DNA from: Auricularia sp. M13
Lineage: Eukaryota > Basidiomycota > Agaricomycetes > Auriculariales > Auriculariaceae
DNA length: 64,000 bases
Reading direction: 5' to 3'
Assembly: GCA_037042915.1 (NCBI GenBank)
Contig: CM073194.1
Span: 2,108,001 to 2,172,000, forward strand
The notes under the pieces were generated by a model that worked only from the letters and a program-made list of their open reading frames with translations, had not been told where the DNA came from and did no database searches. The translations under genes and the position numbers were made by a program. Shown one piece after another: positions 1-64,000 of the stretch; positions within the stretch are counted from its first letter, which is position 1, and every line of letters begins with the position of its first letter.

Positions 1-454
1 TCCGAGTCATCATAGATTCATACAGCACTTGCCAGCTCCAACAACTCACTGTACTCCGAGTTGCCACCATGACCACCTACAGTATGTATGTACTCAGAAA
101 GTCTCCAGCCCATGGATGGGTATTGGCGTACTCGACGCCGACTCGGACATCTTTTTCTTTTTCGTGTTTAGCCTGCTGACTTGGCGCAACAGTCAAGACC
201 GTCTGACTTTGAGACGGACTCGGACGGTACTGGCAACTCGTGTGAGAAGGACGGCTGTGCACGTGCCATGTGGGTATATTATTCTCGATCCTCCGAGTCG
301 GGAGGGCCGGTACTTGGTCTATGCGGTATTGTAATGCTATGTAAAAGCGTCTAGAGTAAAGTAAGTGTCCAAGAGTCCCACCAAAAAAAGGTAACAGCGA
401 CGAGGAAAGCGACGAAAGCGGGGGTGTAACTGCGAGGGTCACCTCAAGCCACGA

Positions 455-1756
455 CTACCGCAGCGATTTGAGCGCCTCCGCCACGGCGTCGTCGAACAGG
501 CCCGCCCAGAGCTCGTGGAATGCGTAGCTCGGGTGGGCAAAGTCGCGCCAGACGTCTAAAAACACAGCAACGTCTGAGAATCGGGAAACGGCACGGCGGC
601 GGCGACGTACAGTCTCGCAGGGGCCCTTTGCAATCTGGATGTGCTGCGGGGTCGGGTTCGGGCTGCCGAGATAGGTCAGCTGAGAGGTAGGAAGGGAGGA
701 GGGATAGAGGGATGGAGGGAGACAGGACGTACATCTCGCCGCAGGCCATAGGCCATACACCAATCATGCGCAATTTGGAAGCCGTACGTCTGCGGACTCT
801 GCATCACACGCTCCGCCAGCTCATCTACATCACAACATAAACAACCCGAGGTGAGCGAAAAGCGAGCCCACAGCAACGCAGAACACAGAACGCACACGTG
901 CCCAACTCGACACACACCACCTCGCCCTTGCGCGCGCGGCACCACGCGCGCACCGCGCGCCTTAGCACAATATCGTTGTACGCCCTGACGGCGCCGCGCA
1001 GCTTCGCGCGGTCCGGCGCGGGCAGGACCTGTCCGATCCCCGCGCCGTCGAGCGGGAGGACTTGGGCGAAGACGAACGCGCGGACGCCGGCGGCGTGCAG
1101 CGCGGAGAGCGCGCGCTGGTAGGACTGCGCGACGGAGACGTAGGTTTCGATGAGCTGCAGCTCGGACAGCCAGCCGAAGGAGAGCGCTACGTCGTTCGCT
1201 GTGCGAGTGAGCCGTCAGGCGAGCGGTTTTCGGTCTAACGTGGAATGAATGAAGAGGGAGGGAGAGAGGGGGACGTACTGCCCAAAGCAAGACCCGCGAG
1301 CGTATTCCCGCCATGCCAGTCGACACGCACGTCCGAGTCCGCGTCCGACGCGTTCGCCGCGCCGAAGAAGCGCTGGAACTGCGCGATCTGCCACTGCAGG
1401 TCCTCGCGCCCCGCGGGGTCGCGGATGTGCATCTTGTCGACCGTCGCGCCGTCCACCGCGAGCTGTCGCATAGGGTAATTAGACCGCGAAGGTGGGGTAC
1501 CGCACCGTCCCCGCGTACTGACATTGATCAGGGTGGTGTCCGGCGCCCAGCGGTTTGCGAGGTAGCGCGCCCATATTGGCCCGCCGCTGTTCGTCTGGGG
1601 GAGTGCGGCGTCAGAGGGTACATATGGAATACAGCGGCGTGCGAGGCGACGCACGAGAATGGGATGCGGATCGAGCGGGTGGGCACCGCTTTGCCAGTCC
1701 AAGCCTTCGGTCGCTGCAAAGACGAGAGCGGTGAGCGCGAGTGTTGTAATGGCATG
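455..1756 (-). CDS. CE16-like SGNH/GDSL hydrolase, N-terminal block missing (possible pseudogene)
   Basis: Several minus-strand exons read like a secreted SGNH esterase of the CE16 type, which removes acetyl groups from plant polysaccharides. Around 1740-1700 a hydrophobic stretch (TTLALTALVFAATEGLDW) looks like a signal peptide. Next come GGPIWARYLANRW (about 1590-1545), LAVDGATVDK (about 1460), and GTNDVALSFGW formed across a GTACGT...CACAG intron (about 1255-1200). A conserved helix-strand stretch (LHAAGVRAFVFAQVLPLDG) follows, and the C-terminal Asp-x-x-His block is DFAHPS before a TAG at 455. The first SGNH block, GDS with the catalytic serine, is present in the paralogue at 10502-11800 but cannot be found here. 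The signal-peptide frame has no ATG, and the nearest ATG is in another frame. Either the 5' end is damaged or an exon is unrecognisable. Exon joins near 600 and 760 are unsure. Confidence 0.6.
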
Positions 1757-1877
1757 TTGCAAGGGGCGCGTACAGTAACTGAGCAACGGTGGATGTGGAA
1801 TTTTAGCAATTGAGCACCGCGCCACTGAGCACTCAGGACGAACCTATCGCCACTGCAAGCCAAGTCAAACGGTCAGA

Positions 1878-2090
1878 TTAGTCCATCCGCGAGCACCATT
1901 GCACTAGGAGCGCGCACAAGACGAAGAAATACGACGGCCGTCTGACGAACGCCCACTTGTCGGCATGCGACTCGGAGCGAAACGGCCAGCGCGCAGACGA
2001 GAGCAGCGGCGAGTACAGCGCGCGCGCCCACCACAGTATGCTGGCGGTGAAGAGCGCGAGCCCGAAGAGCAGCAGCCGGCTGCGCGTCAT
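1878..2090 (-). CDS. Small two-helix membrane protein, unknown function
   Basis: An uninterrupted 70-residue ORF has a true ATG at 2090. It contains two hydrophobic stretches, LLLFGLALFTASILWW near residues 6-21 and YFFVLCALLVQW near residues 55-66, separated by a basic, serine-rich loop. No family is recognised. It lies just upstream of the damaged SGNH gene on the same strand, so it could be a separate short gene or a misread 5' exon. Length alone does not prove coding. Confidence 0.35.
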   Translation of the reverse strand: MTRSRLLLFGLALFTASILWWARALYSPLLSSARWPFRSESHADKWAFVRRPSYFFVLCALLVQWCSRMD

Positions 2091-2431
2091 CGTTGCCGGC
2101 GGTGACGACGGGATATGGAAGGTGGCAGAGCTAGGGCCGCGCGCGGTAGCAATTTCCCGATTTGTAGTGATGTGCCGGAGGTAGCGGCCTAATGTCCCCG
2201 TGCTCTTCTGAGGCGGCGATGAGTTCTCCCTCCGCGGAGCTCCCGGCGACGGCTGCTCGCTGTGAAGAGTACATAACTAGTGCAGCGTGCCTGCGCAGTG
2301 GGAGTACTGCAGATGGGATCGTCGTCATCTGAATCGTCGCATTTACCCAGAGCCTCGCAAACCTCCAAGTCCTCAGCACCGCAACCCGTCCCCCAGCACG
2401 CAAATAAAGCCCTTTCCATTCCTCCCCCAGC

Positions 2432-4266
2432 TTACACCCGCGTCAACCGCAAAAGCACACTCTCCCCAGGCCCCAACAGCGCCGCAAGCCGATCCTCCGA
2501 ATCCCCCTCCCTACCCCCAACGACCCCGGCATCCTCATGATCCCCGCCACCACTCCCCCCACCGCCCCACACCCGCCTCACCCTCCACCCCTTTTCACTT
2601 TCACTCCCCCCCAGCCCGAGCTCCGCGAGACTGGCATTCACCCAGCGCACGCCCTCCAGCGCCGTGCCGAACCCGCCCTGCCCCAAATCCGGGCCGTAAT
2701 TCGCCAGCACCACCACAGCAGCCGCCCCCTCCTCCGACGGCGAAGGGCCGGCGACCCACGCATGCAGCTGGCTCGCCTGCGCGCGCAAAGGCTGCATGGG
2801 CCACTGCGCGGTGAAGCGCGCGACGCGCAGCGCCTCCGCGTCGAACAGCAGCTCCGCGCCCAGCGCGTCGAGCCGCGTCATGTCCGAGCCCGTGATCAGA
2901 TTCGCGCCGGCCCCGAGCCAGTGTATCGCCACCGTGTACCGCTGCACATCGCTCAGCCCCGCATCGTTGCCCACGTAGGTGTTGTCCATGTCCGGCCGGA
3001 TGCGTATCGGCGTCCCCCGCCTCGTGGGATCCTGCACCTGCTCGAGGATGAAGAGGCGGTACTGCTCAATCGCGCGCTGCACAGTCGCGAAAGAAACTAA
3101 GGTGCGCGATTGCGCGTTGTTGATGTCCTGGTCGAGGCGCAGGGCATCGGCGGACATGCGCCAGCGCGACCACGCGGGCTCGGTGCGCACGAGCTTCCAG
3201 GAGAGGTCGAGGCGCATGTGCGGCGCGAGGCGCGCGAGGGCGGCGTGGTAGTGCGCCGCGGAGGGCGAGGTGTCGGCCGGGAGGGCTTCGCCGGCGTCCG
3301 GGCTGCCGGGCGTGAGGAAGTCCAGCTTGATCATGTCTACTCCGCTGTGAGGAGAGTTGGATAGATGTGCGCGTCAGCACTACATACTGCGGCGGAGATT
3401 TGAAGACGAGGAGGTGGGTGGTGCGGGGTGGGCGGGACTTGCACTCACAGCGCCGCGAGGTGCTTGACGACCGAATCATGCCACTCCTGCACGCCCGGCG
3501 CGCCCCACCTGAACGCGCGGCGCAGGTTATACCCGACCTCCTCGAAATCGAGCACATCGCCCAAACGGATATCCGTCCCCTTTGTCAAGCATCGTCAGCC
3601 TGTCAGAGTCCCCCGATTCTTCGTCCGCACCTCGATTATAACGTCCCGATCGCTCTCAAACGCGCCCGGCAACAGATACACGCCCAGCTTGACCCCGCGC
3701 GCATGCAAATGGTCCGCCAGGCCGCGCAGCACGGGCGGGAAGGCCGTGAACACACCCGGCTCGGGGACGATGCGCCCGAACGCGTCCCCGCCGTTGCCGC
3801 TCCACCCGCTGTCCAGGCTGCAGTAGTAGTCCGCGCCGGCATCAACGCCTCCGATGGCCGACTGGGCGTCGTGAAGACCGTCTGCGATGGTCGACTGGGC
3901 GCTGACGTCGACGGTCGACTGGGCGCCGTGGAGACCGTCTGCGATGGCCGACTGGGCGCCAGCGACGGTCGACTGGGCGCCGACATCGACGGTCGACTGA
4001 GCGCCTGCGACGTTCGGGAGGTCGGGGACGCGGATAAACCCGCACTGCTGCGCAAAATGCGCATCATCGAACGCAAAATCCGGCGCCGCGGCGGGGTTGG
4101 CCTGCAGCCCGAACGAGTTCCAGCCGCGCGCGGCGGACGTGTGCCCGTTCGCGCTCGTGCCGTAGAAGGGGACGTAGCGGACTGTTCCTTCTTCTTCTTC
4201 TTGGCGGTGGGTCGGTGCGGCGAGCGCGCTGAGCGCCAGTGCGAGCGTGGCGACGAGCGGGCGCAT
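2432..4266 (-). CDS. GH27-type glycosidase (alpha-galactosidase-like), secreted
   Basis: Three exons (4266-3631, 3579-3449, 3344-2432) join in frame to 559 residues. The N-terminus is a signal peptide (MRPLVATLALALSALAAP). The RGWNSFGL strand, DYYCSLDSGW and GVKLGVYLLPGA match the GH27/GH36 TIM-barrel N-terminal half. Across the second intron the chain reads AALGVDMIKLDFLTPGSP, where the Asp of KLDF occupies the nucleophile position of the family. RIRPDMDNTYVGND and GANLITGSDM follow, then a beta-rich C-terminal domain. Such enzymes hydrolyse terminal alpha-galactosides, although substrate cannot be fixed by eye. An unusual repetitive insertion lies between residues of about 75 and 140 (separate entry). 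The start is the first ATG before the signal peptide. Confidence 0.8.
3854..4012 (-). repeat. In-frame minisatellite inside the GH27-like gene
   Basis: Degenerate units built on GACTGGGCG (plus strand) encode AQSTVDV, AQSTVAG, AQSAIADGLHG and close variants, about seven AQS-type units in a row. The tract is in frame and lies between FIRVPDLPN and GADYYCSLDSGW, in a barrel loop near the N-terminus. It adds about 50 residues not expected in GH27 proteins. Confidence 0.75.
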
Positions 4267-5150
4267 CGCAGGATGGCAGCTGTTACCGTGCCAGCCAGGC
4301 TAAGTAAGGAACGTGCAATTTGACTATTTAGCGGTCATTGGTCGTCGGCCCGCTTTGGAAGCACGCTCATGTGGGAAGAAGACGAGACCCGTCTTGGGCT
4401 AGGAAAGGCCTGAAGCTGTGGGGTCAAGCAGTGAAGCTATACTATATAGTCACGTGCCACATCAGCATGCGGTGCGGCCCGAAAGCAGAGTGTTGCCAGC
4501 GAAATCCGAGTCTAGCAGGTGAGCTTGAAGCGTAGGTCCTGGTCGCTGCACGATCTCGAGACCCGTGATGAAAGAAGAGGAGCAAGCGAACAAACACCGG
4601 GATCCGGGTCCACGCTTGGACGGTCCTCCGTCGCGCACGTACGGTACAAATCCGAGTCAACACTGTACAAATCCGAGCCAGCGCATCGCTCTGGGAACAG
4701 TCTGAGAGTCTCATATTTCTTCAAAATCTCAGTCTGAGAGTCTCATATTTTTGCAAAACCTCATTCTCAGTCTGAGTGACACCACCCAGCAAGACCGAGG
4801 ACTCTCAGTCCCTCATGGACCCGGTGATCTCTGTCTCACCGTGAGCTGCGTCAGCGTCATCCTTCCACCATGGCATGACTCACTACCAGTGTAACTTAGC
4901 ACACGAAGCCAAGCTGTGCCCCAGCCCAATTCAATCAAAAATCAGTACCACTGGCACTGGCAGTCATGTCATGGGCGGCGGCAGCTTCGACTTCTGCCAA
5001 TGGCAGCGGTCAAGCAGCTATACGCGCTGAATCAGATATCGAAGCGCCGCGGATTCTAACTTGTACTTAGGACGTCCCTGACTCCTGCAAATGCAGTGTT
5101 GTACTCAGTGTAATCTAGCCGACAACGGCGGCGGCTCGAGATTACTGTAC
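4267..5150. other. Non-coding upstream region of the GH27-like gene, with a short tandem duplication
   Basis: No convincing gene is seen. Around 4702-4790 a unit of about 35 bases (AGTCTGAGAGTCTCATATTT...) occurs twice, followed by a third partial copy. A TATATAG box on the minus strand near 4440 is too far from the ATG to assign with confidence. Confidence 0.5.
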
Positions 5151-5154
5151 GACT

Positions 5155-5355
5155 GGTGGATTACGGATTACGGACTGGCGGATTACGGATGGAGTGGCGC
5201 ATTACGGACTGGCGGACTGGCGCATTACGGCGGCGTAGATCTAGAATCCAGATTACGGCGCACATACTGACTGGCGGACTGACGGATTACGGACTGGATT
5301 ACGGATGGCGGAGTGGCGGATTACGGACTGGATTACGGCGCTGGCGGACTGGATG
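5155..5355. repeat. Degenerate minisatellite of GGATTACGGACTGGCGGA-like units
   Basis: About 200 bases are built from mixed GGATTACGG and ACTGGCGGA words in irregular order. Several near-copies of ATTACGGACTGGCGGA occur. ORFs crossing it only translate the repeat. Confidence 0.8.
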
Positions 5356-6420
5356 GCGGATGTGATTGTGACGCCCGGCGAGGGAGGGAAAGGCGTGCAA
5401 GTGAACAAGTGAAGCAAGGGGCGCCGACGGGCGTTTCAGCATCAGGCTGAGCTCCGAGCTTGCGGCGATTTGAATGAGGATATCCGATGTGAGACCCGCG
5501 GGTCGGGATTTGCGTCGGACAAGCGCAAGCGAGTGGGGACCCGCTGGGTTCTGAGAGAAAGAGCGGACGTCCGGTTGTGCAATGTGGGGCGGCGGGATGG
5601 GATGGGACAAGAGCATTCGGACAAGAGCGCTGTTGTGTTGATACGAGATCAAGACATGCGTCGCCCAGCAAGATGCAGCGTGTGTCCAGCCACAAGATTA
5701 CCCGCGGCGAGGTGTGAGAAAAAGAGGACATTCGTGGCATTATTTATATATTCCCACCAAACCAGATCCATCTTAAATCTCAAATCTCAGATCTATATCG
5801 CCACACCCTTCCCACGAGGAGTTGCAACCGCTGACACCGCGAGATTGCCTCGTTGCGTCGGGTCAGGGTTGCGGTGCTGCGCCGCGTCGAGTCGGTCCGG
5901 TGCCCAGCCATTGTGCCAGGCCGAAGGTCGAAGGTCGAACAATAGACAGATGCAAGATGCGCGGAGATGAAAACGAGACGATAACACGCGCTGTGAGATC
6001 GAGACGCGTCTGGAGGGGCGGCGGTGACTGGTTTGGTAGAGCAGATTTTTGGTTGGGCGGCGGGTGTGCTTGTTGTGCTTGTGAAACGCGTCCGCAAGTC
6101 AAGGGAGGCGAGCACAGCCGCCCGGCGACGGGACGCGGATTGAAATGACAAAGTCTATCGGCTAAGAACTGAATTGGGTGCTTGTGGGCCGTGTGTGACT
6201 AACACCCGTCCCGATTTTTTTTTTTCTCTGAGAAGAAAGAAGAACAGAGGGAATTTCAAGCGCTGACGACGGGTGCTCCAGGCCCCGCAGTGGGAAGGTG
6301 GGGCGGGGCGCCGGGCACGACGGAGCAGCTGAGGGGACTGACGACGACGGATTACACAAGCATTGCGGCCGGACGGGAGCATTCATTTCCGCGCCACAGC
6401 GCTCCGCGCCGCGCCGAGAT
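5356..6420. other. Intergenic region, no gene seen
   Basis: Short ORFs on both strands have no recognisable domain and no coherent splice pattern. A T-rich tract lies near 6215-6228. The end of this stretch is the promoter of the following plus-strand gene. Confidence 0.5.
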
Positions 6421-6426
6421 GAAACG

Positions 6427-6434
6427 TATAAAAG
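6427..6434 (+). promoter_or_regulatory. TATA box of the F-box-like gene
   Basis: TATAAAAG lies 91 bases before the chosen ATG at 6525, a normal fungal TATA-to-start distance allowing a short 5' UTR. Confidence 0.6.
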
Positions 6435-6524
6435 TCCGGGCTTGGGCGGGTGTTGCCTCGCCGTGTGTCGCGTACGCCCCCCCGTTTTCCAGTTTACTTC
6501 TACGTACCCGCTTTAGTTCCCCTA

Positions 6525-7388
6525 ATGTTGACCGGTCTCCTCACGACGCTCACGACGATGGCCCCGGCCGACTTCTTCCGCCTGCGCCCCCCGACGAGCA
6601 GGACGCCGCTGACGAGCCTCCCGCTGGACGTCGTGCTGCACATCATCGACCAGCTCGACGCCCCCGCGCTCGCCCGCACTGCCCGCACCGCCCGCCCGCT
6701 GCACGCGCTCTGCACCCCGCCGCTCTTCGCCCACGTCCATCTCTCCCGCCCCGCCCAGCTTCCCGCGCTCCTTGCCGCCCTGGAACGCAACCCGCAGCTG
6801 GGCAAGGCAGTCCGGACGCTCTCGGAGGACGCAGCGACGCCGTTCCTCGCCGACAACGCAGCGATGTTCCAGGCGCTGCTGGCGCTGACGCCCAACCTGC
6901 GCGCGCTGCGCGTCCACAGCCCCGTGCCGCCGCTCGACCTGCGCGCCCAGACGCAGCTCGCCGAGCTCACGCTGGGCGACGCGACGCGCGCGACGCTCCA
7001 GACGCTCGCCTCTACCTCCCCGGCGGCACCGCTCACAACGCTGCGCGTGCACTGCTGGCCCGCGGCGCTCCCGCCGTGCGTCTGCCCGCCGCCCGAGCTC
7101 GCCGCCTCCCTCTCCGCCGTCCTCGCGGCGCACCCGGCCCTACAGACGCTCGAGGCGGACGCCGCGGTGCTCGCCGACGTGCCCGCCGCCGCCTCCGTAG
7201 CCGCCGTCGTCGCGCACGGCGCGGACGGCCACGTGTGCGCGTGGTGCGCGCCCGCCGGCGCCGTCTGGGAGCCGCCCGCCGGCCCCAAACACGGCGCGGC
7301 GGTCGGCGGGCGCTGGAGCTGGGCGCGCGCGAACGTCGCGCTGTGCCGGTGGATCATGAGCGTCGCCGGGCTCAGCGGCGGCTTCTAA
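6525..7388 (+). CDS. F-box-like protein with leucine-rich C-terminal part
   Basis: A single 288-residue ORF, chosen from the first in-frame ATG after the TATA box. Residues of about 28-65 (LTSLPLDVVLHIIDQLDAPA then RTARPLHALCTPPLF) fit an F-box, the segment that binds Skp1 in SCF ubiquitin ligases. The rest is alanine- and leucine-rich with irregular LRR-like stretches (LTPNLRALRVHS, QLAELTLGD, LTTLRVHCW) that would select the substrate. GC content is very high, so long ORFs in the other frames here are shadows. It is not closely related to the F-box families later in the window. Confidence 0.65.
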   Translation: MLTGLLTTLTTMAPADFFRLRPPTSRTPLTSLPLDVVLHIIDQLDAPALARTARTARPLHALCTPPLFAHVHLSRPAQLPALLAALERNPQLGKAVRTLSEDAATPFLADNAAMFQALLALTPNLRALRVHSPVPPLDLRAQTQLAELTLGDATRATLQTLASTSPAAPLTTLRVHCWPAALPPCVCPPPELAASLSAVLAAHPALQTLEADAAVLADVPAAASVAAVVAHGADGHVCAWCAPAGAVWEPPAGPKHGAAVGGRWSWARANVALCRWIMSVAGLSGGF

Positions 7389-10300
7389 TTGCCTGCCTGC
7401 CTTCGCCGTTCTAATTCTGTCCCCCGTACGTCCTGCATCCATTCCATGCCGCATGCATGCCTGACTCAACTGACGCGCGCTCCGTCCAGCCCGACGGGGA
7501 CACTTGCCACTTGCTTTGACCGGACCCCGAAACGACCCTCCCAAGCATACACTCTACGACTACCCCCGCCCCGCCTAGTACACGCCCCTCCTCGTCCTCA
7601 TGCCAATCGTGTACATTGCCATTTACCCACCACCCACCCCCTCCTTCCTCCCGCCCCACGTACTTCGTACCTTCACACCTACGCCCGCTTTGAATATTAG
7701 CCTTCCCCCCGACGTCGCGCACGCATCCCCGCACTGTAGCACAATGCCATGCTCACGACTCCACTCACGCAAAAAATGTGTATGTATAGCCGCTAGCCCG
7801 ACTCTCTGATTTCGACTTTTCTTGCTGCGATGACTCGTCGCTTACGCGTATTCTTATTCAATTGAATGGACGCTCAAGTGTAGATCCGCTTTTCGCATTC
7901 AGTCGCTCTACTTCGTATTATTATCTGCCTCAATGGAACGTGTATCTGCTTGACGGGGTAGTGCAAGTGCAAGTACAAGGGTCGTACGGAACCCTCTCAA
8001 TGCTCATAGGCGCTGGTAAACACGCTTCACTGCTTACGGTTCGACGGAGAACCTGATTCTGACTGACTCTGAGGGTGGTGGCTGGCGCTTCGCCCGTGAC
8101 GGCGCGGGATCTGCATCTGCATCGACGGTAGGCTAACGCGATCGGGGCGCGTCCGTCCCCCCGGCAATCTCGTCTGATAACTTGCCCGTCTGTCAGTGTC
8201 AGTGCGATGTGAGGAGGATGTGAGTCGCGTTATGTAGCGGTACTGAGATGTGGGTTCCGTTAGGAAGCAGTAGATGTGGGCGGTTGTGGCTCAGAGGGGT
8301 CAAACTTGAAACCTGAAGAAAAGCGGTGCGGACGAATCGCCGGGCGGTTGTTTGTATCAGTTACAGTAACATTTGCTACATAGTCTGAACTCTGAGTAAA
8401 CATGTTACATCTGGCACTACTAAACATCTGGCACTGCACCTTCTGTCAACGTGGACGGACGGGACTGAGAGGGGCGTTGTGTTGTTGTGGTGTTTCTTTC
8501 ATCTGCCAGCGGGAAATGCACGGGCCTCCCTCGGCGATGCGATGCGGGATGATTACAGTTTGACTCGATGCAGTGCATCTGTACTTAGCTTCGCAGCATC
8601 GAACGTACTTATGCGGAGGAGGCCACTCGGAGCGCTGTGGACCGGCGATTACATGATCAACTAGCCAGCCAACACGCCTTGGCCGCAGAATCAAAATCGC
8701 ACCATCCAGGTCCGTAAGTTAAATACTTTCGCGGATTTCAATTTGCGAGCGCGCCGCGGCGGGATGTTTCGTTGTCCCCGGGCCCGCCGTCAATATTCGT
8801 ACATATCTTTCGACGACGGAAGCGCCCCGGCCAGCACTGAGCGCTGAGCAGCAGGTCTCCCTCCGATCGCACTCTCGCGGCCCCCTTTCCCTTCAATTCT
8901 TCAGCACCTCTCATTAAGTTATGTATAGAATGAGAGTTACGAACTTGAAGGACAGTCTGCGAGTCAGTGGCAGTCGACGGTGACGCGGCTCATGATCACT
9001 GGCAGGCTGTCCGCGGCAGTGACGCCCCATTCTCGATCTCAACGACAGAAGGAGCGAAAAGGCACTGGCAGCCGCTTTAATTGGAACTGTTATAGTGCGC
9101 TCCGACTCCGACTCGGACTCTGAGTGGTGTGCACAAAGTTGATAAACTGTCAGCGTCCGTCGGGAGAGATCGACCGACGACCGACGTCCTGCCAAGCTGG
9201 CGACTGAATCAGAAGAGTGTCTAATACTGTAGCGTAAGAGTTGATTCATCATTCCCGTGGATCGTCCGACCATTCAGGAAGTCAAAAAAAAATGTGGCTT
9301 TTCACTGTGCAGTGTCCAGCTGCCAGCGTCCAAGCCGCTTCGCGACGTCCGGTCCGACTCTCACGTCAAGCGTCAACACGTCGTGGGGATCTCCATGGCA
9401 TGTACATACGGCAGCGGTGACAAGTACGCACCTTGCAGCGCGGGATCTCTACGAGTAGCCACTTCTTCCAGTCATGAGTTGTGCGGCGCGCTGGCACCGA
9501 GTCGGAAACCGCGCCCCTGATCAGGGAACAGAACATATTCAAATAAGTAAATAAGTAGAAGCCTAAAGGAGGGACGCTTTTTCAATTTGTACCGGGAATC
9601 GAAGTCTTGCTGAATCCTGCCAGCGTCGGCCTACTATGTAGTGGCCGCGTCAAAGATCTGCTCATGGTGTCCCATGCTGAGATCATGGCCCCCTGAGCTG
9701 GTATGCCAGTGTCAGTCTGTCCCCACAGTGATGGAAATGCTAATATTTCTTCTGAGATCAGAGTGTGGATCTCACCCCCACCGCGACAGCCGCGTTAGAC
9801 GTCAAATGTCCTGCCACTGGTGGGGATCTCCACAGCATACCTGCCAGTGCCAAGGCAGAACCCGTATAATGTCTGTATTGAAGCCTGAGGTTTGACTTGG
9901 CTACTGAGGTAGCAATGAGCGTACTTTGAATTTGGACTCGGAGGATGTTGGATTTCGTCGGACACTCTTTCAATACCACATAATCTGAGGCCTGGACTGT
10001 TAACTTTGTGTACATGTAGGCCAAACTGAACTGAAATGAGCGATCGCCGTGGAGCTTGTACGTTCGCGGGAGACACTCAGCAGCTCCCTATAGCACGAGG
10101 GAAGTACTCTGAGTTGAGCTCCTGCGTCCCCGTCCCCGTCAAATCGCATCTCAGCGCAAATGTTGACTTGCCAATAGCTCCGGTCATGCTAAGTAGCCTC
10201 ATCCGGGACAATCGCGGGATCATTCTGCAGGTTACTCGCGAGCGCTTGAACTTCCTTGCCTTGGCCCCTGGCAACTTGCTCCGAAGTCGCGCCCTGCAGC

Positions 10301-10501
10301 CGGAGACTTGGAGTGGTAGGACGCAGACTCATTGCTTCCTTACCGTGTAGAAGGTCAGAGTGAAGATGGCATACTGGCAGATCTGACATACGTACGTCAG
10401 CGCATGTTGCAATGCGCCTCAGAGTCATATCGAGTATTATAGCGAATGGCTGAGACCAAGTAGTGTACTTGAGCAAGTGGTGAACACGCCGCTCCAGGCC
10501 T
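7389..10501. other. Long intergenic stretch, no gene recognised
   Basis: The first few hundred bases are probably the 3' UTR of the preceding gene. Beyond that there are only short ORFs without recognisable motifs on either strand, and no tRNA or repeat structure was seen. Confidence 0.45.
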
Positions 10502-11800
10502 TCAGAAAATCCACGTAGCCCACTGTGTATCCCGTCCCTCCAGCGCGCGCGCAATCTCGCGCGCGACAACGCGGTCGGTCTGCTCGCTGGGATGCAGCTC
10601 GTCGTACCACAGATAACTGTCCCGCGCGCCGCCCGCCGCGGGCACTGGCGGCGGACACGCGCCGCCGACGGGACCGCCGTCCAGCGCGTACGGACACGCG
10701 TTCACCGCGCCTGCAATATTCAGCGGCGCCGTGCCGTTGAGGTACGCCGCGGGGTGCGCGTGCATGCTGCGGAAGAGCGCGTGCGAGTCGAAGTACACTG
10801 TGCGACGCGTCAATGCGGAGGCGAGAGCGAGAAAGAGACGAGGAAGAGGACGACCCGGCGAGGAGGATGCGATGATGGTGACTGACTGAGGTGCGCATCG
10901 GGCAGCGAGCGGGCGAGTTGGCGCAGCATGAGCAGGCTCAGCGCGTTGCCCGCGCTCGTGAGCTCCAGCATGCCGACGTTCCAGGCTGTGGTGTTACGTT
11001 CCGCGTGCCAGATGTAATTGTAGTACGCGTTCGGGGAGTACATCGGCGTCAGCTCCAGCGGGATCATCTGAGGTCGTGAAGGCGCGCGGTCAGATGAGAT
11101 GGTAACGCGGAAGTTGGGCGCAACGCACGTTCTGGAAGACGAAGTACCGCGCGCCGAGCGCGTACATCACGCCCACCCAGTCGACCGCGCATTTCGTAGT
11201 GTCCACGACCGTCTTGCCGGGGAAGTTTCCCGTGAGCAGCGCGCCGGCGCCCACTGTGCAAAGCAATATTGCGCAATTAGCATCCGAGTCGTCAAATGAA
11301 CGTGGGAAGACAGTGCAGAGCGACGCCACCCGCCGCCGCCGCCGCCCAAGTCGTGACATCCGACATCCTTAACTCACCGTCGTTAGTCCCGATCCACAGC
11401 GTGTACACCGTGCGCTCCGGCGGGAGGTCGAGGTACGCCTGCTCGAACGCCGGCACCTGAGACTCCATGACGGACGGGAAGCCGAGCGTCGTGATCTTGT
11501 CGCTGCATGTCCCGCCCGCGCGCGCGAATGGGTGCAGCGTGAGGCGCGCGTAGTCCGCGAGGTAGACGGGCCACGGCGTGCCGCCGTCCCAGACGGACAC
11601 CGTGTCCGTGTACGAGTCCCCGCTGCGGCGTCGTCGGCGACGCAGCAAACGATGAGGAGACAGAGAGAAACGCACAACGTCACGAGATTCTTGAAACGCG
11701 GAAAAGGCCCGATGTGGAGGGGTACGCTGGAGTTGACGTTGTCCGTTGCAGCGCGCGTGAGACTGAGCGCAGCCAACGCGGCGAGAAGGAATCCGCGCAT
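10502..11800 (-). CDS. CE16 acetylesterase (SGNH/GDSL hydrolase), secreted
   Basis: Five exons (11800-11676, 11622-11378, 11253-11129, 11067-10887, 10797-10502) join in frame to 323 residues. A signal peptide (MRGFLLAALAALSLTRA) opens it. Splicing at GTGCGT creates NLVTFGDSYTDT, the SGNH block I with the nucleophile serine. WIGTND across intron 2 is block III with the conserved Asn, and WYDELHPSEQTD near the C-terminus gives the Asp-x-x-His pair. Length and motif order match carbohydrate esterase family 16, which removes acetyl groups from hemicellulose oligosaccharides outside the cell. GARYFVFQN and YNYIWHAERNTTAWN are further family-like stretches. It is the intact counterpart of the damaged gene at 455-1756. 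Confidence 0.85.
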
Positions 11801-12920
11801 GGCGAGGTGCTGTCCGCCATACCGGCGAGAAGTGCAAGGAATTTATAGAAAATTGACTCCCTCGTCTGTCCATGCCTGTCTACGCGCCGCAGCACTGTAA
11901 AAACAATGTCATGCATACACACGTCGCGACCGATATGGTACGTACCGGCGCGTTCACGCTGTTTATGGATAAACCGATCCAACGGAGCGCCCGATGCACG
12001 ACGTTTCATGCGCACTAAGAACGTGATATATGCTGTTCGTAGCAGGAGCATGTTCATCGAAGTAGAGAAGCAACCGGAGAGTTAGAGCTTAAGGGTAAAG
12101 CGCGCTAGAAGATGACGCACCTCAGGCGTGCAGCATGCACTGTGGGTCGGCGTTTGAGCTGATAGGATCGCAAACAGATGAGACACTTTGTTTCGAACAA
12201 TCATGTTCGTCAGATGAGGCAGGCAGGGGGACTGGCCTGCAGTTGGTCGTGCTGGGCCGAATGCGAAGTTCAGTTTACGCCGCTCGCTTGCCCGGCGAGA
12301 AACCGGGCAAGTGAAGATACAATGAATGCTACGCAGGATTGGAGGTAAGACCGCGGGCACAGTTTGGAATCGGCAGGAGGTCCCATGGTGCGTCGTTGTG
12401 CACAATCGGTTGGCTCTGCAAATTTTACGGTCGAAGATTTGGGTCGGATTGTCCAGACCTGGTTGAGCGACGCCCAAATACTGTGCCTGAGACAAGCAAA
12501 TGACCCGTCATAGATCGCTAGCGAAATAACCAGACATCATGCGCCTGGTGGGCCGAGACAAACTGACGAGAGTCGACATGGAACGGCGTATCGCGATTCG
12601 CTGGCCCACTCAGCACACGAGAATTTGGCTTCAGGCAGAAGCGCCTGCTGTAGAAAGAGAACGATAATAGCGTCAATACGGATGTAGCAGTCTGCAAAGC
12701 GCCTCGACTCGTGCATGGCATGGAAGAAAAAGAGAGCGGGAGTTAGCCGAGTCCGCACGCGATTTCACAAGGGCAAATTCTCATGCAGAGATATAACAGT
12801 CATACGAGTGCAAGCAGTGCATTTGTACTTATTCCGTATTACTTTCAATCCTTTCATTATACATATTACACCATGAGCATCCCACTAATACCAATATAAC
12901 CTCGGAACCCACAGAGCCGC
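11801..12920. other. Intergenic region, no gene seen
   Basis: This should include the CE16 promoter on the minus strand and the 3' region of the next minus-strand gene. Short ORFs carry no recognisable domain. Confidence 0.45.
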
Positions 12921-14264
12921 CTAACACCCCTCCAGGATGTACTTGACCAGAGCGGCCAAGAACTTGACGTGATCCCTCACGCGCAGATCGCCAGAGGCCA
13001 ACAATGGCACGAAGTTGTCCATTTCCTTCCGTACCTCTTCGGCGAGGTCCTTCCGAGCCTCCGCGTCGTGGGTGTCAATATCGAGGTCGGCGATGGCGTG
13101 CTTGATGCGCATTTGGATAGGTCCCTCCAGATGGTGCCGCAGGAAAATGGCGCTCTCGACGACGTTCTTCGTTGCCCTCTCCTCCTCTGTGCGCTCAGGT
13201 GATACCGAGCGCGGAACCTCCTCCGACTCGAGGCCGCAGTGCCGGGACGCCAGCGAATACGGAGTCAGCGGGTGACGGGGAGGCTGGAGGGATGGAGCGG
13301 GGCCGAGTCCGAGTCCGAGTCTGCTGTCGGTCGTCGAAGTGACGGTCTCAAGCTTCCGCGTGGGAATGGCGGCTTGCCATGAGCGATTCGGCGGGATATC
13401 AATCATCGTGACCGTTGCCCCACCTTCGAGCACGAAATGCTGCTTGAGGGATGCGACCGGGACTAGCAGCTTCGGGCCGAGCTGCACGGTCAGGCCGTCG
13501 TCGCTCGTCAGTCCGACGACCGGAAGCGCAGTCGTCCTCTGCACGGGGACGGTCACTCGGCCTGGGACCGGCTGCATGCGCTCGCCGACTTGGTCGTCCG
13601 CGGCAGCGGCAGCTGCCTGAGTCTTAGCCGCTTGCGCCGCCCTGTCCGCCTCCGATTTGGCAAACTGCACGATCCAGTCTGGCGTCTTGCCCGTCGCCTT
13701 CCGCGCAATCCGCGGCGGTTGCTGACGCTCCTCCGGCTTGCTGTCTGCGGCAGCCGAAATCTTGACCGTCTGCGCCGCCTCGTCCTCCTCGGTTTTGGCA
13801 ATTCTGGCGATCCTGTCGGGAGTCTTGCCCGTCGCCTTGCGCACAATCGTCGGCCGCGGCGGTTGCTGAGGCACTTCCGGCATCTTGTCCGCGGCAGCGG
13901 GAGAGGCAACCTGAACCTTGACGTTTTGAGCCGCCATGTCGGCCTCCGTTTTGGCGATTTTGGCGATCCAGTCGGGCATCTTGCCCGTCGCCTTGCGAGC
14001 GAACTTCTGACGCGGCGGCGGCTGAGGCTCTTCCGTCGGGTTGCCGTAGACGTCGTCCGTGGACTTGAAATATCTCACCATCGGCTCGTCGTTGAACTTT
14101 ATGTGCTTCGTTTCCGCGTCTGGGGTCTTGCTCGCGTTGCTCGCGCGCCGCTGGAGCTTCAGGATGCCGCGGAGGACCGGCGTGCGCGTCCACGCGGCGT
14201 CCGTCGCGGTGCAGACGGGGCTGGCGGGGCGCGGGGAGGAGGGGCGGGGGAAGGGCGAGGACAT
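12921..14264 (-). CDS. Intronless protein with three internal repeats, unknown function
   Basis: A 447-residue protein starts at the ATG at 14264 (MSSPFPRPSS); the ORF is open further upstream, but that part looks like untranslated leader. Residues 32-57 contain RGILK and KHIKFND, reminiscent of short RVxF-like docking motifs for protein phosphatase 1; this is inference. Three repeats follow at about residues 90-117, 142-169 and 188-214, each RKATGK-x-PD-x-I-x-x-x-AK-x-E-x-D-x-AAQ, separated by proline-rich linkers. The last 120 residues are acidic and helical (ATKNVVESAIFLRHHLEG, KDLAEEVRKEMDNFVPLL). No signal peptide or membrane segment is seen, so a cytoplasmic or nuclear role is likely. 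No family is recognised. Confidence 0.7.
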   Translation of the reverse strand: MSSPFPRPSSPRPASPVCTATDAAWTRTPVLRGILKLQRRASNASKTPDAETKHIKFNDEPMVRYFKSTDDVYGNPTEEPQPPPRQKFARKATGKMPDWIAKIAKTEADMAAQNVKVQVASPAAADKMPEVPQQPPRPTIVRKATGKTPDRIARIAKTEEDEAAQTVKISAAADSKPEERQQPPRIARKATGKTPDWIVQFAKSEADRAAQAAKTQAAAAAADDQVGERMQPVPGRVTVPVQRTTALPVVGLTSDDGLTVQLGPKLLVPVASLKQHFVLEGGATVTMIDIPPNRSWQAAIPTRKLETVTSTTDSRLGLGLGPAPSLQPPRHPLTPYSLASRHCGLESEEVPRSVSPERTEEERATKNVVESAIFLRHHLEGPIQMRIKHAIADLDIDTHDAEARKDLAEEVRKEMDNFVPLLASGDLRVRDHVKFLAALVKYILEGC

Positions 14265-15464
14265 CTTGCGATGGGACTTGTTGGGCTGCTGGAATGTCAG
14301 TGAGAATGAATGGATGGAATTGGGAGGCGAGACGTCGACTGACCGGGGTTGAGGGTCGGGCGGGTGTGCTAAGCTGCTGAACTTTGCTGCTTGGATTTTT
14401 TCGAGCTGCTGGCCGTCGTTTTTAAATGGCCAGGATTTCGAGACAGACTGCGCGGATGTGCCGACGGCGCCGACGGGGATTGTGAACGGGACCGGCCATG
14501 ACGATCGAGGTCTGAGCTGTCGGCCCAGAACGAAACATTCCGAGCCTTGATCGCGCGCCTGCGAGCACACGCGCAGAGCACGGTGGTCTGCAGCGACGAT
14601 ATCGTTTCCCCTTTGGAGTTGGGAGCACACTGCATTCAATGATTAGTAGAAGCACCCGGCGTCGTCGAGGACGGGGGCCAGATAAAATAGTCACGCACGG
14701 TTCTTCTAGCTGTATTGAACTCAAGTCAATGGCATCCCCACCATCAGAAAGAGAGATGGACTCACAATTCAAGGTGACAGGGGTCCGCGCTGCGGTTCCC
14801 CTTTTGAAATCGCGGCGTGTTGCGCTGAAAGAGCTCGCGCAATTCATAGGGTGAGGAGGCTGCGCAGAATGTTGACGGACTCTGGTAGACAGAATGCTCT
14901 TGCCATCTTGCACGTTCAGTAGTCTTTCACACTTCGATTGAACACAAAATCGAGTTCGTGTCGCAGAAGAGCACTGTGAAATGAGCAACTGCCGGTGGGT
15001 TACAATACCCTGAAATAGTATGCGACCCTGTTGGGTATTAGCTCTATACACTTAGCAGAGGGTTGGCGGTCGAACATGCTGCACGAGTCAATCCCGTCAG
15101 TAAGCCACATGCAATGATGCACAAGTGCTGATATTAATACAATACTCACAGAGCTGCACGATGCGGACACGGCCCCGCATGGTTCTGTCTTTGATAATGC
15201 CTGCAATGATTGGCTGTCGATGAGCTGGCGGCGTGCAGAAAGCGCGGATGGCTGAACCAAGGCTAGCGCTGAACTCCGCCACGGCCGCAATTGAACTTCC
15301 TCGGAGTCCTCAACGATTCAGCAAAATTGTCGCTACGCATGCTCAGCTCACATTGCTCTCGCTGCAAGGATCGTCCGCTCTCGGGCACGGGCAGATGAGA
15401 AAGGCTATGCCGCAGCTAGCACAGCAATCGTTGCCAGGCGCTTATTTTGAGCCTTTTCCGCTGA
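14265..15464. other. Divergent promoter region, no gene recognised
   Basis: The stretch separates the minus-strand repeat protein from the plus-strand oxygenase. Short ORFs only. Confidence 0.45.
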
Positions 15465-15470
15465 TATAAA
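15465..15470 (+). promoter_or_regulatory. TATA box of the AA9-like gene
   Basis: TATAAA is 115 bases before the ATG at 15580, and the intervening leader is pyrimidine-rich (CTTTCTCTTTCTCTCC), as is common in strongly expressed fungal genes. Confidence 0.6.
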
Positions 15471-15579
15471 CCGTACACACGAGATCCGGCGACGAGCACA
15501 TCATCTTTCTCTTTCTCTCCGTTCTCGCGTACCCTTTCATTTCTATCGTTATTTTCTTTTGCCTTTTGCGCGCGTCGAG

Positions 15580-17269
15580 ATGAAGCTGCTGTACGCTCTC
15601 GTAGCGGCGGCCTGCGCGTCCGTGGTGTCCGCGCACGGTGTCGTCGAAGGTGCGCCCGAATCAGATCTCCGCTTCCAAAGCGGCTGCTGACGGTATGTAT
15701 CCCAGTGTTCACGGCGAATGGCAAGTCGTACAAGGGCCCTGGCCCGCTCGAGGAGGACGGCCCAGCCATGCCAGAGTCGCCCATGCGCCGCGTCGGAGGT
15801 GCGTGCGCGCCCATATGTTCTGCGATCAAGCTGACATGACCTTTTCACCGTGCAGCGCGTGGTCCCGTGACCGACGTGACAAGCTCGGACATGGCGTGCG
15901 GCGTGGGCAGCCCCGGCGCGACGAACGGCATCGTCGACGTCAGTGCCGGCAGCGAGGTCAAATTCCAGATGTCCCCGTGGATGCACCGCAGTACGATTTG
16001 CATTGTCTCTCCGGTCCAAGAACATCTTTCTGACTGTTCGGCTCAGTTGGGCCGCTTACGCTGTACATGGGCAAGTGCCCCGGCTCGGCAGACAAGTGTG
16101 ACCCGTTGTCGCTGAAGTGGTTCAAGGTTAGTTTGACATTGCACATCCGTATGGCAGCTGTCTGACGTTACTGGGAACTCAGGTGGACGCCAAGGGCCTC
16201 AAGGACGATGGCAAGTGGTACCAGGACGACATGGCGAACGGCGCAGAGGGCGTGGCGACCATTCCGGCCGGTCTCGAGGAGGGCGACTACCTCCTGCGCT
16301 ACGAGATCCTCGCGCTGCACAAGGCGATGGAGCTGGGTAATGCAGAATTGTGCGTGCCCGCTTGCTCACTCGCGGATTCCATTGACGCTGGTACTTTCCA
16401 GCTTCATCTACTGCACGCAGATCCACCTCAAGGACGGCGGCTCGGCGCGCCCGTCGGACGCGCAGACCGTGTCGTTCCCCGGCGCGTATACCGCGACGGA
16501 CCCGGGCATCCTCGTCGACGTCTACACCAACTTCAAGTCGTACTCGTATCCCGGCCCAGAGCTCTTCACAGGCTCAAATGGGGAGTCTGGCCCTGCTCCC
16601 GCTCCCGAGCCCGAGCCTGCACCTGCCCCCGAACCTGAGCCCGCTCCTGCTCCTGAACCCGAGCCCGCTCCTGCTCCTGCTCCCGAGCCCTCCCCGGCTC
16701 CTGCTCCTGCTCCCGAGCCCTCCCCGGCTCCTGCTCCCGAGCCTGAGCCCGCTCCCGCTCCTGAGCCTGAGCCCGCTCCTGCCCCAGAGCCCGAGCCTTC
16801 CCCGTCGCCCGCGCCCGAGCCTGAGCCCACTCCCTCGCCCGCGCCCGGCGGCGGTGGCGCCACAGCGCCCGGCCCCGCGCGCCCGCCGCAGCCCGAGGAC
16901 CCGTCGGGCCCCGTCATCCTCAACCCCAACCCTATCCCGCACCCACAGGATCCCTCTGAGCCCATCCCGACGCCCACGCCCACGCCGGAGCCCGCGCCTG
17001 AGCCGCCAGTGACGACGCCCGCGCCCGAGGAGCCGATCACGTCGCCGCCCGTGGAGAGCGGCGGCCCGACGAACACGCTGCCCATCGAGACGCCGCTCCC
17101 CGCGCCGCCGCCTGCGTGCAAGCGCAAGGTCAAGCGCAGCGCCGAGGAGCCCAAGGTTATCCAGCGCAAGAGCAATAAGCCCCAGGGTACCGTCAAGCGC
17201 GCGCCCGCGCACAGGCAGCAGGTCTTGCGCACTGACATGCACAAGCGCCGCTACCAGGTCGCGCCCTGA
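15580..17269 (+). CDS. AA9-like lytic polysaccharide monooxygenase with Pro/Glu-rich tail
   Basis: Six exons (15580-15649, 15706-15798, 15856-15990, 16047-16126, 16183-16349, 16402-17269) join in frame to 470 residues. Signal peptide residues 1-18 end so that mature residue 1 is His (HGVVEVFTANGKSYKGPGP), as a copper-binding histidine brace requires. Splicing gives SPWMHRIGPLTLYMGKC, matching the second copper His and Gly-Pro of AA9; SLKWFK, EEGDYLLRYEILALHKA and NAEFFIYCTQIHL follow the family order. Such enzymes cut cellulose or hemicellulose by oxidation outside the cell. After about residue 240 comes a long APAPEPEP tract and a basic C-terminus with dibasic KR sites. LRYE replaces the usual LRHE, so a related AA family (for example AA16) is possible. 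Confidence 0.8.
16590..16845 (+). repeat. Pro-Ala-Glu coding minisatellite in the oxygenase tail
   Basis: Tandem GCTCCTGCTCCCGAGCC-like units encode APAPEPEP and SPAPAPEP repeats. The tract is in frame with the gene and would form an extended linker. Confidence 0.85.
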
Positions 17270-17911
17270 GCGTCGCGGCCGCACGCGGGGTAGTCCCAGC
17301 GGTCGCCGGTAGGGTTCCAACTTGACACCCGCCGCGTCTGCTCAGTTCCTTCCCTTTTCCATTTTCACTTTGTCGTTACCCCCTTGGTCTAAATTATTAT
17401 ATTCTTTCAGTGGAGTGCTGGTTCGGAGTCCTGGCGGCAGTCCGGGGTCAGTTGCAGCGACATTAATCGTTCCAGTCGCTTTGATATGGCCGGGTTCGCG
17501 ACTGCAGGCTCGACTCGCAGGCGCGAGTCCCAGTCGACGAAAGGTCGCTCAATATGCCGCTTAACTCTGTGGTGAATTTGAACAGTATCGCGGGGCTAAT
17601 CGTACATGGGTACAAGTGACGAGGGGATGGTCGCACAGGATTCAGGGCGTTAGAGGACGAGGGTGTCGTGAAACAAGAGGTAAGAGGGCGAATGGGACAC
17701 GCAGATCGACAAGACATTGGTCGCGAGGGAGTTGTGGGGCATATTGGGTCATTAGATACCGGAAGCGCAGCCGAATGGCATCAATGGGATGGGGATTGGA
17801 TTCGAGGGGACAGGATCGACGAGGATGGAAATGGAAGACGAGTGTAGGGGCGAGCCGTGTGGATGTTGCGCAGGGAGGATGACGCCCGAGGACATCTGTG
17901 CTCACAGACGG
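17270..17911. other. 3' region between convergent genes, no gene seen
   Basis: This stretch lies between the stop of the oxygenase and the stop of the minus-strand protease. Short ORFs only. Confidence 0.45.
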
Positions 17912-20140
17912 TCAGACGTACTTGTGAGGGTGCACGGCCAGGCGAGGGCTAATCTGGGCGTCTTCAAATGACACGATAAATGTCATGAAAAAGTTCTAAG
18001 GGAGAACAGTCAGTCCGTGCCACTGAGGAGACCAGAGCCGGCCGTACCATTCCTAGAAGGTACAAGTTGCCTGAGGTCTCAACGCAGCAACGGTCTGTCG
18101 CCCTTCCAGTGAGAAGTGGGCTGGTGAAGAACCTTTTCGCCTGGCCGGTCACAGTGTACATCGCGTCACTGGGCTGATCCCTCTTAAAGACGAGCTCCAC
18201 CTCGTCGTCGGGCTGAAAGGAGGGCAACATTGAATAGCGGCCACCGATGTCCGCAAAGACTTTGACGAGTTTGCCGTGAGTCGCAGCAGGAACGAATGTT
18301 AGAGACGCCCCTAGAGCACATCAGCCCTTTTATCCGAAGTAAAACAGCACGCCGGACGTACCGCTGTCGACACTAAAGTACTCTCCGACGTCGATTTTCC
18401 ACACCTTGCGAGAATTTGTGCCTGCCACGGGCCGTGTATAATTGATATGGGAAAGAAATACCATCCAATGCCCAGGATAGTCCTGCGAATTGGCCACAGG
18501 AATATGGGTCCAACCACCCGGTCCCGGAATGGATGGGTATCCTGGATCAAAAGGAGGCCCATATATGATGCAGCTGGGCATCCTGATGCGTAACGGTGTC
18601 AGCTGCATCGAAGAATAGATTGAGGATTCGTTGGCTTACCCGTCTTTCAACGTCGGATGGTCGATGTAGATAGTGTACCTCGCCTCCTGCATGTATGTGA
18701 GATCCATCTATAAGAACATCGGAGATGCTCACATTGATCATGCGTGCCTCGAGCAGGATCTCAAGGATCGTCTGAGGGATAAATCAGTTTTCTCCTGGGT
18801 AATCTCACAGACGCCTGAGCTTCCCGACCCTGGACTTCCAATAAACGCTGGAGCCGAATGATGTTGAAGACGGTCCGCTGAAAATACACAGTAAGGCCAC
18901 GCCAGCTCCCAATGGTATTCAAGCTCACTACTTGCGCCCATGGCCTAGAATACCATCTGCTGAAGAAGAGAGCTGACCTGGCGTGATTGCCAGAGCAACT
19001 CCTATAGCCGAAGCAGGGAGGTCGATGTAATCGTAACCCTGCGAGTTGACGCGCAGCTTTATAAGCGTCTGTGCGACACCTGAGGTAGATGCGAGTATTA
19101 GCAATCTACAGTGCCGGTATAATTCAAATTGACACGTACTGAGAACACTCATATATTCCGTGATGCCGTAATGGAAATCGGCGCGGTTGTCGCTGTCGTC
19201 GACGTGGTCCTGGGGAGGATAGGGTATCTTCGACTTGTTCTCATAACTATGCCTATGGACGTTGTCGTCCCAAGCTACGACGGACATTCCATACTGGTCT
19301 GTGGCTTCATTCTTTCCAAGTGAATCGTAGGTCAAGTTGGTGAAGACCCATCTGAGTCATCACGTCAACCCAATAGTCTCAAACGTTCCAGCTTGACATA
19401 CGAGTCGGAGCCTCCGCCTAACGCATTCTCAGCAAATGCAGAATATGCAATACAAGGAATTTGAAACTGACCAGTGTCGACCAGCAACCTATACTTCGAG
19501 ATAACACCGTCGTCGGCCGCCACCAAGTGCCAGTCCGCGTTCGGCCAGTTAGTTCTACCCCTGTTGTCGAAGACCTGGAACGCGGACCAGTCTCCAGGGA
19601 CGGAGATTTCCTGTCGACATTGGATGAGCATGACTCAAATTTTCGGAGGAAGGTAAGTGACTAACGACTTGGAGACTGTATCCAACTGAAAATATGTCTC
19701 AGCTCATCGTGGCCAGAAACTCAAAATTGACGGCGCAACGCACAGTAAGGGAGCGCATTACCGTCCTGGGCCTTGGAATCGAGGCTTTCGAGAGTCACGA
19801 GTCGTTCCATGCCGGGCATTTGCTGCGCAGGTGGAACCTGCATGGTCTGAGGCGCTTGATAGGGGCTTGGCGTTGCTGGATGCGCAAGTAATGGTGTCGA
19901 TGGTCTCGTACTACCCAACGAGGACGGTTGCGTATGCGAAGCGAAGCCACCGCCAGTTGCCATCGCCGGAAAGGACGGAGTGACAGAGGGAGGGCTAGTG
20001 GTAGCATGGGTCCGAATGTCTGCAATGTATAAGCTCGTCGAAGATGCCGCTAGCATCCGCATGGGGCACGTACTGTAACTCGTCGCAACATCAGCATCGA
20101 CTGGAGGCAGAGACGGAACAGCTTTGATTCCTCGGAGCAT
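17912..20140 (-). CDS. Pepsin-type aspartic protease (family A1), intron-rich
   Basis: Many small exons carry both halves of an A1 protease. The first active site appears when LLVDTG is spliced to GGSDSWVFTNLTYDS through introns at about 19471 and 19410, giving the DTG...SDxWV pattern. SADGILGHG (about 18950) is the conserved flap-side motif. In the second half, exon 18582-18362 ends VDSG and exon 18310-18048 continues ASLTFVP, giving the second catalytic motif DSGAS. RCCVETSGNLYLLGM joins NFFMTFIVSFEDAQ in the last exon (17995-17912), matching the usual C-terminus. The family hydrolyses proteins at acidic pH, usually outside the cell or in the vacuole. Residues before the first lobe are Ser/Thr/Pro-rich. 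The N-terminal exon, perhaps beyond 20250, is unresolved, so no signal peptide was confirmed. Confidence 0.75.
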
Positions 20141-20765
20141 GAGGTCGCGTTTCAGCTGCGTCCAATGAGGATATTAACACGACGAGGACGCGCAAGGAGT
20201 GTGATACGCACGGCATCTTCGTAGGTCGGGAAGACGTCCGTTCTATTGTCTCTGAGTCTACGAAGTCAGCGGATGAGCCATCTGACCAGGGTTGCGTGCG
20301 ATCCTGACCATTCCTGACCGGCCTCACCTCTTGCGTGGAGCCGGACGCACATTTCACGTGATCAGAAGCATTAGGACAATAGGCTGATGCGCATTTGATT
20401 GATGCTGTGCTCTATACGAGCATGATCCCGCTTGGAACAAGCTGAACTTTCGAGTCTTGACTTGGTCTCGACTCTCGAACAACGCCGAGAATGCCATACC
20501 ACGAGGGAAATATCTGCTTGCCAAGTTTCGGTCTCTTTTGTTCGTCTCCGGGCGGAGCGAGCTCAATTCTGCGGAATCGTGTCGAACGGAGGGAGTACTT
20601 ACAGGTATCGTTCGGAGTGTACCGGAAGAACCCGGCCGGTTCGGCCTCTTCCAACTACCGCGACGTGTGACGCACCATTCCACACACATGGCGCATTCTA
20701 TGTCACTTGGACGCAGGAAGGGGCAAGTCAATTTCTACTGATAAGAACCATATACTCATGACTCA

Positions 20766-22444
20766 CTCAGCCTCGTCAATCTCCCTCACGACATCTTGAC
20801 CGCCATTTGCGACATACTGGATGTCAAACTATTCTTCCCTATCACGACGGTCGCACGATTTGAGAAGCATACAGAAGAGGGCTTTCACTTCGTACCGAAG
20901 TACAAGGTGACACTAATTGCTCTCTCAATGACCTGCAAACTGCTGCGACAAATCTGTAGCCCTTACATCTTCAGGGCTAGCATGCTGGACGTCGAACAAG
21001 ATCCTGCAGGTCTGCCGCATCCTGTCACTCTTCACACACGGTGTGTCACTCGTGAACGCTGACTCCGGTCTGATATTATCTTTAGGCGTTTGTATATTGA
21101 CGGCATAAAGATGAACGCCGAGCGATTTCGAGCCGCGGTCAGGTCGTTGACCAACCTCCGAGAAGCTTACGTCTCTGAATCCGGCATATTCCTACCTGCG
21201 CTGCTCGAGAATCCTACCCTAGAGGTCCTCAGCGTGCGTGATGCTCAGAATGCAGCCGCGGACGCGCCGCTTGGAATGATCGCCGCCCCGCTGCGAGTGC
21301 TGCGATTTTATTTCCCTCGCCGTCTACGATCACCGCGGCGTCACTGCGATGAGGATATTCCGCATGAAAAACGGTGGTTAAGGGCCGTTTTACACCGCGT
21401 ACGGCACACGTTAGAAGAGTTATTCATTCCGGGCGAGTCCACCGACATTGCCTTCCTCGCGTCAAAGTCGTGGCCTTGCTTGCGCGAGTTGGTCATCTTT
21501 GGTCAATGTCCCGATCTCAACGTACCGCTACTGGACTTGTTCGGCATGCTTCCGCGGCTCCGCGCGTTCACCTTTGCGCCTGTCCACGCCAGCCATCGCC
21601 CTCCCGTGCTCATCTGGCCGCGCAAGCACCTGACGACCTCCGATCCAGACATCACAGGTCTTGAACGCATTTCCATTTCCTTTCCGAGCGAGGACGACGA
21701 GATCCTCATTCACCTTCCCATTGAACTGCGCGAACTCGCCCTGCGCGACACACCACGCTTCTATCGGAGACACCGCTTTCCCCCTGGTGGCGCTTCTGGG
21801 ACCGCCTGTTTCTCTGGAATCCTATCGTGCAGTTCTGCACTTCGCATCTTCCAAAAATTGAACGCGCCGAACCTGGTCAGCCTTGAACTTGTCGTCATGG
21901 AAGATCCACGCGAGCTGGAGATGCTATCATACATCGCCGCGGCGTGTCCCAAGCTGGCCTCGCTTGAATTGCACAGGTACCGCGACGCCGCTGATTGGCA
22001 CGCCGTGCACAGCGCCCCGCCCACAATTTCACTAGTGCGTATCTATTCCCCGAGCGTAACGTCCACTTGAACGTCATGCGCAGACTAGGCTAGCGGAAGC
22101 CCTGGGCGCGTTCAAAGCATTAAGCACTCTACGGCTGAACTTCGAGTTCCCACGTGCCGAGCTCCAGATCGAAGGCGTCTTCCCGTCATTCGATCACGCC
22201 GAGCAGCTTATCGAGCGTGCAGCGCGCACGGTGGCCGAGCATCTACCCTGGCTGGACACGATATGCATGCTCGGCTGGCGCGGATCAGCGACACTCCGCG
22301 GGTGGACGATGTGGGCTGTCAACGAGCGGGATGGTGCGCTGACGCTCGACCACGTTGATTTTTACTGGTGAGTCTATCGAGTCATTTGTTCACTCCAAGA
22401 GCTATCCTGCCAACGGCTGACCATGCTTCAGGTTCGATATGTAA
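20766..22444 (+). CDS. F-box/LRR-like protein, family A copy 1 (5' start unresolved)
   Basis: Exons end at 21040, then 21086-22034, 22084-22367 and 22432-22444. The F-box (LVNLPHDILTAICDILDVK) is near the N-terminus. A leucine-rich body follows (SWPCLRELVIFGQCPDLN, LPIELRELALRDTPRFY, CPKLASLELHRYRDAADW). Such proteins choose substrates for SCF ubiquitin ligases. Intron positions match paralogues A2 (47072) and A4 (54406). Unlike them, this copy has an in-frame TAA at 20742-20744 and no ATG between that and the F-box, so it either uses an upstream exon or has lost its start. The last coding exon is only 13 bases (FDM-stop). Upstream sequence from about 20610 resembles the promoters of A2 and A4. 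Confidence 0.7.
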
Positions 22445-22625
22445 TCAAAGCATAATTTATCCCTGTGCTAAAATGTATTTGATGGTGACCTCAAATCCGC
22501 GTCCCAATGCTGACAGCCTGTACTGTACTACTCACGCGGGTCTCGCATTCGAGGAGGATGCGTTCGGGGACCGCAACTGGCTCTCTGGGTGGCAATGTGG
22601 AGCTCCGAGCGCGCATGTGATAATA

Positions 22626-23035
22626 GGGGGTGTCGCAGCTGTAGAAACGATGCCAGAAACTGCAAGTCGAAACTCATCGTGCCGGTCGAAACGTTTCGAG
22701 AATCAACAAGTGACTGCCCCGGAACTGCGAGCCGAAACGCACAAATCCGAACTTCAGAAACATACTTTCTTCAAGCAGGGACAGTTCATGGGGGTCCTTG
22801 ACAGCATGTAATCGTACTTTACAGTGAGAGAAGCAAAGGGACTGGTTTTCGGTGAAGGGAAAGGCGTTGCAGCGGAGCAGTTTCGACGGATTGTTTCGAG
22901 CGTTCCGACTCCCGGAGTCGAAACTCGAAACGGTCGAAACGGTCGAAACGGTCGAAACGTTTCGACCGTTTCGATTGCCCGTTCCGACTCGCGTTTCGAC
23001 GCGTTTCGACTCGTTTCGACCGCTGTGACACCCCC
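22626..23035. mobile_element. Miniature inverted-repeat element with GTCGAAAC/GTTTCGAC words
   Basis: A 410-base element has imperfect terminal inverted repeats (GGGGGTGTCGCAGC at the left; the right end is the reverse complement of GGGGGTGTCACAGC) and is flanked on both sides by TAATA (22621-22625 and 23036-23040). It lies just 3' of the F-box A1 gene. The right third is made of tandem CGGTCGAAA words running into their own reverse complement. No coding capacity. The superfamily is unknown. Confidence 0.8.
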
Positions 23036-23040
23036 TAATA

Positions 23041-23758
23041 TGCAGAGTTAGCAAACCTCCACACAGTCCCGTATTTCAGTGCCGTGAGCATCTTTCTGCG
23101 TCGATCTCGAGGCCACTTCCCGTTCATATCGCATTTAGGAACTCGGAGAGCTGTTGACGATCGCGCTCGGTAAGTACGTGTTCCTTGTTGAAGACTCAAA
23201 TCGTGGACCACTAGGTTATCTTTCCGGGTAGTACTTGGGAATCCTCTCCACCCCTGGTTGGAAACAGGTAAGCCGAAAGTCCTGAATGATTGCTTCGCCT
23301 CTCATACTTCTTACACAGCTATCGCCTGCTGCAGATAACACTCGTGGGCGTCGTAGTCTCGTTCGTTCCCAGACTTTACGTGCGAAGGTAATCGTATTGC
23401 CGAGTTCAGCGGAATGAGTGCTGAGCAGGACAAGACGCGCGACGCACAGCTACCCTGTAACATTTCGAGGGGAACGTTGCCTTCAGCATGTGACGTCTCG
23501 GCGGGCCGGGGCTTTGCTCGCCGAAAAACACCCGCGCTGTCGCACGATAAACAAAACGATACAACTAACTTGGATCACTGGATTCGTACAAGAGGTCAAG
23601 AAACAAGTATGGGCATGGGTCGTAAGAGCGAGGCAAAATTTCGGCGATAGAACCTGTCAGCGTTAATCGAGGGGAGCAGGGGGCGTAGGCGTGTTGAGAG
23701 AGAGCGCTTGAGGAGATCGATGATGTATTGGACCAGGACCAGGTGCTTCTGCACCCTC
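23041..23758. other. Non-coding 3' flank of the A1-like pseudogene
   Basis: No gene is seen. The part from about 23560 to 23760 is homologous to 57640-57800 plus 61448-61520, the two sides of the pogo transposon, and contains the uninterrupted TA at 23686-23687. Confidence 0.6.
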
Positions 23759-25300
23759 TCAAAGCTGCGGAGCGATCAAGACGGTCGGACCGTGTGGCTT
23801 GTCGCAGAAACCGAGGACGAAAGTCCTGAAAAAATTCTGCGACGATCATAAGGAAATTATATGCTACCGCTGTTGCGAGAAATCACTCACGACCCCAAGA
23901 ATTTTGGGAACATGCGGATTCTACGAAGCTGTCAGGGAAAACGTAGTTTTGAAGCTGCATTCACACACCCCTGCTGGTATTGCGCCCACGGTCGACAGAC
24001 GCGGGCCGGGGTTAGGATCATGAACGATGAAGAAGTCTCTGGCGTTGCCCCGAATTGGAACCGTCCTGTTTGAAAAGAGGCCTCGGTGTATAGGAGTTGG
24101 ACTGTTGAAGACTAGTTCGACCTCAATCGAAGTGTCCACATCATATGAAGTAAATCCAAAGGCAAGCGACAAGTCCTTGAGACGACGTATCAGCGGCATC
24201 GCCTGTTCTTCCGGAAGCAACGTGTCGGTCGTAGCTATGTTCCCGCTCGGTAACGATGTCATGAAATGGATTGAACACGCACCGTTATCAAGTCGAACTT
24301 TGCAGTCGGGCTTCTCGCTGTATACACCATGCCCTGGTACAAAGAGATTAATCTCGAGAAGATGCAATTCCCACATCCCCTCGTCTGCTTGGGGGTGCAA
24401 ATTGATCTCCTGCCACTGGGGCTCGAGCGCATATTCAGTGGGCCAACCTCCAAAGGACACAAAGCCGTATCCACTGCAAGTGCTTTAGTCGGACAAACAA
24501 TTGAGGCGAACGCTCCGTACATCGCTCCAACCGGCTTAGACCTACAACAAATGTAGAATGTCTCGTCCTGAGATTCTAAGTAAGTAAGGGCCAATATTCG
24601 TCGTGTAACGATTCTCACCTGGATCACCTTTTGCGTCACCATCTGCCGCACAATGCCCTGAGTGAGGCCACGCGTGTCAAGATCTGCTTACGACCAAAAT
24701 CTCATAGGGAAGACTCACAATTCCGCCAAGCGCATGCGGTGCCGAGCTGCATTCAGGTGAGATCCACGGCAGCAGAGGACCAAAAGCAAAACCTACTGAG
24801 ATCTTCCCAGGCCGACGATCCCATCGAAGGGCAGTGGTAACAACATTGGAGCGAAGCCAATGGCCAGTCCGTACATGTATCGTGGGATGCGTGTGATAGT
24901 TCCATCGAAGTCGAAAATGCCGGTCACTTTGGGAGTCACAGGCTGTACATCTACTGTATAGCCTTATGAGACAAATGCACAGGGGTTACGATTCTACTTA
25001 CCACCAAACCGATTCCCATACACAAACTGCTTGTAGGCATTCCCTTCCTTCCCACGAGGATATTTCGCTTTGCCGATGAGCATCGACACATCATCATCAG
25101 TTAGCTTGACCCTAGTATTGGGGCCGGTAAGCCCGTATGCGCCTCCATATACGCAATATGTCCACCTAAAGGGTAAGTGAGCCCGGCTTCACTCGATCGA
25201 AACATAGCTCACATGTGTCCGCGGCCTCCTAGATGCGACAGTTGCACGTGAGTAGATACGACTCGGGTGTCTATCGACTAAGAGTCCGTCCGGCCGAAAG
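23759..25300 (-). pseudogene. Pepsin-type (A1) aspartic protease pseudogene
   Basis: Exons still read as A1. GGRGHMWTYCVYGGAYGLTG (about 25220-25120) and PLPFDGIVGLG (about 24845) come from the first lobe. SFGGWPTEY and MWELHLLEINLF (about 24460-24360) come from the second. The C-terminus ILGNFFRTF...PTVLIAPQL, joined through an intron, ends in a TGA at 23759-23761. Three signs of decay are visible. The second catalytic motif, at the conserved intron, reads DNAT (DNGA if unspliced) instead of DSGA/DTGT. An in-frame TAG at about 23921 precedes the ILG motif. Upstream of GGRGHM the sequence runs into an interspersed repeat at 25280-25407, and no intact DTG motif can be found. A retained but altered protein cannot be fully excluded. 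Confidence 0.65.
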
Positions 25301-25407
25301 TTACGACTTTCACTTTCGACTTTCGGCCAGATCCGACTGTCGGGCCGGAAGCGGCGGAGGTGCGCGCCCTCGTCGCCGCTCAGTCGTGGCCGCCATTTCT
25401 CAACGAC
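25280..25407 (-). repeat. Interspersed repeat of about 128 bases, copy 1
   Basis: The reverse complement of this stretch is nearly identical to 32334-32461, from TTGAGAAATGGCGG to GGACGGACTCT, and similarity stops abruptly at both ends. It contains internal inverted words (GGCCGAAAGT/ACTTTCGGCC). It sits where the N-terminal exon of the A1 pseudogene should be. Confidence 0.75.
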
Positions 25408-25801
25408 AACCCTCTCCCTTATCCTGTCAATGTATTTTTGAGGTTGGATTAGTATAAATTTGACTTTAAGCGCGAAATATGGAAAGAAAACGACATAGTC
25501 GGACACAGGGACGCGCATTGTACACTTTGTCGCTCTCTCAGCCCTCCGCCGGCTTGTCTTCACCCAATGTGCAGGATATGGCCCTCTAAGCTTGCGGGTA
25601 TTAAAGGCTTTTGCCATGAGAGACGCTGTTGTCAGAATATCTTCTGGTTGCGTGCTTGTAGTGCCCTCGGCAACCTCCGCTCACTGTATAGTACACCGGA
25701 ATGTGCCGTAGGTAGTCTTTGCCGCGAACACGAAGTACCCCTCGCCGGCTTGCTCACAGCGTCCAACGACCTGAGCCCCAGGCGACGCGTCACTGTCCAA
25801 C

Positions 25802-26112
25802 TGAGAAAGGTCACGAGGGCGACTGAGATAGCGCGTATAGCGCGGAAGGCTCAGTCGCGTGTGCAAAAGACAAGAGCGAACTTGTATATACCTGAGATAG
25901 CGCGTATAGCGCGGAAGGCTAAATACAGTGAGCATACGGAATACATGCGGTAGAATGGATGGAGTCTCACCTCAGTCGCGTGTGCAAAAGACAAGAGCGA
26001 ACTGAGGTGGAGTACAAGCGAGGGCGCGTATATATGAGTCGAGAGCGCATAATAGAAGGAAATGAAACTGAGGGTGGCACGAATGTGCCACTCGATGGTT
26101 CAAGTGCTGACA
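25802..26112 (-). repeat. LTR of the nested copia element (3' LTR in element sense)
   Basis: 311 bases, TG...CA ends, matching 30760-31070. It contains a duplicated internal word (GATAGCGCGTATAGCGCGGA) twice and a TATATA stretch. Confidence 0.9.
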
Positions 26113-29100
26113 CCCCCACTCGCACGAAGACGAAGACCCATTGCGCGGCAGAACTTGCGATGCTTGTCCTCACAGAGCGCTTTGGTGAAGATGTCTGCGA
26201 CCTGGTCGTGTGTTGAGACATAGCGTACGGCGGCGTGACCCTTGAGAACCAGATCATCGCGAATGAAATGGTATTTGCGGGCTATGTGCTTCGTTCGCGC
26301 GCGGAACTGCGGTTCCTTGCTGAGGATGATGGCGGCTTCGTTATCGCAGTTCAAGTCTGTCGGGCGCTGCTGCGGGTGGCCGAGCTCAGCGAAGAACGAA
26401 CGCAGCCAGAGGAGATGTTGGCCGGCTGTGGTGAGACCGACGTATTCAGACTCGGTGGTGGACAGGGCGACCATAGTTTGCCGTTTGCTAGACCAGGAGA
26501 TCGCGCCGGCGTTGGTGATGAAGACATAGCCCGAGGTAGAGCGCGAGTTGTCGGGATCACCAGACCAGTCAGCGTCGGAGAACCCATGGAAGTCCATGTC
26601 GCAGTTCACGTCCGACCCCTCGAAGTGTAGAGCCATCAACGAAGTTCCACGCAGGTACCGGAGCACGCGCTTCGCAGCTTCCCAGTGGCAACGTTTGGGG
26701 TTCGCTGCGTAGCGGCCGAGTACCCCCACTGCAAAGGCAATGTCGGGGCGAGTGCCAAGCATAGCGTACATGAGTGAGCCAACGACTTGCGGGTAAGAGA
26801 CGACGCAGTTGGGGCTGATCTCGAAGCGGGGAAGGGTGGTGTTGTCGCGAGGATCGTCAACGGAGAGCCGCACGTTGTGGTGCATCGGCGTAGTGTACGC
26901 GCGCGAGCTCTGCATGCCAAAACGGTTTAGCACGGTCTCAACGTACTGTTCCTGGTCAAGCGCGATGGTACGGGCTTTGCGGTCACGGGAGATGCGAATC
27001 CCTAGGACGCACGACGCGGGGCCGAGATCTCGCATTTTGTAGAGTTTGCTGAGGCGGGCCTTGACAGAATCCAGGAAGGCGCGATCGGTTGCGGCTAGCA
27101 GTAGGTCGTCGACGTAGACCACCAGGAAACAGATCTTGCCGTTCTCGCGCAGAACGTAGAGGCAAGTCTCTGCATTCAAGCTGATGAATCCGAGGCCGGT
27201 GAGTGCCTTATCGAACGTCTTGTTCCACGTGCGTCCGGCCTGTTTGAGACCGTAGAGTGAACGCTTCAGGCGCCAGCATTTGCCTGCGGAACGTCAACGC
27301 CATCAGGAGGAAGGAGGTACAGCTCTTCGTCGAGCTGGCCATTGAGAAACGCCGTAGAGACGTCCATCTGGTCCAGCTCGAGGTCGTACTTGGCTGCCAG
27401 AGCGCATATGACGCGGACGGAGTCGAGGTTTGCGACGGAGCGAATGTTTCCTCGTAATCGACACCTTCTTTCTGGACGAAGCCGCGGGCTACGATGCGGC
27501 CTTTGTAGCGTTCGATGTTGCCGTTTGCGTCGTATTTGATGCGGAAGACAATCTTCGAAGTGATAGGCTTGACACCGTCAGGAATATCGACGAAGTTCAG
27601 ACATCGTTCTCTTGAAGCGACCGTAACTCCTCGTCGAGCGCAGCTTCCCATTTTGCAGCGTCAGGGCTGGCCCGGGCCTCGCGATGTTGCGAGGGACAGC
27701 GTGCGGCTGTGGGCTGTCATTAGCAATGCCTGCGAAAAACTCGTCACTGTCTTCGCGCAGCTCGGACATAATGTCGGCGAGACCAGCGATCGCGTCGTCA
27801 TCGAGCTCATGGTCGGGTACGTTGCGCTTCGCCTTCATGTCGTCAAGTCTTGCACGCCATTCACGTTGTGTGCGGTGTACGTCGCGTTCCGGGTCGGCCT
27901 GCTTGCGTTCGCGATCTGGATAGCGGCGCGCGGGTGGCGGATCGGGATTTGCGGCTTGTGGATCAGGTACCGGATTTGCGGGTGGCGGTGCAGCGGGAGC
28001 CGGAGGTGGCGGTGCAGCGGGAGCCGGAACGTCCAAATGGGGATTGCGCGCGCGCGGAGGAGGAGCGTCTTCATCGTCGACCTCTTCGACCCAGGCGCGT
28101 TGCGGAGCAGTCTTGCGGGCGTCTGCGGGCTGTTCAGCGGTTGGCGATACATCAGTGGCGAGGCGGAGGAGTTGATCCCCCCACTGCTCCGGCGATAATC
28201 GCTCTTCTGCGGGCGCAATCTTGAAACCGGCCATTTTGCTTTCGTCGAAGAGGACGTGATAGCCTGGTATGATCTTGCACGTGTGCAGGTCGAACAGACG
28301 GTAGTCTTTGCTGAGCGGGTTGTGGCCGAGCATCACGCAGCGACGCGCTTTTCGTCCCATTTTCCAGTCGCGGTGCGGCTTGTCGATGAGCTTGTAGGCG
28401 AGGCAGCCGAAAGGGCGGAAACGAGAGACGTCTGGCTTTCGCTGAACAGCACCTCGACGGCGAGAGTCCGCTGGCCGATGAGGTCGGTCGTCGCGCAACA
28501 AGGTCGGTGGCGTACCGCACGGCTTCAACCCACAGCGACGGTGGGAGACCAGACTCGATGAGCACAGTGGTTGCGGTCGTGAGTATCGTCTGGTTCATAC
28601 GCTCCGCGACACCGTTTTGCTGTGGAGTGTATGGCGAGGTCGTTTCGTGCTTGACACCATCGGTGGCGAGCTGAGCTTCAAAGCTTTGGAGGTGAATTCA
28701 CCGCCGTTATCGCTGCGCAAGAAGGCAACAAACTCTGGAGAAAGCTCGAGTTCGAGGAGCTCCTCCTTGAAGTAAGCTTCGACGTCCGCTTTCCACTGGC
28801 GGTACATGACGAGGGACTGGCTCTTGCGCTGCAGGAAAAGCGTCCAGGGGTGGCCCGAATAGTCGTCTGTGAACGTCATCGAGTAGAGTTCGCCTTTTGG
28901 CCCGGGGTGCTTCATCGGACCGACGAGATCGACGTGAACCAGCTGGAGAGGTCGAGTCGCGCGTTGACGTCCAGTGGGGAACGGCAGCTTCTTCATCTTG
29001 CCCATGATACAGTGCTCGCAGATCTCGGGCTTGCCGGAGAGTTTGCTAACACCTTCGACGCGTCCATCGTTGACCATGCGTTTGAGGGCGTCGAAATTCA

Positions 29101-30759
29101 GATGACCCATGCGACGATGCATCAGGTTAATCTCGACGGTCTTCCCTTTCTTCGGCGCCTTGACCTTGGCAGCGTGGGCGTGCGCATCGGTTTGGTCAGA
29201 CTGCACGGTAGATAGCGGACGGGGCATGCGTCGGTTGGGAATTGAAGCGCTGTGCCGTTGAGGTGGTACAGGCCACGTCGGCGATCGCCGTCGAGGATGC
29301 ACTTGGTGCCTTTGAGGATTCTGCAGCGACCGCGGGCGAAACGAGACTCAAGTCCCTTCTCATCGAGTGAGCCGACTGATATCAGGGTGAGCTTGAAGCG
29401 TGGGACGAAGAGGACGCCCGAGATCGTGAGTTCGTAGGCTTGCTTCTTGACTACGGTCCGCAGGACAATTTGGCCTTCGCCCAACGCCTCGGTGAATGAA
29501 TTGTCGCCAAAGCGCACGCGTTTGGGTTTTTCGAACGCTTTGTACGACGATGGCTTGAACCAAGAGCGGTGCGGACAGATGGTCGCGGAGGCGCCGGTGT
29601 CCAGAATCGTGACTTGCGAAATCTGGCTTGCGTTCACAGCGTTTGCGAGGATCTCACGATCAGGAAAATAGAGGGAAAGCTTCTTGATTTCGGAGGCCGA
29701 GAGCGTTACATGCGCCTCGTCGTCGTCGGAGCCTGCGTTGGTCTCGTCGTCGCTGGCTACGCGATGGGCAACGGCCTTATCCTTCTTCTTCCCGCCTCCC
29801 CCACTGCTTCCCGAACCCTTCTTGCTCGACTTGTGCGCAGCGACCGCGTTTTTGAGCTCCTTGCAGTCAGCGGTATCGTGGAAGCAGACGCCGTGGAAGG
29901 CGCAGTACTTGTCGCCCTTGCTGCGGCTGCCAGACGGCTTTGCAGACTTCTGGTTCGAGGGCGCGTGCACGTTGTTGGCCGATGCGTCGGTAGAGACGCG
30001 TAGAGCGCGTGAGAGCAGCGCGTTCTCGACTTGGGCGAAAGTCAGCGGGTTGGAGTCGGTGACGGGAGCAAGGAGCGGCGTCTGGAAGACCTCCCACTCG
30101 GGCGTGTCTGGGAGCGAGAGCAGCAAGATGAGAGCGCCGATCTGGTCCTTGAACGGCGATTCGAGGTCTTGGAGTGTCTGGAGGACGTTGCGAACGCTGT
30201 TGACGTGCTCTTGCATCGGCGCGCCGTCCTCGTAACGAATGTTGAAGAGCTCCTTCAGCGCGGAAGATGCGAATAGCCTTGTTCGTCGTGAGATAACGGT
30301 CCTCGAGCGACTTGAGCAGCGTGCGGGCCGTGTAGCCGCGTTTGGCGATCGTGGACTGCACAATGCTGAGTGCGGAGCCGCCGAGGTGCTGCGCGACGAG
30401 GCTGGCGGCCTTCTTCGCCATAGTCTTGTGCTCGCGTATTTCAGCGTCCCGGGCGATGACTTGCGCAGCGTTCTTGCCGTCAGAATCGAGCTTGATCGCG
30501 GCGGGCTCGGTCGGTTCTGGGTCGTGGAGGAAGTCATCGACGCCCAGTCTGAGAGCTTCGATCTCGACCTTCGTGCGCCAGAAGGAGTAGGTCTCCATGT
30601 CATTGAGGATGGGAACGCGTGTGAGAACGCCTGAGTCCGTGGTCGACGCCATGGCAGTCAGAGGCAATGGAGTCTGGGACAAAGGATGGCGGAGTTCGAA
30701 AACGCGTTTGAATGCAAGCACGAGCGGGGTGTCAGTGGCAACTGACGGGGCTCATAACC

Positions 30760-31070
30760 TGAGAAAGGTCACGAGGGCGACTGAGATAGCGCGTATAGCG
30801 CGGAAGGCTCAGTCGCGTGTGCAAAAGACAAGAGCGAACTTGTATATACCTGAGATAGCGCGTATAGCGCGGAAGGCTAAATACAGTGAGCATACGGAAT
30901 ACATGCGGTAGAATGGATGGAGTCTCACCTCAGTCGCGTGTGCAAAAGACAAGAGCGAACTGAGGTGGAGTACAAGCGAGGGCGCGTATATATGAGTCGA
31001 GAGCGCATAATAGAAGGAAATGAAACTGAGGGTGGCACGAATGTGCCACTCGATGGTTCAAGTGCTGACA
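30760..31070 (-). repeat. LTR of the nested copia element (5' LTR in element sense)
   Basis: Same 311-base sequence as 25802-26112. On the element's own strand it is followed at once by the primer-binding site at 30746-30759. Confidence 0.9.
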
Positions 31071-32020
31071 CCAACGACAGTTCTTGACATTCGCGGCCGG
31101 TGACCAGCCACCCAGCGCGGTGCAGTGAGGCCTGCACACCAACCTCCTCGGCTTGACCGCCGTGTCTTCCGTTGCTTGACCGCACGGACGCAGCTCAGGC
31201 CACACTGCGTTACCAAGCCAGGTAGCCTCCCTATTGTTGGGGAGGGCCCATTGCTTGCCCTCATTCCTTTTCACTCGTTTGGGCTCCACTTCGACTCGCT
31301 GCGCCTTTGCCCGCGTCATCCTCCTCGCATCCCGTTGCCAACCCTGCTCGGCGTCAGCACCCACCAACGCCGGCAACTCTGGGCCGTTATGCCCCACCTC
31401 AACCTCCTTTGGCCTGGACTCCCTGCTTGCCCCTTGGAGCTGCAGTCCATCAGGATTGGCACTGCCACATGCTTAGTCATCCTAATGCCAGCCAGTCCAG
31501 CCCGATGGCATTTCCGCCACAGCCACCACCAGCGCACCTCCGCCATTGCCGCCACTGCCAATGCCTTCGCCACCGCTGTTGCTGTCGCTGCTGCCATTGC
31601 TGTTGTTGCTGCCGCCCACTGTGCCTGCTGCCAGTGCCAACACCGCCGCCATGCCATTGTGGCCGTGACCGCTTCTGGTCACTCCATGCACCTTCAGGGA
31701 GGGTTGCTGGATTCAGGGAGGGTTTTGTTGTTCTGTTTGCCATGTTCTTTTCTTCTGTGTTCCTGTTGCTTCGCTCGTTTGTTTTCTTTTGCCGTTCTTG
31801 CCTCGGCACTCTCTTCGCTCGAGGGAGGGTGTCAGAATATCTTCTGGTTGCGTGCTTGTAGTGCCCTCGGCAACCTCCGCTCACTGTATAGTACACCGGA
31901 ATGTGCCGTAGGTAGTCTTTGCCGCGAACACGAAGTACCCCTCGCCGGCTTGCTCACAGCGTCCAACGACCTGAGCCCCAGGCGACGCGTCACTGTCCAA
32001 CGACAGTTCTTGACAGCTGT

Positions 32021-33665
32021 GCATGCCCCAGAAACAGAATGAAGCTGCAGGCAAGAGTTGGTCTTCACTGCACCGTGCACGGGCATGCTCCCCCCTCATA
32101 GTAATGCCGAACTTGAGCTCTCTGACGGTCTGGTCTGACATAGCTCATCAAAGGTGACGCATAAACGGCTTGGATAACATCCCAGGAGTCGTTGAATTTG
32201 TGTAAGAGCTCCTGGCTCTAGAAGAGGTAGTTTGGCACCAAACTGAACCTATTCAAGTCGTTTTTTCGAGGTAAAAATGTTTATAAACGCATAATTATAT
32301 CCTATACAGAATATGAAGCAAATCTGTGCTCATGTTGTTGAGAAATGGCGGCCACGACTGAGCGGCGACGAGGGCGCGCACCTCCGCCGCTTCCGGCCCG
32401 ACAGTCGGATCTGGCCGAAAGTCGAAAGTGAAAGTCGTAACTTTCGGCCGGACGGACTCTAACCTGTGTCAACCATGCATCTAAACTTCAGAGGAGGGAA
32501 CGGCGGTCCAGGGATCCAAACAGCCGCTAACCTTTACTTCGAACGATTATCTTCGAACGTCAAAGTCTGTGAAGGAGACTACCGCTAACCCGACCCGGGC
32601 AAAACTGGCGTTAAACCCCCCAAGTTTTTGGTACGGTCACCCCGCAAGTTCCTCATTCACCCCGCAAGTTTTGAGTTCTCCCGATCCGACTCCTCCACTG
32701 CATCCTTCCTTGCTCGCTATCAGGTTGGCTCATATCATATATGGTACATTTGGCCCATAAGGTACATTTTTCCGCCTTCCCGTAATAAATATATAGTCCT
32801 TCTGTGTTGATGCACCAGAGGCCGACGACCATTTCAGGGCAAGACTATGAGAATTTCGTGTCTTGCCAGCACCGCCGTTGCTACATACCGGGAACGCTGA
32901 AGAAACCGCGTCACTCAACATATTACGGTACCAACTCTCAAGTCCGACTCTCCGATCCTTCGCACGCTGCCACCACGACGCTCGTGTTAACTGGCAACTG
33001 CCCGCGCCGGCCTTGCCCATCGATTATCCCTTCTTCTGTCGGCACCGAGCGCTCCACCGTTGGCGTGCGCCCCGACTGCGTGGAAGACGCGTGCGCCCCG
33101 ACTACGTCTTCCACGACCACGAGGCAGACAACAACGTTGTCGCCCTCACTGGATATGCAGCTTCACCCTGCACGCAATGGCGACAGACCTTCTCTATAGT
33201 TCGGAGAGAGCATATGCACATAGTGCGGACTGCACGGATGGTCTTGCATTGCTATTGAGCGGGAAAGTGGACAAGGCGCGGCGCGGTGCGGGACGCGGCA
33301 ATCAGCGACTCGATGGACTTCGACGACGACAGTATCCCTAGGACGATGGTCCGCGCGCAACCTTTGTCATCTGCTTTAGTCTAGTATTTGATATTTAGAA
33401 GACTAAATTAACTGCACTAGGAAATCCGATCTCAAACCCCTTTCCAAATTGAACGACTGTCAAGTAATTTGAATGCAGGTATGAATCTAATTTCTTTGAC
33501 TGCCCTGAGGGTCCTTTCTTACTTATTTGTTACTCTGAGCTGTAGAACAGAGATGTATTGTAGAGGCAAGTGTGCGGCTGTGTGCCATCATGGCGAAGCT
33601 GCAAGTTTTGCCTGACGCCGCAAGTTTTCGGCCCACAAAACTTGCGGCCACTAGCCCCAGAAAGT
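32021..33665. other. Region without a recognised gene
   Basis: Short ORFs only. It contains copy 2 of the 128-base repeat (separate entry) and AT-rich, non-coding-looking sequence around 33360-33560. Confidence 0.45.
32334..32461 (+). repeat. Interspersed repeat of about 128 bases, copy 2
   Basis: Inverted copy of 25280-25407, with the same abrupt ends. The flanks of the two copies are unrelated. Confidence 0.75.
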
Positions 33666-34221
33666 GGTCACCCGGGTAGGCCCAAACAGCTCCGCCTCCG
33701 CCCGTGAGGTCCCCAAAAGCCTCATTTCAAATTCAGCTCTTTGCCGCAGCACTGGACCAGAAGATATACGATGCAACGTACCATGTCCATTGTATATGCA
33801 ACTGCAAGAAACGAAATGTGGATTAGTTTTGCGTTGAGAGTCGCGTTGGAAAGTTCTCACATGGTTGAGGCGCTACGTCCTTGTCTGTCACAGGCTGTAG
33901 CTCTAGCCGGGCCGCAGTTCCCTCCCAGAGACGGAAATACTCCGGCATCGCACCGTAATCCTGCGGGATTGGGGCATTCGCAGAGAAAGACAGGATACCG
34001 GAACCGCGCGCAGAGACAGGAGCCTGTTGCGAACCAAAATGACTCTGCCCTAGAACACCCCAGGTCTGGGTCTGCTGAGGCCGAGGCGGAGGCGGAGGTG
34101 GAAGTACATAGCGAACTTCATGAAGCACGCCTTTGTGCATGTAGAAGCCCGGGAGCGTCGAGTCTGTGAGCCTTGACAGCTTGATGTTCCATTTCACGGC
34201 ATCCCACATGCGCTGCGTCAT
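33666..34221 (-). CDS. Weak hypothetical gene, proline-rich
   Basis: An ORF from 34221 (MTQRMWDAVKWNIKLSRL) carries a run of prolines, then AFSANAPIPQDYG-type sequence, and is open for 132 codons. Possible small introns follow (CTTGCAG...GACATG|GTACGT near 33795). No family was recognised, and it could equally be a chance ORF. Confidence 0.25.
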
Positions 34222-34714
34222 TGGCGTCAGTATATATTGCTCTAGAGCTGGAGTAAACCGTTTCTTACAGCTGCTCGGGCTGCGTCATATGTCGGAGGGT
34301 GCAGAGTGAGAGGAGATACAACATGTCGGGGCATAGCGCAGGATTGGGGACTCGGAAGGGAGAGGAAGACCGAGCTGAGCCCAGCGGTCTCTCTGAATAT
34401 GGTCATATGTACCCCTGCTGCGAAGAACGAGTCACATTTCTACCCAAATCCACATCGCCGCTGCTTCTTTCTCGGCCGAGAAGAAAGTTTGGGACCCGCA
34501 CGAGCGTTCTTCCATTCATTCTACCCTTATCTTTGACCCTGCCGAAACATCACATGGTATGCTCCCCAATGAACCCGAATGAGAACGTCTGAACGCGGGA
34601 CCGAGGAGACTGCGGGTTGAGCAAGCTGATTGTCAGTGTGTCATATACATTCCGTTGAATTTGGCCGAATCTCAAGCGGATTCACCCACAGGTCCAAGGC
34701 TTCCAACTCGGAAT

Positions 34715-35357
34715 TGTCAAGAACTGTCGTTGGACAGTGACGCGTCGCCAGGCCCCCCGAAAATGCCAATTGAGGTCTCATCCGGACCTCAACCAATTTC
34801 GGTCCCGTTTATGAGCTCCGGAGGTCGCAAATTCGGTCCCATTTGCCTGTAGGCTCGGAACAATCCGGATGTAATTTAATTCCGCGGAAGTAGCTCAGCA
34901 CCATTAATTGGGCACAAACTCGCTCCAATACTGCTCTCAGGCCTTAGTTCTTAATGGGAGAGATGTAAACATGTTTCATAATGTGATACTAAGCAAAATA
35001 GGTCGGAAAACCAACTGGGGAGCTCCGATAGAGGTCTTCATTGGGTGGGCTGAGAACCAAGTCTCGGTCCCGTTTACATGAGAATTGAGCCTGAGGGTTC
35101 CAATTCTCGGTCCCGTTTAGATGGGAGAAAGAGCCTCTGGAGGCCCGATTTTCGGTCCCGTTTAGATGGGACATATGTCGGGATTTTCGGGGGGCCTTGC
35201 GTCGCCTGGGGCTCGGGTCGTTGGATGCTGTGAGCAAGCCGGCGAGGGGTACTTCGTGTTTGCGGCAAAGACTACCTACGGCACATTCCGGTGTACTATA
35301 CAGCGAGCGGAGGTTGCCGAGGGCACTACAAGCACGCAACCAGAAGACATTCTGACA
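34715..35357 (-). mobile_element. Solo LTR of the TRIM-like family, carrying a nested miniature element
   Basis: 34715-34749 plus 35207-35357 together make 186 bases, the full LTR of the element at 25.6-32.0 kb in reverse orientation, with only a handful of differences. The 5-base target duplication GGAAT lies at 34710-34714 and 35358-35362. A solo LTR is what remains after recombination between the two LTRs of a full element. Confidence 0.9.
34750..35198. mobile_element. hAT-like miniature inverted-repeat element inside the solo LTR
   Basis: About 449 bases with terminal inverted repeats GGCCCCCCGAAAAT / ATTTTCGGGGGGCC and an 8-base target duplication GCGTCGCC (34742-34749 and 35199-35206), the length typical of hAT transposons. 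About five copies of the word TCGGTCCCGTTTA or close variants lie towards the two ends, as expected of transposase-binding sites. No ORF of its own. Confidence 0.85.
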
Positions 35358-36214
35358 GGAATCCTGCCTTGCTGCCATGGCCAAGTAACTAAAGGGCTCT
35401 CCACTCGCGATGTACTGGGTCCCACGCAAACCGCAGCGGTGAGCGGTGATCAGTGGTTACCGGTTACTTTTCGGATTATTTCGGGAGCAGGTACAGATTC
35501 CGGATGTGGATCGCGCGAACGGTAGTGTGTCAGGCACCCAGGACGACGCCATTGCGTTGGAAAGTGTTTAACAAGGTCGATCAGTATTCCTGTTCACAAT
35601 TTTTTTTACTCAGAAAATAAAGCATGTGCAGTGTTACAGTAACAGCATTATGTTACGAGAAGGGTTGGCCATATTGCATACCGCGGCGGTGACGTCATGT
35701 CGAACATATGTAATCGGTAAATTCCACAACTAGTACAAGGGCCACAGCGGCAAAACTCGATTCTGGCTATAGGGCAATGGCAGCTGGATTTCGTGGCGGC
35801 AGCAGCGGCATATCTGATGTCGTCGGAGCATGACGGAAAAAGGCGTGTGGAAGGCGCACGGCAAGGACGCCGAGCGGGCGGCGGACATATGTGGAAATAT
35901 GAGGTTTCGGTTTCCTTTTGTCTGTGTCCCTGATGATGACCAGTATGATCACGACCGTTTAGGATTAGTCTCATTTTCACGATCTCCATAGTTTCGGTCC
36001 GCTCACGACTAGTCCCTCAGTCTTTGCCTTCCACGCACTGTACTGAGGTATGCATCCCGATGTTCTCTCACAGTCTGTTTGTACTCATGACGTGTCCTGT
36101 AGACTTCTGTTCCTTCTCAGGTAGTCTACAATCTATTAGTCTTTGCCTTCCACCGCACTGTACTGAGACTTCTGTTCCTTCTCAGGTCCCCGAACAGAGC
36201 GTCTATTTTCTACA

Positions 36215-36228
36215 GGTTATGAGCCCCG
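36215..36228 (+). promoter_or_regulatory. Primer-binding site, copia half-tRNA type
   Basis: GGTTATGAGCCCCG begins right after the 5' LTR. It is complementary to the anticodon arm of initiator tRNA-Met (CTCATAACC), the half-tRNA primer known from Drosophila copia. The other copia element in the window has the same site. Confidence 0.75.
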
Positions 36229-36333
36229 CGCTCACCTGGGAAGGACGTCAATCAGTGCAAGGAAGACTCGCTGCGCAAGAAGTGCGCTTCTATTGAACCC
36301 CTCGCCGCACGCACCGCACGCTAGGCCATAACC

Positions 36334-39300
36334 ATGTCGACGACGACGACGAACACGACTGCGATTGAACCGGGCATGAAAGCACCCATGCTGCAGGCGA
36401 ATGGCGGCAACTGGTTCACCTGGAGAGACCGTATCGAGCTCCAGCTGAACCGTCGCAATCTCGGTCACCTCCTCCGGCCGACGCACATCATCCCGCCCGA
36501 TCCCGAGGAAGCTACGGACTTCGACTGGGACGATATCAAAGCCGACAAGCAGAAGTTGGCGGTGTATCGAGCTGAGGAAGCCACATACCTCAAGTGGCAA
36601 GCGGAGAACTCGAGTGCGTTACTCCACATCGTGTCAGGGCTACCGGACAATGTTGGCGGAACGGCGATGCGCAAGAAGATCGTCGGCGCGGCCTGGATCT
36701 GGCTTGTTCGCGAGTTCCAGGAGAAGGGCGATGCCTTTGCGCAAGAAGTTCGCCGTCAGTTTGAGGCTAAGCGCTGCCAGGCGAACGGCGATCTGCGTGC
36801 TCACCTCGAGGAGATGGAGGTCCTCAAACAGCAGTATGATGCAGCTGCCGAAGATGCAATGCTCGAGAGCGAGTACTCGCGCACCGTTCTCGCGTTGCTG
36901 CCGGATTACTACCGGAAGCAGGTCGCCAACATTCGGGCCAACGCCACAGCCCTCAGTCTCCCCGCGCCAAAAGCCGAGGCGCTCCTCCGCGCGGTCCGTA
37001 TAGAGTACGACCGCTTGCAAGTCGAGAACCAGTCCAAGTCGAAGAAGTCGGCCGACGACGTAGCGTTGGCCGCCGACGCGAAGAAGACCGAGCCGAAGAA
37101 GCGGAAATTCGACATTTCCAGGGTCAAATGCTACGGCTGTGGAGACAAGGGTCATTTCGCGAAGGATAAGAAGTGCGACCCGGCGAAGAAGGCAGCTTAC
37201 GAGGCGTCAAAGCCGCAGAAGGCGGCGACGGCGAGCACTCCGGCGACGTCTGACAAGGCACCAGCGCAGGCGGCGTGCGCCAAGTCACCGGTGCTGGCTT
37301 TCGCAGCACGCGCCGGCGCAACACTGTGCCTGCCGATCCCGGGCACGCAATGTGTCGCAGATGGCGATGACCCCTCCACGTGGCTTGACGGTCTGTGGGA
37401 CGACGACGACGTTCAGCAGATTGACGATGCACGCGACGTAACTGGCGTACCGCTGCGTGCGCTTGCAGTGGCCGAGGGTGACGACACGCGGAACACGTCC
37501 GAGATTGTTGACTCGGGCGCAAGCAGGCATATGTCTTCGCTGGGGAGCCGCTTCGTATCGCTGCAGCAGATCCCTCCGCACCCTATCGTAGCTGCTGAGG
37601 GCGTGACATTCCACGCGACGGCGCGTGGAGAGTATCTGTTGAAGTTACCGCAGGAAGACGGTGGTCAACGTGACATCATTCTCCGCGACACGCTCTACGC
37701 ACGAGCGCTGCAAGGCACCCTTGTCTCAGTGTCTGGAATCGACAAGGCCGATGGAGAGGTCCGGTTCTCCGGCGGCACGTGCAAAATCTACGACGTGAAG
37801 CGCCGCATCGTTGGTGTTGTTCCGCAGACTGGCGGCCTGTATCAAATTCAGCGCGAATCGAACGAGGGCGCGCATGCGCACTTTGCGTATGTGTCCGCTA
37901 AAAGACCGCTCACCTGGATGGAGCTACACCGGGTTCTGGGACACGTCTCGCCGACAGCGGCGAAGACGCAGTATCTTCGCGGCGGGTTCAAGGGCGTTGA
38001 GGTCGACGAGCAGTCCGAAATCTTTGACTGCGAGTCATGCACCATGGGCAAACTGCGCGCTGCACAGATACCGAAGGAGCGCGAGGGGCCGCGCTCCACG
38101 GTGTTCGGCGAGTGGTGGTATTCGGATATCTGGGGGCCAGCTCAAGTCGAGACGGCGGGCCGTAAGCGTTATGCGGATATCTACACGGACGACGCCACTC
38201 ACTGGCACGAGCTGTTTCTCTACCGCACGAAAGACGAGGCGGAGGATACCATCATCGAGTTCGACGCGTGGCTCGAGACGCAGTTCGGTGTACGTCTCAA
38301 GCGTTGGTGCACGGACCAATCCGGCGAGTACAACACTGGCAAAGTCCAGGAGCACCTGCGTAAGCGTGGGATTGTGCACCTCCAGACGACGCATGATACG
38401 CACCAGCAAATCGGCATCGCGGAACGATTCAACCGCACGCTGTTTGAGCGCGTGCGGGCCGCGCTGCACTCGTCAGGCCTACCGAAGAAACTCTGGGGAG
38501 AGTGTGCTCACCACCAGGTTTGGCTGCTGAACTCGTTGGGCACGCGGTCCAACCCAGGTGGCAAGTCGCCGCATGAGATGCGGTTCGGTCGGCCGCGTGA
38601 CATCTCTGGCGTGCCAGAGTGGGGGGCACCCTGCTACGTGTTCGACTTGGAGACCGGGAAGCTGGAGCCGAACGCGGAGCGCGTCTATTGGCTGGGATTT
38701 GACGCGCAGACACCAACAAAGGGGCACCGGCTGTACTCGAAGAAAGGGCAGAAGGTCCGCATTGAGCCCGCAGTCAAGTTCCTCCGCGTCGAGCCCGACC
38801 GCGAGGAGGAGGTGTTCCTCACTGATGTGGGCGACCTGTTCTGGGACGACGTCGATAGGCAGGCCGCAGATCCTGGGGAGGATATGGATGCCGATCCTGC
38901 TGATGGATCTGCGCCCGGCGGTCCCAATCGTGGCCTTCCGGCGCCGCGCACGCCGGAACGCGCCCAAGCGCCGGCTCCCGTCCCTGATGCGCCACAGCGA
39001 CCGCGCGCGCCCGCAGAACGCTTCGCGCAGAGGCTAGCTGACTTTGATGAGGGCAACATCGTCGAAGGCGCCCGCATTCGCAAACCGTCTCAGTACGTAC
39101 GTGACGTGCTGAGCGGAGCCGGCACGGCAGACGGCCGTCCCGGACAGCCAGCGCTCCCGAAAGGAGTTCAAGTACCGCCTGTGCAACCTGACCAAGACCG
39201 CGCTGTATTCGCGAACGCGCAAGAGCTGTACGGCTACGAGGACTTCGCCGTTGCCTTCGTCACGCAGCACGCGGACCCCGAGTTGCTAGAGCCGACGTCG

Positions 39301-40878
39301 CATGCTGAGGCTCTCGCGCGTCCAGACGCGGACCGTTGGATCGAGGCCAAGCAGGCGGAGCGTGCCTCGCTCAAGGCCAAGGGCGTCTACGAGTGGGTGA
39401 AACGCGAGGACGTCGCAGCGAAGGGCAGGAAGCCGGTTGGTAGCAAGTGGGTCTACCGCGCGAAGCGAGACGCTGCGGGCCACCTCGTTCGCTACAAGGC
39501 GCGGCTCGTCGCGCAGGGCTTCTCCACGGTCCCAGGAATCGACTTCACGGACACGACTTCGCCGGTCGTGACGCCTGAGACCCTGCGGTTTATGATATCG
39601 CTCGGCGCGCTGTTCGACTGGGAATTGCACCAAATCGACTTCGACACTGCCTTTCTCAACGGGAAGCTCGACAAAGAAGTTTTTCTCGAGCCTCCGCCGG
39701 GTTACGACGACGACCCGCTGCACCCCGTTCGACTGTTTTGCTGGCTGCTGTTGAAGGCTCTGTACGGCTTGAAGGACGCCGGCAGGATTTGGTATCTCAC
39801 GCTCGTCACGGCGATGCTCGAGCTGGGTTTCACGCGCTCGCAGGCAGATATGGGCCTGTTCATTCTGAAGTTGCAGCATACTCTACTCCTCGTCGCCGTC
39901 AGCACCGACGACTGCTTGTGCGCCTCCCCGAACGTCGAGATCATCGCTATCTTCAAGGAGGAGATCGGCGCGATGTACGAGATCAAGGATCTCGGCGAGG
40001 CGCAGTGGCTACTCGGGGTGGAGATCATACGCGACCGACCGAAGCGCACCGCGGCGCTCAGCCAGCGCGCGTACGTGGATACTATCCTGCGGCGTTACGG
40101 GATGGACGACTGCCGCACGTACTCGACGCCGATGGATGTCAACGCGCGCCTGACGCCCGATGACTCGCCGAAGACGGGGGAGGAACACGCGAGGATGCGC
40201 GGATTCCCTTACCGCGAGATGGTCGGCGCGTTGAACTACTTGGTCCGCTGGACTCGTCCCGACATGGCCCTAACTGTCAGCCTGCTATCGCAGTTTTTGG
40301 AGACGCCGGGACCTGCGCACGTCGCGGCGCTGCGCCGCGCTTACGGCTATGTTCGCCTCACACGCGATATGAGGCTCGTTCTCGGCGACACTGGCAGCAA
40401 CGACGGGCTCGTTGGCTTTACGGACGCCGACGGCATGACGCAGTGGCACCGTCGCGCGATGTCGGGCTACGTGTTCCGCTGGAACAGCGGGACGATCGCC
40501 TGGTCTACGAAGAAGCAAGAACTCGTCTCGCTATCTACAACGGAGGCCGAGTACGTCGCGCAGACGCACGCGGCGAAGCAGGCGATGTGGTTGCGCACAC
40601 TCGTCGGCGAGGTGCTCGACAAGCTGCCGGACCCCATGACGATCTTCGCGGACAACGACGGGGCCATCAAGCTCACGCGCGGTTATCAGTTCCACGTGCG
40701 CACGAAGCATATCGATATTCGCTACCACTTTATTCGCTACCTCGTTGAAGCAGGAGACATTCGGCTCGTCTACTGCAAGACCGCGGATATGCTCGCGGAC
40801 ATCATGACCAAGCCGCTCCCGTCGATCAAAGTCAAGCACTTCGCGTCGCGCCTAGGGCTGTATGACGCTTTGGCTTGA
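36334..40878 (+). CDS. Ty1/copia gag-pol polyprotein
   Basis: A single ORF of 1514 codons in the copia order: gag with a zinc-knuckle region (about residues 265-282), aspartic protease (about 390), integrase with its pre-integrase zinc region and core (about 525-755), reverse transcriptase (about 1025-1280) and RNase H (about 1360-1510). The order integrase before reverse transcriptase separates it from Ty3/gypsy. It looks whole and is the only such ORF in the window; the copia element at 25.8-31.1 kb is a different family member with unlike LTRs. Confidence 0.95.
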   Translation: MSTTTTNTTAIEPGMKAPMLQANGGNWFTWRDRIELQLNRRNLGHLLRPTHIIPPDPEEATDFDWDDIKADKQKLAVYRAEEATYLKWQAENSSALLHIVSGLPDNVGGTAMRKKIVGAAWIWLVREFQEKGDAFAQEVRRQFEAKRCQANGDLRAHLEEMEVLKQQYDAAAEDAMLESEYSRTVLALLPDYYRKQVANIRANATALSLPAPKAEALLRAVRIEYDRLQVENQSKSKKSADDVALAADAKKTEPKKRKFDISRVKCYGCGDKGHFAKDKKCDPAKKAAYEASKPQKAATASTPATSDKAPAQAACAKSPVLAFAARAGATLCLPIPGTQCVADGDDPSTWLDGLWDDDDVQQIDDARDVTGVPLRALAVAEGDDTRNTSEIVDSGASRHMSSLGSRFVSLQQIPPHPIVAAEGVTFHATARGEYLLKLPQEDGGQRDIILRDTLYARALQGTLVSVSGIDKADGEVRFSGGTCKIYDVKRRIVGVVPQTGGLYQIQRESNEGAHAHFAYVSAKRPLTWMELHRVLGHVSPTAAKTQYLRGGFKGVEVDEQSEIFDCESCTMGKLRAAQIPKEREGPRSTVFGEWWYSDIWGPAQVETAGRKRYADIYTDDATHWHELFLYRTKDEAEDTIIEFDAWLETQFGVRLKRWCTDQSGEYNTGKVQEHLRKRGIVHLQTTHDTHQQIGIAERFNRTLFERVRAALHSSGLPKKLWGECAHHQVWLLNSLGTRSNPGGKSPHEMRFGRPRDISGVPEWGAPCYVFDLETGKLEPNAERVYWLGFDAQTPTKGHRLYSKKGQKVRIEPAVKFLRVEPDREEEVFLTDVGDLFWDDVDRQAADPGEDMDADPADGSAPGGPNRGLPAPRTPERAQAPAPVPDAPQRPRAPAERFAQRLADFDEGNIVEGARIRKPSQYVRDVLSGAGTADGRPGQPALPKGVQVPPVQPDQDRAVFANAQELYGYEDFAVAFVTQHADPELLEPTSHAEALARPDADRWIEAKQAERASLKAKGVYEWVKREDVAAKGRKPVGSKWVYRAKRDAAGHLVRYKARLVAQGFSTVPGIDFTDTTSPVVTPETLRFMISLGALFDWELHQIDFDTAFLNGKLDKEVFLEPPPGYDDDPLHPVRLFCWLLLKALYGLKDAGRIWYLTLVTAMLELGFTRSQADMGLFILKLQHTLLLVAVSTDDCLCASPNVEIIAIFKEEIGAMYEIKDLGEAQWLLGVEIIRDRPKRTAALSQRAYVDTILRRYGMDDCRTYSTPMDVNARLTPDDSPKTGEEHARMRGFPYREMVGALNYLVRWTRPDMALTVSLLSQFLETPGPAHVAALRRAYGYVRLTRDMRLVLGDTGSNDGLVGFTDADGMTQWHRRAMSGYVFRWNSGTIAWSTKKQELVSLSTTEAEYVAQTHAAKQAMWLRTLVGEVLDKLPDPMTIFADNDGAIKLTRGYQFHVRTKHIDIRYHFIRYLVEAGDIRLVYCKTADMLADIMTKPLPSIKVKHFASRLGLYDALA

Positions 40879-41397
40879 GGGGAGGATGTGGAAATATGAG
40901 GTTTCGGTTTCCTTTTGTCTGTGTCCCTGATGATGACCAGTATGATCACGACCGTTTAGGATTAGTCTCATTTTCACGATCTCCATAGTTTCGGTCCGCT
41001 CACGACTAGTCCCTCAGTCTTTGCCTTCCACCGCACTGTACTGAGGTATGCATCCCGATGTTCTCTCACAGTCTGTTTGTACTCATGACGTGTCCTGTAG
41101 ACTTCTGTTCCTTCTCAGGTAGTCTACAATCTATTAGTCTTTGCCTTCCACCGCACTGTACTGAGACTTCTGTTCCTTCTCAGGTCCCCGAACAGAGCGT
41201 CTATTTTCTACACATAGTGTGCAACGAGATGAGCGGCAGCGACAAGCGCTGGGCGACGGCAGCGTCGACGACGGGTGGCAGGAGCGGCGGGCAAGTTCGA
41301 CGGGCTGGGCGGGAGCCGCGGGACGGCCGGATTCGGTGTTCGGTTCAGGCGGAGCCTGGAACCGCTTCGACTCGATCTGTATCCCGGAAAGAGAAAT

Positions 41398-43083
41398 ATG
41401 GTTCTAGGAAGCCCTACGTAAGTCCCTCGATGTACATAGAAGCTCATACTTATTAGGACAGGCTTTCTGGCATACCGCTGGATGTACTGTGCCTCGTACG
41501 AGACTGTCTAGTTGAAACCGAGCTGTGTCAACATACCATCAGCGTTTCACGTCTGGAGGAAAGCTCGGCGGTCGACTGGAGAGCACCTGCCGGACAGCAT
41601 CATCCGCTAGACGCGCTATCCCGGGTCTCGCACTTGATCAGGGCTGTCTGCTGCCCGGCAATGTTTTCTCGTATCAAGCTTTCTGAACGCCGCCCCATCT
41701 TGCCACCCCGCGCCATTCTGTCTTACGTATGGTAAGAAATCGAAGCTTTGTTTCTCTTCGGGCTGACCTAGCGCTTCAGCATGCTCTGGATTACCTTTCG
41801 AGACTTGGACAATCCGAGATTTGACTATCGTAGCATGCTACGCAGCATGACTCGCCTACGCACCATCTTCTGGCAACCTGCAGAGGCATCTTCATTGTCT
41901 GCGGAACGCAACATCACACTTGCGCTTTCTTCGCCCACTTTGACTACGTTCATGACGAGGAACTTCCAGCTTAAAGGTGTGATGTCTCCCGTGACTGCCA
42001 CACGCCTTCAAGCGTTGGACGTGTTGCAAAGCTGGCGAGACCTCAATACGGTCAGAGTTGGCGAAATCGAGGCCGAAAAGCAGTTTCTAGAATCCTTGAT
42101 TGCTCAGCTCGTGCCGCAACTCCAGGTCCTCCGAATACCCGGCGAGTCTTGTCGTCTGTCGTTCCTCGCAGCAACTACGTGGCCGCACCTGCGCGAGCTT
42201 GTCATCCGGGGCGGTGCTCCCAAAACGGACATATCTTTCTGCCGGTTGTTCTCGGTCATGCCGCGCTTGCGCATTCTCGCTCTCGCAATCGTACCGTCGC
42301 TGGTTCTCCATCCGGCCAATTCTGCATGGGGTCATGACATTAGACCTAGTTTGCAGAGGCTCACGATCACCGATGTCCTGCCTCACGAAGGGATATTTTC
42401 CCACTTGTCTGGAGAGCTCACCGAGCTATCGTTGCGCGACCAACCGCGCTACTATCGCAGGCGACTGGTCAACGGAAATGATGACTCAAAACCAATTTTA
42501 GCATGCCAGGCTGCGCTGCGCATCATTCAAACTTTTGCACTCGGCGGTGCTAGCCTGCGCCGTTTGGAGATCGTTGTCCGCGAGGATGGCACGGAGATGC
42601 AGCTCTTGGCGCTCATAGCCAAGTCATGTCCAAACTTGACGTTCTTTGAACTACATCAATACCGCGCCGATGATATTTCTTTCATGCAGCTGCCGTGCCA
42701 TGAAGTTGATCTGCACATCGTGGGTCCTATTTTAACCCACCTGTTGAAGATCAACTCTGACAAGCCCTTTGCAGGACGCGGTTGCTAACGCCCTTTCGCC
42801 GCTGCGTCATCTTCGCGTGCTCCGCCTGAACCTCGATTTCGGTCTTTACTCTCAGAGACATCCAAGTCTTACCTTTCAAGTGTGGGACCCAGTTTTGACG
42901 ACCCAGGCGGACGTGATCGCTCACATTTTGCACTGGCTCACCATCATCTCGTTTCTGACGACGAACATGGTCGGTCCAGCAGCATGGAGTACGTGGTATC
43001 CCCGCCGCTCTCCGTCCGGCGAGCTCAGGGTGGAGTACGACTCTTGGACTGATAACTCCATCATCGATCAGCGATGGTTTTAG
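41398..43083 (+). CDS. F-box/LRR-like protein, family B copy 1
   Basis: Four exons (41398-41417, 41462-41731, 41780-42719, 42775-43083) join in frame to 512 residues. The first exon is only 20 bases (MVLGSP). The F-box follows at once (LSGIPLDVLCLVRDCLVE...), and DALSRVSHLIRAVCCPAMF fits its second half. The body has leucine-rich stretches (WPHLRELVIRGGAPKTD, SGELTELSLRDQPRYYRRR, CPNLTFFELHQYRADD). The likely role is substrate receptor in an SCF ubiquitin ligase; the substrate is unknown. The 3' UTR contains AAATAAATGTGTCCA, conserved in copy B2. The copia element and its host segment sit immediately upstream, so the promoter has been rearranged relative to B2. Confidence 0.8.
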
Positions 43084-44069
43084 GATATTTGCCTTTTGTT
43101 GGCTCACTTTCAGCATTTAATCACGCCATCTCGAGTAGCATTTCAGAAAGCGATTCCTATTGTACAGCGTGAGGCGACAAAATAAATGTGTCCAACTCCT
43201 ACTTGCCGAAGGCGATGCCTTCAAGGTCGCTGTAATGAACTTTATCAGCGCAAGCAAGGGGTACGCACTTGTTAAGCGCCCGGAAGCAACCGGGAGGGGG
43301 AGGGTCCCCCGAAGATGCCGTTAAGGAATTTTTTTATTATCTTGAATTATTTTTCAGGGATGGTGCAGAGACTTGGTTGGGATTTTAGGAGGCCATATAC
43401 CTACCTCAAAGCATTCCATGTGGGTAAAGCAGCTGGATTCACAGAATAGCACTGAGCAGTCCGTTTTGGGCACATTGCCTCCGATGCCGGAATCAAACCG
43501 GACGGCCGTGTACCATGGATTGCAAGTTAATCATCTAACAGAGTGGCTGGGGTAATCTCAGCAAGAGTATTTGATAATCAGGTCGCTATTGGAGAGAGAT
43601 AACATTGGCTTGGTGACATACAGCAGGCCAGGGGCAGTACTAATCCTCTTCAAACGCTCTCGGCAGGTTTGCTGAGTGAAGTCACGCCCAAACAATAGTT
43701 CTTATCCGTCTCAGCTCTCGCATAAATGGTCTCATTAATATCTGCAGTCAATAAGTGGTGCCAATTCCCTGCTATTACGGTGTGTACCACCTCACAGGTG
43801 AGCCTCGGGATCAATAAGGCCTCCCAAATAGGGAACTGTCACCTGTCAGGTCACGTGACAGGGGGGAGGGGGTCACTCAAGAGGCGTTATGGAGTTTTTC
43901 GGGACGGTGCAGGAATTTTTTTTTTGCCACCCCCTTGAGCGCAAGGCGATTGCGTCTGTCGAATTCAAACACGCGCACTGGCAGGATAATTGTCTGCTGG
44001 CCGGCTGTCGTCACGAGCGTCGTAGGGAGAAGTTCGTACTATAATGCTGAAACATCGTCGTTGCCGGAG
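43084..44069. other. Intergenic, no gene seen
   Basis: Two degenerate related stretches occur (about 43285-43360 and 43860-43925) sharing GGGAGGGGG, GCCGTTA-like and CGG-T-GTGCAG words. A hairpin-prone CCTGTCAGGTCACGTGACAGG lies near 43840. No coherent coding pattern. Confidence 0.4.
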
Positions 44070-44400
44070 CGTGAGGAACGGGAAATTCGTGCGATACGCT
44101 GGCAGCGCGAGGAGGAAACACGAGGAACGGAAGGTCCGTGCTCTACGTTAACAAACGCGAGGAACGGGGTGGCCGTGCTCTACGTTGGTCGCGAGGCAGA
44201 GTGCTCAGCGTCGAAAGCGCGAGGAACGGCGAACCGTGCTCTACGCTGTAAAAAACGCGAGGAACAGCCGTGTTGTGCTCTACGTTACAGACCGCGAGGA
44301 GCGCTGGCAGCGTGCTCTACGGTGGCAAGCGCGAGGAACGACCGAGTCGTGCTCTACGCCAGTATATACGCGAGGAACGGCCAAGCCGTGCTCTACGTCA
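44070..44400. repeat. Array of about nine 37-base units, each a small hairpin with covarying stem
   Basis: Units start (GAGGA) at 44073, 44122, 44159, 44221, 44259, 44296, 44333 and 44372, with degenerate ones at 44109 and 44193. The framework is CGCGAGGA-N5-N3-N5-GCTCTACG. The two N5 arms are complementary although their sequence changes from unit to unit: ACGGA/TCCGT, ACAGC/GTTGT, GCGCT/AGCGT, ACGAC/GTCGT, ACGGC/GCCGT. Unit spacing is not a multiple of three, so it is not a coding repeat. Function unknown. Confidence 0.8.
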
Positions 44401-44719
44401 GTGGTTCGAGGCCAGCCGCTAGTATAGCAAGCTTCCGAGAGTGTTCCAAAAACAGGCGGGAGGCGGGAGGGTCGACAGTGAGACATGAGTGTGCGGGGCC
44501 TGGATGTTTTGCCGCGCGTGCCGCGCATGTGGTGCGCAGACAATATTTCTACAGAAACATAGCCAATTCCGTTAATTTCTAGAGCAAATTGTAGAGTCAA
44601 GTGTGGGCCACAAGTTACAGATGCAGGGTAAGCCAAATAGGCAATAGAAAGATGTTAGGAAAATTATCAGTATTCCGGGATGTATAGTTCCGTGGACAGC
44701 CACGCGCGGCACTGCGCGG

Positions 44720-46732
44720 CACTTGTGCGGCACTGTGCAGCACCCTACCACCACACCAGCCCAGCACCCCAACAACACATTATGGACATATCTCATGGTT
44801 TGGATGTGCACCCCCACACCCTCTGACCATGCTATACTCAATGGTTTCAAGCAGGGAGGTTGCTAGATGCCTGGGCACCAATGCGCGGCATGCGCGGCAC
44901 TTCTCCTGCTGGGTTTGAAATGTGCGGCACCCCTTGCTGCTTCAACCACAGCTTCTGTAGTTCTGAAACTTGTCCAGAGCATCATATTAGACTTATATGA
45001 TCCACATATAGTCAAGAAATAGTGTTGGATTGTGTTAGTTCATGAGATGTGGTTGAGGGGTAAAACTGCCCCTTTACCACCCAAGCCCAGTGCACACCCA
45101 AAACACCATTTAGGCATCCACTATGGACTGGACTAGCTGGGACCAAGCTATGGAGCATGTCCAGACTGTTTGTAACACTACAGATGCTGCTGAGGGCACT
45201 GGGTGCACATGCGCGGCACGCGCGGCACTTCTACTGCTGGGTTTGAAATGCGCGGCACTCTCTCCTGCTCCAACCAAAGCTCCTGTAGTTCTGGAACTTG
45301 TTAATTCCATGTTATTACACTACTTTGTTGACAATGGTACAGCAGAAAGTCTCTAGGGTACCATGGATAACTCCAAATTGTCGAGGGGCAAAACAGCCAC
45401 TTTAACACCCGAGTCTGAGGCACACCCAAGACACCTTGTTGGCAACAAGATAAGGACTGGAATAGCTGAGATAGTACTATGGATCAAGTCTAGACTGTTT
45501 GGAAGACTTCAGGTCTTGTTGTGGGTGCAGGGTGCACATGTGCAGCACGTGCGGCACTTCTCCCACTGAGTTTGAAATGCGGGGCACTCTCCTCAACTCT
45601 CCCTAGGGCCTCTCTAGTTCTGAAACCTGTTCAGGTCATGCTATTGTGATTAAGGGGGGCTAAGGACACCACGAGAAGTGCATGCTATGAGTATTCAGGG
45701 GTGGAATACTAGGCACAGACCTGCCCACCAACTTGGCTGCCAGTACAAGAGCAGGCCAACTGATTCTGCACTTACTCTCACTATATCCCTGGCCCCCCTT
45801 AATCACAATAGCATGACCTGAACAGGTTTCAGAACTAGAGAGGCCCTAGGGAGAGTTGAGGAGAGTGCCCCGCATTTCAAACTCAGTGGGAGAAGTGCCG
45901 CACGTGCTGCACATGTGCACCCTGCACCCACAACAAGACCTGAAGTCTTCCAAACAGTCTAGACTTGATCCATAGTACTATCTCAGCTATTCCAGTCCTT
46001 ATCTTGTTGCCAACAAGGTGTCTTGGGTGTGCCTCAGACTCGGGTGTTAAAGTGGCTGTTTTGCCCCTCGACAATTTGGAGTTATCCATGGTACCCTAGA
46101 GACTTTCTGCTGTACCATTGTCAACAAAGTAGTGTAATAACATGGAATTAACAAGTTCCAGAACTACAGGAGCTTTGGTTGGAGCAGGAGAGAGTGCCGC
46201 GCATTTCAAACCCAGCAGTAGAAGTGCCGCGCGTGCCGCGCATGTGCACCCAGTGCCCTCAGCAGCATCTGTAGTGTTACAAACAGTCTGGACATGCTCC
46301 ATAGCTTGGTCCCAGCTAGTCCAGTCCATAGTGGATGCCTAAATGGTGTTTTGGGTGTGCACTGGGCTTGGGTGGTAAAGGGGCAGTTTTACCCCTCAAC
46401 CACATCTCATGAACTAACACAATCCAACACTATTTCTTGACTATATGTGGATCATATAAGTCTAATATGATGCTCTGGACAAGTTTCAGAACTACAGAAG
46501 CTGTGGTTGAAGCAGCAAGGGGTGCCGCACATTTCAAACCCAGCAGGAGAAGTGCCGCGCATGCCGCGCATTGGTGCCCAGGCATCTAGCAACCTCCCTG
46601 CTTGAAACCATTGAGTATAGCATGGTCAGAGGGTGTGGGGGTGCACATCCAAACCATGAGATATGTCCATAATGTGTTGTTGGGGTGCTGGGCTGGTGTG
46701 GTGGTAGGGTGCTGCACAGTGCCGCACAAGTG
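44720..46732. repeat. 2.0-kb palindrome: 941-base arms around a 131-base spacer
   Basis: 44720-45660 is the reverse complement of 45792-46732. Every matching pair checked has coordinates adding to 91452, so there are no indels, and the small ORFs in the two arms translate identically. The spacer is 45661-45791. Each arm contains three diverged tandem units of about 326 bases, each with GCGCGGCA and CTGGGTTTGAAATG words (about 44880, 45207 and 45530). Further out, GTTTTGCCGCGCGTGC at about 44505 and its inverted copy ending at 46934 may mark older ends. No protein is recognised. Possible foldback element or recent inverted duplication. Confidence 0.9.
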
Positions 46733-47071
46733 GCTGTACACTGCTGCGCCACAGCCACATACTTTTTTTTGATAGTCCTCCCAATACTTGAGGAACTCTT
46801 TCCCTCACATGGTGTCTGGAGAGGGCTCAGTTTTCCCTGCTGATTGATCTTTCAAAATCTGCTTTAGCTGCAATAATCATGGAGATATGGCCTGCCCACC
46901 ACTGCGCGGCACATGCGCAGCACGCGCGGCAAAACCTCCTCGCCCGAGTGTGCGAGCAGAGTCTCCTCTGCCAGACTGATGGTGAGGAGTCTGTTTGGAG
47001 CGTAGCGGAATGACCCGGCCGAATGGCCCCTCTTCCAACCACCGCGACGTGCAATGCGCCATTCCACCCAC

Positions 47072-48811
47072 ATGTCGCTGCCAGCGTCCACTGACCGCTG
47101 GAAAAGGAAAGTCAATATTTGCCTAGTAGAAATGTATACTAATGTAGCACTCAGCCTCGCCAATCTCCCTCACGACCTCTTGACTGCCATTTGTGACCTG
47201 CTGGATGTCAAACTGGTGTTCCCCATCACGACGGTTGCACGATTCGAGAGGCATACAGAAGAGGGCTTCCACCGCTTACCGAAATACAAGGCAACACTCA
47301 TTGCTCTCTCAATGACCTGCAAACTGCTGCGACAAATATGTAGCCCTTACATCTTCAGGGCTAGCATGCTGGACGTCGAGCCGGATTTTGCATGCTTACC
47401 TGCTCCTGTTACTGTTTACACACGGTGTGTTATTCGTGCTCGGTAATGCCAGACTCATAGTGTTCTAGGCGTTTGTATATCGGTGGGGTGCAGATGGACG
47501 CCGAGCAGTTTCGAGCCGCGGTCAAATCGTTGTGCCAGCTCCGAGAAGCTTATGTCCATCAATCCGGTATATTTATACCTGCACTGCTCGAGCATCCTAC
47601 TCTGCAGATCCTGAGCGTGCGAAATGCTCACAACGCAACCACGGCGCCGCTTGGAACCATCGCCGCGCCACTTCGGGTGTTGCGAATGTATTTCCCTCGC
47701 CGTCTCCAGCCGCCACCTCGCTCCCGCGATGACATTCCGCATGAAAAGCGGTGGTTAAGGACCGTTTTACGCCACGTCCGGCACACGCTGGAAGAGTTAT
47801 TCATTCCAGGCGAGTCTACCGACGTTTCCTTCCTCGCGTCACAGTCGTGGCCTTGCTTGCGCGAGCTGGTCATCTTTGGTGAATGTCCCGATCTCAACGT
47901 ACCGCTACTGGACCTGTTCGGCATGCTTCCGCGGCTCCGCGCGTTTACCTTTGCGCCTGTCCACGCCAGCCATCGCCCTCCTGTAATCATCTGGCCGCGC
48001 AAGCACCTGACGACCTCCTATCCAGACATCTCAGGTCTTCGACGGATTTCCATCTCCTCGCCGAGCGAGGACGATGAGATCTTCATTCACCTTCCCATTG
48101 AACTGCACGAACTCGCCCTGCGCGACACACCACGCTTCTATCGGAGACACCGCTTCCCTCCTGGTGGCGCTTCAGGGACGGCCTTCTTCTCTGGAATCCT
48201 ATCGTGCAGTTCTGCTCTTCGCATCTTCCACAAATTGCACGCGCCCAGTCTCGTCAGCCTTGAACTCGTTGTAATCGAAGATCCTCGCGAGCTGGAGATG
48301 CTATCCTACATCTCCGCGGCGTGTCCCAAGCTGGCATCGCTTGAATTGCACAGGTACCGCGACGCCGCTGATTGGCACGCCGTGCACAACGCCCCGCCCA
48401 CAATTTCACTGGTGCGTATTTATTCCCCGAGCGTAACGTCCACTTGACCGTCATGCACAGACTAGGCTAGCGGCAGCTCTGAGCGAATTCAAAGCATTGA
48501 GCACTTTACGGCTGAACTTCGAGTTCCCGAAAGCCGAGCTCCAGATCGAAGGCTTCTACCCATCATTGGATCACGCCGAGCAGCTTATTGAGCGCGCAGC
48601 GCGCACGGTGGCCGAGCATCTTCCCTGGCTGGACACGATATGCATGCTCGGCTGGCGTGGATCAGCGACACTCCGCGGGTGGACGATGTGGGCTGTCAAC
48701 GAGCGGGATGGTGCGCTGACGCTCGACCACGTTGATTTCTACTGGTGAGTCGATCGAGTCACCTGTTCACTTCAAGACAACGGCTGACCATGCTTCAGGC
48801 TGGATATGTGA
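47072..48811 (+). CDS. F-box/LRR-like protein, family A copy 2
   Basis: Four exons (47072-47424, 47469-48411, 48461-48744, 48799-48811) give 530 residues. The ATG at 47072 (MSLPASTDRWKRK) is preferred because it is the first start shared with copy A4; an ATG at 47054 is also in frame. The F-box is LANLPHDLLTAICDLLDVK, about residues 29-47. The body has the family's leucine-rich stretches (HTLEELFIPGESTDVSFL, LPRLRAFTFAPVHASHRPP, CPKLASLELHRYRDAADW). The last exon is 13 bases encoding LDM-stop; its 5' splice site overlaps an in-frame TGA. Intact and probably functional. The 2-kb palindrome ends 340 bases upstream. Confidence 0.8.
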
Positions 48812-49052
48812 AGAAGAGCGTAACTTATCCTTGTGTGAACCATTTCACCATGAATAGTAGCCATAAGCCCGAGTCTGTATGTATGTGCTGGTCTGCGCTT
48901 CCGTATGCGAGCAGCTTTTGAGGATGTCGACGCATTGACCAGAACCGGACACGAGCGTGACACAGGTCAAGCCAGCGGGTTCGGGAGTCGCCGATACTGG
49001 CTTCTCCTCGAACCACGTAGCCGCCAACATCGTGTGCCAAGGTACCCGTCAC

Positions 49053-50817
49053 ATGATGGAGCGAGCCATTGAACGCGATACCAGGTATGTGTCTATGCTG
49101 TTCACGAAATCTTGCGTCGTCTTGAGCCGGAGCAGCAGCAGCCTATCGAATCTACCGCATGATGTCCTCCATAGGATCTTCGCTCGGCTCAAGGACAAAG
49201 CATGGCTTCCACTTACTAGCGTGTCTCGCTTCGAGGACCACTTTAATTCCAGAATACTTGGTGGCGGATTTTCGGAAACATCTCTCCTAAGCCTCTCTGT
49301 GACCTGCAAAGCCCTTCGACGCGCGTGCCTGCCGCGAATGTTCGCATTCGTCCATCTTTACGACCAGGCACTGGACGAATCGTTACGGTCTATCTTCGTA
49401 TATACAAGGTATTTATATTCGATTTCCATCTTTGAACCGACTAACATCCTGACAGGCGCGTCTTGGTGGACGGCACCCCTGAACAATTTTCGGAATTCAT
49501 GGGTTTAGCGCCGAATATCCGCGAGACTTACTTCAGGCAATCCGCCCCACCCCTGTCGCCAGTCTTGCAGTCGGAGACCCACGAGGTCATCGCCGTTTCG
49601 AAAGCTCGCTCGTTTCAGCATTGTCTTCCTCTGGTGCCGGTTCGTGCTCCATTGCGTGTCTTTCGCATGTGTGTACCCGACCGTCATTTTCGCCCTGGCT
49701 CGGAGGTCGATCTATCAGGAGAGAAGATGTGGCTGGAAGCCTTCCTACCCCGAGTCAGGTCCAGCCTCGAAATCCTCGTTTTGCGCACGCAGTCTACCCG
49801 ATTTTCCCTCCTTGCAGAGGCGTCCTGGCCGCATCTCCGCGAATTGGTGCTGTACGGCGTTTGTCCCCCGGTGGATGTCTCGCTCCTGCGCATCTTTGAG
49901 ATGATGCCCAATCTACGCGCGTTTTCCTGTACCGCCGCTGTGCGCTACAGCCAGCCTCCGCTAATCATGTGGCCGGAGAACGCGCCTGAAACGCCCGACA
50001 TCTCACGGTTGCGTCGCTTCGCCATGTCATCTCCTTCTTCAAAGGACCGCATTTTTGCGCATCTACCAGCAGAGCTTGAGGAACTCTCGCTTCGAGATGC
50101 ACCGCGCTTCTATGAGCGTAGGCGGTATCCAGGCTTCGGGCATAGCATCGACGGGAACTTCAGACCTGGCGTACCGACATGCGGCGAGGCTCTCTCGATC
50201 TTCCAAGCTTTGCGCTGCTCAGCATTGGTGCATCTCGAGCTCGTAGTCATCGAGGACCTCCGCGAATTGGACCTGCTGGCGCACATCGCGGGCGCGTGTC
50301 CTCGGCTTGTTTTCCTCGAGTTCCACTGCTATCGCGACGTCTCAGAATACGATGACCTCCTGGATCACCCGCTGCTGTTCAGTCTTGTGAGTCTTTCCCG
50401 CCTCTTGAGCCCACATTTCCTGCGACTGACTTGTGTCCTATTTTACCCAGAACGACCTCGGACGTGCACTCTCGGCATTCACGGCGCTGCGCGATCTACG
50501 GTTGAACATCGACACGCCCTGGGTCCAGGCCACCCCGTCCGTGTATTGCGAGCCCCAGTCTTATGATCGGGTTGACGCTGCCAAGGCAATCGCTCAGATT
50601 GTCGCCGAGGCCGTTCCGTGGTTGCATACCATCACAGTCCTCACTCGCGACAGCACGAGACTTCCGGAATGGGTCCTATGGTCCGTTCGCGATCTCGGCG
50701 ACGTAGTCGAGCTGGAACGGCTCAAAATTAAGGATGCTGGGGATTACTACAAGACGTGAGCTGTCCTCGCGCTCGTCAGCTGGAATGATCTGATCTTGCC
50801 GCAGCATAGACGTCTAG
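49053..50817 (+). CDS. F-box/LRR-like protein, divergent family C
   Basis: Four exons (49053-49408, 49456-50386, 50451-50755, 50805-50817) join in frame to 534 residues, the same intron pattern as family A but with much lower identity. The F-box is LSNLPHDVLHRIFARLKDK. Leucine-rich stretches include WPHLRELVLYGVCPPVDVS, LPAELEELSLRDAPRFYERR and CPRLVFLEFHCYRDVSEYD. The terminal exon is again 13 bases (IDV-stop). The start could be 49053 or 49056. It lies head-to-tail after A2, pointing to an old tandem duplication. Confidence 0.75.
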
Positions 50818-51535
50818 TATCTATTCTCGCGGTTGCGAGTATACACTTGCAGCGTGATCGTCGGCTCCGTCGATCAGCACCACGGGCAGTACGCGAGGCC
50901 ACTGCCGTTGGTAGCGTTTATTATTCATATCCAGGTGTTAAATGTTACACGCGATCCTATCACTGCTATGCGTGACGTATGCGGCGGATTATACGGTTCT
51001 TGCATTGTCGGAACTCGCGTCCCACAATTCCTGAATTTCGTGGTTGACGACCGCAGATTGAAGCTACGAGAAATCGTCCGCGCGTAATGCATGGTGATCT
51101 AGACCATGTGGAACGTCAGCGCACGGTTGGTGAAAGGTCTCGATGGAAGCTCGCGTACATAATTATACCCCCTAAATTATCTGACTCCACTTGGATGCTG
51201 TCGCTTTCGCGCTGCGCACTCGATGAGGATCCAGCTGTTCGAAAGTAAGATTTATTGTTAAAATACCCGGTGCGATCTTGCCGGCATTAAGTCAAGCTTA
51301 CAACAAGAGCAGGTCTTTCTCCGAAGCAGATCTGTACCTGCAGGTTTTCCGGACGAGCAACACTTCTGGGAAGAAGCTCGTGATGCAAAAACCCGGCCGG
51401 CCGGTTGATGCCGCCACTCTTCCGCCCACTGCAACGCGGGGACGCACGAGTCTGCCCTCGTACCGCATATTATGTCCGCCGAATGCGGGATCTGGCAAGT
51501 CGATTGCTGCTGTAGAACTGTAGACTGATATATCA
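50818..51535. other. Intergenic, no gene seen
   Basis: It contains short ORFs only and shows no similarity by eye to the promoters of the other family A copies. Confidence 0.4.
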
Positions 51536-53198
51536 CTCAGCCTCGCCAATCTCCCTGACGACATCTTGACCGCCATAAGTTTGCGATATACTGGATGTCA
51601 AACTATTCTTCCCTATCACGACGGTCGCACGATTTGAGAAGCATACAGAAGAGGGCTTTCACTACGTACCGAAGTACAAGGCGACACTAATTGCTCTCTC
51701 AATGACCTGCAAATTGCTGCGACAAATCTGCCGCCCTTACATCTTCAGGGCTACCATGCTGGACGTCGAACAGGATCCTGCACGTCTGCCGCATCCTGTC
51801 ACTCTTTACACGCGGTGTGTCACTCGTGAACGCTGACTCCGGTCTGATATTATCTTTAGGCGTTTGTATATTGACGGCATAAAGATGAACGCCGAGCGAT
51901 TTCGAGCCGCGGTCAGGTCGTTGACCAACCTCCGAGAAGCTTACGTCTCTGAATCCGGCATATTCCTACCTGCGCTGCTCGAGAATCCTACCCTAGAGGT
52001 CCTCAGCGTGTGCGATGCTCAGAATGCAGCCGCGGTCGCGCCGCTTGGAACCATCGCCGCCCCGCCTCGAGTGCTGCGAATGTATTTCCCTCGCCGTATC
52101 CAGCCGCCGCCTCGCTCCCGCGATGATATTCCGCATGAAAAGCGGTGGTTAAGGACCGTTTTGCACACGCCCGGCACACGCTGGAACAGCTATTCATTCC
52201 GGGCGAGTTCACCGACGTTGCCTTCCTCGCGTCACAGTCGTGGCCTTGCTTGCGCGAGTTGGTCATCTTTGGTGAATGTCCCGATCTCAACGTACCGCTA
52301 CTGGACCTGTTCGGCATGATTCCACGGCTCCGCGCGTTCACCTTTGCGCCTGTCCACGCCAGCCATCGCCCTTCCGTGCTCATCTGGCCGCGCAAGCACC
52401 TGACGACCTTCGATCCAGACACCACTCGTCTTCGACGCGTTTCCATCTCCTTTCCGAGCGAGGACGACGAAATCGTCATTCGCCTTCCCACCGAGCTGCG
52501 CGAACTCGCCCTGCGCGACACACCACGGTTCTATCGGAGACACCGCTTCCCCCCTGATGGCGCTTCAGGGACCGCTTTCTTCTCTGGCATCCTATCGTGC
52601 AGCTCTGCTCTTCGCATCTTTCACAAATTGCACGCGCCGAGCCTCGTCCGCCTCGAACTCGTCGTCATGGAGGATCCTCGCGAGCTGGAGATGCTACATC
52701 GCCGCGGCGTGTCCCAAGCTAGCATCGCTTGAATTGCACAGATACCGCGACGCCGCTGATTGGCACGCTGTCGACAACGCCCCGCCCACAATTTCACTGG
52801 TGCGCATCATTCCCCGTGCTTAACGTCCTCATTGACCGTCGGGCGCAGAGCGCTGGCCGAGTTCAAAGCCCTGCGTACTCTGCGGCTAGACTTCGAGTTC
52901 CCGGAAGCCGAGCTCCAGATCGAAGGCTTCTACCCGTCATTTGATCACTCCCTGCAGCTTATCGAGCGCGCAGCGCGTACGGGGGCCGAGCATCTACCCT
53001 GGCTGGACACGATATCATTATGCATGCTCGGCCGGCGCGGATCAGCGACACTCCGCGGGTGGACGATGTGGGCTGTCGAGGAGCAGGATGGCGTGCTGAC
53101 GCTCGACCACGTTGATTTTTACTGGTGAGTCTATCGAGTCAACTGTTCACTGCTATCACCGTAATAGCGGTTGACCATGCTTCAGGTTTGATATGTAA
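51536..53198 (+). pseudogene. F-box family A copy 3, decayed
   Basis: The whole copy is alignable to A2 and A4 but disrupted. Extra bases (AAGT) within the F-box near 51592 shift the frame. A single-base loss near 52165 (GCACACGCCC versus GCACCACGTC in A4) shifts it again. A loss of about five bases near 52694 removes the SY of MLSYIAA. The flanking introns and the last exon (DHVDFYW then FDM-stop) are still recognisable. The sequence is closest to A1 in the first exon and to A4 towards the 3' end, which hints at gene conversion. Confidence 0.8.
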
Positions 53199-53833
53199 AG
53201 TACAGCATAGTTTGTCCCTGTCGCCGGAATGATTGAAACATTATCGTTTCCCCGCTCATATTTCTGACACAGCTATCCCTTCCTGCAGGTAAGTGCACTC
53301 GGACAAGATGCAGATCAACCTCACGCTCCTAACGCTCGGGCTCATGTTCGTCGCGGTTCTCAGCATTCTACGCCGCGCGCGACTGCGGCAGCCTGCAGAC
53401 ACTCGTGGAATGCACTGCCCGGCTCAGCCTTTCCGCGCATGAAAAGTACCCTCAGCGCAGAGGAGGGCCACGCCGAGCGCGGTCCGATCCTCGCCGATGC
53501 GCCTCGCGCCGACGTTCTACAGACGTCGCGGTATCGTATTTCTGCTCCTTCTCTCGTACGTCTCGTCGTTTTACTGTGACTAGGAATGATTTGAGGATGC
53601 CCTAACAGGTACTTTAATCGGATCGCGCATCTATGTGCAGAGCCCGCCGGACGCGCATGTACCACGGCGACGTGCTGTCGTGGCTAGGGCGCCATCAGCT
53701 CGTGGTACAACATCGCAGTGCGTCGTCCGCATGTCTGTCACAGCCCAATTCGTGCGTCACCCACCATTTCTTCTCATCTCTGTGCTAACATCCGGACGAG
53801 GTGGCCTCCGCCGTTGACCTGAGCAGTACTCAG
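53199..53833. other. Intergenic, one short membrane-type ORF
   Basis: A 43-codon ORF at 53308 (MQINLTLLTLGLMFVAVLSI) encodes one hydrophobic segment, but no continuation with clear splice sites was found. Nothing else is recognised. Confidence 0.35.
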
Positions 53834-54310
53834 GACGACGCCGTTGAGTTGGAAAGTGTATTCACGCCACATTGAACGGACGAGCAGTGTTCCGGTTGTT
53901 CATAACTTTGTTTATTCAGAAAATAAAGCATGTACAGTAACAGCATTATGTTATTGTAAGAAGGGTTGGCGGTATTGCATACCGTGGCGGTGACGCCATG
54001 TTGAACATAATCGGTACAGATTCCACGACTAGTACAAGGGCCACAGCGGTGAAGCTCGATTCTGGCTATAGGGCAATGGCAGCTGGATTTCGTGGCGCCG
54101 GCGGCGGCATATCTGTTGTCGTCGGAGCATGACGGAAAAAGGCGCGTGGAAGGCGCACAGCAACGACGCCGAGCGCGCGGCGGACATAGTGCGCGACGAG
54201 ATGAGCGGCAGCGACAAGCGCTGGACCGCGGCGGCGTCGACGACGGTGACGAGCTCTGGTCGACGAGGGTGGGTAGGAGCGGCGGGCAAGTTCGACGGAC
54301 TGGGCGGGAC
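53834..54310 (+). repeat. Repeated segment of about 480 bases, copy 2 (uninterrupted)
   Basis: It matches 35538-35889 plus 41213-41325 and shows the site before copia insertion: GCGGACATAGTG at 54180-54191. It lies directly upstream of F-box A4. Confidence 0.8.
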
Positions 54311-54405
54311 GGTAGGTAGGGAGTCTGTTCGGAGCGTAGCGGAATGACCCGGCCGAATGGCCCCTCTTCCAACCATCGCGACGTGCGGTGCGCCATTCCA
54401 CCCAC

Positions 54406-56163
54406 ATGTCGCTGCCAGCGTCCACTGACCGCTGGAAAAGGAAAGTCAATATTTGCCTAGTAGAAATGTATACTAATGTAGCACTCAGCCTCGCCAATCT
54501 CCCTCACGACCTCTTGACTGCCATTTGTGACCTGCTGGATGTCAAACTGGTGTTCCCCATCACGACGGTTGCACGATTCGAGAGGCATACAGAAGAGGGC
54601 TTTCGCTGCCTACCAAAACACAAGGCGACACTCATTGCTCTCTCAATGACCTGCAAACTGCTGCGACAAATCTGTAGCCCTTACATCTTCAGGGCTAGCG
54701 TGCTGGACGTCGAGCTGGAATCCGCATGCTTGCCAGCTCCTGTTATTCTTTATACACGGTAAGCCGCTCGTACTTGCTAACGCCGACCTCATAGTGTTCT
54801 AGGCGTTTGTATATCGCTTGCGTACAGATGGACGCCCAGCAGTTTCGGGTCGCGGTCGAGTCGTTGTCCCAGCTCCGAGAAGCTTATGTCAATCAATCCG
54901 GTATATTTATACCTGCGCTGCTCGAGCAGCCTACTCTGCAGGTCCTCAGCGTGCGTGATGCTCACAAGGCAATTGTCGCGCCGCTTGGAACCATCGCCGC
55001 GCCGCTTCGGGTGCTGCGAATGTATTTCCCTCGCCGTCTCAGACCTCCGCCTCGCTCCCGCGACGATATCCCGCATGAAAAACGGTGGTTAAGGACCGTT
55101 TTGCACCACGTCCGGCACACGCTGGAAGAGCTATTCATTCCAGGCGAGTCCACCGACGTTGCCTTCCTCGCGTCACAGTCGTGGCCTTGCTTGCGCGAGT
55201 TGGTCATTTTTGGTGAATGTCCCGATCTCAACGTATCGTTGCTGGACCTCCTCTGCATGCTTCCTCAGCTCCGCGCGTTCACTTTTGCGCCTGTACACGT
55301 CAGCGATCGACGTCCCGTGCTCATCTGGCCGCCGAAGCCCCAGTCAACAGCATATCCAGACATCACTGGTCTTCAACGCATTTCCATCTCCTCTCCGAGC
55401 GAGGACGACGACATCTTTATTCACCTTCCCACCGAGCTGCGCGAACTCGCCCTGCGCGACACACCACGGTTCTATCGGAGACACCGCGTCCCCCCTGGTG
55501 GTGCTTCAGGGACCACTTTCTTCTCTGGCATCCTATCGTGCAGCTCTGCTCTTCGCATCTTTCACAAATTGCACGCGCCGAGCCTCGTCCGCCTCGAACT
55601 CGTCGTCATGGAGGATCCTCGCGAGCTGGAGATGCTATCATACATCGCCGCGTCGTGTCCCAAGCTGGCATCGCTCGAATTGCACAGGTACCGCGACGCC
55701 GCTGATTGGCACGCTGTCGACAATGCCCCGCCCACGATTTCACTGGTGCGCATCTATTCCTCATTCCCCGAGTGTAACGTCCACTTGACCGGCATGCGCA
55801 GACTAGACTAGCGGCAGCGCTGGCCGAGTTCAAAGCCTTGCGTACTCTGCGGCTGAACTTCGACTTCCCGGAAGCTGAGCTCCAGATCGAAGGCTTCTAC
55901 CCGTCATTTGATCACGCCCTGCAGCTTATCGAGCGCGCCGCGCGCACGGTGGCCGCGCATCTGCCCTGGCTAGACACGATATGCATGCTCGGCTGGCGCG
56001 GATCACCGACCGTCCGCGGGTGGATAATGTGGGCTGTCAGAGAGCGGGACGGCGTGCTTACGCTCGACAACCTTGATTTATACTGGTGAGCTTATCGAGT
56101 CTTTTGTTCACTCTGAGAGCTATCACACCTACGGCTGATTTATACTTCAGGCTGGATATGTAA
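54406..56163 (+). CDS. F-box/LRR-like protein, family A copy 4
   Basis: Four exons (54406-54758, 54803-55745, 55802-56085, 56151-56163) give 530 residues, exactly the length of A2. The start is MSLPASTDRWKRK; the further upstream in-frame codon here is GTG, which is why 54406 was chosen. The F-box (LANLPHDLLTAICDLLDVK) and leucine-rich body are intact. The terminal 13-base exon encodes LDM-stop. The region upstream, from about 54318, is nearly identical to that of A2 (GGAGCGTAGCGGAATGACC), so the duplication included the promoter. Confidence 0.8.
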
Positions 56164-57800
56164 AGAAGAGCATAAGTTATCCTTGCTGCTCGTCATGTGA
56201 ACCATTTCTCCGTGAATGGTACATAGCCACCACTGGCTATATCCCATAACTTACATGTTCACTGATCGAAAGTGTGCGTCAAGGACGATGACTTTAATGT
56301 CCCGTAACGAGTGTCTCCGATCAGGTAGCACATTCGAGCCACTGAAGCGGATGCCGTCGAATGCTCAATCACCATTTTCGGGTGCGTGAATGAGTTCTCG
56401 GCGGGATGTTCAAAGAAGACTGTTTGCAGACGGTGTTGAACTGCCCACGAATATAACTAGGCATTGCAGAGTTGCTTGTACTAGAACAGAGCTCGTATCG
56501 GGTATGTGGACTCGGTGGTGCGCCGCCACGCTGAGCTCCAAGCTTCCGATCAGACGTCGGCGTCGGCCGATCCGCCTCCCGACCTTGACAGCAGTCACCT
56601 TGCTTGAAAGGTCTCTCCCGGGTCAAAATGGCGCCAACGTTTCCACACTGATCCGGCTTACTTGGCTAACGCGTCTGACCATGCCCCCTGGCGGCCCCGG
56701 GTTCGACTCCCGCTACGGCCTTGTCTAGCACACTCACCCCAATGAGGTTCCTACGGATGAAAGCTGCATTTAAAGTATGAATACGCCCTCCCTGTTATCC
56801 CGTCAAACGATACTCTCCAATACTTATTGCCGTCCTATCTACGAAGACAATCGCATTTATGCTGCATGAACAACACCAACGCTCCACCCAAGGGAAATAC
56901 AGTACCCTCAAACATAACATGGGAGTCGCCATAAACAAGTGTTTTAACGAGCTTGGCCTACAACACCGGCAAATTCAAGATCTAATTTGTATCGATTGTC
57001 CAAGTTCAACGAGTCTCAGCGCTTGCTGAGTCTCTGGATCCAAAGCTTGTAGACACTACATACCGCTCGTCCGTTGTGTTCATTCTGGATTGAATGAGCC
57101 AGATGGCCAATTGCCGAAAGAATGAACCATGCGAGCTCACGCATTCAATGCTCACTGTGGAAGTGCATCTGGCGCAACGAGAGGTCAGGCTATGCTCTCT
57201 CAGGCTCTCTCTTGTCACACAAGCAAAAAGCATCAAATTATGGTCGATTATCAAATTTGACTACATACTTGCATTCAAGCAAGGTGTTTGCCGGCAAGGC
57301 CGGCCGCTGCTGAATTTGCATATGTCTGTAAAATGGTGCGAGCGGACGCTCGTGGATTTGCACTGCGGTGATGTGATGCACGGTGTTTGCGGCAACTCTT
57401 GGCTACGAAACCCGTTGGTCTCATAGTAGAAGAGACCGCAATCACCGTTCCAGATCATCATTCCGCAGCGCAAATCCACCGCGCGTTCCCGCGATTTTAC
57501 AGACTTATGCAAACTGCTGGAACTTGTTCCAGGTTGACGGTCTACAATGCCTCCCGAAAGGCTTGTATGCATGCAGCACGAAGGTTCCCTACAAAGGCAT
57601 ACGAGGTACGTTCCGCGCTTATAATGACAAATTCCTCGTGGGAACACGTACTATTGGAAACATCGTGATTGCACAAGAGGTCGAGTAACTAGAAGTGCAG
57701 CATGTTGAGAATGAGAAGAGCCGATTGGCATAGGTCAGAAGATCGAGCAGAAACTTCGCTGATAGCGTGTGTCAGCGATAATCGAGTCGAGCCGGGGCAT
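56164..57800. other. Mostly non-coding; relic of A1 3' flank at its end
   Basis: No convincing gene. A plus-strand ORF ending at 57688 (VPYKGIRGTFRAYNDKF...) has no recognised family. From about 57640 the sequence resembles the 3' flank of the A1 pseudogene (23560-23686) and is cut by the pogo transposon. Confidence 0.45.
56655..56715 (+). other. tRNA-like A box and B box, possible SINE head
   Basis: TGGCTAACGCG fits a pol III A box and GGTTCGACTCC is a perfect B box 35-40 bases further on. A normal acceptor stem and anticodon arm could not be folded, so it is not called a tRNA gene. Confidence 0.3.
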
Positions 57801-57801
57801 A

Positions 57802-57825
57802 CTATAGCCGGAATAGAAGCGGCCA
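57802..57825 (+). repeat. Left terminal inverted repeat of the pogo element
   Basis: It starts CTATAGCCGG directly after TA and matches the reverse complement of 61422-61445. Confidence 0.9.
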
Positions 57826-58151
57826 CTTTTGTGGTTTGCATCCTTCCGCACCTCCCCTTCCTTTCGGTTGTTCACAGCAAATAAATACACATACCCAATG
57901 TACAAAATCCATGAGCACTTAATTTTTGAAGGACAATATGTGTGGCCAGAGTTGTGCCGGTGAAATCACTGAAGCGGCCACTTTCTCCGGATCCTTGATG
58001 CGAGCTCGGGCGTCGCTCCGATGCTCGGTCAAGCTGTTCTAGACAATTATGAGCATCGAATACCTCGATTCATGCAAAGAATGCGATATAATTCATATCG
58101 GAATGCGTGGGATGCTACATATGGACTCGGAGGGTGGGCTGACATCGGCTG

Positions 58152-61059
58152 CTATGGAAGTGCCGGAGCGCGCTCCGATGTTTGCGTTGACCACCCACTC
58201 TGACTCTCTTGCGGCATCGCCTGGGACACCGCCATGGCCGTCTGGACACGGTTGCTCTCGCTGCTATGCGGTGTGAGCAAGTGCTGGCCAGCAGACACCG
58301 ATGGGTATGGTGCCCAGCGGTGGTTGCTCCCACAAGTGCGGGCCGCCAACGTGGATGGGCCCGGACCCGCTACAGCCTGCAAAAGAGTGTGCGACGCGAG
58401 GCCCGATGCGGCATGATCCAGCGGGTGCGGCGTAGCATCTACGGTGTCGACGCGAGACGGCCCTGGGCCAGCGCTGGCTTCTGCACTGCCGTGTATGGCC
58501 GCTGGACGACGGTCCGCACTGGCATTTGCAGCAGTTGCCTTTGACCGTCTGCCTTCACGCCAGAGCTCCGCATACCGCAGGCTGTCCCGTATGTCGGCAT
58601 TTGCTGCGAAGTGCGCTTCAATTGCAGCGACAAGCTGCGCCTTCGTCTTGTCGTGGAACTCGAGCATCAAGTCGTCCGCAATGGTGACCAGCATGGCCTT
58701 GGGGCCGTTCTGGATGCTCTTCCAGGTGCCGGTGTACTTGTACGTCTGGTCATGCGTGATCGTGCGCCGCTTCTTCGCCTCGTCCTTGGCCTCTTGCTCC
58801 TTTGCCGCCTTCACCTGCTGGTCCAGCTCCGCCTGCACCGCAATCTCGTCCTGTTGCGCTTGCCAGTCCGAAAAGCGCTCAGGCGCTGTCAGCGCGCCCT
58901 GCTTGATCGTTTGTACGGTCGATGCTCCCTTTGCAGCGCGCTTCGCCTTGCCCGCCTTCTTCGCCTTTGTGTTGTCGTGAACCGTCCGCGAAGTCTCGTT
59001 CTCCAGACGCATGAGTGTGACGTGGGCATTGGCAGACATGACGTTCGCCCGCAACATCTCGTTCTCGGCCTCGAGGAAGCTGTTGCGGCGTCTGAGCGCG
59101 TCGAGCTCACTCTCCTCGTCGCCAGAGTCGTTGGTGGTCAGGCTCATAGCAGACATGCGCCGAAATTGAGCGCGTGTTCTTCTTCCGCGTGTCGGTGAGC
59201 TGGGTCCATAGTCTGATGATGTTAGACTGCGCTTTGGAACGCTGTGTCGGACGCCGGAACTCGAGGATGACGCCGCAAAGTCGCGCCGATAAACATCGCG
59301 CGTGTACGCTGGAAGCGCGGGAACGGCGTAGTACGCGGTCGTGGTGGGCTTAGGAGTCGGCGCTGGAGGCGAGCTTGGTGGTAGAGAACCTGCTCGCGGC
59401 CGTGATTCAGCGCGGACACGGACACGCGTGGGCGTGGGTGGAACAGATCCACCACGCTGCTGCTGTTGCATTCGGCGAGTGCTGGATGTGGGGTTGCGGA
59501 TACGCTCCGGCACCGGGGATGGTGACCGCAGAGCTGACGGCGATGGTGTGCGCGGCACGGCTGGCGCTTCCTCTTCATCGTCAGAAGTGCACGAGTCGGT
59601 GCGCTCGACGTCGGGCTCCCACTCAATGTCTGATGTGGCACGGGCACTGTTCGGAGACGAGAGCACCATCGGAATGGCCTCCACAGATGGTGGAACATGC
59701 ACTTTGGTCGAAGTGCTCTGGCTAGGTGCGAAATGGTCCTCTGTGAAAATATCTTGGTTGAGCGGCACGATACCAGAGCGGCGCCACGCATCAGCAATGT
59801 ACTCCGGAGTGAAAGCCCTTGAACGGATGTCCAGGTACTCTTGAATGACATCGGGCTTGCCAATGCGGTTGTGCTCTACGGCGCGGGTCTCTGCGCGGTC
59901 CTGCCAGTGGCGCTGAACGTGGTTAAATATGCCTACATCGAGCGGCTGCAGCATGTGCGAGGTTTTGGCGGGCAGGAGGAACAGGATGACGTTGCTCTTC
60001 CAGGCCTGCGCCAGCATCGCGTCTGTGACGTGCGAGCCGTGTCCATCGAAGATGAGCAGAATAGGCTTGCCCGATGTGTTTCGGGCAGATGCGTGCGGGA
60101 TGAAGACCTTCTCAAACCAGGCCTGGCACAGGAGGTCATTTGTCCAGCCATTCTCGGATGCGGCAACACTAGAGGCTTGGGTAAGTGTGCGTTCTACTTG
60201 GCTAAATGCAATGGACTCACAAGCCAATCTTATCACGGTTCGGGAAGTGCGGCATGAACCATTCGCCCATATCACCAGGTTTTGCTATGAACGATGCCGG
60301 GATACAGTCGGTACCGTCAGCGCAAGTGGCCTCGATGATAGTAACAAGCTCAAGGTCATCGCTGCGCAGCTTGTACTTGCGCACGTCGGTCCGAGAAAAC
60401 AGGTACTTGCGCCTGTCGCCCTTCCGACCGCCGCCGAGCTGAATGCCTTTTCGTCCATATTGTAGATATTTTCGAGCGGGATGCCGTACTTGTCCATGGT
60501 ATGCTTCAATTCGCGGAAGTGTTTGGTCACAGTTGTCTTGTTGAAATTTGAAGCGCTTGGGATCGAGGCCGTATGCGCGGCACAACTTGAGCAAGTCTGC
60601 ATGCCTGGCCTGGAAGTTGTCGAACCACTTGGACCCAGGCATCGTCCCCGTCATCATATAGACCTTGTGCCGTGTGGCCTCTCGGGAGAATGGCTTCCCT
60701 GCAGCGGCACAGAGAATGGCCCAGTCTACGAGCGCCCGCTCCTCGAGAGGAGAAAGTTTCTGCTGACGGGCGTGGGCAGTCCGTCGGTCCACACGCTTCC
60801 CCGTGAAGTGCATCCGCAAGGTCGTGCGCGAGACCTTGTGGCGGTCCGAAATGTCCTTGAAGTTGGGCACTTCGCCAGCATCTCGAGCGGCAAAGCACTC
60901 GGCCAGGGCAGCAATGCGGCGGCGCTGATCGTCCTTGACGTCAGCGGCTGTCTTGCCCGAAGGTAAATGTTTGCTGGGCTTGCGCGCCTTGGGCATCGTT
61001 GGCAGATGCACGGTAAACGGCAAAGAGACGACGGCGCTCAGCGGGGAATGCTTCGGCAT
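58152..61059 (-). CDS. Pogo-type DDE transposase with two compensating frame slips
   Basis: Two exons (61059-60221, 60168-58152; intron GTGAGT...CTAG) give an open 951-codon frame. Residues 30-110 hold helix-turn-helix DNA-binding segments (FKDISDRHKVSRTTLRMHF). The DDE domain has ILLIFDGHGSHVTDAML and LQPLDVGIFNHVQRHW, the second and third catalytic aspartates, and the splice joins DKIGF to VAASENGWTND. Between about 60550 and 60440 the family-like sequence NKTTVTKHF...YNMDEK, with the first catalytic aspartate, is in a different frame; the main frame stays open through two opposite slips next to AAATTT and GAAAAGG. As read, the protein therefore lacks the first aspartate. The C-terminal 450 residues are Ser/Pro-rich with a leucine-zipper-like stretch and a basic region. 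Confidence 0.8.
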
Positions 61060-61421
61060 TGATGATCAGCCGAACCTCGGAACTGACCTCGCAAGAGCAC
61101 CGACTGAGCCGACTCCTGTCAACCTCAGATTTTTGTCTCGGAAATTTATATGAGAGCACATAGATGTCTAATAGTGCTGAGTGTCGAGTCCCGACCGGGG
61201 AGAAGCTCTCAACAGCGCGCTATCTGTCTTTGATATTGACCATGTTCAATACAGCACGAAAGAGCTTGGTGACAGACATTGACCTCGCGTCTTTCCCCTA
61301 TCGGTACCGTACAAATCCATGCATATTATGCTCAAGTATATGCACGATTTATATGAGAATTCTCTGGCAAGTCTACGGAGAGATATCAGCGGAAAGGTGC
61401 AAGTGGCCGCTTCGGTGATGA

Positions 61422-61445
61422 TGGCCGCTTCTATTCCGGCTATAG
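61422..61445 (-). repeat. Right terminal inverted repeat of the pogo element
   Basis: It ends CCGGCTATAG before TA and is the inverted match of 57802-57825. Confidence 0.9.
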
Positions 61446-61518
61446 TAGGCGTGGAGGGAAATCACTGCGTTGGAGATGGATAATTTCTTGGCCCAGGACC
61501 AGGTGCTTCTGCATCCTC

Positions 61519-61592
61519 TCAGGCGCGAAGCTGCGGAGCGATCAAGACCGTCGGACCGTGTGCCTTGTCGCGAAAACCCAGGGAACGAGTCA
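61519..61592 (-). pseudogene. C-terminal scrap of an A1 aspartic protease gene
   Basis: The minus-strand reading VFRDKAHGPTVLIAPQLRA-stop matches the last exon of the A1 pseudogene (GFCDKPHGPTVLIAPQL-stop at 23759-23830). No further A1 exons follow; past about 61595 the sequence belongs to the duplication shared with 34.4 kb. The pogo element lies just 3' of this scrap. Confidence 0.65.
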
Positions 61593-61599
61593 TCGCCCT

Positions 61600-62035
61600 T
61601 GCCGCCCCTGCTGCGTCTTTCTCGGCCGAGAACAAAGTTTGGGTCTCACACGGAGCGTTCTTCATTCAGTATGCCCTTATCTTTGACCCTGCCGAAACGT
61701 CACATGGTATGTGATGCCGGATGGGAACACCTGAACGCGGGACCGAGGAGACTACGTGTTTAATCTGCGCTGAGTCTCGGTCTCACAGATTCCTTGAAGT
61801 TGGTCGAGCCGCAGGCAGACTCACACACCGATTGAAGGCTCTAAAGTTGGACTGCTACCTGGATACCGTGGCAGGGTAAATTACGGGCTCGCTACTTGCG
61901 ATGTGGTCCCACGCAAATGGCAGCGGGCACTCTTTCGGATCATTTCGGATAGCCGATACGATCCCGGACGGGGAGCGCTCAGGCGGACTCCGCCTGGAAC
62001 CTCTTCGCCTGGATCTGTATCACGGCAAGAGAAAT
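61600..62035 (+). repeat. Upstream part of the segmental duplication shared with 34.4-35.5 kb
   Basis: Uninterrupted counterpart of 34430-35510. It lacks the solo LTR and the 480-base segment seen in front of B1, so those arrived after, or were lost after, the duplication. Confidence 0.7.
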
Positions 62036-63707
62036 ATGGTTCTAGGAAGGCCTGCGTACGTCCCTCGAATTGTATACATGCTCGTACTGACTAGGGCAGG
62101 CTTGATGCTCTACCATTTGACGTACTGTGTCTCATGCGAGACTGTATAGCTGAAACCGACTTGTGTCAACATATCATCAGCGCATCACGTCTGGAGGAAA
62201 GCTCAGTGGTCGACTGGAGAGCACATTCTAGACAACACCATCCGCTAGACGCGCTATCCCGGGTATCGCGGTCCATCAGGGCCGTGTGCTGCCCGGTAAT
62301 GTTTTCTCGTATCAAGCTTTCAGAAGCCATCTTGCCGCCCTGCGCCATCCTATCTTACACATGGTAAGGAAGTGAACCTTTATTTCTCTACAAGCTTACC
62401 CAGCTATGCAGCATGCTCTGGATTACTTTACGTGACTTGGACAATCTGAGGTTCGACTACCATGGCATGCTGCGCAGCATGACTCGCCTTCGCACAATCT
62501 TCTGGCAACCCTCGGAGGCTTCGGAATTGCCGGAATGCAACGTCAAATTTGCGCTTTCGTCGCCCACTTTGACAACGTTCATGACGAGGAACTTCCAGTT
62601 CCGGGGTGTGATGTCCCCACTGACTGCCACAAGCCTTCAGGCGCTGGACGTGTCGCAAGGCTGGAGAGACCTAACAAGGGTCACCGTTGGCGAAATCGAC
62701 GCCGAAAAGCAGTTTCTAGAATCCTTGATCGCGCAGCTTGTGCCGCAACTCCAGGTCCTCCGAATACCCGGCGAGTCTTGTCGCCTGTCGTTCCTCGCCG
62801 CAACTGCGTGGCCGCACCTGCGCGAGCTTGTCATCCGGGGCGGTGCTCCCAAAACGGACGTATCTTTCTGCCGGTTGTTCTCTGTCATGCCGCGCTTGCG
62901 CATTCTCGCTCTCGCAATCGTACCGTCGCTGGTTCTCCATCCGGCCGATTCTGCATGGGGTCATGACGTTAGGCCTAGTTTGCGGAGGCTTACCATCACC
63001 AATGTTCTCCCCAACGAAGGAATATTTTCCCACTTATCCGGGGAGCTCACCGAGCTATCGTTGCGTGACCAACCGCGTTACTATCGCAGGCGGCTGGTAG
63101 ACGGAAATGAAGTCTCTAAGCCACTTCTAGCATGTCAGGCTGCGCTTTATATCATTCATACTCTTGCGCTCTGCGGTGCCAGCCTGCGCCGTTTGGAGAT
63201 CGTTGTCCGCGAGGATGGCGCGGAGATGCAGCTCTTGTCGCTCATAGCCAAGTCATGTCCAAACTTGACATTCTTTGAACTACATCAATATCGTGCCGAC
63301 GATACTGCCTTCATGCGGCTGCCGTGCAACGAAGTTGACACAAACGTTGTGAGTCCTTTTGTGCAGTATTGTCAATGTGATTACTGAGCCCCTCGCAGGA
63401 CGCGATTGTCAACGTCCTTTCGCCGCTGTGCCAGCTTCGTGTGCTTCGCTTGAATCTGGATCTCGGTCTTTACTCTCACGGACGCCCAGGTCTTGCCTTT
63501 CAAGCGTGGGACCCAGTTTTGACGGCCCAGGCAGGCGTGGTTGCACATATTTTGCACTGGCTTGACATCATTTCGTTTCTGACGACGCACATGGTCGGTG
63601 TGGCGGTGTGGCGTACGTGGTATCCCCACCGTTCTCCGTCTGGCGAGGTTAACCTGGAGTACGACTATTGGACTGGTAACTCCGCCGTCGATCAGGAATG
63701 GTTCTAG
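62036..63707 (+). CDS. F-box/LRR-like protein, family B copy 2
   Basis: Four exons (62036-62055, 62100-62363, 62412-63348, 63399-63707) join in frame to 509 residues. The 20-base first exon (MVLGRP) and all intron positions match B1. The F-box is LDALPFDVLCLMRDCIAE, with DALSRVSRSIRAVCCPVMF after it. Body motifs include WPHLRELVIRGGAPKTDVS, SGELTELSLRDQPRYYRRR and CPNLTFFELHQYRADD. It is very similar to B1 but lacks a few residues near the end of the second exon. It appears intact; the likely role is an SCF substrate receptor with unknown target. Confidence 0.8.
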
Positions 63708-64000
63708 GACAATTTTGACATTTCTTGGCAGACGATAGTCTCTAGGTCACTGTGTAACCAATCTACTCAGCATTACAGAAATCAATTCCTATAGCACCAC
63801 GTGAGGCCACCAAATAAATGCGTCCACCCAGGAGCAGGTTCATCACCGCGCCTTCGAGCACGTCCAGCCCTAGCCAAACATTCGGAAGAGGTTCGCAGTA
63901 TGACAGGGTTTGGACCGGATCCAGGGAAGAGGATGCCTTGAAGAAACACTTCCGCAAAAACATGCGAGTCGAAGCTGAACGGCGTGGAGTCAAACGGCGC
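63708..64000. other. 3' flank of F-box B2, no further gene
   Basis: CCACCAAATAAATGCGTCCA at about 63808 matches the 3' UTR of B1 and contains a likely polyadenylation signal. The rest shows only short ORFs. Confidence 0.5.

What the first reader, a model, noticed from the sequence alone, without database searches (positions are those of the whole stretch)
44070..44400. Tandem hairpin array with compensatory base changes in the stems
Eight of about nine 37-base units keep the frame GAGGA ... GCTCTACG, while the two 5-base arms between them change together: ACGGA/TCCGT, ACGGG/TTCGT (with G-U pairs), ACAGC/GTTGT, GCGCT/AGCGT, ACGAC/GTCGT, ACGGC/GCCGT. Two further units keep four pairs (ACGG/CCGT). 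Outer GAG and CTC could also pair. Random decay of a minisatellite should break the stems, so paired changes suggest selection on a folded RNA or single-strand DNA structure, or a mutational process that copies one arm onto the other. It is not in frame, so it is not a protein repeat. I know no described element of this form.
Basis: seen in the sequence. Interest (0 to 1): 0.85.

Follow-up and report, generated by a model that had tools for sequence, protein, structure and literature searches.

The report
Hairpin array in fungal retrotransposon leader
A row of small hairpins whose stems change in matched pairs is real, recurs at twelve places found in this fungal genome, and in nine of them belongs to the leader (5' untranslated region) of a LINE-type jumping gene or its short derivatives, perhaps as repeated docking sites in its RNA; the copy in this window is a stranded relic.

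Summary
At 44070-44397 there are nine units: seven intact, one with a decayed 3' flank, one without a stem. Compensatory stem changes replicate outside the window: with each distinct arm pair of the intact units counted once, 33 of 40 stem positions are Watson-Crick paired against 26.4 +/- 2.2 when arms are re-dealt (p = 0.003; with degenerate units p = 0.0003 or lower).

The array is not a free-standing new element. Twelve loci found in this 52-Mb genome carry it. Nine lie in a non-LTR retrotransposon (LINE) or short derivatives. There it occupies the 5' UTR, read on the window's minus strand: in L046 about 87 nt, array, about 375 nt, ORF1, ORF2 (endonuclease-RNase H-RT), (CTAC)n tail. All four LINE copies found that reach the start of ORF1 carry it. 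The window copy and one duplicated pair are orphans without detected LINE sequence.

Best reading: short RNA hairpins in the LINE transcript, bound by an element or host protein. A tandem internal promoter, as in mouse L1, and an arm-copying mutational process remain open. Strand evidence is weak, and the whole window array folds no better than shuffles. New variant of a known kind.

The parts
44070..44098 (-). hairpin unit with decayed flank (GCGATACG); arms ACGGG/TTCGT (written on +)
   Evidence: (15.4 bits); strand given is the LINE sense strand inferred from other loci
44119..44147 (-). hairpin unit, arms ACGGA/TCCGT (written on +)
   Evidence: (43.5 bits)
44156..44184 (-). hairpin unit, 4-bp stem ACGG/CCGT
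   Evidence: (44.1 bits)
44190..44210 (-). stemless remnant of a unit (CGCGAGGCAGAGTGCTCAGCG)
   Evidence: read; not found by the model
44218..44245 (-). hairpin unit, 4-bp stem ACGG/CCGT with 4-nt loop
   Evidence: (44.3 bits)
44256..44284 (-). hairpin unit, arms ACAGC/GTTGT
   Evidence: (40.9 bits)
44293..44321 (-). hairpin unit, arms GCGCT/AGCGT
   Evidence: (40.5 bits)
44330..44358 (-). hairpin unit, arms ACGAC/GTCGT
   Evidence: (46.9 bits)
44369..44397 (-). hairpin unit, arms ACGGC/GCCGT
   Evidence: (47.8 bits)
44029..44495 (.). outer limits of the array-bearing remnant: left of it the sequence matches a paralogous site (43938-44028, 80%), right of it begins another repeated element (from 44496)

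Best explanation
The array is the 5'-UTR hairpin array of a fungal LINE (non-LTR retrotransposon), in the window as a relic cut off from the rest of the element. Shown: in nine of the 12 loci found the array sits in a LINE or a short LINE-derived element, in one fixed orientation. In L046 it lies about 87 nt inside the 5' end and about 375 nt before ORF1. Insertions with different flanks share the same 5' end upstream of the array. Between two LINE copies the flank motifs and arms are more conserved than loops, spacers and the rest of the UTR. Inferred: the array is copied through the LINE's RNA. In the sense RNA each unit, 5'-CGUAGAGC-(A/G)CGGN-loop-NCCG(U/C)-(U/C)CCUCGCG-3', forms a small hairpin with conserved unpaired bases beside the stem. 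A protein (the element's ORF1p or ORF2p, or a host factor) recognises the shape and those bases rather than the stem letters. Repeating the site four to eight times gives multivalent binding that marks full-length element RNA for assembly or integration. Short non-autonomous copies keep the array-bearing 5' part and the 3' tail, as expected if both are needed in cis. The LINE origin of the arrays is the firm part (I would put it near 0.9); the confidence below is for the RNA-binding mechanism.
For: Twelve arrays. Endonuclease, RNase H and RT on the strand opposite to the array's + orientation, ORF1 before them with a long predicted helix. (GGTA)n on the array's + strand, i.e. a (CTAC)n tail, in eight of the 12 loci, imperfect in L049. 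ORF1 search (8 candidates scored, a lower bound): 6 loci, 4 reach residue 1, and all 4 (L042, L046, L047, L048) have the array. Same 5' end with different flanks in L046/L048 and, within about 10 nt, in L043/L044/L045/L049. Covariation. Exchanging the 3' arms among 35 units weakens predicted folding on either strand (+ -8.43 vs -7.30 +/- 0.20; - -7.76 vs -6.70 +/- 0.19 kcal/mol; 0 of 300 as low). L046 against L047: flank motifs 61/64 identical, arms 27/32, loops with fifth pair 10/18, spacers 57/78, UTR between array and ORF1 257/374. Wobbles in the 4-bp stems of 35 units: 8 A.C (G.U on the LINE-sense strand) against 3 G.T on the + strand.
Against: The whole window array folds no better than shuffles on either strand (z +1.06 and +1.17). 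Single window units are only weakly stable on the sense strand (7 tested, z -1.14 to +0.09), and in 2 of the 7 the best fold is not the proposed stem. The wobble count that points to the sense strand is small, and units are related to each other. Predicted energies are slightly better on the antisense strand. Two of the covariation measures do not exceed shuffles. L047's first unit has a G-A mismatch in its stem. No transcript, binding or activity data exist here. Three loci (window, L039, L040, the last two a duplicated pair) show no LINE sequence next to the array; in the window 41 bp separate the array from paralogous flank. A LINE relative at C11:1320-1326k, whose probable ORF1 start and about 1 kb beyond it lie in L059, has no model match there. 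No clear target-site duplication was found around the short copies. The C-terminal part of ORF1 was predicted with low confidence from five sequences, so no RNA-binding domain is shown.
Confidence: 0.5

Rival explanations
1. Tandem internal promoter or enhancer at DNA level: the units are transcription-factor sites, as mouse L1 monomers are, and the inverted arms are part of a dyad site. Short copies keep them because they need a promoter.
For: Same layout as mouse L1 (tandem units, then a tether, then ORF1; abstract and outline of PMC9022269). Short copies keep the array. No excess folding of the whole array.
Against: A factor that reads letters should conserve the arms; instead the arms change together while staying complementary. 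Units are 27-32 nt, much shorter than mouse monomers (monomer length recalled).
Confidence: 0.25
2. Mutational upkeep: template switching within each short inverted repeat copies one arm onto the other, so complementarity persists without selection on the structure; only the flanks are selected.
For: The process is described for RNA hairpins (PMC8794818; passages seen). Units with broken flanks still have largely paired arms, e.g. L039 5110 and L041 5120.
Against: The G just outside the 5' arm region and the G opposite it are the same in all 30 aligned units, an unpaired combination that arm-copying would tend to erase. In the four corresponding unit pairs of L046 and L047 the outermost stem pair differs by one base (A.C, A.C, G.T, A.C in L046 against G-C, A-T, A-T, A-T in L047), as in stepwise change; four pairs are few.
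Confidence: 0.15
3. A stand-alone mobile hairpin array that LINEs acquired: the orphan copies moved as arrays on their own.
For: The window array has paralogous flank within 41 bp on its left and no detected LINE body; L039/L040 also lack detected LINE sequence.
Against: Only two independent orphan loci, one of them inside a longer duplicated stretch; the window site is a nest of other repeats, so later deletion is easy. The array's own ends were not defined, so terminal repeats and a duplication for the array alone remain unexamined.
Confidence: 0.07
4. Chance or pure minisatellite decay without any role.
For: Tandem arrays are common (general knowledge).
Against: Covariation replicated on units not used to notice it; unequal conservation of flank, arm, loop and spacer; presence in LINE copies only about 66-75% identical.
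Confidence: 0.03

Closest known systems
Mouse LINE-1 5' UTR tandem monomers (PMC9022269: abstract and outline seen)
   Same: Tandem units at the 5' end of a LINE, separated from ORF1 by a tether.
   Different: Units here are 27-32 nt hairpins with covarying stems. Mouse monomers are promoter units, longer (length recalled), and not known to me for covarying hairpins; promoter activity untested here.
R2 5' RNA structure that binds the R2 protein (recalled; PMC11331408 seen only in the search listing)
   Same: A folded 5' RNA region of a non-LTR retrotransposon read by the element's protein.
   Different: R2 has a single complex structure and a different endonuclease type (recalled); here there are many small repeated hairpins in a LINE with an Exo_endo_phos endonuclease.
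Fungal LINE groups Tad, L1, Deceiver (named for Laccaria bicolor in PMC3411680, passages seen; Inkcap as a clade is recalled)
   Same: The carrier is a fungal LINE.
   Different: Which group the carrier belongs to was not determined here; its RNase H lies between endonuclease and RT.
Allomyces mitochondrial double-hairpin elements (recalled; the listing showed no relevant paper)
   Same: Short repeated hairpins whose stems keep pairing while letters change.
   Different: Those are mitochondrial and free-standing (recalled); these are nuclear and mostly inside LINE-type elements.

Membership tests
Non-LTR retrotransposon (LINE), for the carrier element | RT with endonuclease in one ORF | tested here: met
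   Exo_endo_phos, RNase_H and RVT_1 in P0001 from L046, all above Pfam cut-offs
Non-LTR retrotransposon (LINE), for the carrier element | ORF1 upstream with coiled coil | tested here: met
   456-aa ORF1; one predicted helix 111-251, residues 121-210 with block pLDDT above 90; that it is a coiled coil is inferred
Non-LTR retrotransposon (LINE), for the carrier element | 3' tail of simple repeat | tested here: met
   (GGTA)n at L050:7824, L052:7587 and L053:7397 (array orientation) beyond ORF2, and at the short copies
Non-LTR retrotransposon (LINE), for the carrier element | 5'-truncated copies | tested here: inconclusive
   C11:3112958-3113761 matches ORF1 only from residue 189, with ORF2 following; the stretch before it was not read
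Non-LTR retrotransposon (LINE), for the carrier element | target-site duplication | tested here: inconclusive
   best shared flank words 5-7 nt in four short copies, none adjacent to both ends
Non-LTR retrotransposon (LINE), for the window array itself | LINE body or tail next to the array | tested here: not met
   no match to the three LINE protein pieces in the window and no tail in 39001-49900; flanks are other repeats
Structured RNA with covarying helix | compensatory changes above shuffled and slid controls | tested here: met
   covariation score, paired cells and cells changed on both sides exceed all 500 shuffles; distinct arm pairs; two count measures do not exceed shuffles
Structured RNA with covarying helix | folding energy of the array below shuffles | tested here: not met
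   window array z +1.06 and +1.17; other arrays not folded whole
Known Rfam family (ribozymes included) | match to any of 4227 families | tested here: not met
   no match in window 43500-45000 (E up to 5), L046 4400-5300 and L043 4700-5950 (E up to 2)
Mouse-L1-type monomer promoter | promoter activity of the units | not testable with these tools
   needs a reporter assay

The most novel reading that the evidence does not exclude
A LINE family whose RNA carries a multivalent array of small hairpins, recognised by shape and flank rather than stem sequence, acting as a packaging or integration signal shared with its short parasites: a retrotransposon counterpart of hairpin arrays used as protein tags, able also to be left behind or spread as array-only relics.
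Probability: 0.35. Interest if true: 0.75.

Novelty: new variant of a known kind. Interest (0 to 1): 0.58.

Why it matters
How LINE proteins tell their own RNA from other RNA, and what 5' UTRs do besides drive transcription, are open questions (general knowledge). A natural array of similar hairpins with varying stems gives a clean, testable signal: the same site is offered many times with different stem letters, and short copies show which parts the element keeps. Of eight answered searches of the held paper library, three were aimed at such arrays (40, 61, 75); judged from titles and abstract starts, none listed a description of one. Most subscription papers are not in that library.

Tried and rejected
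Rejected: coding repeat (period 37; the open frame 43935-44582 is taken as incidental). tRNA gene: none found in the window. Known ribozyme or other Rfam family. DNA-transposon subterminal repeats: my first guess (note), dropped when ORF1, ORF2 and the 3' tail were found.

Led nowhere or against generality: other LINE families. The ORF2 search listed 48 matches with 43 of 174 candidates scored; I read stretches before ORF2 in four further LINE loci (L057-L060) and none gave a model match. In L057 and L058 no LINE 5' UTR was recognised (truncated or not covered); L059 does reach about 1 kb beyond a probable ORF1 start, so at least one relative probably lacks this array; L060 is unclear. One match in viral contigs (L056) lies inside a polymerase-like reading frame and is taken as coincidence. 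Species: Coprinellus micaceus was considered from its genome size and rejected on chromosome lengths (chromosome 1 is 5.56 Mb there, 9.42 Mb here); the fungus, and that it is a basidiomycete, remain my guess. ORF1 structure: long helix confident, C-terminal part not, so no fold search was made. Target-site duplications not found.

Limits: only this genome could be searched for relatives; no sister fungi are held. Genome searches score only the best candidates, so 12 loci is a lower bound. Units are related to each other, so shuffles overstate significance; the distinct-arm-pair tests are a partial remedy. One search took 43 of the 73 model matches (40 distinct; the rest were copies in sister loci or matches outside arrays) and one distinct L049 unit was missed; one search recounts 62 array matches, 41 distinct, 35 intact. 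One search used 39 units (one out-of-register unit of L039 and the L049 unit left out). The model search leans towards the structure, and the pattern fixes the two outermost stem positions to R/Y and C/G; the pattern leaves the stem free. Positions for L039, L041-L045, L047, L048, L051-L054 are in array orientation (reverse complement of the stored locus). By eye, paralogous flank might run to about 44057; BLAST gives 44028.

Full report
What is in the window. Nine units lie at 44070-44397. Seven keep the frame GAGGA...GCTCTACG; the first (44070) has a decayed 3' flank and the fourth (44190) has lost its stem. The model search of the 64-kb window finds eight units; eight other matches score 15.3 bits or less, one of them about level with the decayed unit at 44070 (15.4 bits), so they are taken as chance.

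Is the pairing more than chance? Thirty distinct units, aligned, gave 93.0% paired cells against 88.5 +/- 0.9 in shuffles and a covariation score of 0.171 against 0.090 +/- 0.013, 0 of 500 as high; slid structures paired in at most 56.7% of cells and scored at most 0.103. Two measures, the number of pairs with a change on both sides and the number of further pair types, were not above shuffles. The pattern took units by their flanks with the stem left free; that fixes the two outermost stem positions. Among 35 distinct units with intact flanks, 130 of 140 outer four stem positions pair, against 119.5 +/- 1.6 with arms re-dealt. Because units descend from each other I then counted each distinct arm pair once, Watson-Crick pairs only: 39 of 48, mean 30.7, p = 0.0006 to 0.0008 for the 35 intact units. 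Outside the window: 33 of 40, mean 26.4, p = 0.003 for the 28 intact units; 40 of 48, mean 31.4, p = 0.0003 with three degenerate units added. For the window alone p = 0.033. Exchanging arms among units costs about 1.1 kcal/mol per unit on either strand. The outer GAG/CTC and CG/CG pairs hardly vary and so prove nothing.

Where else it is. DNA and pattern searches of the window's own genome (52.1 Mb, 14 contigs) give 12 array loci: the window, C1:4422k, C1:4327k, C4:4327k, C6:1533k, C8:608k, C1:1138k, C1:7341k, C5:369k, C6:723k, C8:1862k and C8:2591k. These searches score or list only part of the candidates, so 12 is a lower bound. Over the fetched loci 62 model matches lie in arrays, 41 of them distinct, 4 to 8 per array.

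What carries it. L046, L048 and L047 align with each other over 4.4-5.2 kb at 75-91%, and L042 with them at about 66% over 2.9-3.4 kb. On the strand opposite to the array's + orientation L046 encodes a 456-aa ORF1 and an ORF2 with endonuclease, RNase H and reverse transcriptase, the latter read in two pieces; the other three match these proteins. L046, L047 and L042 end in a (CTAC)n tail, while L048 loses similarity within ORF2. L043, L044, L045 and L049 are copies of about 1.1 kb with the array near one end and the tail at the other, and L041 is another short element with the same kind of tail. So nine of 12 loci are a LINE or LINE-derived, with the array in one orientation. The ORF1 search found six loci; four reach its first residue and all four have the array.

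Anatomy. In L046 the similarity to L048 ends at 5212, the array spans 4937-5125, and ORF1 starts at 4562 on the minus strand, so in LINE sense there are about 87 nt, then the array, then about 375 nt, then ORF1. L046 and L048 share the same 5' end with different flanks, and the four 1.1-kb copies share theirs within about 10 nt. Separate insertions with a common 5' end upstream of the array suggest that the array is part of the copied RNA; that is inference from how LINEs insert.

Constraint. Between L046 and L047 the flank motifs are 61/64 identical, arms 27/32, loops with the fifth pair 10/18, spacers 57/78, the UTR between array and ORF1 257/374, and the 5' end region 35/86; ORF1 DNA is about 80% identical. 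In the four corresponding unit pairs the outermost stem pair differs by one base, through A.C or G.T states; one of L047's units also has a G-A mismatch further in.

Which strand, which molecule? In the 4-bp stems of 35 units there are 8 A.C and 3 G.T on the + strand; A.C there is G.U on the LINE-sense strand, so the sense RNA is mildly favoured. Against that, unit energies are slightly better on the antisense strand, the whole window array folds no better than shuffles on either strand, and 2 of 7 window units prefer another fold on the sense strand. The hairpins would have to be small local structures, probably held by a protein.

The window copy. No LINE body or tail was detected near it. 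Positions 43255-43938 belong to a repeat with relatives elsewhere; 44496 begins another repeated element. A paralogous site on the same contig (L061) matches 43137-43254 and 43938-44028 side by side, so the 0.7-kb repeat probably inserted there, and paralogous flank runs to 41 bp from the array. The window array is therefore a remnant of at most 467 bp (44029-44495) in a nest of repeats. L039 and L040, one duplicated pair, are the other orphan.

Mechanism, and what is inferred. Shown: position, orientation, recurrence, conservation, covariation. Inferred: that the unit acts as a protein-bound RNA hairpin, that the number of units gives multivalence, and that it helps the element's RNA to be recognised. 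The main rival is a tandem internal promoter as in mouse L1, whose array-tether-ORF1 layout is the same (abstract of PMC9022269). Template switching that copies arms is a real alternative (PMC8794818, passages); constant mismatched bases beside the stem and one-step changes argue mildly against it. One LINE relative (L059) probably lacks the array, so it is a feature of this family, not of all LINEs here.

Known or new? LINE 5' UTR tandem repeats and structured LINE RNA ends (recalled) are known kinds. Three library searches aimed at covarying or tandem hairpins in non-LTR retrotransposons listed no description of such an array (listings only). Hence: new variant of a known kind.

Noticed in passing
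L046:3-3191 (minus), protein P0001: The LINE's RNase H domain (residues 357-491) lies between endonuclease (60-286) and reverse transcriptase (741-992); I recall the usual order as RNase H last.
   Followed up: partly
window 43255-43938: A repeat of about 0.7 kb with relatives at 73-96% elsewhere; a paralogous site lacking it (L061) has its two matches overlapping by 8 bp, as a target-site duplication would give.
   Followed up: partly
window 44496-46945: A repeated element with long inverted arms and similar ends (44496-44539 against 46902-46945 inverted, 86%), up to 98% identical to long copies elsewhere, so probably young.
   Followed up: no
window 36334-40878: A Copia-type LTR retrotransposon with one uninterrupted 1514-aa open frame.
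   Followed up: no
L060:1017-1173 and 1370-1456: 15-bp tandem repeats (CGATTAACGGTTGCT-like) some way before another LINE's ORF2; possibly another kind of 5' repeat.
   Followed up: no
L046:4708, also L041, L043, L044, L045, L048, L049: An exact CTGTATAGTT block (array + strand) between array and ORF1, or on the same side in short copies, in seven loci; the window has ATGTATAGTT at 44680 on the other side of its array, inside another repeat.
   Followed up: partly
L039:955-5694 (stored orientation) and L040:4408-8745: A duplicated stretch of about 4 kb (97% over 3.9 kb) on contig C1 that carries the array beside a gene I take, from recall, for a FunK1-like kinase.
   Followed up: no
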